Positions 1 through 43,978 of a DNA stretch of 43,978 nucleotides are shown here, one piece after another; positions within the stretch are counted from its first letter, which is position 1; each line of letters begins with the position of its first letter. The stretch comes from Hydrogenobacter sp. (GTDB lineage: Bacteria; Aquificota; Aquificia; Aquificales; Aquificaceae): contig JAGDVY010000040.1 in NCBI GenBank assembly GCA_023255875.1, forward strand, positions 1 through 43,978, in the 5' to 3' direction. The translations under genes were made by a program, and so were the position numbers. Below the pieces are notes generated by a model. It made no database searches. It was not told the origin of the DNA and was given only the letters and a program-made list of their open reading frames with translations.

Positions 1-65
1 ACAAGCATCTGTCCATCTCCGGGGTTTTTTGTGAGATGGGAGGTCGACAGGAAATTTTTTTTCAC

Positions 66-94
66 TTGACACACACATGAGTTTTGGGTATATT
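66..94 (+). promoter_or_regulatory. Sigma70-type promoter of the CRISPR leader
   Basis: A perfect -35 box TTGACA (66-71) is separated by 17 nt from TATATT (89-94). Transcription would begin near 101, about 55 nt before the first CRISPR-like repeat and in the direction expected from its GAAAC 3' end. Upstream, CCATCTC (13-19) and GAGATGG (33-39) could pair around a 13-nt loop, and a run of T follows at 55-62, so an upstream unit may end there. That part is weak. No other gene is seen in 1-155. Confidence 0.55.
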
Positions 95-155
95 ATTAGC
101 ATAGCCTTATGGCTGTAGAACTTGACAACTGAATATGTTTTGCGATCCTTTGGGG

Positions 156-251
156 GTTTATTAGGTGCCTATAAGGGGTTGAAACCTCTACACTGGCTTG
201 GTCTTTGCCTTTGGCTGAGTGGTTTATTAAGTACCTATAAGGAATTGCCAG
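156..251 (+). CRISPR. Minimal CRISPR-like array: two 30-nt repeats, one 36-nt spacer
   Basis: Two 30-nt repeats at 156-185 and 222-251 flank a single 36-nt spacer (186-221). They share 23 of 30 positions. Both begin GTTTATTA and carry CCTATAAGG in the middle. The first ends in TTGAAAC, the typical 3' end of repeats processed by Cas6 enzymes in type I and III systems. The second ends in GCCAG, as expected of a degenerate terminal repeat. In the repeat body the four differences are all A in the second copy and G in the first. Orientation, the decayed distal repeat and the upstream promoter agree on + strand transcription. No cas gene lies in the window, so crRNA use would need proteins encoded elsewhere. 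A short ORF across this segment is an artefact. It could be a relic rather than an active array. Confidence 0.7.
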
Positions 252-271
252 AAAGTCAAGACAAAAAAAGA

Positions 272-475
272 TCAAAAAATCTTAAACCTTCTCTCCTCGT
301 ATTCTCTTCTATCAATCATCCCTACATCGCATAGCTCCCGCCACTTACTATAACTCACCTTAACATCAAGCCTAACCAAAGGAGTAAGGAAAAGAACAAT
401 CAAAGCCAAAAAGACCCACTCCGAAGTTTTGCCCGTACGGACAAGCCCACCATATACAAAAAACAAAAGAAACAC
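272..475 (-). CDS. Small membrane protein with SHOCT-like C-terminus
   Basis: A 67-residue ORF read from GTG. Residues 1-11 and about 19-35 are hydrophobic and could span the membrane. The last 25 residues (SKWRELCDVGMID followed by REYEERRFKIF) match the pattern of the SHOCT short C-terminal domain: an LxxLxxxGxI core followed by an acidic-aromatic EYE/EFE helix. The reading frame continues upstream through one TAG (491-493) into another hydrophobic stretch, so the gene may be an N-terminally broken larger membrane protein. A weak AGGG lies 13 nt before the GTG. It sits alone between the CRISPR-like array and tRNA-Val. The SHOCT match was made by eye and the function is unknown. Confidence 0.35.
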   Translation of the reverse strand: MFLLFFVYGGLVRTGKTSEWVFLALIVLFLTPLVRLDVKVSYSKWRELCDVGMIDRREYEERRFKIF

Positions 476-619
476 CGCCCAGCCAAAACCCTAAACAGAA
501 AGAGCCAAGAAAAAACAAACACAAGAAACCAAAGAGAAAAAAGGACTACCTAACCAAACTCACATAGGAGAAGAAAAAATGAATTTCAGCTTATAATGAG
601 CAAATTTAAATTTTTGGGT

Positions 620-625
620 TATAAT
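620..625 (+). promoter_or_regulatory. -10 box for tRNA-Val
   Basis: TATAAT lies 8 nt before the mature tRNA 5' end, so the primary transcript would have almost no 5' leader for RNase P to remove. A second TATAAT occurs at 592-597. No convincing -35 box is visible. Confidence 0.5.
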
Positions 626-633
626 AATCACTA

Positions 634-709
634 AGGCGCGTAGCTCAGTAGGGAGAGCGCCGCCCTTACAAGGCGGAGGTCGGCGGTTCGAGTCCGCCCG
701 TGCCTACCA
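634..709 (+). tRNA. tRNA-Val (UAC)
   Basis: A full cloverleaf can be drawn: acceptor stem 634-640 with 699-705 (one G-U pair), D stem 643-646/655-658, anticodon stem 660-664/672-676 with loop CTTACAA, and T stem 682-686/694-698 with loop TTCGAGT. The anticodon at 667-669 is TAC, giving valine. The discriminator is A706 and CCA is encoded (707-709), unlike the other three tRNA genes in this window. It converges on tyrS, whose stop codon is 11 nt away. Confidence 0.97.
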
Positions 710-720
710 CTAAAAGCCTT

Positions 721-1902
721 TCAGGAAGGTACTATCCTGTAAAAGCGCTTTTTACCCACCTGAATTTTTAGCTCTTGGTTCACTTCTATCTCTTCGTTTT
801 CGTCCTCAACCTTTCTAAAGTTTATCCTAAGGCCTCCTCCCTGAATGAGTCTTCTAGCGGAGTTTTTAGACTCCTCTATACCAAGCTCGTAAAGGAGCTC
901 GTAAGCCTTTTTCCTTAGTCCCATAGGGACCTTTATCACGGGTGCATCTTCGGGAAACTCTCTCTTTGAGAAAGTCCTTTCAAAAAACTCAAGGGCTCTG
1001 TCTGCATCTTCTTTTGAGTGGTATCTGGCAACTATGTAATGTGCAAGCTTTTTCTTTGCGGACATAGGGTGTAGTTCCCTTTTCATACGCTCTATCTCTT
1101 CCTGTGTGTAATCGGTGAGAAGCGTGTAGTACTCCCACATGAGATCGTCAGAAATGGACATGATCTTGCCAAACATGGTGTTGGGGTCTTCTGTTATACC
1201 CACATAGTTTCCGTAAGACTTGGACATTTTCTTGACACCATCAAGTCCCACAAGAAGTGGCAGTGTTATGCACACCTGTGGTTCCTGTCCTGCGTCTCTT
1301 TGCAGGTCCCTTCCCACCAAAAGGTTAAACTTTTGATCTGTGCCACCAAGCTCCACATCAGCCCTGAGAAAGACAGAATCGTAGCCTTGAAGTAGCGGAT
1401 AGAGAAACTCGTGTATGTATATGGGAATACCTTCTTTGTACCTTTTTGAAAAATCGTCCCTTTCTAACATTCTTGCGACAGTGTATTTTCCCGCAAGCCT
1501 TATAATACCTTCCGCACCAAGCTGGGATATCCAAGTGCTGTTAAACACTATTTTGGTCTTTTCTGGATCAAGCACCTTAAACACCTGTTGCTCGTATGTC
1601 TTTGCATTTTCAAGCACCTGCTCCTTTGTGAGTGGAGGTCTTGTCTCGAGCCTACCTGTTGGATCTCCTATCATAGCGGTAAAGTCTCCTATGACAAAAT
1701 AAACCTCGTGTCCCAGCATCTGGAAAGTTCTTAACTTTTGGAGCAAAACAGTGTGACCAAGGTGAAGGTCAGGAGCGGTAGGATCAAACCCTGCCTTTAC
1801 TCTTAGCTTTCTTCCACTTTTTAGTTTCCTAAGAAGTTCCTCCTCCTCTATGATCTCCACAGTGCCCTTTTTTATAAGCTGGAGTTGCTCCTCTGGAGTC
1901 AT
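721..1902 (-). CDS. tyrS: Tyrosyl-tRNA synthetase
   Basis: Class Ic aminoacyl-tRNA synthetase that charges tRNA-Tyr with tyrosine in the cytoplasm. It has the HIGH-class motif HLGH (residues 47-50), the KMSKS loop (225-229) and a C-terminal S4-like RNA-binding region (about 330-393, containing [14 protein letters not shown]). Length is 393 residues, normal for the bacterial group with a short C-terminus. I chose the ATG at 1902 (MTPEEQ) over the ATG at 1911. MTPEEQ resembles the start of relatives, and a TAAAAT box (1910-1915 on the minus strand) lies 7 nt before it with no Shine-Dalgarno sequence, which fits a leaderless mRNA. It is divergent from tRNA-Leu. Confidence 0.97.
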
Positions 1903-1909
1903 GATGATC

Positions 1910-1931
1910 ATTTTACCATGTGCTGTATAAT
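1910..1931. promoter_or_regulatory. Divergent -10 boxes of tyrS and tRNA-Leu
   Basis: TAAAAT on the minus strand (1915 to 1910) lies 7 nt before the tyrS ATG. TATAAT on the plus strand (1926-1931) lies 11 nt before tRNA-Leu. The boxes are 10 bp apart, so polymerase could probably occupy only one at a time. No strong -35 box is seen for either. Confidence 0.4.
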
Positions 1932-1942
1932 TTTAAGTGGAA

Positions 1943-2027
1943 GGGGGTGTGGCGGAACTGGCAGACGCAGGGGACTTAAAATCCCCTGGGGTAACCCCCC
2001 GTGAGGGTTCGAGTCCCTCCACCCCCA
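1943..2027 (+). tRNA. tRNA-Leu (UAA)
   Basis: A long-variable-arm (class II) tRNA of 85 nt. The acceptor stem GGGGGTG (1943-1949) pairs with CACCCCC (2020-2026). The anticodon stem GGGGA/TCCCC encloses loop CTTAAAA, giving anticodon TAA. The discriminator is A2027 and CCA is not encoded. The discriminator base is also the first base of an in-frame ATG upstream of dcd, and the likely dcd start lies only 11 nt beyond the tRNA. Confidence 0.96.
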
Positions 2028-2038
2028 TGTGTAAAGAC

Positions 2039-2572
2039 ATGATATTAAGCGATGCTACCATAAGAGAGTTAATCTCAAAAGGAGAGCTCATTATAGAGCC
2101 TTACTTTCCAAGTCATGTGCAGGCATCTTCTGTGGACCTCACTCTTGGCAGAGAAGTGCTAATTTACAAGGCAAACTACATAGACGTGAGGCAAGAGGAC
2201 ATACCCGTTGAGAAAGTGTCTATACCAGACGAAGGTTTTATTATACAGCCCAAGGCGTTTGTTTTAGCTACCACCAACGAGTATATAAAGCTTCCTCATG
2301 ACATAACAGCCTTTGTGGAAGGACGCTCATCTTTGGGAAGACTGGGACTCTTTATAGAAAATGCAGGTTGGGTGGATGCAGGCTTTGAAGGACAGATCAC
2401 CCTTGAGCTCTACAATGCCAACTCTTGTCCCATAAAGCTATATCCCGGTATGAGGATATGCCAGATAGTTTTGGCAAGGTTAGACAGAAAAGCGGAAAAG
2501 CCTTACAGCGGTAAGTACCAAAAGCAAAAGGGTGTCACTCCATCAAAGATATTTCTTGATTTTGACAGGTGA
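2039..2572 (+). CDS. dcd: dCTP deaminase
   Basis: Converts dCTP to dUTP and ammonia, the first step from dCTP to dUMP for thymidylate synthesis. The 177 residues are normal for the family. The signature region VEGRSSLGRLGLFIENAG followed by WVDAGFEGQITLEL is present, with Ala where many homologues have Pro in the DPGF motif. The start MILSDATIRELI matches the usual family N-terminus. The open frame extends back through tRNA-Leu, and an ATG at 2027 overlaps the tRNA's last base. No Shine-Dalgarno sequence precedes 2039, so translation may start on the short-leader mRNA left after tRNA 3' processing (inference). lolC follows 4 nt later. The next enzyme of this route, dut, lies at 9172, also directly behind a tRNA. 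Confidence 0.95.
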   Translation: MILSDATIRELISKGELIIEPYFPSHVQASSVDLTLGREVLIYKANYIDVRQEDIPVEKVSIPDEGFIIQPKAFVLATTNEYIKLPHDITAFVEGRSSLGRLGLFIENAGWVDAGFEGQITLELYNANSCPIKLYPGMRICQIVLARLDRKAEKPYSGKYQKQKGVTPSKIFLDFDR

Positions 2573-2576
2573 GCTC

Positions 2577-3761
2577 ATGTCTTTAAAAACCATTATTCGC
2601 ATATCCATCAGGTACATATTGGCAAGCAGAGGCTCTACCTTGCTTGTGTCCCTAATAGCTCTTTTGGGTGTGGTTCTTAGTGTCTGTGCCATTCTACTTA
2701 CCATGGGAGTTTTTGCAGGCTTTCAGCATGCTCTTAAAGAAAAAATTCTCTCAACATCGCCTCACATAATAGTGAGTATTACCTCTGAGGAAAACATACA
2801 AGAGTATGAGGAAAAGCTAAGCAGAATAAAAAGCATTAAAAAGGCTTATCCCGTTGTCATCTATCAGGGTATAGTGTCAAAAGATGGTTCTCTCCAGAGC
2901 GTTAGCGTAAAAGGCATGAGACCCTCTGACCTATTCCAAAAGAAGGACTTTTTTGTAGAAGGAACTTTCAAGGGTGGTGTGCTTATAGGTAAGGGTCTTG
3001 CGGACATTATGGGTATAAGAGTAGGACAGGAAATAACCTTAGTCTCTCCTGTGGGCAGAAGCACTCCTTTTGGCTTTTTACCCAAGGTGGGACACTTTAG
3101 AGTAGATGGCATATTTCAAACGGGCACTTTTGATCAGGACTATCTTACTGTGATTATGAGCATGTCTTTAGCAACAGAGTTTTTCGGAAGTCAGTGGCAA
3201 CTTTACGGCTTTGAAGTTTATTTGCAAGACCCATATAAAGCTCAAGAGGTAAAGGATAAGATAGAGAAGGTTCTGGGTGCTAACGCCATAGTGCGATCTT
3301 GGATAGACCTTAACAAACCCCTCTTTAATGCCCTACAGCTTGAAAAGGTAGGTATATTCTTTGTCCTTCTTCTGATGGTCATAGTGGCTTCTTTTAATAT
3401 AACTAGCCTTCTTTTCATGAAGGTAAAGGAAAAAACCAGAGATATAGCCATCTTTCGCACCTTTGGTATGAAGAAGAAAGAGGTGGCTATGATATTTCTC
3501 TTTCAAGGTATGACTATTGGTCTTTTTGGCTCTCTGTGTGGTCTTTTATTATCCCTGCTTGGTGGTTATCTTATCAACGAGTATAAACTGGTGAGAGTAC
3601 CTGCGGATGTTTATCTTATGGATCACGTGCCTGTATTCTTTGAGCCATCAGACGTGATCATAACCCTAGTGGGTGCCTTTTTCCTTTCTTTAATAGCGAG
3701 CCTTTTGCCTGCTTACAGAGCTAGTAAAACAAGCATAGTGGAGATACTCAGGAATGAGTGA
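2577..3761 (+). CDS. LolC/LolE-type ABC transporter permease
   Basis: Inner-membrane permease of the LolCE/FtsX/MacB superfamily. With the adjacent ATPase it probably releases lipoproteins from the inner membrane for outer-membrane sorting. The 394 residues show the usual plan: one N-terminal helix (about 22-50), a large periplasmic domain (about 50-255), then three C-terminal helices (about 262-290, 315-345, 360-385). The ATG at 2577 is preceded by AGGTGAG, which is better than the in-frame upstream start at 2532 inside dcd. It overlaps the ATPase gene by 8 nt (ATGAGTGA), so the two are translationally coupled. Only one permease is present, so it could be a homodimer as in LolF-type systems. 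An export system for another substrate is possible. Confidence 0.87.
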   Translation: MSLKTIIRISIRYILASRGSTLLVSLIALLGVVLSVCAILLTMGVFAGFQHALKEKILSTSPHIIVSITSEENIQEYEEKLSRIKSIKKAYPVVIYQGIVSKDGSLQSVSVKGMRPSDLFQKKDFFVEGTFKGGVLIGKGLADIMGIRVGQEITLVSPVGRSTPFGFLPKVGHFRVDGIFQTGTFDQDYLTVIMSMSLATEFFGSQWQLYGFEVYLQDPYKAQEVKDKIEKVLGANAIVRSWIDLNKPLFNALQLEKVGIFFVLLLMVIVASFNITSLLFMKVKEKTRDIAIFRTFGMKKKEVAMIFLFQGMTIGLFGSLCGLLLSLLGGYLINEYKLVRVPADVYLMDHVPVFFEPSDVIITLVGAFFLSLIASLLPAYRASKTSIVEILRNE

Positions 3762-4410
3762 AGTTATAAAGGTGGTGAATCTCAAAAAAGTCTATCCAGA
3801 CGGCACAAAGGCTCTAAAGGGTATTAACCTGACCATAAAAGAAGGAGAGTTCTGTGGGCTTATGGGTCCTTCTGGTTCTGGCAAAAGCAGTCTATTGCAC
3901 TTAATAGCAGGTCTTGACAGGCCTACAGAGGGTAGTGTTTGGGTATTGGGTAAAGAGATCACATCTATGGAAGAGGATAAGCTCGCAGAGTTTAGAAAGA
4001 AAAACATAGCCTTTGTGTTTCAGTTTTACTACCTTTTGGAAGATTTCAGTGTTTTGGAAAACCTCGTCATTATAGGACAGATGGCAGGGATAAAGGACGC
4101 AGAAAGGAAAGCCCTTGATATCCTTAGATTTTTGAGGCTTGAGGACAAAGCCAAACACAAACCCAGTCAGCTCTCAGGCGGTCAGATGCAAAGAGTTGCC
4201 ATAGGTAGGGCTCTTATGTTAGAACCCAAAATACTCCTTGCGGATGAGCCAACAGGCAATCTAGACCTTGAGGAAGGCACAAGAATATTTGAACTTTTTA
4301 AACACTTAAATGAAGAGAAAGGAATAACCTTTGTAGTGGCAACGCACAACACAGAACTTAGCAGGTTCTTCAGTAGGATCATCAAATTAAGGGACGGTAT
4401 GATCCTTTAG
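3754..4410 (+). CDS. lolD: LolD-type ABC transporter ATPase
   Basis: Cytoplasmic ATPase partner of the preceding permease. The 218 residues carry Walker A GPSGSGKS (38-45), signature LSGGQMQR, Walker B ILLADEPTGNLD and a switch histidine (VVATHN). The TGNLD form is characteristic of the LolD/MacB/FtsE group. Its start overlaps the permease stop by 8 nt. Its stop overlaps the convergent glycosyltransferase stop by 4 nt, so no terminator separates them. LolD versus MacB-like assignment rests on the permease lacking an extra domain; no MacA-type adaptor is nearby. Confidence 0.9.
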   Translation: MSEVIKVVNLKKVYPDGTKALKGINLTIKEGEFCGLMGPSGSGKSSLLHLIAGLDRPTEGSVWVLGKEITSMEEDKLAEFRKKNIAFVFQFYYLLEDFSVLENLVIIGQMAGIKDAERKALDILRFLRLEDKAKHKPSQLSGGQMQRVAIGRALMLEPKILLADEPTGNLDLEEGTRIFELFKHLNEEKGITFVVATHNTELSRFFSRIIKLRDGMIL

Positions 4411-5336
4411 AGGTTTATGGTTTTCTCTATGATATACGGCTTTTCCTCTTTTATCCTGTAGTATATCCTTATCATCATCTCAGCCAATATGCCTGTGGAT
4501 ATTAGCTGTATGCCTGCAAGTATAAGGAGCACGCTCAGAATAAGCAGAGGTCTTCTTCCTATATCCTCTCCAAGGATCTTGAGGAAAACGAGATAAAGGA
4601 GTGCCAGCATACCCATTGAAAAAAGAATAAACCCTACAGTACCAAACACATACATGGGTTTGTTTATGTACTCATTTAAGAACTTCACTAGAAGTATATC
4701 AAGGATAACCCTAATGGTTCTACCTATACCGTACTTGGACTTTCCGTAAATCCTTGGGTGGTGTCTTACCACTATCTCCGTTATCTTTGCTCCCTGTCTT
4801 TTGGTAAGGGCAGGTAAAAACCTGTGCATATCACCGTAAAGTTCAAGATCCTTTAAAAGCTTTGCTCTGTAAGCTTTAAGAGTGCATCCATAATCGTGCA
4901 GATGGACGCCCGTAACTTTAGATATGATCCAATTAGCTATCATAGAAGGAAGCCGTCTTGATAAAAAGGGGTCCTTGCGATCCTTTCTCCATCCGCTCAC
5001 AATATCATAGCCTTCCTCAAGCTTTTCAAGTAAAACAGGTATATCCTCGGGGTCATTCTGTAAGTCTGCATCCATAGTGATGATCACATCACCCTTTGCA
5101 TGCTGAAAGCCCGCATACATGGCAGAAGTTTGTCCATAATTTCTCTTAAAGCGTATAACTTTTACTCTTTTATCCTTGTTGGCTATCTCTTCCAACACAT
5201 TAAAAGTACCATCTTCAGAACCATCATCAACGAATATGATCTCGTAATCTTTACCTTCAAGCACTTGGGTGAGTTTTTGGTAAAGTATAGGGATATTCTG
5301 TTCTTCGTTATATGCGGGTATAACTACAGAAATCAT
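4407..5336 (-). CDS. GT2 family glycosyltransferase (DPM1/GtrB-like)
   Basis: Membrane-anchored GT-A fold glycosyltransferase likely to transfer a sugar from a nucleotide donor to a polyprenyl phosphate for envelope glycan synthesis. The 309 residues begin with the GT2 start VVIPAYNEEQNI, then FVDDGSEDGT and the metal-binding MDADLQNDPED. Two C-terminal membrane helices (about 230-258 and 267-292) match the GtrB/ArnC/DPM1 arrangement. The ParB-fold gene ends 8 nt upstream on the same strand, so they probably share a transcript. The sugar cannot be told from sequence alone. Confidence 0.88.
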   Translation of the reverse strand: MISVVIPAYNEEQNIPILYQKLTQVLEGKDYEIIFVDDGSEDGTFNVLEEIANKDKRVKVIRFKRNYGQTSAMYAGFQHAKGDVIITMDADLQNDPEDIPVLLEKLEEGYDIVSGWRKDRKDPFLSRRLPSMIANWIISKVTGVHLHDYGCTLKAYRAKLLKDLELYGDMHRFLPALTKRQGAKITEIVVRHHPRIYGKSKYGIGRTIRVILDILLVKFLNEYINKPMYVFGTVGFILFSMGMLALLYLVFLKILGEDIGRRPLLILSVLLILAGIQLISTGILAEMMIRIYYRIKEEKPYIIEKTINL

Positions 5337-5344
5337 CTTACATA

Positions 5345-6139
5345 TTATAGGTTAATATCCTCTACCTGTATCTCTTCAAGGCTTACCTTCTGTATAGCAT
5401 CTATGAGCCTTTCAATAACTGTGTAAAAGTCATCTGTGATACTTCTCACATACCTTCCGTAAAGGGACTGAAAAGCCTTGCTTACTATGGCTTCCTTTTG
5501 AAGTGGGTTTTTCATCTGTAGTTCCTCATAGCGCCTGTTTAAAACCTCTTTTGCCTTTAGAAGCAGGTTAGCTCTATTTTCCCTCTCTTGCTCCGCTTTG
5601 GATATGGGCTGATCAAGGAAGTAGTCTAACTTTTTCAGGACCTTTTCAAAGGCATAGCCTGGAAACTTTTTATCTCCCATCCTATCTGTTATAAAGCCTA
5701 TGGTTATAAAGTACGCTTCCTCTATGAGATTTTCTAACTTATACTCTGGGGTTTCTGGTGCGTTATTTAGGTATTCTAAGAATATCTCGTAAGCCTGATG
5801 AGCTTTGTCCTTTAAGGATGGAGCTTTTTCTATGTTGAGAGCTATTATGTGCTGTTTGTACTCTGGAGGTAGCACTATGACTGGAAACTCAGTTATACCA
5901 AGCTGACGCCCTGCAAGGAGACGGTGCTGTCCATTGATAACTTCATAAGACCCTTTGCCATCTGGTACAACAGAGAGGGGTTCTATAAATCCCAGTTTTT
6001 CTATAGACTCCATAAGTCTTTTGATGTGATTTTCAGATATCTCTCTCTGTATAGAAGGAATGGTCAGCTTTTCTGAGGGTAGTATAACAAACTCTAACTC
6101 CACACCTTTGAGCTGGTCCCTAAACTTGAAACCTTCCAT
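5345..6139 (-). CDS. ParB/Srx-fold nuclease-like protein
   Basis: The first 110 residues are a ParB N-terminal (ParB/sulfiredoxin) domain, with VINGQHRLLAGRQLG at 67-81 as the phosphate- or nucleotide-binding signature. The remaining 150 residues are helical and highly charged and lack a clear ParB helix-turn-helix, so this is probably not the chromosome-segregation ParB. There is no ParA next to it. The start has no Shine-Dalgarno sequence, and TATAAT (6153 to 6148) lies exactly 8 nt before the ATG, suggesting a leaderless mRNA. One copy of the 18-bp inverted repeat begins 20 bp upstream and would cover the -35 region. The function is unknown. Confidence 0.8.
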   Translation of the reverse strand: MEGFKFRDQLKGVELEFVILPSEKLTIPSIQREISENHIKRLMESIEKLGFIEPLSVVPDGKGSYEVINGQHRLLAGRQLGITEFPVIVLPPEYKQHIIALNIEKAPSLKDKAHQAYEIFLEYLNNAPETPEYKLENLIEEAYFITIGFITDRMGDKKFPGYAFEKVLKKLDYFLDQPISKAEQERENRANLLLKAKEVLNRRYEELQMKNPLQKEAIVSKAFQSLYGRYVRSITDDFYTVIERLIDAIQKVSLEEIQVEDINL

Positions 6140-6158
6140 AATATGATATTATATTTTA

Positions 6159-6379
6159 TATACGCTAAGTGAGAAATTTCAAAGCGTCAAATAATTGCTT
6201 TCAAAGTAATACAACACATAGAAAAAACAAGAGAAGAACTAAGGCAAGAAGGAAATCAAAAGTCTCCAATGACCAAATAACTACTCCTATAGCTCCTTTG
6301 CATACTTATGCTTTGGGATATAGCTTCTTTAGAAAAAAAGAAGGTTTTGACATGTAACTTGTTTCTCACTTAGCGTATA
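6159..6379. repeat. 221-bp segment bounded by perfect 18-bp inverted repeats
   Basis: The sequence TATACGCTAAGTGAGAAA (6159-6176) recurs exactly inverted at 6362-6379. A TCAAA block recurs further inward on both sides (from 6189 and, inverted, before 6352), so the ends are imperfectly related for longer. Both tips end in TA and flank AT-rich DNA, compatible with insertion at a TA site. Each repeat lies about 20 bp from the start codon of the gene it faces (6139 on the left, 6401 on the right). The interior is AT-rich with no convincing gene. A 62-codon basic ORF (6169-6357, GTG start) spans it almost end to end and could be a transposase remnant or chance. Two readings compete: a MITE-like non-autonomous element, or a shared operator on two divergent promoters. 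Confidence 0.65.
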
Positions 6380-6400
6380 AAAGGGTGTAAAATAAAATCT

Positions 6401-6709
6401 ATGAAAAACTGGCGAGAATACGAGCAGAAACTTAAGGAGCTTAAGGATTACTTTGAAAACAGTTATAGCCCCAATCCTGAAATTGAGGTAAATGTGATCC
6501 TACCAAATGAGCCCAACTTCCATCACGAAAAAGAGATACCCTATGTGCTTGTAAGGTATTACATAGATGATAATCGCTTTCATGAGAGAAAGATAGAGCT
6601 TTTTGAGTATTACTTGGATAAGGACATAAAAGAAGTGGCAAGCATGATAACTGCCATGATAGAAGAGTTTGCTACGGAGATAGAGCAGTCAGAATACGGC
6701 GGTGGTTGA
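6401..6709 (+). CDS. Conserved-looking hypothetical protein, 102 aa
   Basis: I do not recognise this family. It is a soluble, acidic, charged protein with no signal peptide, membrane segment or Cys/His cluster. Residues 1-20 (WREYEQKLKELKDYFE) and 78-97 look helical; the middle is strand-rich. The ATG at 6401 has no good Shine-Dalgarno sequence (GGGTG is 13 nt away), and TAAAAT (6388-6393) lies 7 nt upstream, in keeping with the leaderless pattern of this window. It is divergent from the ParB-fold gene across the inverted-repeat element and 33 nt upstream of rpsO. Codon use matches its neighbours. Confidence 0.7.
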   Translation: MKNWREYEQKLKELKDYFENSYSPNPEIEVNVILPNEPNFHHEKEIPYVLVRYYIDDNRFHERKIELFEYYLDKDIKEVASMITAMIEEFATEIEQSEYGGG

Positions 6710-6742
6710 TATATAATAATACTAAAGGAAAGGAGGTAAAAG

Positions 6743-7015
6743 ATGGCTCTGCCAAAAGAGGTAAAGCAGGAGATCATAAAGAATTTTCAGAGGCACGAAA
6801 AGGATACAGGTTCTCCAGAGGTACAGATAGCGGTGCTTACAGAGAGAATAAACAGACTTACGGAACACCTAAAGAAAAACAAAAAGGATATCCACTCAAG
6901 GAGAGGACTTATTGCTATGATACACGCAAGGAGGAGACACTTAGAGTACCTTAAAGCTACCAATTACAAAAGATATCTGGAGGTTGTTCAAAAGCTTGGT
7001 CTAAAGGTGAAATGA
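6743..7015 (+). CDS. rpsO: 30S ribosomal protein S15
   Basis: Primary 16S rRNA-binding protein of the small-subunit platform. The 90 residues are standard, with the family signature from about 38 ([17 protein letters not shown]) through [13 protein letters not shown] strong AAAGGAGGT precedes the ATG, and a TATAAT (6712-6717) just past the previous stop gives a likely promoter. It overlaps pnp by 4 nt. The rpsO-pnp order is ancient and conserved. In E. coli both S15 and PNPase control their own mRNAs, but no equivalent RNA structure was identified here. Confidence 0.98.
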
Positions 7016-9132
7016 TGCACAAGGTTATTGCCAAATTGGAGGAAGACAAAGATCCGCTGATTATAGAAACAGGTCATTATGCCAAGTTAGCAGACGGAGC
7101 GGTAGTTGTAAGACAAGGGGGGACTGCGGTATTAGTTACTGCGGTGGTTTCCGAAGAACCCCAGCAAAATATAGACTTCATGCCTCTTTCTGTTGATTAT
7201 AGAGAGCAAGCCTCTGCATGGGGCAAAATTCCCGGAGGTTTTGTAAAACGCGAAGGCAAACCTACAGAAAGGGAAATCCTTGTCTCAAGAGTAATAGACA
7301 GACCTATTAGACCTCTTTTCCCAGAAGGATTTTTTCATGACGTTGTGATAACCGCTCTTACTCTTTCTGCAGATGATAAGTACGATCCTGATGCGCTTGC
7401 AATAACAGGTGCATCTGCTGCCCTTCACATATCAAGGATACCCTTTGATGGTCCTATAGCAGGGCTCAGAATCTGTAGAGTGGATGGAAAGTTCATCGCA
7501 AATCCTACCTACGAAGAGAGACAAAGGGCAGATCTGGAAATTCTCTTAGCGGTAAGCAAAGACAGCATAGTTATGGTAGAAGGTGGCGCTAAGGAAGTAG
7601 ATGAGGAAACCTTCACTAATGCTCTCTACTATGGTCTTGAAAGAGGTCAGTCTCTTATATTGGCTCAGGAAGAGCTAAGGAGCAAGGCAGGTGTAGAGAA
7701 GATGACCTTTGAGGGAATAGAGATACCTCAAGATATAAAGAACCTCTTGGAAGAGTACTGCACTAAGCTAATACTTGAAACCTTTGAGATACAGGACAAA
7801 AGAAAAAGAAAAGAAAGGACATCTGCCATACTCAAAGAGTTCATAGAAGTGCATCAGATACCCGAAGAACTACACTTTAAGGTTGCATATCACTACAAGA
7901 AGCTCATTAGCAAGCTTATGAGAAAGATGGTCCTCAAAGAAGGCAGAAGAATAGATGGTAGAAAACCCGACGAGATAAGACCTATTAGCATAGAAATAAG
8001 ACCTTTTGAAAGGCCTCATGGAAGTGCCATATTTACAAGAGGTCAAACGCAAGCCTTTGCAACAGTCACACTTGGCTCTCCACAAGAGGCTCAGCTTGTA
8101 GAAAGCATTTACGAAGGAGAAGTTTCCAAGAGGTTTATGCTTCACTACAACTTCCCTCCCTTCTCTACGGGAGAGGCAAGACCTTGGGGTCCTCCAAGGA
8201 GAAGAGAGATAGGACACGGAGCTTTGGCAGAAAGGGCTATAGAACCTTTAATACCTTCGGAGGAAGAGTTTCCCTACATCATAAGGGTGGTATCCAACAT
8301 ACTTGAGTCAAACGGTTCCACATCTATGGCTACTGTGTGTGCAGCTTCTTTAGCTCTCTTTGATGCGGGTGTGCCCATAAAGAAGCATGTGGCAGGAATA
8401 GCCATGGGTCTCATAATGGAAGGTGATAAGTATGTGATTCTTTCGGACATATTGGGAGATGAAGACCAGCTTGGAGACATGGACTTTAAAGTAGCAGGCA
8501 CAAAGGACGGTATTACCAGCGTACAGATGGACATAAAGATAAAGGGACTAAAGAAGGAGATAATGAAAGAAGCTCTCATGCAAGCAAAAGCAGGAAGGCT
8601 TTACATCTTAGAAAAGATGTATCAAGCTATACCAGAACCAAGAAAAGAGCTAGCACCCAACGCACCCAGGATAGAGATCATCACAGTACCTGAAGATAAA
8701 GCCATGCTCATTATAGGTCCTGGTGGTAAAACTGTCAGAGAGATAAGAGAAAAGACAGGTACCAGCGTGTGGGTGCTTGAAGGTGGAAAGGTTTCTCTCA
8801 CCGCACCAACCAAATCCGCTATAGAGGCAGCAAAAGAGATCATAGAAAACCTCATAAAGGATATAGAGGTAGGAAAGGTTTACGAGGGAAGGATCACCAG
8901 AGTGGAACCTTACGGTGTTTTTGTGGAACTTATGCCAGGTAAAATAGGACTCTTGCACGTTAGCAAGATGGAAGGTTATGTGAAAGATGTAAAGGCAACT
9001 TTTAGTGTGGGAGATACTATAAAGGTAAAGGTGTTAGAATTGGATGAGCAAGGAAGAGCAAAGCTGACTAATATAGGTATAGATGAAAGCCGGCGTAGCT
9101 CAGAGGCAGAGCGAGGCACTCGTAATGCCTAG
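7012..9132 (+). CDS. pnp: Polyribonucleotide nucleotidyltransferase (PNPase)
   Basis: Trimeric 3'-5' phosphorolytic exoribonuclease for mRNA decay and RNA quality control. Its 706 residues comprise two RNase PH domains (about 10-145 and 310-535, the second with [15 protein letters not shown] and the [13 protein letters not shown] active-site region), a linking helical domain, a KH domain (about 553-610, [12 protein letters not shown]) and an S1 domain (about 620-692). The start overlaps rpsO by ATGA; a second ATG at 7015 is better spaced from AAAGGTGA and may be the true start. The last 14 codons (from 9089) and the TAG at 9130-9132 lie inside the same-strand tRNA-Thr gene, so RNase P cleavage would leave pnp mRNA without a stop codon. 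Confidence 0.97.
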
Positions 9133-9160
9133 GTCGTGGGTTCAAGTCCCACCGCCGGCT
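9089..9160 (+). tRNA. tRNA-Thr (CGU), overlapping the end of pnp
   Basis: Acceptor GCCGGCG (9089-9095) pairs perfectly with CGCCGGC (9153-9159). D stem is 9098-9101/9109-9112. Anticodon stem AGGCA/TGCCT holds loop CTCGTAA with anticodon CGT (9121-9123). T stem is GTGGG/CCCAC with loop TTCAAGT. The discriminator is T9160 and CCA is not encoded. Bases 9089-9132 are also the last codons and stop of pnp. The dut Shine-Dalgarno GGAGG (9162-9166) starts two bases after the tRNA. No strong own promoter is visible inside pnp, so it is probably co-transcribed with pnp and dut. Confidence 0.96.
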
Positions 9161-9171
9161 TGGAGGATGGG

Positions 9172-9612
9172 ATGAAAGTCAAGATAAAAAGATTGCCACA
9201 CGCAAAGGACCTTCCTCTACCTTACTACGCAACAGAGCAGGCTTCTGGCTTTGACCTTATGGCTGCCGTTGAAGAGCCAGTCATCATAAAACCTATGGAA
9301 AGGAAAGCCATACCTACGGGTATAGCCATAGAACTACCAGAGGGTTTTGAAGCTCAAATAAGGCCAAGGAGTGGCTTAGCTTTGAAATACGGCATTACCC
9401 TTCTTAACTCTCCGGGCACAGTGGATGCAGACTATAGGGGAGAGATAAAGGTAGTACTTATAAACTTAGGTCAGGAAGAGTTTGTGGTTAGGCGAGGAGA
9501 CAGGATAGCTCAGATGGTGATATGTCCAGTGGTAAGAGTCATGCTTGAAGAAGCACAGGAACTGACACCCACAGAAAGAGGTCCCAACGGTTTTGGTTCA
9601 ACGGGTGTGTGA
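9172..9612 (+). CDS. dut: Deoxyuridine triphosphatase (dUTPase)
   Basis: Hydrolyses dUTP to dUMP and pyrophosphate, keeping uracil out of DNA and supplying thymidylate synthesis. The 146-residue protein shows all five trimeric dUTPase motifs in order: [29 protein letters not shown] (catalytic Asp and Tyr), RGDRIAQM, and the C-terminal [10 protein letters not shown]. The ATG at 9172 follows GGAGG by 5 nt. An in-frame start at 9136 would lie inside the tRNA and is rejected. It follows tRNA-Thr with no room for a promoter, so its mRNA is probably released by tRNA 3' processing. Confidence 0.97.
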
Positions 9613-9613
9613 G

Positions 9614-9877
9614 ATGCTACAGGATGCAAAAAGGAAACTTGAAGAATTAGGCTACAAAAACATATACCTGTGGGAAGACCCTCCGGGAACATACTACGAT
9701 TGGCACACACATCAAGAGGACGAGGTAAGGCTTGTCCTTGAAGGCTCCATAATTATAGGTACAGAGGAAAGAGTCTATCACTTAAAAGCAGGTGACATAT
9801 TAGAAGTTCCCGCAGGGACACGCCACTGGGCAAAGACAGAAGAAGGTGTAAAGTACCTCTGTGGAAGTAAAAAGTAG
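9614..9877 (+). CDS. Small cupin-domain protein
   Basis: A single cupin barrel of 87 residues. The metal-binding motif 1 is visible as WHTHQEDEVRLVLEG, and motif 2 as AGDILEVPAGTRHWA with the final His. It begins 1 nt after the dut stop; the ATG at 9614 was preferred over a TTG at 9593 that would overlap dut. A GGGTG lies just upstream. Small lone cupins bind a metal and may act as isomerases, dioxygenases or sensors; the substrate cannot be inferred. Co-directional and tightly packed with dut and the CBM48 gene. Confidence 0.85.
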   Translation: MLQDAKRKLEELGYKNIYLWEDPPGTYYDWHTHQEDEVRLVLEGSIIIGTEERVYHLKAGDILEVPAGTRHWAKTEEGVKYLCGSKK

Positions 9878-9892
9878 GGAGGTTTTTGTGCC

Positions 9893-10180
9893 ATGCTCAA
9901 GAAAACTTACTTAGAAAAACAGGGAGTCTGCGTAGTGACTTTCAATGTCAAGTTTGAAAAAGCGAGCAAGGTAGAGATTGTAGGAGAGTGGAATAACTGG
10001 ATTCCAGAAGCTATGAAAATTAAAAAAGATGGCAGTTTTTGGATAACTAAGAGACTAAAAAAAGGCAGAGAGTACAGATTTAGGTATCTTATAGACGGTC
10101 ATATATGGGAAAATGATCCGCAAGCGGATCGCTACGTACCAAACCCCTATGGCTCCACCGACAGTGTAGTTGTATGCTAA
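9893..10180 (+). CDS. Stand-alone CBM48/AMPK-type glycogen-binding domain protein
   Basis: The 95 residues are one early-set beta-sandwich carbohydrate-binding module of the isoamylase-N/AMPK-beta type. Signature features are VEIVGEWNNWIPEAMKI, then SFWITKRLKKGREYRFRYLIDG and ENDPQADRYVPNPYGSTDSV. No catalytic domain follows. GGGAGG precedes the ATG by about 9 nt. In other bacteria such short proteins probably tether enzymes to glycogen or starch-like glucan, or regulate glycogen metabolism. The next gene starts 7 nt before this one stops, so they are coupled. No glycogen enzyme lies in the window. Confidence 0.88.
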   Translation: MLKKTYLEKQGVCVVTFNVKFEKASKVEIVGEWNNWIPEAMKIKKDGSFWITKRLKKGREYRFRYLIDGHIWENDPQADRYVPNPYGSTDSVVVC

Positions 10181-10731
10181 ACCTTGAAGTAAGAAGGAAG
10201 ATCTTTCATCTTTTAGCCATAAGCTTGTGGCTTATACCTTTGATGTTCTTCCCTACATGGCTTGTTGTTCTTAGCTTTTTGGTGGTAATTATCCTAAACC
10301 TGCTTTTGATCAACAAAGTAGGAATAAATTTTTTTCCTGCGCTTTATCGCATCGTGTTTTACTTTGAAAGGGAGAAGAACCTGCAAAAACCGGGCATACA
10401 GGCACTTTGGGCTAACTTGGGCATCGCTCTTAGCTTTTTAGTATTTGGAAGAGAATGTGCCATTATAGGTGTGATCCTTCTTGCGGTAGGTGATGTCTTT
10501 TCCAATCTTATAGGCACAAAAATAGGAAGAACAAGACTTTTGGGAAAAACCTTAGAAGGTTCTTTAGCCTTTTTCTTTTCTACTCTTTTAGTGCTTTACT
10601 TTTTTCTTGGACTCAAAGGTGCTCTGGTAGTTTCTTTGGTGGGTGCCATAGTAGAGCTCCTTCCTTTGGGGTTAGATGACAACTTTACCCTACCTATTGT
10701 AGGAAGCTTTGTGTGTTTTGTGTTAAAGTAG
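10174..10731 (+). CDS. Dolichol/phytol/diacylglycerol kinase-like integral membrane protein
   Basis: The 185 residues contain about six membrane helices and the conserved signatures of the CTP-using SEC59/DGK1/VTE5 group: RRKIFHLLA at the N-terminus, GDVFSNLIGTKIGRTRLLGKTLEGS in the middle and DDNFTLPIVG near the end. These enzymes phosphorylate a lipid alcohol (dolichol, phytol or diacylglycerol) in the membrane. It overlaps the CBM48 gene by 7 nt and ends convergently with the lipoate-ligase fusion, overlapping it by 9 nt. A plausible role is lipid or isoprenoid-alcohol salvage; the actual substrate is not known. Confidence 0.8.
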   Translation: MLNLEVRRKIFHLLAISLWLIPLMFFPTWLVVLSFLVVIILNLLLINKVGINFFPALYRIVFYFEREKNLQKPGIQALWANLGIALSFLVFGRECAIIGVILLAVGDVFSNLIGTKIGRTRLLGKTLEGSLAFFFSTLLVLYFFLGLKGALVVSLVGAIVELLPLGLDDNFTLPIVGSFVCFVLK

Positions 10732-12906
10732 CTTGAGTATCTCTTCAAGCTTTTGTGCATCTGTAAAGCTTGTGGAGAGGTCCGCAGAGGGATGTCCATA
10801 AAGACCGCATAGGGCAACTACCTTTGTATCAGTGTACTTTTTCAGAAGTCTTATCACAAAGTCCGTTCTGTAGCAATGAACCCCTACTAGTATGGTAAGA
10901 TCGTGTTTTCCGTGAAGTACTGCGTGGTGAGGATTAGGTGGGTCCATTTCTACCAAAGGATCGTACTTTTTAAGTTTGGGTCTGTAATCTGGAAGTACTT
11001 TCACATTGAACTTTCCCACTTTTTCTATGATCTCTCTTAGCACTCTGCCTTTCTGTAGTAGTTCTTCTTCCTGCCAATCCCAAAAGAGCAGAGGACCTAT
11101 CACCACAGTGGGCCTTTCTGCAGACTTTATCCACTTGACGAGCAGTTCCACCGCAGACCTAAAGGACACAGGCTGATCACCAATGGTGGCCTCACCTTTG
11201 AACACTTCCTTTTGCATGGAAGTTCTTGTCATGTCCTCTTCAGGTGTAGGCACCGCCTTAGGTTTCTTGTAATAGGGTGGCTTGAAATCCACAAAGTGGG
11301 GAGAAAAGTCAAAGTTTCTTCTTTTTACCCTTTGGGTATGAGTGTCCACATCGGGCTTTATGGACATAACTTTATACATGTCTTCTTTTATCAAATCCAG
11401 TTCAACGGTAAATTCTCCATGATATGCCTTTTCTTCTTCTTCCACACCCAAGCTGTAGCAAGTGGTACCTACTATGTCAAAGAGAACACCATTGGCACCC
11501 TGCTCAGAAGCCTTAGAAAATATCTCGTACCTCTTTTCGTAAAACTCATAACAGCAATGGCCTATGTATGTGTAGCCATTTTGCGCACACCACAAAAGAG
11601 TGTCTCTTAGAAGCTCAAAGGATGTTATAGTTATGGGTATCATACCCTTCTGATAGGCTAACCTGTAAGCATCTCCTACACTACACCCTCCACACTCTCC
11701 ACAATCATCAAGGTGTCTATAATCGCACCATCTGGGCTTAGCACAGTAAGGAAGGAGCATAACTTTAGCCTTTTCAATGTTTTCCTTTAGTCCACCGCCT
11801 ATGCTGGCTATTATGTTATTCAGCCTTTTTTTTTCAAGACCTAAATCTAAGCCTTCCACTTTCCTAATGGGAAACATCACAGCATTTACAAAATCATCTA
11901 CTGTTAGGTTCAAAGCTTCCCAATCCCTTCCTTCAAAAAACTCCCTTATCCTCTTTTCTACATCTTGCAGTGGTGTGTGTTTCAAATAGGCTTCAAGGTC
12001 GTAGATGAGTCTCTGAGGTTTCACAAAAAAGTCTCCATTTATAACGACTTGCTCTAATACCTTAGCCTTTGTATCCAGCTTTACGGACACCCTGAAAGTA
12101 CCACCCGGACATCTGTGTATGCCAAAGAGTACATCACTGTCCTTTGCAGAGGACTTCACATGGTATATCCACTCTTCACTGGCAAAGTAATCTTTCTTTT
12201 CCTCCATAAGCTTTAGTTCCTCATCTGTAAGCTCTCCCCAGCTATAGGTTATTCCCAGCTCCTCCGCAAGACCTTGCAGTATGGCAGAAAAAATTTCCTC
12301 CTTTGGAGGTATATATCCCAAAAGACGCTTGACCCACTCTATCCTGTCCTCCGCTGATTTTATGCCTTTGGATGTTAGCTTCTCAACAGGTATTTGAAGA
12401 GATTTAAGCATCCTCTCCACATTCATATCCACAAGCAAAGTTCCCTGATAAAGGAAAGCGCTTCCCTCAAAAACGCCACCCGTTCCTGATATCTTTCTAC
12501 CATCTACTTCTATGTCATTCCTGGGTCTAAAGCTTGCGTTTATTCCCAGCTTTCTGAGTCCCCTTGCCACACCGTTGCATATTTTTGCGGTAATCTCCTC
12601 AAAGCTACCCCCTTTTATGTCCCTTCTGTCCGCTATAACTTCCCAACCTATCTGTAGCTCGTCAAAGTATATAGCTCCTCCTCCTGTTATTCTCCTTCCA
12701 ACCTGTATGCCCTCCCTTTGGGTGTACTCTGTCCTTACCTCTTCCTCAATAGATTGATGGAAACCTACAAGTACGCACTCGGGTTTAAACTGTAAAAACC
12801 TTATGGTGTTAGGTATTTTTCCCTCCGCCTTTAGATCAAGCATAACCCTGTCAAGGGCTATATTTTCGTAGTGGGGTCTTTGTCCTGTATATACAACTCT
12901 CCACAT
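10723..12906 (-). CDS. LplA-type lipoate ligase fused to DUF116 and a CdhB-like domain
   Basis: A 727-residue three-part protein. Residues 1-240 form a biotin/lipoate-ligase (LplA/LipB) catalytic domain with GRRITGGGAIYF and the lysine region NDIEVDGRKISGTGG. Residues 250-350 match the LplA accessory C-terminal domain (CPGGTFRVSVKLD and VINGDFF). Residues 360-500 are DUF116-like and Cys-rich (CAKPRWCDYRHLDDCGECGGC, then GHCCYEFYEKR and VGTTCYSLG), able to hold a metal or Fe-S centre. The last 130 residues resemble the epsilon subunit of archaeal CO dehydrogenase/acetyl-CoA synthase (VVIGPLLFW, HDLTILVGVHCYRT, GLYGHPSADLS). GGGAGGT precedes the ATG. Its natural target is unknown; GcvH-like or sHdr-linked lipoate-binding proteins are candidates. 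Confidence 0.85.
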   Translation of the reverse strand: MWRVVYTGQRPHYENIALDRVMLDLKAEGKIPNTIRFLQFKPECVLVGFHQSIEEEVRTEYTQREGIQVGRRITGGGAIYFDELQIGWEVIADRRDIKGGSFEEITAKICNGVARGLRKLGINASFRPRNDIEVDGRKISGTGGVFEGSAFLYQGTLLVDMNVERMLKSLQIPVEKLTSKGIKSAEDRIEWVKRLLGYIPPKEEIFSAILQGLAEELGITYSWGELTDEELKLMEEKKDYFASEEWIYHVKSSAKDSDVLFGIHRCPGGTFRVSVKLDTKAKVLEQVVINGDFFVKPQRLIYDLEAYLKHTPLQDVEKRIREFFEGRDWEALNLTVDDFVNAVMFPIRKVEGLDLGLEKKRLNNIIASIGGGLKENIEKAKVMLLPYCAKPRWCDYRHLDDCGECGGCSVGDAYRLAYQKGMIPITITSFELLRDTLLWCAQNGYTYIGHCCYEFYEKRYEIFSKASEQGANGVLFDIVGTTCYSLGVEEEEKAYHGEFTVELDLIKEDMYKVMSIKPDVDTHTQRVKRRNFDFSPHFVDFKPPYYKKPKAVPTPEEDMTRTSMQKEVFKGEATIGDQPVSFRSAVELLVKWIKSAERPTVVIGPLLFWDWQEEELLQKGRVLREIIEKVGKFNVKVLPDYRPKLKKYDPLVEMDPPNPHHAVLHGKHDLTILVGVHCYRTDFVIRLLKKYTDTKVVALCGLYGHPSADLSTSFTDAQKLEEILKLL

Positions 12907-13055
12907 ATGTCATACCTCCCAATTTGAACTAATTTTACTGGGTATTTACCAATGTCTTTATGATTAGTCTCATGCTTACTTTTCCTGTATCAGAGTGTTT
13001 ATCAAGGAAGAGAAGTCTCTTGTAAAAGACTTTCCAAGAAGAGGAATAGCAACAG

Positions 13056-13630
13056 CTACCTTGAGAACTTGCCAAGTATTCCCACCTTGGGCTTAAAGTC
13101 CAAATCTTCTACATCTATAAGAGCGTTCATATCTAAGCGGAGTGCCTTATTGTATTCGTATTGAGCGTTCAAAAGGTCTTTTCTTTTCTCTCTGTATATG
13201 CTCTCAAGTTGATACACTTTCAAGTTTGTAGAGATACCTAAATCTTTTTTCTGTCTTGCCCTATCATATCGCACATAAGCTATTGCCATCTCTTCTCTCT
13301 TTACTTCTGTGAGCTTTTTATACAAGATTGCCTTTGTAAAAAGCTCCAGTATTTTGAGCTTTATATCCCTCTCCAGCTGTTTTAGGGCTTCCTTCTTTAT
13401 CTCATGCCTTAGTTCCGCACTTTTAATTCTTGATGTGGTTTTTCTATACTCGTAAAGAACACTCACCGAACTAACACCGAAGAATTTTTTCCAGTCTTGA
13501 GTTTTTGAATTGTATAAGATGCCAGCTCCCAAGTTTATGTGAGGTAAGAAATAATTTTTTGCTTCTTGCCATTGGAAGTGTGTGGATCAAAGGTAAAGGA
13601 AAGAAAAAGTAATGTGATCAGAAATGTCAT
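13056..13630 (-). pseudogene. Short TolC-like outer-membrane protein, frameshifted
   Basis: The frame open from 13532 to 13056 encodes long amphipathic coiled coils typical of TolC-family efflux proteins (LGAGILYNSK, then DLGISTNLKVYQLESIYREKRKDLLNAQYEYNKAL). In the same frame WQEAKNYFLPHINLGAG continues upstream to a TGA at about 13590. A different frame supplies the missing beginning: an ATG at 13630, overlapping the previous stop as ATGA, encodes MTFLITLLFLSFTFDPHT, a clear signal peptide. Joining them needs one indel between about 13560 and 13585 (a CACACA tract or an A6 run). The joined product is about 190 residues, half the size of TolC. Downstream a third frame runs to a TAA at 12976 with protein-like sequence (VAVAIPLLGKSFTRDFSSLI), hinting at a second frameshift. 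Confidence 0.6.
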
Positions 13631-14127
13631 TTACTATTTTCTCTTATGAACTTAACGAGATTTGTGTTTTTGTAGTGCCCTTCCACTATATACCTTCCTA
13701 TTAGGATAAACTCTTTGGGTTCTATATAGCCTGGGACCTTTGCTACCACATTACCTTGCTGATCAAAAAACATAAATACGGGTGTTAGTCACACTCCATA
13801 CTTGTGAGCAAACTGTCTTTCAGTCATCTTTTTACCGTCCACATCTACCACTTTGTTAGATCCTCTTATGTCAATCTCCACCATGTAAAAGTGTTTTGTA
13901 AAGTAGTCCTGTACTCCCTTATCCTGAAAAGTGACCTTCCTCATCTTGTCGCAAAAGGGACATCCTTCTTGGTGAAACATGATGAAAAGATACTTTCCTT
14001 CCCTTTTGGCATCCTCAAGGTCATCCTTTAGGTTCAGCATGGAAGGCTTTAGAAAGGGAATTCTTAATACTGCGGACATACAAACAAGGGGCAGAAGTAA
14101 AATGAGAGTAAGAACATACTTTTTCAT
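13627..14127 (-). pseudogene. SoxW-like thioredoxin with premature TGA
   Basis: An exported thioredoxin-fold protein: signal peptide (1-18), redox motif GCPFC (Cys56, Cys59) and TERQFAHKYGV, then an in-frame TGA at 13789-13791. The same frame continues as LTPVFMFFDQQGNVVAKVPG and ends naturally at 13627. The continuation supplies the conserved cis-Pro strand and C-terminal helix, so the stop falls inside the domain. Family members usually have Arg or Gly here, so CGA to TGA is the simplest explanation. Selenocysteine is unlikely because the redox cysteines are elsewhere. It overlaps mtnB by 4 nt and the TolC-like gene by 4 nt. The family reduces periplasmic disulfides, in some bacteria linked to sulfur oxidation. 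Confidence 0.7.
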
Positions 14128-14735
14128 TGAATACCTCTTATGATGGCAAGTTTAAGCTCACACTCAAGAATAAAATCTAATGCCTCAAGTTTCATAAGGG
14201 CACTGTGTATGTCCTTGCCCCAAACATACACGCCGTGGGATCTTAGTAAAAAGCCAGCAAGTCCAGATGCACTCCTTAGCTCTTCTTCTACTATCTTTGC
14301 AAGCTTGGGCATGTCTTGTGAGTTTTCAAAAATGGGAAGGATAAGTTCTGCCTCATGCGTGTCTATACCTTCAAAGGCTTTTAAAAGCTCATACCCATGC
14401 AAGCGTATCTTATCCTCCTTTACTATTCTTGAGATGACTGTAGAGTTAGGAGAATGGACGTGCATAACACAGCCTGCGGATGGTATGCACTTATACACAA
14501 CCGCATGCAACAGAGTTTCAGCAGAAGGTTTGCCTTCACCAGCCAAAAGGTTTCCTTCCATATCAACAAGGACAAAGTCCTTTTGACTAATCTTTCCTTT
14601 GTGCTTTCCCGAGGATGTTATGAAAAAGCTTTTCTCATCCACCTTTAGAGAAAAGTTTCCACTGGTTGCAGGAAGCCATCCTCTTAAATAGAGATCTTTT
14701 ATAACTTCCACAAACTCCTCAAGCTTTTCTTTCAT
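14124..14735 (-). CDS. mtnB: Methylthioribulose-1-phosphate dehydratase (class II aldolase fold)
   Basis: Methionine-salvage enzyme dehydrating 5-methylthioribulose 1-phosphate. The 203 residues show the MtnB pattern: [31 protein letters not shown] (71-82), zinc histidines 92 and 94 in [22 protein letters not shown] and a third zinc His in [10 protein letters not shown]. Other class II aldolases (fuculose- or ribulose-phosphate) share the fold, but SGKHKG and NSQDM point to MtnB. It overlaps alaC by 17 nt and the broken thioredoxin gene by 4 nt. An aminotransferase beside it fits the last salvage step (transamination of ketomethiobutyrate), but this is inference. Confidence 0.9.
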
Positions 14736-15936
14736 GTTTAGTTTTGAACCTTTCTAAAGCTTTCTTTATGCCTCTTACCGCCTGCCTTATACGGTGCTCA
14801 TTTTCCACTAAGGCAAACCTCACATAACCTTCTCCGTACTCACCAAAGCCTATTCCCGGAGAGACCGCTACCTTTGCCTCTTTTAGCAAGAACAGGGAGA
14901 AGTTCAAAGAATCCATGCCTACCCATTCTGGTATCTTTGCCCATACAAACATACTGCCCTTTGGTTTTTTAACCTCCCAACCTATTCTGTTTAACCCTTC
15001 TACAAGCACATCTCTTCTGCTTCTGTATATCTCCCTGTTTTTCTCCACTATCTCATAGGGACTTTCAAGGGCTATGATGGACGCCACTTGTATAGGTGTA
15101 AAAACTCCATAGTCTAAGTAGCTCTTTAGGTGAGCTAAATTCTTTATGAGGGTCTCATTGCCAACTACAAAAGCCACCCTCCACCCTGCCATAGAAAAAC
15201 CTTTGGACATGGAATAGAGCTCTACCGCCACATCTATAGCACCATCTACCTGAAGTATGCTGGGTGGAGTATAACCATCAAAACCAAGGTCTGCATAAGC
15301 AAAGTCATGCACTATCCATACACCTTCTTGTTTGGCAAGTTTTACCACCTCTCTGAAGAAATCCAAGTCCACACATAGGGTAGTAGGATTGTGGGGAAAG
15401 CTAAGCACTATGGCTTTTGGCTTCCTAAAGGACGTTTTTATAGTGTCGTAAAGTTTCTTTATAAAGTTTTCTGCAAGGTCTTCTTCCGATGTTAGCGGGA
15501 CAGAGATGGCATCTGCGTTGCAGATTATGGGGGCATAGTAATGTATAGGATAGGTGGGGTTTGGGACTATGACTGTGTCTCCTGGCTCAAGCATAGCAAG
15601 CATAAGGTGAGAGTAGCCTTCTTTTGCGCCTATGGTCATTATGGCATTCTTCTCTGGGTCTAACTCCACGTCATACCGTCTTTTGTAAAAATCACAGATG
15701 GCTTTTCTGAGTCTTGGTATGCCCTTTGATGCGGAATAACCGTGCACATTGGGTCTTTTTGCAACTTCACAGAGTTTATCTATTATGTGCTGGGCAGGAG
15801 GAATGTCTGGATTTCCCATACCCAAATCCACTATATCCTCGCCTTCCCTTCTTAGCTTATACTTTAGCTCATTTACCATAGCAAACACATACTTGGGTAG
15901 CTTTTTTATCTTGGGAAACATCCACTCTTCACTCAT
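14719..15936 (-). CDS. alaC: Alanine/diaminopimelate-type class I aminotransferase
   Basis: PLP-dependent fold-type I aminotransferase of 405 residues. It closely follows the AlaC pattern along its length: [47 protein letters not shown], the PLP lysine 245 in [12 protein letters not shown], and [17 protein letters not shown] at the C-terminus. AlaC makes alanine from pyruvate; close relatives make LL-diaminopimelate or finish methionine salvage, and the mtnB neighbour makes the last role worth testing. The ATG at 15936 sits in ATGAGTGA, overlapping the dksA stop by 8 nt and following GAGG; an upstream ATG at 15954 is less likely. Confidence 0.9.
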
Positions 15937-16294
15937 TTTCCATTTCCTCTTCAAGTTCTTTGCAGGTTATACACATGGTGGTTACAGGTCTTGCTTTTAG
16001 CCTCTCAAAAGGTATCTCTTTTCCGCAGTTTTCACATATTCCATAAGTCATATTTTCCATCTTAAGAAGGGCATAATCTATTTTTCTGAGAAGTTTGAGC
16101 TCTCTGGTCTTTACCCTCTGAAGTTGAAGATAGCGCTCTGTCTCTATGTTAGCTCTGTCTATCTCGTCCCCACCCTCAAAGGCTATGTTGGAAGGGTCTT
16201 TTATCTGCTCATCTGCAGACCTAATGATCTTCTCCCTTATGGCTAAAAGCAAGTCTCTTAGCTCTTTTATTTGTTCCTCTGTAAGATGGTGCAT
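15929..16294 (-). CDS. dksA: DksA/TraR-family zinc-finger transcription factor
   Basis: The 121 residues form an N-terminal coiled coil (about 1-80) and a C4 zinc finger with Cys87, Cys90, Cys108 and Cys111. DksA binds the RNA polymerase secondary channel and, with ppGpp, adjusts rRNA and amino-acid promoters. The coiled-coil tip region reads [13 protein letters not shown], with acidic residues as expected. No Shine-Dalgarno sequence precedes the ATG; TATAAT (16309 to 16304) lies 9 nt upstream, suggesting a leaderless or near-leaderless mRNA. It heads an operon with alaC, mtnB, and the broken soxW-like and tolC-like genes. Confidence 0.93.
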
Positions 16295-16303
16295 AACTTA
16301 AAA

Positions 16304-16336
16304 ATTATAACTAAGCCAAATTTTTTGTGTTACAAT
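16304..16336. promoter_or_regulatory. Divergent -10 boxes of dksA and the PTPS gene
   Basis: The 49-bp gap between divergent start codons holds TATAAT on the minus strand (16309 to 16304), 9 nt before dksA, and TACAAT on the plus strand (16331-16336), 7 nt before the PTPS ATG. Neither start has a Shine-Dalgarno sequence. Strong -35 boxes are not visible. Confidence 0.4.
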
Positions 16337-16343
16337 TGGTTCA

Positions 16344-16691
16344 ATGCCTTGGATTCTTGTAGTGAAGAGAAAGTTTAACGCTGCTCACTTCCTGACAGAC
16401 TATCATGGCTCTCCAGAACCTCTGCACGGACACACTTGGGAGGTGGAACTTCACATAAGAGCGGACAAGCTTGACGGTGGTGGTATGGGCTTTGACTTTG
16501 TTGAAATTGACAACTTCCTAAAGGAGATCCTCCCTGACTACAAACTTCTTAACGATCTTTTTGATTTCTCTCCTAGTGCGGAAAATATAGCCAAGTGGCT
16601 TTACGAAAAAGTAAAAGAAAGGTACCCTTCCCTACAGAAGGTGGTGGTGTGGGAAACTCAAAACTGCGGTGCGGAGTATTTTGAGTTATAA
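16344..16691 (+). CDS. 6-pyruvoyl-tetrahydropterin synthase family, PTPS-III-like
   Basis: A 115-residue T-fold enzyme. The zinc ligands are His15 (FNAAHFL), His28 and His30 (PLHGHTWEVE), and the C-terminal pterin-anchoring Glu is in VVVWETQNCGAEYF. The catalytic Cys that QueD and classical PTPS carry just before HGH is missing; the segment GSPEPLHGH has Glu25 instead. From memory, Glu at this place marks PTPS-III, which can replace dihydroneopterin aldolase (FolB) in folate synthesis. So folate rather than queuosine is the better guess. The start lacks a Shine-Dalgarno sequence and has TACAAT 7 nt upstream. Confidence 0.85.
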   Translation: MPWILVVKRKFNAAHFLTDYHGSPEPLHGHTWEVELHIRADKLDGGGMGFDFVEIDNFLKEILPDYKLLNDLFDFSPSAENIAKWLYEKVKERYPSLQKVVVWETQNCGAEYFEL

Positions 16692-16699
16692 TAAAAAGC

Positions 16700-17113
16700 G
16701 TGCCTATAGACGAAAGGTTTAGAACATCTGCCCTTGAAAAGCTCAGGAAGGTAGAGGAGTTTATAAAACAGAAAGAGGCAGATTTGCTGGAAGATACAGA
16801 CCCCGAGGACTTAGAGTATGGAATAAACACGGAACTCTCCCTACAAGGCTTGGGAGAGCTGTGGGAAGAGGCAGTAGAAAAGAACCACTATATGGAAGTG
16901 GTATTTACAGAGATTATGGAACATCACGATGGTGCTTACCTGAAGGCAACTTTTAGAAATTCCTTGGGTGATACGTATGCAGAAAGGTATGTTAGTATCT
17001 GGAGCTCTGGAAAGGTAGATATATCTCATGCCTTTTTTATGAAACTGGGGGAGATACTTCTGAGAGTTGAAAAGGTAAAGGAAGACACTTTTAGGTTCTT
17101 TATGAAAAAGTGA
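16700..17113 (+). CDS. Hypothetical protein, 137 aa
   Basis: Not a family I recognise. Residues 1-45 are charged and helical. The middle (MEVVFTEIMEHHDGAYLKATFRN) and end are strand-rich, suggesting an alpha-plus-beta soluble protein. There is no signal peptide or membrane segment. The start is GTG at 16700, 8 nt after the PTPS stop, without a clear Shine-Dalgarno sequence; no better start is available without losing the helix. Its stop directly abuts the lpxB start, so the three genes are almost certainly one operon. Confidence 0.7.
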   Translation: MPIDERFRTSALEKLRKVEEFIKQKEADLLEDTDPEDLEYGINTELSLQGLGELWEEAVEKNHYMEVVFTEIMEHHDGAYLKATFRNSLGDTYAERYVSIWSSGKVDISHAFFMKLGEILLRVEKVKEDTFRFFMKK

Positions 17114-18226
17114 ATGCGTGTTTTTTTCTCTGTAGGTGAAAGGTCCGCAAGCAATTATGTGTATCACATTTTCAAGGAAGTAAAAGGAATAGAAGCTTGG
17201 GGTATAACGGACGAAAGGCTTGAAAGTATAGGCTTTAGAAGCATAGCAAAGATAGAGGACCTGTCCGTTGTAGGCATAGTGGAGGCTCTTCCCAAAATAC
17301 CTCTTGTTCTGAAGTTATACAGACAGATAGAGCATCTCCTTTCACACATGGATGTATTGGTACTGTGCGATGCACCAGCCTTTAACCTACCACTCCTCAA
17401 AAGGGCAAAAGGTAAGGTGAAGAAAATCATCTACTTTATATCTCCTCAAGTGTGGGCTTGGAAGGAGAGTAGAGCCAAGATCATAGCGCAATATGTGGAT
17501 CACCTGATAGTTCTTCTTCCTTTTGAGGTGGAGTTTTACAGAAGGTACATAAGCGAAAGGCTAAAGATTCACTATGTGGGACATCCCCTTGTGGATATAG
17601 CAAAACCCTCGCAGAGTAGAGAGAGCTTTGAGAGACTTGTGGGTGCAAAAGAATTTATTGGACTTTTTCCAGGCAGTAGGTGGAGTGAGATAAAAAGACA
17701 CATCCCTTACATAAAGCAGGTGTTTGCAGAGCTAAGCAAAAAGAGAGAGCTTTATGGCGTCATACCCACCTTTGAGAGCTTTAAAGATTACATACAAGAA
17801 GCATTAAGAGGCTTACCCGTTAGAGTTCTCACACACAAAGATACACCCACCCCAGCTTATGATGTTATGTCCTATTCGGTTGCATCTTTGATAGCAAGTG
17901 GTACCGCTGAGCTTGAGGCAAGTTTGCTTATGAATCCTCATATTGTCTTTTACAGAGTGAGCCCATTAACTTATCTATTGGGAAAGATGCTCGTGAAAGT
18001 AAAATGGGTTTCCCTAACCAATCTTATACTCAAAAGACAGGCTATTCCAGAAGTGGTGCAAAAAGATTGGAGAATTCTTTACAAGTATGCAGAGGATCTT
18101 CTCTCTTTTGAAGAGCTAAGAAAAGAGATGAAAGAGAGCTTTTTGGAACTTCGCAAGCTTTTGGGAGAAGAAGGTGTGATAGATAGACTTCGTGAGCTTT
18201 TCTTAAGTATTTTCCAAGAAGGCTAA
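17114..18226 (+). CDS. lpxB: Lipid-A-disaccharide synthase
   Basis: GT19 glycosyltransferase joining UDP-2,3-diacylglucosamine and lipid X on the inner membrane to make the lipid A disaccharide. The 370 residues fit. Motifs are FFSVGERSASNYV at the start (GE-S-D/N region), FISPQVWAWKESRA, VGHPLVD, LFPGSRWSEIKRH and the C-terminal SGTAELEASLL. The ATG follows the previous stop with no gap. The last 24 bases overlap the convergent pseudouridine synthase gene. Its presence shows the organism makes a lipid A outer membrane. The N-terminus is a little short compared with typical 380-residue enzymes. Confidence 0.93.
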   Translation: MRVFFSVGERSASNYVYHIFKEVKGIEAWGITDERLESIGFRSIAKIEDLSVVGIVEALPKIPLVLKLYRQIEHLLSHMDVLVLCDAPAFNLPLLKRAKGKVKKIIYFISPQVWAWKESRAKIIAQYVDHLIVLLPFEVEFYRRYISERLKIHYVGHPLVDIAKPSQSRESFERLVGAKEFIGLFPGSRWSEIKRHIPYIKQVFAELSKKRELYGVIPTFESFKDYIQEALRGLPVRVLTHKDTPTPAYDVMSYSVASLIASGTAELEASLLMNPHIVFYRVSPLTYLLGKMLVKVKWVSLTNLILKRQAIPEVVQKDWRILYKYAEDLLSFEELRKEMKESFLELRKLLGEEGVIDRLRELFLSIFQEG

Positions 18227-19168
18227 GACGCTTCTGAAGGGTTCTGGGTCTTGTATCTTAAAGTCCATCCATTCACCAGTAATAGGATGATAAAAGCCCA
18301 AACGGTAGCTCACAAGCATGTGGCACTCTCCCATGAGCTTCATTATGCGCCTGTCAACAGATGAGGTTTTAAACCCATAGGTGGTATCTCCCAGTATGGG
18401 ATAACCCAACGAAGAGAGATGCACCCTTATTTGGTGAGTTCTTCCTGTATATATGCGCACATCCAAAAGGCTCACACCGTGTTTTTCAAACCTTTTTATC
18501 ACTCTGTACTCTGTTTTTGCAGGTTTTCCTTCCTGACTTATCCAGAACCTCTTTCTATCTGTGGGATGTCTCCCAATGGGCTTTTCTATCAAACCCGTGT
18601 CCTCCTTCACAAGGCCACTCACCAAAGCCCTGTATCCTTTAAACACTCTTCTCTCTTTGAACTCTTCTGCCAGACGTATGTGAGCCATATCGCTTTTTGC
18701 CACCACCATAAGCCCCGCAGTGTTTTTATCCAACCTATGGACTATTCCAGGTCTTTCCAAACCTCCTATGCCAGAAAGGTCCTTTACCCTAAAAAGGAGA
18801 GCATTCACCAAAGTGCCAGAAGAGTAGCCAGGGGATGGATGTACCACAAGGCCACAGGGTTTTATGAGCACCAAGATATGCTTGTCCTCATAGACAGTAT
18901 CAAAGGGTATGTCTTCTGGCAGTACTTTAACTGGCTCTGGCTGTGGCACAAAGAAAGTGACCTTTTGTCCTTGCTTTAGCTTTTTAGAAGGCTTTCTGAT
19001 CTGAACGTTATCAACAAGCACAAAACCTTCTTCTATGAGTTTTTGTATATAACTTCGTGAAAACTCTCCGTAGGCAGTGGTCAGGAAGTTATCCAATCTT
19101 GTGCCTTCAAACTCTTTTTCAACAGTAAATTCAAGAACTTCCGCTATCTTCTTTTCCAACTCTGACAT
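18203..19168 (-). CDS. RluD-family 23S rRNA pseudouridine synthase
   Basis: Isomerises uridines in 23S rRNA. The 321 residues have an S4 RNA-binding domain (about 20-80) and the RsuA/RluA catalytic domain with Asp147 in VHRLDKNTAGLMVVAKS. Further motifs are LVVHPSPGYSSGTLVNAL and YTGRTHQIRVHL. The S4 plus RluA-type layout matches RluD or RluC; RluD is more usual at this length. It ends over the lpxB terminus by 24 nt and lies downstream of sbcC and a short broken ORF on the same strand. Confidence 0.92.
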   Translation of the reverse strand: MSELEKKIAEVLEFTVEKEFEGTRLDNFLTTAYGEFSRSYIQKLIEEGFVLVDNVQIRKPSKKLKQGQKVTFFVPQPEPVKVLPEDIPFDTVYEDKHILVLIKPCGLVVHPSPGYSSGTLVNALLFRVKDLSGIGGLERPGIVHRLDKNTAGLMVVAKSDMAHIRLAEEFKERRVFKGYRALVSGLVKEDTGLIEKPIGRHPTDRKRFWISQEGKPAKTEYRVIKRFEKHGVSLLDVRIYTGRTHQIRVHLSSLGYPILGDTTYGFKTSSVDRRIMKLMGECHMLVSYRLGFYHPITGEWMDFKIQDPEPFRSVLAFLENT

Positions 19169-19194
19169 GTATAACTATATCTTCTGGCTCTTCT

Positions 19195-19302
19195 TCAAGA
19201 TTTAGGCTCTTTATAAGCCAAAACCACATTGTAGGTGACTTTTTTGGGAAACTCCTTGAGCTTTATCTCCTTTCCGTTTACCTTTATAACCACTCTTTCC
19301 AT
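19195..19302 (-). CDS. Small ORF, possibly frameshifted at an A6 run
   Basis: Between sbcC and the RluD-type gene, an ATG at 19302 opens MERVVIKVNGKEIKLKEF and stops after 35 codons. If one A of the run in CCCAAAAAAGTC (about 19240-19245) is removed, the frame continues as SPTMWFWLIKSLNLEEEPED and beyond, overlapping the next gene's start, for a protein of about 58 residues that looks more natural. So this may be a sequencing error, a recent frameshift, or a +1 slippage site. No Shine-Dalgarno sequence is evident; the ATG is 9 nt after the sbcC stop. Function unknown. Confidence 0.35.
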   Translation of the reverse strand: MERVVIKVNGKEIKLKEFPKKVTYNVVLAYKEPKS

Positions 19303-19311
19303 AGAGAAATT

Positions 19312-22191
19312 TTAACTTACAACCTTTATGAAGGACTGATCGCCCCTTTTCTCTATTAGTATTTTCTGATCGAACTTCTCCGCCAGATCCTCAAGATGGC
19401 TTATGATACCTACCATTCTTCCTGCATTGGATTTTATGAGTTCAAAGAACTCTCCTAGGGACTCCCTTGTTTCTCTATCAAGAGAACCAAAGCCTTCATC
19501 TATGAACATGCTCTCTAAGGGTGCGTTGTGTGAGACTATATCACTTACAGCAAAGGCAAGGGAAAGGCTCGCAAGAAAAGTTTCTCCCCCACTTAGCGTC
19601 AAAACGCTCCTCTCATAACCAGAGGACCTATCAATGACATAAAGGTTATCCTTATCGCTATCCACAAGCTTAAACTCATAAAGTCCAGAGGTAAACTTAA
19701 AAAGGTAATGGCTTGCCCTTTCCAGTATGCTTTGTAGCATGTGCCTGCTTACAAACTCAGGAAAGTTATTGCTCCTTAGGTCTCTTTCTAAAATCTCATA
19801 CTTTTTAGTTTCTCGCATAAGGCTTGTAAGCTCTTTTTCTATCTCCTCTTTTCTTTGCATTTTTTCTTTGGCTTGCTGTAGTTCTCTGGAAAGACTCCCC
19901 GCCTCTTGATACAACTGACGCAAAGTGTTTTCCAAAGACCCCAGCTGATCCTCTATGCTTTTCCTGTCTAAATCCTTTGGATAAACGACAAGATCATCTT
20001 CTAATTTCTGCACCTCCTCTTTGAGTCTTTCAACAAACATTTTGTAATGAGATATCTCCTCTTCAAGCTTCTTTAGTTCTTCCTTAGGAAGACAAAGGGA
20101 TCTTAGCTTATCTATATCCCCAAACTTCTCCATAGCTGGCATAAGGGCTTTATTTACCTTATCAAGTTCTTGTCTTATCTCTTCCTTTAGTTTCTCGTTC
20201 TGTCTTATTCTTTCATCTATTACCAAACGCTTACTCCTGAGTTCCTCTCTGTAATTCCTTATTTTTTCGTATCTTTCCTGCACTTCCTTTATCTTTTTTT
20301 CCTTTTCTCTACGTTCTTTCTCAATTAGAAGATGTTCTTGCTGTGGGTCATCTATGTGTCTGCCAAGTTTTTCTAAGATATTACGCTTTTCCTCCTTTTG
20401 CCTTTCAAGGTCTTTGAGTGTGTGTTCCAAGCTTGTGCTAATGCTAGTTAGGTCTTGTGATTTTTTCAGTATCCCTGACATGATCTCTTGGTGTTCTTTT
20501 CTGAGTTCTCTTTCCCTTTCTCTTAACTTTTGGAAAGTTTTGTACTCTTCTTCCAGCTTTGCGTAGCTTTTGTAAAAATCCTCGTAGTTTGCAAGCTCGC
20601 TTTTCTTTTGTTCAAGATGACCTTTTTGAGCTTCCAAGCTTGCTTTTTTGCTAATTAATTCTTGCTCCTGATTTTTGAGTCTTTCAAGCTCCTGTTTTAT
20701 TTGGGTAAGATCCCAAGCGTCTTCTTTGTGGAGTTTGGGCACTTCATGAACCTTATTTCCACAAACGGGACACAACTGCCCAGGTGAGAGCCTTTGAGCT
20801 ATGTGATGAATACTCGCCTCAAAAAGCTTGGACTCTAATTCCTCCCTTTGAGATTGAAGATGTTTGAACTTTTCCTCAAGCTTTTTCATCTCGCTTTCTA
20901 TCCTTTTCGCTTCCAAATCTATCTGTGGAAGCTCATCGTACTTCTTTTTTAGTTCTTTTGCTCTTTCGTATTGTCCTTCTATACCTTCCAGTTTCCTAAG
21001 TTGATCCTCCACTTGTAAAAGTTCATTTTCTACACTTCTTTGTTTTTCTTGAAGATCCACTAGCTCTTTTTCAAGCCTTTCTTTTGTCGCTTGGTATTTC
21101 TCCAAGTTTGAGATGATTTGCTTTATCTTTTGATCTATTTCCAGTAATTGTTTAAGGTTTTCCATTTGTATTTTTAAGCGCTCCGTATCTGATCTTATCA
21201 ATTCAAGGTTTTTGTATTCCTCCTCTATACTTCTAAACTCCTCTTCCACACTTTGAAGCTCTTCTGTGCACTTTATATGCTCATCCTTTAACCTTCTTTC
21301 CTCTTCTGTTAACTCTCTCTCCTTCCTTTTTAAACGTTCGTACTCGTTCAAATATTGCTCGTACTCAGAAACTTCCTTGGCTATGTTAAGCTTTTCCTGT
21401 TTTTGTTGCATCTCCTTTTGCTTATCCAAAAGTTCCAAAAGCCTTTGCCTTTTTTCTAGAAGCTCTCTTTCCAAGTTTTCCTTTTCTAGGGCTTGCTTGA
21501 GCTTTGCGTTGAGAACTTCCTTTTCTTTCTCAAGGGTTTCTATTTGCTTTTGTATCTCCTTGATCTTTAGATCCATGTTTGCGATGTATCCTGGTGTGAA
21601 AGCTTTGAGGCTTTCGTATTCTATCTCAAGGGCATCTTTTTTAGCCTTTAGCTGGTTTAAAGTGTCCTTTATAATTTTGTTCATTCTTTCAAATATCTCA
21701 TCGTATCCCAAAAGCCTGTTGAGAATTTCCCTGCGTTCATTGGGTCTTTGGGGCTTTAAAAACCTGTCAAACTGTCCCTGAGGTAGTACTATAACCTTTG
21801 TGAAGGTCTCATAATCCATACCCAGTATCTTGGAGACATAGTCCTCTACTTCTTTGACTTTTAAGTTTATGGGCTTTGATCCTTCATAGAACCTCACCTC
21901 TTGCGATCTTGAAATCTCATAAAGTCTGTCCACAACGTACCTTTTGCCTTTGACTGAAAACTCAAGGCGCACTCGCATACGCCTTTGTCCTTTTGAAATT
22001 AGGTATTCTTGTGGGTTTGATCCTTTGTATCTGGGTACTTTCCCATACAAGGCATAACATATGGCATCTATTAAGCTTGTCTTACCCGCACCTGTTCTTC
22101 CCTGAATGATGAAGAAGTTAAGGTCAGAAAAATCAACACTCTGTCTTCTATAAACGGTAAAGTTTTCAAGCTCAAGCAGTATAGGTCTCAT
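19312..22191 (-). CDS. sbcC: SbcC, SMC-like ATPase of the SbcCD nuclease
   Basis: Rad50-type ATPase partner of SbcD in DNA double-strand-break and hairpin processing. The 959 residues show Walker A GRTGAGKTS near the start, long charged coiled coils on both sides of a zinc hook CPVC (about 474-477), and C-terminal signature LSGGETFLASLSLAFAVSD with Walker B MFIDEGFGSLD. The ATG at 22191 (MRPILLELENF) gives the standard N-terminus and overlaps sbcD by 20 nt; an upstream start at 22218 would add nine atypical residues. The Q-loop reads VLPQGQFDRFL. Confidence 0.96.
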   Translation of the reverse strand: MRPILLELENFTVYRRQSVDFSDLNFFIIQGRTGAGKTSLIDAICYALYGKVPRYKGSNPQEYLISKGQRRMRVRLEFSVKGKRYVVDRLYEISRSQEVRFYEGSKPINLKVKEVEDYVSKILGMDYETFTKVIVLPQGQFDRFLKPQRPNERREILNRLLGYDEIFERMNKIIKDTLNQLKAKKDALEIEYESLKAFTPGYIANMDLKIKEIQKQIETLEKEKEVLNAKLKQALEKENLERELLEKRQRLLELLDKQKEMQQKQEKLNIAKEVSEYEQYLNEYERLKRKERELTEEERRLKDEHIKCTEELQSVEEEFRSIEEEYKNLELIRSDTERLKIQMENLKQLLEIDQKIKQIISNLEKYQATKERLEKELVDLQEKQRSVENELLQVEDQLRKLEGIEGQYERAKELKKKYDELPQIDLEAKRIESEMKKLEEKFKHLQSQREELESKLFEASIHHIAQRLSPGQLCPVCGNKVHEVPKLHKEDAWDLTQIKQELERLKNQEQELISKKASLEAQKGHLEQKKSELANYEDFYKSYAKLEEEYKTFQKLRERERELRKEHQEIMSGILKKSQDLTSISTSLEHTLKDLERQKEEKRNILEKLGRHIDDPQQEHLLIEKERREKEKKIKEVQERYEKIRNYREELRSKRLVIDERIRQNEKLKEEIRQELDKVNKALMPAMEKFGDIDKLRSLCLPKEELKKLEEEISHYKMFVERLKEEVQKLEDDLVVYPKDLDRKSIEDQLGSLENTLRQLYQEAGSLSRELQQAKEKMQRKEEIEKELTSLMRETKKYEILERDLRSNNFPEFVSRHMLQSILERASHYLFKFTSGLYEFKLVDSDKDNLYVIDRSSGYERSVLTLSGGETFLASLSLAFAVSDIVSHNAPLESMFIDEGFGSLDRETRESLGEFFELIKSNAGRMVGIISHLEDLAEKFDQKILIEKRGDQSFIKVVS

Positions 22192-23308
22192 GTTCTGCCT
22201 TCTGAAGTATTTGGACAAACTCTTTTATCAATTCTTCAGGTACACTCTGTCTGAGGACTTTATGGTAATAATCCTTGTAGGCGGATACCAGATCCAGCAT
22301 TTGAGGTATGTATGATTCCTCAGTTCTATTCTCATCTAAAGGCTGTACTTCAAACCTTACAAGGTTATCACCAAGAAGGTCCTCTATCTGTTTCTTCTTT
22401 ATGTTTATACTGATGTCTCTCATATCCGCAGTCAAAACCACCTTAAAAAGGCCCTTTAAGCTTTTGAGTCTCTCCGAAATTTCATACAAGTTATCTTTAG
22501 GTCCTATCTTTACCTCATGAAGCTCTCTCTTTAGGTCCAACTTTATGGGTTTTACCTTAATGTCCTCTTCCAAGACCACCAAATTAACAAACTTCTCCAT
22601 ACCTTTTTCAGAAAAATCTATTTGATAGGGACTTCCCGAGTAGTGAGCTTTGTCTATTTTTTGATGCCTATGTACGTGCCCAAGAGCTACATAATCAAAG
22701 TCTTCTGGTATGTGCTGAGGCTTTACAGCATAAAACTCTCCTACAGTGGATTGTTTTTCTGTTCCTGAAATTTTGGCATTCTCCACCATAAGATGTGCCA
22801 AAAGTATCTTGTATCGTGCAGATTCCACCTCTTTGGCAAGAGCCTTCAGGTACGTGGCAACTTTTTCTGTATAGCTTCTGTGCAAGTTCTCATGCAAATG
22901 GGTTATGAGCCTCTCGCTGGGATAGGGAAGGCATGCTATAGCTAAATCACCAAACTTTAGTATGCAATCCTTTGGGTTTTTACAGGGTCTATCCACAGCG
23001 TGCAGATGAGCAATCCTTTTGAGATGCTTGTAGGACTTTATAAGGTCATAGCTGTCGTGATTTCCAGCTATGATCACTGTGTGTATGCCTTCTGTGTGCA
23101 GTCTTGTTAGGAAATCAAGTATCAAGTCTTGGGATTCGTGATCAGGATTTGCCTTGTCGTAAATATCTCCTGCTATAAGAAGTATGCTCACCTTCTCCTC
23201 TTTACATATGCTTATCACCTGATCTAAGGCGTATTGGAGGTCTTCATTCCTGCTTATCCTTCCAAGGGACTTTCCCGCATGAAGGTCTGATATGTGCAAC
23301 AATCTCAT
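22172..23308 (-). CDS. sbcD: SbcD, Mre11-type nuclease subunit
   Basis: Metallophosphoesterase nuclease subunit of SbcCD. The 378 residues start with HISDLHAGKSLG, followed by AGDIYDKANPDHES, AGNHDSYD and ALGHVHRHQ, which supply the dinuclear metal ligands. The C-terminal third is the DNA-binding capping and SbcC-contact region. It overlaps the LOG-family gene by 4 nt upstream and sbcC by 20 nt downstream, so the subunits should be made in step. Confidence 0.96.
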   Translation of the reverse strand: MRLLHISDLHAGKSLGRISRNEDLQYALDQVISICKEEKVSILLIAGDIYDKANPDHESQDLILDFLTRLHTEGIHTVIIAGNHDSYDLIKSYKHLKRIAHLHAVDRPCKNPKDCILKFGDLAIACLPYPSERLITHLHENLHRSYTEKVATYLKALAKEVESARYKILLAHLMVENAKISGTEKQSTVGEFYAVKPQHIPEDFDYVALGHVHRHQKIDKAHYSGSPYQIDFSEKGMEKFVNLVVLEEDIKVKPIKLDLKRELHEVKIGPKDNLYEISERLKSLKGLFKVVLTADMRDISINIKKKQIEDLLGDNLVRFEVQPLDENRTEESYIPQMLDLVSAYKDYYHKVLRQSVPEELIKEFVQILQKAEHETYTA

Positions 23309-24054
23309 CTTTGTTCGTATACACCGTTCAAAATTCTTTCTAATTTTTCCAAGACAGGATTTAGAGGTTCGTTCTCTTTCATGTACTCGTACTGCTCCCT
23401 TACCTCGCTCAGCACCTTATCCACAACTTCCTCTGGACTATCTGCCAGTGTCATAAGGTTTATATCTTCCTCTCCTATAGTACCGTAAGGGACCATAACT
23501 TGGCGCATGTAGTCTAAGAGTTGTTTCCAGTATTCGCTTCCAAAAAGAATAATGGGAAAACGATGGCTTTTACCTGTTTGCATAAGGGTAAGAGCCTCAA
23601 ACAGCTCGTCAAAAGTACCAAATCCTCCAGGAAAGATCACATAGGCAAAGGAGTACTTTATGAGCATAACTTTTCTCACAAAGAAGTAATCAAAGTAAAG
23701 GGATTTAGTTTGGTACTTGTTGGGTATTTGTTCTTTAGGAATCTGTATGTTCAATCCTACAGACATAGCGCCCGCGTCGTAGGCTCCTCTGTTAGCCGCT
23801 TCCATAATGCCTGGTCCACCACCAGTTATTATACAAAAACCCATCTTACCAAGCCTAAAAGCGGTTCTATAGGCAGACTTGTAAAAGTGATGATCCTCAC
23901 CTATCCTTGAACTACCAAAAAAAGTTATGGCTGGACCTACATGAGCGAGCTCGTCAAATCCATGCACAAACTCGCTCATTATCTTTAGAACACGCCACGT
24001 ATCACCCTGCTTTATCTTTAGCTCTTCTATAAGCCTTAGTTCTTTACTGTTCAT
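23305..24054 (-). CDS. LOG-family protein (TIGR00730 type)
   Basis: A Rossmann-fold enzyme of the family long mislabelled lysine decarboxylase. The 249 residues contain TFFGSSRIGEDHHFYK, ITGGGPGIMEAANRGAYDAG and the hallmark PGGFGTFDELFEALTLMQ. Family members cleave the N-glycosidic bond of purine nucleotides (cytokinin-riboside or AMP phosphoribohydrolase activity) or bind nucleotides. It overlaps the secreted-peptide gene by 11 nt upstream and sbcD by 4 nt downstream. Why it travels with sbcCD is unclear; nucleotide salvage after DNA degradation is conceivable. Confidence 0.88.
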   Translation of the reverse strand: MNSKELRLIEELKIKQGDTWRVLKIMSEFVHGFDELAHVGPAITFFGSSRIGEDHHFYKSAYRTAFRLGKMGFCIITGGGPGIMEAANRGAYDAGAMSVGLNIQIPKEQIPNKYQTKSLYFDYFFVRKVMLIKYSFAYVIFPGGFGTFDELFEALTLMQTGKSHRFPIILFGSEYWKQLLDYMRQVMVPYGTIGEEDINLMTLADSPEEVVDKVLSEVREQYEYMKENEPLNPVLEKLERILNGVYEQR

Positions 24055-24286
24055 TAATGTCCTTTACCATACCTTCAAGTTTTAAGAGTTCGCCTTCGTG
24101 TGGGCTGTTTATATTCCTTGAGGGTTTAACTGTAACCTTCTTAACTTTCTTGACCTTCATTTTCTTAGCCTTTTTCTTATGTTTGTGTATGTGAACCTTT
24201 TTGTGATGAACTTTTGCATAAGCCTGCATAGGTTCCAATACAGCAGTGCCTAAAAAGAACGTTAAAGCTATGAGTAACCACCTCAT
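24044..24286 (-). CDS. Small exported His/Lys-rich peptide
   Basis: The 80 residues open with a signal peptide (MRWLLIALTFFLGTAVLEPM, cleavage probable after AYA at about 24). A very basic stretch follows, rich in His and Lys (VHHKKVHIHKHKKKAKK), then a more ordinary C-terminus. A perfect AAAGGAGGTGA precedes the ATG, and a good TTGACA/TATAGT promoter drives it. The basic part could bind metal ions or a polyanion such as polyphosphate or nucleic acid. A similar exported basic peptide lies at 32623. The overlap with the LOG-family gene suggests it heads the sbcDC operon. Confidence 0.75.
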   Translation of the reverse strand: MRWLLIALTFFLGTAVLEPMQAYAKVHHKKVHIHKHKKKAKKMKVKKVKKVTVKPSRNINSPHEGELLKLEGMVKDINEQ

Positions 24287-24299
24287 GTTTTCACCTCCT

Positions 24300-24318
24300 T
24301 TGTCCCTTCGGGGGACAA
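24300..24318 (-). promoter_or_regulatory. 5'-terminal stem-loop before the Shine-Dalgarno sequence
   Basis: On the minus strand TTGTCCC and GGGACAA pair perfectly over 7 bp (24318-24312 with 24306-24300) around a 5-nt loop. The promoter predicts transcription starting at about 24317, so the mRNA would begin with this hairpin, followed at once by AAAGGAGGTGA. Such terminal hairpins can slow 5' decay or modulate ribosome access. Confidence 0.5.
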
Positions 24319-24323
24319 TAGAA

Positions 24324-24353
24324 ACTATAAACCACTATCTTTCTTGCTGTCAA
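24324..24353 (-). promoter_or_regulatory. Sigma70-type promoter of the secreted-peptide/sbcDC operon
   Basis: On the minus strand TTGACA (24353-24348) and TATAGT (24329-24324) are 18 nt apart. This is the only clear promoter seen for the six genes running down to 18203. Confidence 0.6.
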
Positions 24354-24369
24354 GCTATTTTATGAGAGC

Positions 24370-24398
24370 TTGCTTTAAACTCTTAAAATGATTATAAT
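24370..24398 (+). promoter_or_regulatory. Promoter of rplM-rpsI-argC
   Basis: TTGCTT (24370-24375), 17 nt, then a perfect TATAAT (24393-24398). It is divergent from the secreted-peptide promoter; the two -35 boxes are 16 bp apart. Confidence 0.55.
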
Positions 24399-24433
24399 GT
24401 AGTACTTTACTACGGGACAAAAGGAGTTGAGAG

Positions 24434-24868
24434 ATGAAGACCTATAGGGTTAGACCTGAGGATGTGGAAAGAAAGTGGTGGATTGTAGATGCGGAAGGAA
24501 AAATTTTGGGAAGACTTGCGTCTGAGATTGCAAAGATCTTGAGAGGAAAGCACAAACCCTATTACCAGCCTGATGTGGATTGTGGGGACTTTGTGATAGT
24601 GTTGAATGCGGAAAAGGTTAAGGTAACGGGGAAAAAGTTGGAGCAAAAGACTTACAGCTTTCATACCAACTATCCTGGTGGTCTAAAGGTGCGCTCTCTT
24701 AGATGGATGCTTGAGAACAAGCCAGAGGAGGTCATTAGACTTGCAGTCAAAAGGATGCTTCCAAAGAACAGGTTAGGACACAGGATGTTAAAGAGATTGA
24801 AGATTTATCGCGGTACTGAACATCCACATCAAGCACAACAACCACAACCTTTGGAGGTTAAAGGATGA
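24434..24868 (+). CDS. rplM: 50S ribosomal protein L13
   Basis: Early-assembly 23S rRNA-binding protein. The 144 residues are full length, with the family core [40 protein letters not shown] and the [20 protein letters not shown] signature. AAAGGAGTTGAGAG precedes the ATG. The stop overlaps the rpsI start (ATGA), the usual coupling of L13 and S9. The C-terminus ends in a Gln/Pro-rich stretch. Confidence 0.98.
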
Positions 24869-25305
24869 TCACAAAGTTAAAGGACTTTCGTATAGGCTTT
24901 GACAATGCGTACTATGGCACAGGCAGAAGAAAAGAGAGCATAGCAAGAGTTTGGCTCATCAAAGACACAGATAAGATGATAGTAAAATCAAAAGACAGTG
25001 GAAAGGAGTTTTTCTTGAGGGATTATCTGCAAAGGGAGACATTGTTCAGGAAAGTGCTTTATCCTCTTAAGCTCACAAATCTTGAAGGAAAATTTGGTAT
25101 ATACGCAACTGTTGAAGGCGGAGGCATTTCTGGACAGGCAGAAGCCATTATGTACGGTATAGCCAAGGCACTCCTCAAATACAATCCAGACCTTAGGCAA
25201 ACCCTCAAAAAGGCAGGACTTCTCAAGAGAGATGCAAGAGAGAAAGAAAGAAAGAAGTACGGTCTCATGAAAGCAAGAAAAGGCTACAGATGGAGCAAGC
25301 GTTAA
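24865..25305 (+). CDS. rpsI: 30S ribosomal protein S9
   Basis: Small-subunit head protein whose C-terminal tail touches P-site tRNA. The 146 residues include [34 protein letters not shown] and the conserved tail [15 protein letters not shown]. An extra N-terminal segment of about 16 residues ([16 protein letters not shown]) precedes the usual start, but the ATGA overlap with rplM supports this longer start. The last 16 bases overlap argC. Confidence 0.97.
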
Positions 25306-26312
25306 GGGTATGCGTCTATGGCGCTACCGGATACACAGGCATAGAGCTACTCAGATACCTATCCCAACATCCTTATATAAGGGTAGTATCCTTAGTCTCA
25401 AGAACTTATGCAGGAAAGTATCTATCTGACGTCCTACCCCACTTTTCTAACTCTTACCTTTCAAAAGTACCTCTTGCTGAGGAACCTCAAGAGGATTTTG
25501 ATTTAGCCTTTTTGTGCCTTCCTCACGAAACATCTCTTAACTTAGTGCCTAAGCTGATAAAAAAGGGCAAAAAGGTTATAGATCTTTCTGGAGCTTACAG
25601 GATCAGTAAAAAAGAGCTATACCCAGAATTTTATGGGTTTGAGCATGTGCACGAAGATACCCTAAGGCTTGCAGTCTATGGCCTTCCAGAAGTTTTCAGA
25701 AGCAGCATAAAGAATGCAACGCTTGTAGCTAATCCTGGATGTTATCCTACCGCTACCCTTTTGGGACTTTATCCATTTATTAAGGAGGGAATAAAGTTTG
25801 AAAGGGTTATAGTAGATGCCATCTCTGGCGTTTCTGGAGCAGGAAGAAAGACTGTACAGCACTTTCACTATCCGGAAATGGAGCAGAACGTCATGGCATA
25901 CTCTGTGGATAAACACAGACATGTACCCGAAATGGAAGATGTCATTGCAAGACTTTCGGGAAGAACTGTAAAGATAAGGTTTACTCCTAAGGTAGTGCCC
26001 GCATCAAGGGGTATGCTGTGTAGCATCTACTTGCAAACTTCAGAAAAGAACTTAAGAGAACTATTTGAAGAAACTTATCGTGGTGAAAGGTTTGTAAAAA
26101 TTCTTCAAGAGCCACCCGCCACCAAATACGTAATAGGCACAAATCTATGCTTTATATATCCCTACTACGATGAAAGAAATGAGCTTGCCATCGTTATAAG
26201 TGTTATTGACAACCTTGGAAAAGGTGCATCATCACAGGCAATTCAGAACATGAACATCATGCTTGGTATAGATGAAGCGATGGGTATAAGCTCGCCCGCA
26301 CTCTTTCCTTAA
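25290..26312 (+). CDS. argC: N-acetyl-gamma-glutamyl-phosphate reductase
   Basis: Third enzyme of arginine synthesis, reducing N-acetylglutamyl phosphate with NADPH. The 340 residues have GATGYTGIELLRYL (nucleotide-binding loop), the catalytic Cys151 in NPGCYPTATLLGL, and the later motif VSGVSGAGRKTV with HRHVPEMED. The start overlaps rpsI by 16 nt, so an anabolic gene is coupled to a ribosomal operon. It ends 4 nt into the convergent small GTPase gene. Some Aquificales use ArgC-like enzymes with LysW carriers, but no LysW gene is seen here. Confidence 0.95.
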   Translation: MEQALRVCVYGATGYTGIELLRYLSQHPYIRVVSLVSRTYAGKYLSDVLPHFSNSYLSKVPLAEEPQEDFDLAFLCLPHETSLNLVPKLIKKGKKVIDLSGAYRISKKELYPEFYGFEHVHEDTLRLAVYGLPEVFRSSIKNATLVANPGCYPTATLLGLYPFIKEGIKFERVIVDAISGVSGAGRKTVQHFHYPEMEQNVMAYSVDKHRHVPEMEDVIARLSGRTVKIRFTPKVVPASRGMLCSIYLQTSEKNLRELFEETYRGERFVKILQEPPATKYVIGTNLCFIYPYYDERNELAIVISVIDNLGKGASSQAIQNMNIMLGIDEAMGISSPALFP

Positions 26313-26857
26313 CGTAAAAGCTCTTCTTTTATTAGGTTCAAAAGGGTAAGTAGAGCGCTTTTTACACTTTCTTTATCAATTGCGGATACGGGAATTACAG
26401 GGATGCCCTCTTCCTCATCTATGTCAAGAGCGATCCTTACGTCCTCTGGGGACCAAGCATTAGGAAGGTCCTGTTTGTTTGCACCTACAACCATAGGCAC
26501 TGGAAATCTTGATTGGAAGAAGTTTATGATTTTTCTGGCTTCGTGGAAGGTAGAGGGGTCTGTGCTATCTACAAGAATGATAATTCCAAGAGCACCTTCA
26601 CCCAGTATCTCCCACATAAAGTCAAACCTTGACTGTCCTGGTGTGCCAAAAAGGTAAAGCTCGTGTTCATCATCTATCCTAATCTTTCCAAAGTCCATAG
26701 CTACTGTGGTGTAGTCTTTTACGCTCCTCTCTCCTACCGCTTGCGTTCTTCTTTCCGTCTTTACAGTCTTTATCTCGCTAACAGTATTTATAAACTGCGT
26801 TTTCCCCGCTGCAAAAGGTCCAGCAACAACTATTTTTATCTTCTTTATAGGTTTCAT
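26309..26857 (-). CDS. Ras/Arf-like small GTPase
   Basis: Prokaryotic small GTPase of the group found beside Roadblock genes. The 182 residues have the P-loop GPFAAGKT (13-20), switch-I threonines (DYTTVAMDFG, about 49-57), G3 GTPGQ (71-75, with the catalytic-type Gln), G4 NKQD (127-130) and G5 SA (158-159). The ATG at 26857 follows AAAGGAG and shares one base with the previous stop; the codon before it is GTG. It is last in an operon with Roadblock and DUF4388 genes. Probable role: a signalling switch for polarity, motility or secretion, as for MglA (inference). Confidence 0.88.
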   Translation of the reverse strand: MKPIKKIKIVVAGPFAAGKTQFINTVSEIKTVKTERRTQAVGERSVKDYTTVAMDFGKIRIDDEHELYLFGTPGQSRFDFMWEILGEGALGIIILVDSTDPSTFHEARKIINFFQSRFPVPMVVGANKQDLPNAWSPEDVRIALDIDEEEGIPVIPVSAIDKESVKSALLTLLNLIKEELLR

Positions 26858-27549
26858 CACAGCTCCTTTATCCTCTCTATAATTTTTGCAAGCAGTTCAA
26901 GGGTTATGGAGGGTTTTTGCTTTTTCTCTTTCCTCTTTCTCTTTATGGCACTCAGCGCCAAAAGTCCATAAAGGGCTCTATCTACAGTCAGGTTGTCCAA
27001 TCCAGATTCTCGCCTTATGTCCATAACGCTCTTTTCCCCATCGACTAGCGTAAGCACCTTTTCCTCCTCTTTTGTTAGTTCCGCTTTGCGCACCTTTTCC
27101 ATGTAATCCTGAGACTTCTCAAAGGTCAAGAGCTCATCTGATATTTTTCTCTCTACTTCCTCGGGAGTGAGAGTTCTTGATGCTATCATTATGAGTTTTT
27201 CTATAGGGTAATTAACTGGAATGTCTGAGTTATACCTTATAAATCCTGGTGTAAAGGAAAAAACGCCTTCTTTGCTACCAAGTTTGTTAATCAAAAAACG
27301 CTCTATGGTTTTTGGTAGGTTTTCCTTAGAGATTCTGAGCTTGTCTATAAGGGTGTCAAAATCTCTCTCCGCATATACCCTAAAGACCCTATCAACGGGC
27401 CTTGCAAAAACTATTTCTCCTTCTTTAACATAGTAAGCTATAGTCATATCCTGCCATTCCACAATTAAGATACCGCTCCTTTTATCTTTTGCTAATACCT
27501 GAAATATATCTACAAAATTGAAAGTACTTAAATCTCCTGTTAGTGCCAT
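26857..27549 (-). CDS. DUF4388 (PATAN-like) protein
   Basis: The 230 residues begin with the DUF4388/PATAN signature: MALTGDLSTFNFVDIFQVLA, then KRSGILIVEW and YYVKEGEIVFA. The rest is helical, with a winged-helix-like segment (VLTLVDGEKSVMDIRRESGLDNL, about 165-190) often found after this domain, and a basic region KRKRKEKKQK. PATAN domains occur in response regulators and gliding or type-IV-pili regulators and are thought to mediate protein contacts. It sits between the Roadblock gene (10 nt upstream) and the GTPase gene. Confidence 0.85.
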   Translation of the reverse strand: MALTGDLSTFNFVDIFQVLAKDKRSGILIVEWQDMTIAYYVKEGEIVFARPVDRVFRVYAERDFDTLIDKLRISKENLPKTIERFLINKLGSKEGVFSFTPGFIRYNSDIPVNYPIEKLIMIASRTLTPEEVERKISDELLTFEKSQDYMEKVRKAELTKEEEKVLTLVDGEKSVMDIRRESGLDNLTVDRALYGLLALSAIKRKRKEKKQKPSITLELLAKIIERIKEL

Positions 27550-27559
27550 AATTGCCCTT

Positions 27560-27913
27560 TTATATGCGTGCCTTCAGTTTCTCTTGTGCCCTTTTTATTT
27601 CCATCAGCAAAAGACCAAGTTTAGCGTTGTTATCCGCCAGAACCACCATAACTGCATCTTGTCCTACACCTGTGAGTATAACATATCCATTTTCCCCCTT
27701 TATGGTTATCTGCTCAAGCCCTCCCTTTGCTAGCTCTTCAGATACTCTCTCACCAAGAGACAGAATAGCTGCGCTCATAGCTGCTATCCTGTCCTCTTCT
27801 AAACCAGGCTTTAACACAGAAGATATGGGAAGACCATCTGCGGACACAAGGGAAGCACCTTCCAAACCCGTATTCTTTATAAGTTCCTGAAGTATCTGCG
27901 TGTACTTGTCCAT
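27560..27913 (-). CDS. Roadblock/LC7 domain protein
   Basis: The 117-residue protein is a single Roadblock/LC7 fold: an N-terminal helix, GLEGASLVSADGLPISS, a central helix with AAMSAAILSLGERVSEEL, and strands ITIKGENGYVILTGVG and VMVVLADNN. MglB-type Roadblock dimers act as GAP or GEF for MglA-like GTPases, so this is the likely regulator of the GTPase two genes downstream. AGGAGGG precedes the ATG. A TATACT with a poor -35 lies upstream. Confidence 0.92.
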   Translation of the reverse strand: MDKYTQILQELIKNTGLEGASLVSADGLPISSVLKPGLEEDRIAAMSAAILSLGERVSEELAKGGLEQITIKGENGYVILTGVGQDAVMVVLADNNAKLGLLLMEIKRAQEKLKARI

Positions 27914-28118
27914 TTTTTCCCTCCTGTTTTTATAAGTATATCACTAAAATAATAAATCAAAAACAAAACCAAGTAAACTGGAGAAGATAAACTACGACAT
28001 CACATAAACAGAAATGATTCTTATCGGTGAGAAACTTTTAACCGCAAAAATGGTTGGCAGGCATATGCCACTGATTATCATGGAACACGAAAAAGTAAGG
28101 AAAGATGTCAAAGGTGTA

Positions 28119-28124
28119 TATAAT
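28119..28124 (+). promoter_or_regulatory. -10 box of the NIL-thiL unit
   Basis: TATAAT ends 6 nt before the ATG at 28131, matching the leaderless arrangement elsewhere in the window. The region 27914-28118 holds only AT-rich DNA and an upstream extension of the NIL frame that does not look like conserved protein. Confidence 0.4.
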
Positions 28125-28130
28125 ATGTGT

Positions 28131-28373
28131 ATGAACTTGGTAAGATTACAGCTCATATACCCAGAGGAAAAAGTAAAAGAGCCAGTGCTCTGTATGGTGT
28201 GTAAGAACTTTGACGTGATTGTCAACATAAGGACCGCAAAGGTGACTAAGGATACGGGCTTGCTAAACGTTGAGTTGGATGGAGAAGCGGAAGAGATAGA
28301 GAGAGCTATCAAATTTATACAGGATCAGGGCATCCTTGTAGAACCTATAGAAGGGCAGATATTTACGGAATGA
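28131..28373 (+). CDS. NIL-domain protein
   Basis: A small ferredoxin-like-fold domain of the NIL type, as at the C-terminus of MetN and in ferredoxin-associated proteins. The 80 residues read MNLVRLQLIYPEEKVKEPV, then FDVIVNIRTAKVTKDTGLL and DGEAEEIERAIKFIQDQGI. I chose the ATG at 28131 because domain homology starts there and TATAAT precedes it by 6 nt. Alternatives are the ATG at 28125 (behind AAAGGTG) and 28014, which adds 39 residues. NIL domains often bind a small amino-acid ligand such as methionine. It overlaps thiL by 4 nt. Confidence 0.8.
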   Translation: MNLVRLQLIYPEEKVKEPVLCMVCKNFDVIVNIRTAKVTKDTGLLNVELDGEAEEIERAIKFIQDQGILVEPIEGQIFTE

Positions 28374-29290
28374 GGATATCCCAGATAGGAGAGTTTGGAC
28401 TTATAGAAGTACTCAAGGGTATTCTATCTTCGCCATTAATAGGAGATGACACCGCACCCATAGAGATAAACAGCAAAACGTTACTTTTAACAACGGATTG
28501 TATGGTGGAAGATAGGCACTTTAAAAGGTTTTATGCACCTGAGGTAGTGGGTTGGAAGGCTATAAGTGTGAATGTAAGCGATGTGGTTGCTAGCGGAGGA
28601 ACCGCTCTTTATGCCTTGGTTTCTTTAGCCTTGCCCGATGTAGAGGTTGCCTACGTGAAGGGTCTGTATAGAGGCATAAAAGAAGCGTGCAATTTTTACA
28701 AGTGTCAGGTAGTGGGTGGGAACATCACAAAATCAGAAAAGATAGCCATAGATGTGTTTATGCTTGGAGAAACAGACAGGTTTGTATCAAGATCAGGAGC
28801 AAAACCCGGTGACAAACTCTATGTTAGTGGTACTTTAGGAGATGCCAAGGCAGGACTTGAGCTTTTACTTCTTGAGAAAAAGAGGTATGAGGACTTTGAG
28901 CTAAAACTTATAGAGAGACACATAAGACCTACCGCAAGGGTGGACTACATAAAGCACATACACAAGTATGCCAACGCTTGTATAGATATCAGCGATGGAC
29001 TATCTTCCGATGTTTGGCACCTTTCGAAGATGAGCAAGGTGAAGATAAACATAAGGAGTGATAATATACCCATATCTGAAGAACTAAGGCTTTTCTGTAG
29101 AAAACACGGAAAAGATCCCTTGGAGTATGCCCTTACTGGAGGAGAAGATTACCAACTGCTTTTTACGCATCCAGAAGACAGGTATAACCCCTTTCTTGAT
29201 ATGAAGTGTATAGGCTTTGTTGAGGAAGGCTCTGGCGTTTATCTTGATGGAAAACCCTTAGAGCCTATGGGATTTGATCACTTTAGGTAA
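28370..29290 (+). CDS. thiL: Thiamine-monophosphate kinase
   Basis: Phosphorylates thiamine phosphate to thiamine diphosphate, the last step of cofactor synthesis. The 306 residues show GEFGLIEVL, IGDDTAPI (metal and ATP site), LTTDCMVEDRHF, VNVSDVVASGG, DISDGLSSD and TGGEDYQLLFT, in the PurM-like fold order. It is translationally coupled to the NIL gene by ATGA. SelD and HypE share the fold, but the motifs here are ThiL-specific. Confidence 0.95.
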   Translation: MRISQIGEFGLIEVLKGILSSPLIGDDTAPIEINSKTLLLTTDCMVEDRHFKRFYAPEVVGWKAISVNVSDVVASGGTALYALVSLALPDVEVAYVKGLYRGIKEACNFYKCQVVGGNITKSEKIAIDVFMLGETDRFVSRSGAKPGDKLYVSGTLGDAKAGLELLLLEKKRYEDFELKLIERHIRPTARVDYIKHIHKYANACIDISDGLSSDVWHLSKMSKVKINIRSDNIPISEELRLFCRKHGKDPLEYALTGGEDYQLLFTHPEDRYNPFLDMKCIGFVEEGSGVYLDGKPLEPMGFDHFR

Positions 29291-29296
29291 AGCAAA

Positions 29297-29369
29297 TCGG
29301 GGTGGCAGGACTTGAACCTGCGACCTCTGGCTCCCAAAGCCAGCGCTCTGCCACCTGAGCTACACCCCG
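29297..29369 (-). tRNA. tRNA-Pro (UGG), directly behind gap
   Basis: On the minus strand the acceptor CGGGGTG pairs with CACCCCG, the D stem is GCTC/GAGC, the anticodon stem CTGGC/GCCAG holds loop TTTGGGA (anticodon TGG), and the T arm is complete with TTCAAGT. The discriminator is A and CCA is not encoded. The 5' end lies only 6 nt after the gap stop codon on the same strand, with no room for a separate terminator, so it is probably cut out of the gap transcript. Confidence 0.96.
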
Positions 29370-29375
29370 TAATAT

Positions 29376-30432
<1,057 letters not shown>

Positions 30433-30441
30433 CAACTCTTA

Positions 30442-31257
30442 ATGAAAAAGAAGATAAGCTTATTTGTAGCTTGCTGTCTTTTGTGTTCTTGTACCCCAAC
30501 TATAAAACAAGCGGTTATGCCAAAAAGTAGAGATAGCATACAGCTGGTGAAAAAGGGTAGCTTTACCTTCTCTGAGGAGGAAGAGAAATTTATTTACCAA
30601 GAGGCTAAAAACTTTGGTATTCCTGTACCAGATCGTGAAGAGATAAAGAGATATGTATGGTACTTCTTACAGAACAAACAGTATTTAGAGAGAACCTTCC
30701 AAAGGGCTGAATACTATCTACCACTTATAAAACCCATTATAGAAAAGAGTGGTCTACCCTCTGAACTTGTCTGGCTTCCTGTTATAGAGAGTGGTTTTAA
30801 TCCTTTAGCTGTATCAAGGTCTGGTGCTGCTGGGCTTTGGCAATTTATTCCTTCAACCGCAAGAAGGTACGGTCTAAGAGTAGATGATCAGGTAGATGAA
30901 AGATTTGATGTGATAAAGTCAACAGAGGCAGCAGTAAGGTACTTGAAAGACCTGTATAACATGTTTGGAAGTTGGGAGCTTGCATTGGCAGCTTATAACT
31001 GCGGTGAGAACTGTGTGAAGACTAGAACCGCAGGTGTGGACTTTTGGATCACAAAGGACACGCTTCCGATAGAAACCAGGAACTACGTACCGGCCTTCTT
31101 TGCGGTCCTTTTGTTGGTAAGAGATCCTACTAAATACGGAATTTCTGTACCTGAAGTAAAACAGGCTAAAGCAGAAGATACATCAGCAAACACAGTAAAT
31201 CGCAGTACAAAGATCATAACCCTTGATAATGGTACTAAGATAATCATAAAGGAATAA
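30442..31257 (+). CDS. Lytic transglycosylase lipoprotein (MltD/SLT-like)
   Basis: Cleaves peptidoglycan glycan strands with formation of 1,6-anhydro ends, in the periplasm. The 271 residues start with a lipoprotein signal (MKKKISLFVACCLLCSC, lipidated Cys17). The SLT domain follows (about 100-235) with catalytic Glu in PVIESGFNPLAVSRSGAAGLWQ, FIPSTARRYGL and LALAAYNCGENCV. No LysM repeats follow, so it is shorter than MltD. No Shine-Dalgarno sequence; TATAAT is 9 nt upstream. The regulator gene begins 5 nt after its stop. Confidence 0.9.
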   Translation: MKKKISLFVACCLLCSCTPTIKQAVMPKSRDSIQLVKKGSFTFSEEEEKFIYQEAKNFGIPVPDREEIKRYVWYFLQNKQYLERTFQRAEYYLPLIKPIIEKSGLPSELVWLPVIESGFNPLAVSRSGAAGLWQFIPSTARRYGLRVDDQVDERFDVIKSTEAAVRYLKDLYNMFGSWELALAAYNCGENCVKTRTAGVDFWITKDTLPIETRNYVPAFFAVLLLVRDPTKYGISVPEVKQAKAEDTSANTVNRSTKIITLDNGTKIIIKE

Positions 31258-31262
31258 CTATT

Positions 31263-32606
31263 ATGAAAGGTGCGCTTTTGGTAATTGATGATGAGAAGAA
31301 CATAAGGGAAACTCTTGCGAAACTTCTTGAGGAAGAAGGCTACTATGTGAAAACTGCGGAAAGCATAGAAAGTAGCAAAAAACTCATACAGTCCGAGTAC
31401 TTCCACGCAGTTTTACTTGATATATGGCTACCCGATGGAGATGGTTTATCACTTCTTGGCTATATCAAAACGTATCTTCCGGATACGAGCGTTATCGTTA
31501 TAACAGGTCATGGAAAGGTGGAACACGCGGTAAGAGCTATAAAGGAAGGTGCTTATGACTTTCTTGAAAAGCCCTTCTCTATGGAAAGGTTGCTTTTAAC
31601 GGTGGATAGAGCGGTCCAAGAAGTCCTGAGAAAAAGATTACCAAAAGTTGAAGAGGAGGATCTTATAGGCTCTTCAAAGCCTATGCTTGAGCTTAAAGAA
31701 CTTATAGGGAAAATAGCCAAGACGAACACGAATGTGCTTATAACAGGTGAAAGCGGAACTGGCAAAGAGCTTGTGGCAAGAAAGATACATGAGCTTTCCG
31801 ACAGAGGCAACGCACCTTTTATAGATATAAACTGCGCATCTCTACCAGAAGAACTCATAGAAGCGGAGCTATTCGGATACGAAAAAGGAGCTTTTACCTC
31901 TGCTTTTACAAGAAAGCAAGGTAAGTTAGAGCTTGCACACGGTGGGACTCTCTTTCTTGACGAAATAGGAGACATGAGTCTAAAAGCTCAGGCTAAACTT
32001 CTCAGAGTGCTTGAAACTAAAAAGTTCACAAGATTAGGAGGAACACAGACAGTATATTCTGAATTTAGGCTGATCTGCGCTTCCAACAAGGATCTGCGTG
32101 AGGAGATAAAGAAAGGTAACTTTAGGGAGGACCTCTACTACAGGATATCCACTGTTGTTATAAGCCTTCCACCCCTTAGAGAAAGAGGTGAGGACATAAT
32201 TTTACTTGCCAACCACTTTTTGGATAAATTTTCCAGAGAGTATAAAAAACCAGCAAAGTATCTGACAGAAGAAGCAAAGGATCTATTGATGAGTTATCCG
32301 TGGAAAGGGAACGTAAGGGAGCTTAAAAACCTGATGGAAAGGCTTGTGATACTTCACACAGGCGAGGAGATAAAGGCAGAAGACATAAGAAGATTACTTG
32401 GCTTCTCACCTAAGGAGGATTATGAGACTCTCTTTAGATATAAGGACCTAAAAACTGCCAAGCAAGAATTTGAAAAACTATTTTTGAAGAGAAAACTCAA
32501 AGAATACAACTACGATCTCAAAAAAGTTTCACAGGAAATAAATATTGATCTGTCCAACCTATACAGAAAAATAAAACAGTACAACATAAATATAGATGGG
32601 GGCTAA
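31263..32606 (+). CDS. NtrC-type sigma54-dependent response regulator
   Basis: The 447 residues hold a receiver domain (Asp9/Asp10, phospho-acceptor Asp53, Thr81, Lys103), an AAA+ domain (Walker A GESGTGKE 162-169, Walker B TLFLDE 229-234) and a Fis-type helix-turn-helix (LKKVSQEINIDLSNLYRKIK). The sigma54-contacting loop is GAFTSA (209-214) rather than GAFTGA. No histidine kinase lies next to it, so the partner must be elsewhere. It is co-directional with the transglycosylase gene, which may hint at envelope control. The stop codon TAA lies in the loop of the downstream hairpin. Confidence 0.94.
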   Translation: MKGALLVIDDEKNIRETLAKLLEEEGYYVKTAESIESSKKLIQSEYFHAVLLDIWLPDGDGLSLLGYIKTYLPDTSVIVITGHGKVEHAVRAIKEGAYDFLEKPFSMERLLLTVDRAVQEVLRKRLPKVEEEDLIGSSKPMLELKELIGKIAKTNTNVLITGESGTGKELVARKIHELSDRGNAPFIDINCASLPEELIEAELFGYEKGAFTSAFTRKQGKLELAHGGTLFLDEIGDMSLKAQAKLLRVLETKKFTRLGGTQTVYSEFRLICASNKDLREEIKKGNFREDLYYRISTVVISLPPLRERGEDIILLANHFLDKFSREYKKPAKYLTEEAKDLLMSYPWKGNVRELKNLMERLVILHTGEEIKAEDIRRLLGFSPKEDYETLFRYKDLKTAKQEFEKLFLKRKLKEYNYDLKKVSQEINIDLSNLYRKIKQYNINIDGG

Positions 32607-32614
32607 AGCCCCCA
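32597..32614 (-). terminator. Hairpin between convergent genes
   Basis: TGGGGGC and GCCCCCA form a perfect 7-bp stem around TAAA. On the minus strand it is followed by TCTATATTTATG, moderately T-rich, so it most likely terminates the secreted-peptide gene (stop at 32623). On the plus strand the bases after it are ACAAAAGG, not a T tract, so termination of the regulator gene there is less certain. Confidence 0.6.
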
Positions 32615-32622
32615 CAAAAGGC

Positions 32623-32862
32623 TTACTTCTTTTGTTCTTCCTTCTTTTCCTCCTTCTTCTCCTCTTTCTTTTCTTCCTTCATTTCTTCCTTCTTCACGTG
32701 CTTCTTGTGGTGCTTCTTATGATGAGCCTTCTTGTGAGGCTTTTGTTCTGCTTGAGCTGCAGGCTTTTCTTCCTTCTTCTCGCCTGCAGGAGCTTGAGCT
32801 TCTGCAGCTACAGCTGCACCTGCAAAGGCTACGGTAAGTAATGCTGCCAAGAACTTCTTCAT
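32623..32862 (-). CDS. Small exported low-complexity Lys/Glu/His-rich protein
   Basis: The 79 residues have a signal peptide (MKKFLAALLTVAFAGAAVAA), then an Ala/Pro/Glu-rich linker, a His/Lys block (HKKAHHKKHHKKHVKK) and a tail of EEKKEEK repeats. TAAGGAGGT just before the ATG is a strong ribosome site. A hairpin terminator follows, so it is its own unit. The His/Lys block resembles that of the exported peptide at 24044 although the flanks differ. Possible roles are metal buffering, polyphosphate or acid-polymer binding, or an envelope cushion. None is proven. Confidence 0.75.
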   Translation of the reverse strand: MKKFLAALLTVAFAGAAVAAEAQAPAGEKKEEKPAAQAEQKPHKKAHHKKHHKKHVKKEEMKEEKKEEKKEEKKEEQKK

Positions 32863-32931
32863 GGCTTACCTCCTTAAAAGTATTTTGATAGGTATAATTC
32901 TATGAGTACCAAAATGAAAAATTGATGAAAT

Positions 32932-33786
32932 TTATAGCAGGGATTTCGTTATGAGAAGAAAAAACTGATAAAGCACAGAGAACACACCTACAGCATAGTA
33001 GAGCTTTGTAGAGTTTTCAACTTTCCTTGATATAAAGAAACCTAAGGTGATGAGAATAGGAGAGAGCGCAGAATTCAGTAAGTTGAGTTTTTGGTCCCTC
33101 TTTAGCTTTTCCTTATTTCTTTCTAAGCTTATAATCTTCCCAAGACTAAGCTGATACTCCCTAAAGAATGTTAGATAGAACTTATCTCCTTCTTCTGACA
33201 GTACACTCCCTTCGGTAAATATCAGGGTGTCCTTTTGTATATGCGCGCCTTTTGCCACCACCAAGAGGTTATCTTTCTTGAAAAACACGTGATCAAGGTA
33301 ATTACCGTAGCGTCCGTTCACGTGAAAAGTCATATCCTTTAGGGTAAAAAAGGTATTTTCAGGCATTGAGTAAATCATGTTTACATAATATTTGTAAGTT
33401 AAATAGCTCCTCATAAAGGAAACATCCTCTTCGTGGAGCAAAAAAGATATAAAGATTAGTGCAGTAAAAAGAGGCACACATCTTAGAAGTATCTTTAGGT
33501 AGGCAGTGTATGGGGATACTCCAAAGGACTCTACAATGTTTAGTTTTTTGGAGTCTTTTAGATCAAAAAACATCACGGAAGAAGATATAAAAAGAGACGT
33601 AGGTAAAAAGTAAAAGAGGAAGTAAGACATCCAAAGCGCCAAAAAGGGTATGGTTTCGTGTGCGGGAAGGGACAAAACCAAATTGTCTATCCTGAAAAAC
33701 TGAAAGAGCATAAAAACCGAGGATAGTACCAAGCTGATGAAAATGGACAGTTTTATCAGCTTCCAAGCTAAAAGGCTCCACAGCAT
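32932..33786 (-). CDS. LptF/LptG family permease (YjgP/YjgQ)
   Basis: Inner-membrane component of the LPS export machine. The 284 residues have the family layout: helices at about 10-33, 50-75 and 98-118, a periplasmic beta-jellyroll (about 125-215), and C-terminal helices (about 230-284). The protein is shorter than typical 350-residue members, mostly in the jellyroll and the termini. It is the last gene of the alaS operon, its ATG sharing one base with the TPR gene's stop. Whether it is LptF or LptG cannot be decided, and the partner is not in the window. Confidence 0.82.
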   Translation of the reverse strand: MLWSLLAWKLIKLSIFISLVLSSVFMLFQFFRIDNLVLSLPAHETIPFLALWMSYFLFYFLPTSLFISSSVMFFDLKDSKKLNIVESFGVSPYTAYLKILLRCVPLFTALIFISFLLHEEDVSFMRSYLTYKYYVNMIYSMPENTFFTLKDMTFHVNGRYGNYLDHVFFKKDNLLVVAKGAHIQKDTLIFTEGSVLSEEGDKFYLTFFREYQLSLGKIISLERNKEKLKRDQKLNLLNSALSPILITLGFFISRKVENSTKLYYAVGVFSVLYQFFLLITKSLL

Positions 33787-35423
33787 CAGTCTTTAAGCTT
33801 CTCTTTGAGTCTCTGCTCCTGCCCAGGCTCTCCCCTTTTGCCCGCTTTTAGGAGTTCTAAAGCCTTTTCGTAGTATTTTCTGGCTTCTTCCTTCCTTCCA
33901 AGCTTTACAAGCACATCGCCTATGTGTTCGTTAATGACTGGATCTTCTTTTTCCTTTTCGTAGGCTTTTTTTAGCCACTCGTAAGCGGTTTGATAGTTTC
34001 CTTCGTAATAAAGAGCCCACGCATAACTGTCCATGTAAGCAGGGTTTTCTTTATCTTTTGATAAAGCTTCAGATATTAGTTTTTTTGCTTCTTCTACACG
34101 TGCGGGACCATACCAAAGAAGAAGAGAGTATCCCAAATGATTCAAAAGATCTGGATCGCCTGGGTTTAACTCAAGGGCTTTTTTTAGATCCTCTTCTGCG
34201 CTTACTATCTGTCCCAACTTGTCGTGCACTATGGCTCTTAAGAAGTATCCCCTGTAATCCTTGGGATTTATGTCTATTGCAAAGTTTATATACTTGAGAG
34301 CCTCTTGTGGCTTTTCTTCTTCGCTTAAAAGGCTTCCCATAAGAAGGTTAAGCTGATAGCTTCTTGGCTCTAAAGAAAGTCCTTTTTGGAGTATCTGCTT
34401 TGCTTTTTGGTACTCCTTGCTATCTATATATATGCCTGCCAGTCTTTCTATAACTTTTGTGTTGGCAGGGTCTTTTCTGTATAAATCTTCGTATATTCTG
34501 CGCGCGCTGTCTGTTTTCTTTTGTGTCTCTAAAAGCAAGCCATAAGTGTAGGCTATATCAGGACGATCAGGGTACTTGGAGTAGAGCTGGCTGAGAATTT
34601 TTTCCGCTTGATCTTGTTTTCCATTTCTCATGAGCACTAAGGCGTACTGATAGATGTAGTTTTCTTCTGGATAGAGCTGTGCGAGTTTTTCGTATATTCC
34701 CTGAGCTTCTTCAAGCCTGTTGGTGAGCACATACAGATTGGCGAGCCTTTCAAGAGCGGTTTTGTTGTTAGGTGAGACCTTAAGTACATCTTTGTAGAGT
34801 TGTTCCGCTTTGGTGTATTCTCCACCTTCTTCGTAAATTTTACCTAAGGTGATAAATCCAGCTTCAAAGGTGGCATTTATCTTGAGGGACTTTTCTAAGT
34901 ACTGTATGGCAAGCTTTTGGTTACCTTCGGATAGATATATTCTTGCAAGCATGTAATAGGGTAGTGGATTATTGGGATTTTCTTTTGCAAGCTTTTCTAT
35001 GAGGGTTTTTGCTTTTTCTCTTTCACCTCTTCTTAAGTATTCGTCCGCTAAAAAAAGCATGATCTCTTTGGAATTTGGGACCAATGTGTAGCCTTCCTCA
35101 AGTACAGATAGAGCTTTGCTTGGTTCGTTCATCAAGAGATAGACACTGTAAAGGGTTATATAAGAGTCCTGATGTTTAGGATACATTGCTTTCATTCTCT
35201 TTGCGAGTTCAAGGGCTTTCTCTTTTCTTCCTAAGATGAGTTCAAGTCTAACAGTGTCTACAAAAAGACTTGGTGTGGGCGCTCTCTCTAAGGCTCTCCT
35301 GCAATAAAACTCTGCTTTTTGTGGGTTTTCCTGCTGATAGTACCTGCAAAAAAAGTAATCTGTGTAAGGATTGTAGGCAAAGGAGGGTAAAGACAAGAAA
35401 ACTAACAAAAATAGGTATTTCAT
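33786..35423 (-). CDS. Exported TPR-repeat protein
   Basis: The 545 residues begin with a signal peptide (MKYLFLLVFLSLPSFA). About a dozen tetratricopeptide repeats follow, recognisable from recurring A-Y-A/P spacing such as LAKENPNNPLPYYMLARIYL and LKINATFEAGFITLGKIYE. The ATG at 35423 is preceded by AGGAG; an upstream start at 35477 would lie inside the usp gene. It is a scaffold, perhaps for envelope biogenesis given the following LptF/G gene. It overlaps usp by 4 nt (ATGA). Confidence 0.88.
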   Translation of the reverse strand: MKYLFLLVFLSLPSFAYNPYTDYFFCRYYQQENPQKAEFYCRRALERAPTPSLFVDTVRLELILGRKEKALELAKRMKAMYPKHQDSYITLYSVYLLMNEPSKALSVLEEGYTLVPNSKEIMLFLADEYLRRGEREKAKTLIEKLAKENPNNPLPYYMLARIYLSEGNQKLAIQYLEKSLKINATFEAGFITLGKIYEEGGEYTKAEQLYKDVLKVSPNNKTALERLANLYVLTNRLEEAQGIYEKLAQLYPEENYIYQYALVLMRNGKQDQAEKILSQLYSKYPDRPDIAYTYGLLLETQKKTDSARRIYEDLYRKDPANTKVIERLAGIYIDSKEYQKAKQILQKGLSLEPRSYQLNLLMGSLLSEEEKPQEALKYINFAIDINPKDYRGYFLRAIVHDKLGQIVSAEEDLKKALELNPGDPDLLNHLGYSLLLWYGPARVEEAKKLISEALSKDKENPAYMDSYAWALYYEGNYQTAYEWLKKAYEKEKEDPVINEHIGDVLVKLGRKEEARKYYEKALELLKAGKRGEPGQEQRLKEKLKD

Positions 35424-36301
35424 TGAACGCTCCTGTGTATAAGTACTGGTAGTTCTGCCTTCCTTAGGAGTTCCCAAGATGTGCTACCAAGAAGTACCCT
35501 TTGAAGTGTGGAGAGTCCTCTGTTTCCCATAACTAAGAGGTCTGTGTCTTGGTTCTCTTTTAGGTATTCAAGCAGTGCTTCTGTGGGGCTCTTTCCTTGC
35601 ATAACTTTCACTTGGGCGGTAAATCCTTTTGTCTGAGCCTTTTCTTTGAGACTTTCCAAGTATTTTATCTTTTCCTCTCTGTAGCGCTCACTTATGACAT
35701 CCTTTATGTTAGCTACTACAGGTAGTTCTATTGTCTCCTCTACATGAAGTATAGTTATCTGAGGTTTAAAGGGTTCAAGGAGTTTAATTGCAAACTCAAA
35801 GGCAAGATCCGCATACTTGGAAAGGTCATGGGCTATGATCACTTTCTTGAAGTTTTCCACCTCTTTTCCTTTGAGCACAAGGAGGGGCTTCTTTGTGTAC
35901 CTTGCTACCTTCTCTGTAGTAGAACCTACGAGTATTTTCTCTATTAGGCTTTTCCTGTGGCTTGCCATCAGGATAAGATCAAAGGATTGCTCTTTTTCAA
36001 GTATAAGCTCCGCAGGGTCGCCTATGTCAACTAATGTCTCCGCAGAAAGGGGCTTCAGAAAGTCCGCAAGTCCAGAGAGCTTATCTTTCGCTTCCTCTTC
36101 TTTTTTCTTTTCAAGGTCAGAAAGAAGCTCAAGGTCTATAACGCTCATTCCAAAGCTTTCTGGATATGGAAGGTAAAAAATTGGTGATACCACATGAAAG
36201 AGAACTACTTTTGCAGAGTGAGCTTGAGCTAAGCTTTTTACCAACCTAAGGAGGGGATTGGTTATTTCTGTAAAGTCCACAGGCACTAAAAAGTTCATCA
36301 T
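35420..36301 (-). CDS. Tandem universal stress protein (UspA)
   Basis: The 293 residues consist of two UspA domains (about 1-145 and 148-293). The second keeps the ATP-binding signature MGNRGLSTLQRVLLGSTS (G-2x-G-9x-GS). The first has ASHRKSLIEKILVGSTTEK, with one Gly replaced by Ser/Arg-type residues, so it may bind nucleotide less well. Such proteins respond to starvation, heat and energy stress. The start lies 1 nt after the suhB stop. Confidence 0.9.
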   Translation of the reverse strand: MMNFLVPVDFTEITNPLLRLVKSLAQAHSAKVVLFHVVSPIFYLPYPESFGMSVIDLELLSDLEKKKEEEAKDKLSGLADFLKPLSAETLVDIGDPAELILEKEQSFDLILMASHRKSLIEKILVGSTTEKVARYTKKPLLVLKGKEVENFKKVIIAHDLSKYADLAFEFAIKLLEPFKPQITILHVEETIELPVVANIKDVISERYREEKIKYLESLKEKAQTKGFTAQVKVMQGKSPTEALLEYLKENQDTDLLVMGNRGLSTLQRVLLGSTSWELLRKAELPVLIHRSVQ

Positions 36302-36302
36302 G

Positions 36303-37091
36303 TTATAAGCCCTCTAAGTTAGATTTTACAACATCTTCTATATGCGGATAAGAGTTAGGTGTGCCTGCTATCACATCTGTTCCTTTGCTTAAGCCTTTGG
36401 TGAGGGAAACTATCCCTCCTGCCTCTTTTACTATGACTATGCCTGCACACACATCCCACGGGTTTAGTTCAAACTCTACAATACCGTCAAATATACCTTC
36501 TGCGGTGAAGCACAGGTCTACTGCTGCAGCACCGGGTCTTCTCATAGCTCCCACTTTCTCAAAGAGTTCTCTGAATATCTTCCAGTATATGTTAAGGTTT
36601 CTTTTTGCCCTTGAGGGAAAGCCGTAAGCAATATAAAAACTCTTTACCTGTACCCTTTTGCTAACCTCTATTCTATTGCGGTTCTTGTAAGCACCACCGC
36701 CTTTGTATGCCCAATAGAGGGTGTCAAAGTAAGGTAGGTATATAGCCCCAACTATGGGTTCTTTTTGGTAGGTGAGTCCCACAGATACACCAAATATGGG
36801 AAAACCAGCTATGTAATTTTTAGTACCATCAAGGGGATCTATGTACCAAACATACTCGCTGTCATCTGATCCTCCCTCTTCTTCTCCTACCACATCGTGG
36901 TCTGGGAAGTTCATCTTTATGTATTTTCTTATTCTTTCCTCGGAGGTTTTATCCACAAAACTCACCACATCTTTTTCGGACTTTTCTTGAATATCTTTTT
37001 GGGTGAGCTTCCCAAAGTGTTCTTTGAGGATAAGCCCACCTATCAGAGCGGATTCCTTTGCAACCTTTAAGAAAGATTCTATCCTATCCAT
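36303..37091 (-). CDS. suhB: Inositol monophosphatase family (SuhB-like)
   Basis: Mg-dependent phosphatase of 262 residues. Motifs are VVGEEEGGSD, the metal site WYIDPLDGTKNYIAGFPIFG and the later ELNPWDVCAGIVIVKEAGG. It may dephosphorylate myo-inositol 1-phosphate or related sugar phosphates; thermophile members can also act on fructose-1,6-bisphosphate. SuhB in E. coli also joins rRNA antitermination complexes. It abuts purN with no gap. Confidence 0.87.
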   Translation of the reverse strand: MDRIESFLKVAKESALIGGLILKEHFGKLTQKDIQEKSEKDVVSFVDKTSEERIRKYIKMNFPDHDVVGEEEGGSDDSEYVWYIDPLDGTKNYIAGFPIFGVSVGLTYQKEPIVGAIYLPYFDTLYWAYKGGGAYKNRNRIEVSKRVQVKSFYIAYGFPSRAKRNLNIYWKIFRELFEKVGAMRRPGAAAVDLCFTAEGIFDGIVEFELNPWDVCAGIVIVKEAGGIVSLTKGLSKGTDVIAGTPNSYPHIEDVVKSNLEGL

Positions 37092-37733
37092 CTAAAACAC
37101 TTCCAGCTGAGGGTTTACGGGAAGAGTCCCATACATTGCGGACTCTACCACTACATTCCTTCCATTGACCTTTACTCTCCCTTCGCATATCCACCTTACC
37201 GCCTGAGGTAGTATCCTGTGCTCGTAAGCGAGTATGCGTTCTGATAGTGTCTCCTCTGTATCATCAGGAAGCACTGGCACACAAGCCTGAACTATAACAG
37301 GACCTCTGTCCAACTCTTCTGTGACAAAGTGAACTGTACAGCCAGTTATTTTAGAACCGTACTCAAGAGCCTGTTTTTGAGCGGACTTTCCCCAAAAGGC
37401 TGGCGTGAGGGAAGGATGTATGTTTATTATTTTCATGGGAAAGGCGCTTATAAAGTGTGCGGACAGAATGCGCATAAAACCAGCCAACACTACAAGATCC
37501 ACATCCCCCAAAGCCTTTATCATTTCCTCCTCAAAAGCTTCCTGGCTTGAAAAGTCTTTTCTCTTTATCACCGCATAGGGTACATTATGCCTTTTGCACC
37601 TCTCTAAGGCATAAGCTTTTTCTCTATCTGATATGACTATGCTGATGCTACAGGGTAGTTTTCCGGATTCTATGGCATCTATGAGAGCCTGAAGGTTAGA
37701 ACCTCTACCCGAGACAAGCACCCCTAATTTCAT
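37092..37733 (-). CDS. purN: Phosphoribosylglycinamide formyltransferase
   Basis: Third step of purine synthesis: formyl transfer from 10-formyl-tetrahydrofolate to GAR. The 213 residues have [25 protein letters not shown], the catalytic Asn/His in [13 protein letters not shown] and the Asp in DRGPVIVQ. Its start overlaps the prfA end by 4 nt. Its folate cofactor links it loosely to the PTPS gene at 16344. Confidence 0.94.
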
Positions 37734-38802
37734 ACTTGAACCTTGAGCCTTTCCTCTATGTCATGTTGCATGAGAGCTTCTATTATCTCATCAAGCTTTC
37801 CTTCAAGCACTTCATTTAGTCTGTAAAGGGTAAGGTTTATCCTATGGTCTGTAACTCTACCCTGTGGAAAGTTATAAGTTCTTATTTTCTCGCTTCTCTC
37901 TCCTGTGCCTACCTGCGTTTTTCTCTCTCTGGCTATTTCCTCTTCCTTTTGTCTTTCGTAGTAATCTTTGAGCCTTGCGTAGAGTATCTTAAGAGCTTTC
38001 TGTTTGTTCTGAAACTGGGATCTTTCATCTTGACATGCCACCGTTATGCCTGTGGGTATGTGAGTTATCCGCACTGCGGTCTCTGTTGTGTTTACGTACT
38101 GCCCTCCTGCACCACTGGCTCTAAAGGTTTCTATTTTAAGGTCCTGTGGGTTTATCTCAAGCTCCGTTTCATCTACTTCAGGAAGAACCGCTACAGTTGC
38201 AGTGGATGTGTGTATCCTTCCTCCGGACTCGGTGCGAGGTATTCTTTGGACCCTGTGCACTCCACTTTCGTATTTGAGCCTTGAATAAGCACCGTGCCCC
38301 TCTACAAGCGCTATGACTTCTTTATATCCACCCAATCCCGTTTTGTTGGCACTAAGTATGGTAAATTTCCAACCTTTTTCTTCTGCGTACTTTTGGTACA
38401 TGTTAAGTAGGTCCGCTACAAAGAGAGCAGCCTCTTCGCCACCTACTCCAGCCCTTATCTCTAAGATTACATTCTTTTCGTCCCTTTCATCTTTGGGTAG
38501 CATAAGTACTTTTAGCTGTCTTTCTGTTTCCTCTGCCTCTTTTTCCAATCTCTTTAGCTCTTCTTTAGCCAGCTTTTCAAACTCTTCAGATTTGAGAAGC
38601 TCTTTTGCATCCTCTATGTCCTTTTTTATCTTTTTGTAGCGTCTGTAGGTATCTATAACCTCCTTTATGTCTTTGATCTCCTTGCTTAGCTTGGCAAACT
38701 GTGATCTATCTTGCAAAACTTCTACAGACATAAGCTTGTTTTGAAGCTCTTCGTACTTCTTCTCTAAGGCTTCTAACTTTTTTTCTAACTCTGCGGGAAG
38801 CA

Positions 38803-38803
<1 letters not shown>
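37730..38803 (-). CDS. prfA: Peptide chain release factor 1
   Basis: Reads UAA and UAG and triggers peptide release. The 357 residues show the decoding PxT motif within [14 protein letters not shown] and the catalytic GGQ in [18 protein letters not shown]. The N-terminal domain is a long coiled coil. The ATG at 38803 shares one base with the rpmE stop (TGATG); a GTG at 38806 is the other option. The following purN overlaps by 4 nt. Confidence 0.97.
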
Positions 38804-41633
<2,830 letters not shown>

Positions 41634-41641
41634 ATTCTCAC

Positions 41642-43228
41642 ATGGCAAAGTTCATCTTCGTCACTGGTGGGGTGCTTTCTACCCTCGGAAAAGGTGTAAC
41701 ATCAGCATCTATAGGCTCCCTTCTTGAAGAGCTGGGATACACCATCACCTTCCAAAAACTTGACCCTTACCTAAATGTGGATCCCGGAACTATGAGTCCG
41801 TACCAGCATGGAGAGGTGTATGTGACAGAAGATGGTGCGGAAACGGATCTGGACCTTGGTCATTACGAAAGATTCACAAGCTCCCGCATGAGCAGGAAAA
41901 ACAACATAACCGCAGGAAAGGTTTACTTTAATGTTTTGGAGAGGGAGCGAAAGGGTGAATACCTTGGTGCCACTGTGCAGGTTATACCTCACATAACCGA
42001 TGAGATAAAAAACTTTATAAGGTCCATAGAGAAGGACAGCGATATAGCTATAGTGGAGGTGGGTGGCACTGTAGGAGATATAGAGAGCCTTCCCTTCTTA
42101 GAAGCCATAAGGCAGTTGTCTTTAGAATCAAAGAGAGAGGATATATTTTTTATCCATGTCACTTACGTGCCTTACATAAAGAGTGCAGGTGAGCTAAAGA
42201 CCAAGCCTACGCAACATTCTGTAAAAGAGCTAAGAGCCATAGGCATACAGCCAGACATGATAGTCTGTAGGTCTGAGATGGATCTTCCCAAAAGCATAAA
42301 GGAAAAAATATCTCTGTTCACCAATGTGAAGGAGGAGTCCGTTATCTCTGCGCCCGATGTGGAGTACATATACGAAGTGCCAATAATACTAAAAAGACAA
42401 GGCGTAGATAGGATAATAGCGGAGCATTTTGGACTGTCTTACAAAGAGATGCCCACAAGGTGGGAGATCATAATGGAGAAGATAAGAAGCGCTCAGAGGG
42501 AGGTAAAGATAGGGGTTGTAGGTAAATACATGTCTTTGAAGGATTCCTACAAGAGCATACACGAAGCGCTCTTACATGGTGGTATAGCAAACGGTGTGAG
42601 GGTGAATATACATTGGATAAACTCAGAGGACCTAAAGGAAGAGATGCTGAAAAATTTGGACGGTATTCTTGTGCCCGGTGGGTTTGGAGAGAGGGGTACA
42701 GAGGGTAAGATAAGGGCTTTAAAATATGGCAGGGAAAAGGGTGTGCCTACCTTTGGTATATGCTTAGGTATGCAACTCATGTGTGTGGAGTTTGCAAGGA
42801 ACGTCTTGGGAATGGAAAAAGCCAACTCTACAGAGTTTGATCCAAACACACCTTACCCAGTTATAGACCTTATGGAGCATCAAAGGACTATAGATCGTCT
42901 TGGTGGAACCATGAGGCTGGGGTCTTATCCTTGCGTGCTTGTAGAGGGAAGCAAAGCAAGAAGCATATACGGTAAAGAAGTAGTTTACGAAAGACACAGG
43001 CACAGATACGAATTTAATAACGCTTACAGGGATATTTACCAAAAGGCTGGCATAGTTTTCTCGGGACTCTCTCCCGATGGAAAGCTGGTGGAAATTATTG
43101 AACTCAAAGACCACCCTTGGTATATAGGCTGTCAGTTTCATCCTGAATTCAAAAGCAAGCCCTTTGAGCCTCACCCCCTCTTTGTGTCTTTTATAAGAGC
43201 GTGTATTAATTTTTCACAAGGTCAATAA
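41642..43228 (+). CDS. pyrG: CTP synthase
   Basis: Aminates UTP to CTP using glutamine and ATP. The 528 residues contain the N-terminal amidoligase domain ([40 protein letters not shown]) and a C-terminal class I glutaminase ([10 protein letters not shown] with the catalytic Cys, then HRHRYEFN and CQFHPEF). Relatives have GGVVSSLGKG; the form here is [10 protein letters not shown]. It starts without a Shine-Dalgarno sequence, with TAAAAT 8 nt upstream. The last 23 bases overlap the convergent phosphoesterase gene. Confidence 0.97.
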
Positions 43229-43978
43229 TGGCAACATCTGGTGGAGAAAAGAGCCTCATGGGAGGTCCGCCTGTGCCTACGCCCTTGCTCACAAAGATGT
43301 AAGAACTCCCTAAGCGCACAAGTCCTCTGTCTGTGATAAAGAGCCTTTTGAGGAAGATATCTCCTATAGGTTTATATACTCCTCCGTGGGTGTGTCCCGA
43401 AAGCATAAGATGAAACATTCCCACAGACATGGGATTTAGTTTTGGTTTATGTTTCAAAAGCAGTATAAACTTTCCTTTCTGTGCCTTTTGCAAAAGCTTG
43501 TACTCATCAATCTCTCCTTGGCACACATTGAAAAACCTACAGTCATCATCATCTACTCCAACCACTAAAATGGGTCCCAAGTCTCTTATCTCGCCCCTTA
43601 GCAGTGTAAAGCCTGCCCTTTTTGTAAAGTCTATTGCCTGATCAATGCCTCGGTAATACTCATGGTTTCCAAGCACAGCAAACTTTCCCAAAGGTGCGGA
43701 CATACTCGCAAGCATATTGGCAAGCCCATCTTTTCTTCTCATATTTCCATCAACAAGATCGCCTGTAGAAACTATGATATCTGGCTTTTCCCTTTCCCAG
43801 ATTTCTCTTATGAGTTCTATCTTGTCCTTTCCCATAACAGGACCAAGGTGCACATCTGATATGTGCATTATTCTTAGCTTACTTACAGGCAGTTTATCCG
43901 TTGGTATCCTTATCCTTATGACCTCTAACCTTAGGGTCTCATAGTAGCTGTATGCGGACAGGCACAAGCTTAAAAACA
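43206..43978 (-). CDS. YkuE-like metallophosphoesterase, cut by the window edge
   Basis: Calcineurin-like phosphoesterase with the metal ligands in [32 protein letters not shown] and [13 protein letters not shown]. The YkuE/YaeI group hydrolyses phosphoesters, including UDP-2,3-diacylglucosamine-type lipids in some homologues, at the membrane. The frame is open to the right edge of the window (a hydrophobic N-terminal segment is entering), so the start lies beyond 43978. It overlaps pyrG by 23 nt. A lipid role (for instance LpxH/LpxI-like) is only a guess. Confidence 0.87.

Follow-up and report, generated by a model that had tools for sequence, protein, structure and literature searches.

A lipoate ligase joined to DUF116 and to a delta-subunit-like domain in Aquificaceae: co-occurrence with LipS1/LipS2 and a candidate dnaX-like slippage site

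Background

The window analysed in this work is a stretch of 43,978 nucleotides of Hydrogenobacter sp. (contig JAGDVY010000040.1). On its reverse strand, a single gene joins a lipoate ligase to the cysteine-rich domain DUF116 and to a domain of the family that contains CdhB, the epsilon subunit of CO dehydrogenase/acetyl-CoA synthase (CODH/ACS). The question raised by this gene is which lipoate system such a protein serves, and what the two additional domains contribute to it. An earlier note on the window, made from the sequence alone, had tentatively placed the fusion, as a ligase that senses or uses redox or a metal centre, in a lipoate-dependent C1 or sulfur system. Here we describe a computational analysis according to which the fusion, together with a probable dnaX-like mode of decoding, is probably a variant of the known sLpl(AB)-LipS1/S2 system. 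The strongest clues are a candidate slippage site of nine As (A9) between the ligase and DUF116 and the way in which the functions of the protein are partitioned in Hydrogenobaculum.

Domain composition of the fusion protein

The features of the gene are listed in Table 1. The three-domain fusion claimed in the earlier note is real, as seen from matches to Pfam and NCBIfam models and from orthologues throughout the family. It occurs family-wide in Aquificaceae and in no other Aquificota, and since single-contig genomes from many genera contain it, it is not an assembly artefact.

Table 1. Features of the fusion gene (positions in the window; residues of the encoded protein)
Feature	Position	Strand	Remark
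Fusion gene LplA-LplB-DUF116-(CdhB/POR-delta-like)	10723..12906	(-)	727 aa, ATG start; orthologues across Aquificaceae
LplA catalytic domain, residues 1-250	12157..12906	(-)	R71R72-x-T74-GGGA, N130 D131, catalytic Lys K138; Pfam E 1e-43
LplB accessory domain, residues 255-350	11857..12144	(-)	NF053749 and fold match to complete ligases
Cys266 in LplB motif YRCxGGTFR	12109..12111	(-)	present in all DUF116-linked forms, the degenerate one of Hydrogenobaculum among them
A9 run, codons 358-360, candidate programmed slippage site	11826..11834	(-)	ligase/DUF116 junction
Stops in both other frames just past A9	11816..11822	(-)	TGA 11822-11820, TAA 11818-11816
DUF116 module, residues 376-510	11377..11781	(-)	most conserved part of the protein
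Cys cluster C388-x5-C394-x7-C402-x2-C405-x2-C408	11683..11745	(-)	invariant in 25 full-length fusions
CO_dh/CdhB-family domain, residues 569-727	10726..11202	(-)	third paralogue beside POR-delta and FOR-delta

The ligase part is matched by the Pfam model LplA-B_cat (150 bits, E 1e-43, residues 12-213) and by TIGR00545 (174 bits over residues 12-328). The accessory domain that the earlier note had recognized is clearer with NCBIfam NF053749 (50 bits, cut-off 65) than with Pfam Lip_prot_lig_C (17.4 bits, cut-off 24), and the predicted structure of the N-terminal ~350 residues resembles complete solved ligases, for instance 5ich, 8cri and 5iby (E about 1e-22). The key residues (RR-x-TGGGA, ND and K138) are all present, are invariant in the 23 fusions from outside Hydrogenobaculum, and align with those of the solved ligases. 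By its domains and key residues, the N-terminal half is classified as a full lipoate ligase, Lpl(AB), for which acyl-adenylation and transfer to lipoyl carriers are predicted.

Two decayed genes lie upstream of the fusion gene on the same strand: a thioredoxin-like gene (13789-14127), in which an in-frame stop follows residue 112 with LTPVFMFF... encoded beyond it, and a gene for an outer-membrane efflux protein without its N-terminal part (13056-13532). In Aquifex (L112, 13064-14766), apparent longer versions of the two genes stand side by side.

The DUF116 assignment holds for the family more firmly than for the window protein itself. Of the 51 Aquificota genomes that match the model PF01976, 50 do so above its cut-off of 25 bits, whereas the window protein scores 22.6 bits in a whole-protein scan (residues 378-427) and 22.6-25.0 bits over the various stretches scored; a stand-alone relative reaches 36.9 bits. 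The cysteine-rich character is borne out by nine Cys that are invariant across 25 aligned full-length fusions, the family being marked by at least six conserved Cys. These residues, namely C388, C394, C402, C405, C408, C440, C451, C452 and C483, are likely Fe-S ligands. Structure prediction, which the earlier note had suggested for each part, is informative for the ligase and not for DUF116, the model of which has low confidence (pLDDT 65) and, being weak, finds no fold match among PDB structures at E<=0.001; therefore, the structure gives no inference on the cofactor. No credible match was found in a sequence search of PDB for DUF116, nor any match in a plasmid search, and a pattern scan of genome contigs beyond Aquificota returned Aquificaceae alone, the patterns being too specific.

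DUF116 (arCOG02078) has been proposed to act in electron transfer (PMC5898192). The fusion module shares with the proteins described there at least six conserved Cys, a CxxCxxC-like motif, an alpha/beta fold and the proposed electron-transfer role, but it is divergent (25-37 bits), has no N-terminal membrane helices and is joined to a ligase. In the literature searched, we found no earlier report that joins DUF116 and lipoate; a DUF116 protein is now tied to a named pathway, LipS1/LipS2 lipoate assembly.

The third domain is matched by Pfam CO_dh (124 bits, E 7e-36, residues 569-724), so the likeness to CdhB holds at the level of the Pfam family that the two share. However, the fusion does not reach the cut-off of the CdhB equivalog model TIGR00315 (22 vs 101 bits), and the domain is akin to the delta subunits of pyruvate and 2-oxoglutarate:ferredoxin oxidoreductase (POR-delta and FOR-delta). 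The genome of the window contains two further members of the CO_dh family. Both lie inside 2-oxoacid:ferredoxin oxidoreductase operons and correspond to POR-delta and FOR-delta, from which the fused copies are set apart as a third clade that evolves faster. We thus classify the domain, on these comparisons, as a third paralogue of the delta subunit and not as a CODH subunit. Like the delta subunits of the five-subunit Aquificaceae enzymes (PMC10052474), it has the CO_dh Pfam match and the DYRPK and PNPH motifs, is about 30% identical and occurs in the same genomes; unlike these subunits, which are free, it is joined to the ligase and DUF116. Delta subunits have been termed intriguing and described as confined to the five-subunit enzymes of Aquificaceae (PMC10052474); the fusion domain gives this so far unexplained subunit a third relative. 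A link to CODH/ACS was rejected, because the equivalog model fails and the paralogues are POR/FOR subunits; A. aeolicus has been reported to lack ACS genes (PMC10052474).

The A9 run at the ligase/DUF116 junction

The A9 run at the end of the ligase part is the sole run of nine A or T on either strand of the 44-kb window, where dinucleotide shuffles give an expectation of 3.4. Among the 37 distinct in-frame genes, the run at this junction is A9 in all but one, which has A10. It sits in three codon phases (EKK-R, D-KKK-L, GKK-N and others), and both other frames stop 3-11 codons further on in all 37 genes. While 64% of the Lys codons of these genes are AAG, Lys-Lys is written AAAAAA in 51 of 51 junction cases vs 28 of 193 elsewhere, and only five runs of at least nine As occur in 622 kb of other predicted ORFs; the counts are not independent, as related sequences are among them, but synonymous sites next to the run vary freely.

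In seven further genes the frame is broken exactly at this run, which is A9 in six and A8 in one, and in all seven one extra A restores the frame. As all seven come from draft assemblies, homopolymer errors are possible, and one may ask whether the run and the frameshifted genes are simply mutation or assembly noise around a single protein, the fusion, given that A-runs mutate easily and that one copy is A8. We consider this very unlikely, because A9 is kept in three codon phases, with AAA codons despite the preference for AAG, is present in single-contig genomes, and persists in the frameshifted copies as A9 rather than A8 or A10 in six cases, with the same direction of shift in all seven. 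Moreover, purifying selection acts on the shifted frame past the run: for the 22 codons between the run and the next Met, pN/pS is 0.15, so that a restart at this Met would not explain the conservation.

A homopolymer within a coding sequence, with in-frame and out-of-frame alleles coexisting in genera g6, g9 and g11, is also what one would expect of phase variation at the DNA level, by which some cells would make DUF116-CdhB and others not. This explanation appears the least probable of those considered, since the length of the run is near-invariant at nine, the downstream frame is intact in all shifted alleles, which suggests steady expression, and the function is neither surface nor antigenic.

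Programmed slippage at A9 is, in contrast to both, strongly supported by comparison of the sequences. The best precedent is dnaX of Thermus thermophilus, in which nine As with stops in both other frames cause about half of the product to be short (PMC1088944, PMC5009743). The two cases have in common nine As in frame, near stops in both other frames, a thermophilic host, and a short and a long product, which in our case are predicted; they differ in gene and function, and slippage in the fusion gene is predicted from its sequence. In the seven frameshifted alleles the logic of dnaX would be reversed, in that, as in Shigella mxiE, slippage is needed for the long product. No RNA structure that might stimulate ribosomal frameshifting was found near A9 (z 0.91), and transcriptional slippage is therefore favoured. 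The terms lipoate and Aquifex are absent from a survey of frameshifting (PMC3711429). The fusion would probably add a biosynthetic gene to the cases of dnaX-like decoding.

Co-occurrence of the fusion with LipS1 and LipS2

We surveyed 136 Aquificota genomes, including 64 of Aquificaceae, 43 of which are at least 90% complete. Among these 43, the DUF116 fusion and LipS1/S2 are both present in 40 and both absent in three, with no discordant genome; presence in the 40 means at least one of LipS1 and LipS2 (40/40). Outside Aquificaceae, none of LipS1, LipS2 and DUF116 was found over the 136 genomes. LipS1 exceeds its model cut-off in three proteins scanned, and LipS2 scores ~205 bits, below the cut-off of 270, with all other proteins at 83 bits or less. 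The sHdr-lbpA cluster carries a true LipS1 and, in Hydrogenobacter, also LipS2. The record RFFP01000022.1 (L068) goes by the name "Acidobacteria bacterium isolate J001"; it is an Aquificaceae-type genome of 1.5 Mb that is placed with G077, and the database name is likely wrong.

The three genomes with neither constitute genus g3. They keep sHdrB at 82% identity, have 6-7 GcvH/LbpA-type genes and contain LipA. In the g3 genome that was opened (L191), the sHdr-LbpA locus is intact, with two LbpA genes beside sHdr, and lipS1 is missing where Hydrogenobaculum has lipS1. The earlier suggestion that the fusion goes with sHdr or GcvH proteins themselves is not supported: these three genomes have both without the fusion, exactly where LipS1/S2 are missing, and we rejected sHdr and GcvH as its determining partner. 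What stands of the proposed lipoate-dependent system is the sulfur type, that is, sHdr/LbpA lipoate metabolism through LipS1/LipS2; the C1 or CODH/ACS alternative does not.

A further case of joint absence is G016, which is nested in Aquifex and 89% complete. It lacks not only LipS2 and the fusion but also the dsrE-lbpA-lipS1 genes that Aquifex has between sHdrB and dxr. The sHdr-like locus concerned (L193, 2180-6812) is reduced and divergent, with TusA, DsrE-like and Hdr-like genes followed directly by dxr. G087 was rejected as an additional case because its contig ends just after sHdrB. Overall, the link of the fusion to LipS1/LipS2 is well supported by co-occurrence, which consists of few independent events (one genus, g3, and the one nested genome, G016), because the position of g3 is not fixed by the Pnp tree.

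The fusion gene adjoins lipS1 or lipS2 in no genome checked. In Aquifex, a second ligase gene, LplA2, is near lipS2, and LplA2 could be the partner of LipS1/S2 instead of the fusion. In the lineages of G012, G005 and G014 (L180, L181 and L182), LplA2 is diverged or shortened (263-322 aa), and its LplB motif is lost or degraded.

The ligase of the sLpl(AB)-LipS1/S2 pathway in Hyphomicrobium and Thioalkalivibrio (PMC10332631, PMC6067878) likewise has LplA and LplB domains and co-occurs with LipS1, LipS2 and sHdr/LbpA. The Aquificaceae ligase differs from it in adding DUF116, the CdhB-like domain and the A9 junction, and in that its gene lies outside the shdr-lbpA-lipS cluster.

The correlation with LipS1/S2 might be one of coincidental ancestry if the CdhB/delta-like domain served to anchor the ligase to pyruvate or 2-oxoglutarate:ferredoxin oxidoreductase in an rTCA metabolon; the domain is homologous to POR-delta and FOR-delta, and both complexes are present in these genomes. 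Yet g3 and Hydrogenothermaceae-type genomes have POR/FOR-delta without the fusion, and in G010 an unfused pair of LplAB and DUF116 genes occurs without the CdhB-like domain, so that we regard anchoring as quite unlikely.

Hydrogenobaculum and unfused forms

In Hydrogenobaculum, the fused LplA is only about 30% identical, with K138 replaced by Arg, ND by TQ and the GGG motif lost, and yet its DUF116 is 85% identical and its CdhB-like part 57%. A separate ligase gene of the same genomes encodes the closest relative of the fused ligase and keeps all of the catalytic residues. Catalysis in Hydrogenobaculum has, as these residues indicate, moved to the separate ligase. The fusion gene there has no A9, the ligase being a separate gene, and LipA was not found above its cut-off in Hydrogenobaculum.

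The division between the two proteins can be followed site by site. The conserved ligase sites number 144; the separate ligase alone retains 62 of them, mainly in residues 1-165, and the decayed fusion alone 19, including K168, T178, G181 and Cys266. At the position of Cys266, the stand-alone ligase of Hydrogenobaculum has Thr, and LplA2 has no Cys. Because Cys266 and the loop of residues 166-190 both survive where catalysis is lost, we assign them to a second function.

Since the ligase half has decayed next to a DUF116 that is 85% identical, DUF116-CdhB must have a role independent of a working ligase in cis. This bears on the proposal that DUF116-CdhB is a redox or iron sensor by which the ligase is regulated in cis, with no chemical service to LipS1/S2, which is suggested by the physical fusion and by the nine invariant Cys of DUF116. 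The Hydrogenobaculum fusion has a nearly unchanged DUF116 and a catalytically dead ligase, which leaves nothing to be regulated in cis; furthermore, the fusion co-occurs with LipS1/S2 and not with ligases in general. We therefore consider regulation in cis unlikely.

Unfused forms are also found elsewhere. G010 has neighbouring genes for the ligase and for DUF116, and no CdhB-like domain. In G017 (L195, 3597-5785), the halves are separate ORFs, with DUF116 intact and a CdhB-like end that lacks the LYGHP motif.

A proposed mechanism

Taking these results jointly, we give about an even chance to the reading that the gene encodes the lipoate/octanoate:protein ligase of the LipS1/S2 route in Aquificaceae, which is made as two products through slippage, the fusion serving LipS1/S2 in redox or Fe-S repair. 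First, RNA polymerase or, less likely, the ribosome would slip on the conserved A9, so that part of the product stops at once as a free Lpl(AB) of ~362 residues and the rest is the 727-residue fusion. The long form would then act together with LipS1/LipS2, the enzymes by which octanoylated lipoyl carriers, LbpA for example, receive their sulfur. Its ligase part would octanoylate and/or dock the carrier, with Cys266 and the loop of residues 166-190 serving the second, non-catalytic function, and the Fe-S-type DUF116 and the POR-delta-like domain would pass ferredoxin electrons to LipS1/S2 or rebuild the auxiliary clusters that these enzymes sacrifice, a task ascribed elsewhere to the flavoprotein LipT. 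We infer this redox or Fe-S-restoring role.

The reduction of LipS1/LipS2 and the replacement of their Fe-S clusters are a standing question. In vitro, LipS1/S2 perform no more than 1-1.5 turnovers with ferredoxin/FNR (PMC9585515), and LipT, a flavoprotein and proposed donor, is present in only about 53% of the bacteria with LipS1/S2 (PMC10332631). A more specific reading, which we put forward tentatively, is that slippage at A9 yields the free ligase and a fusion dedicated to LipS1/LipS2, and that the latter, in bacteria without LipT, is the partner, so far missing, that reduces LipS1/LipS2 in vivo or restores their clusters. As a concrete candidate, the fusion lends itself to expression and assay.

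Beside the sHdr-LbpA genes of Hydrogenobaculum (L144, 4895-7063) and of g3 (L191, 10072-12134) lie genes whose products resemble PyrK (a FAD/NAD protein) and GltD. This NfnAB-like pair is a possible electron entry for sHdr or for lipoate assembly. One FAD protein encoded near lipS1 in Aquifex resembles thioredoxin reductase only and is no evident LipT.
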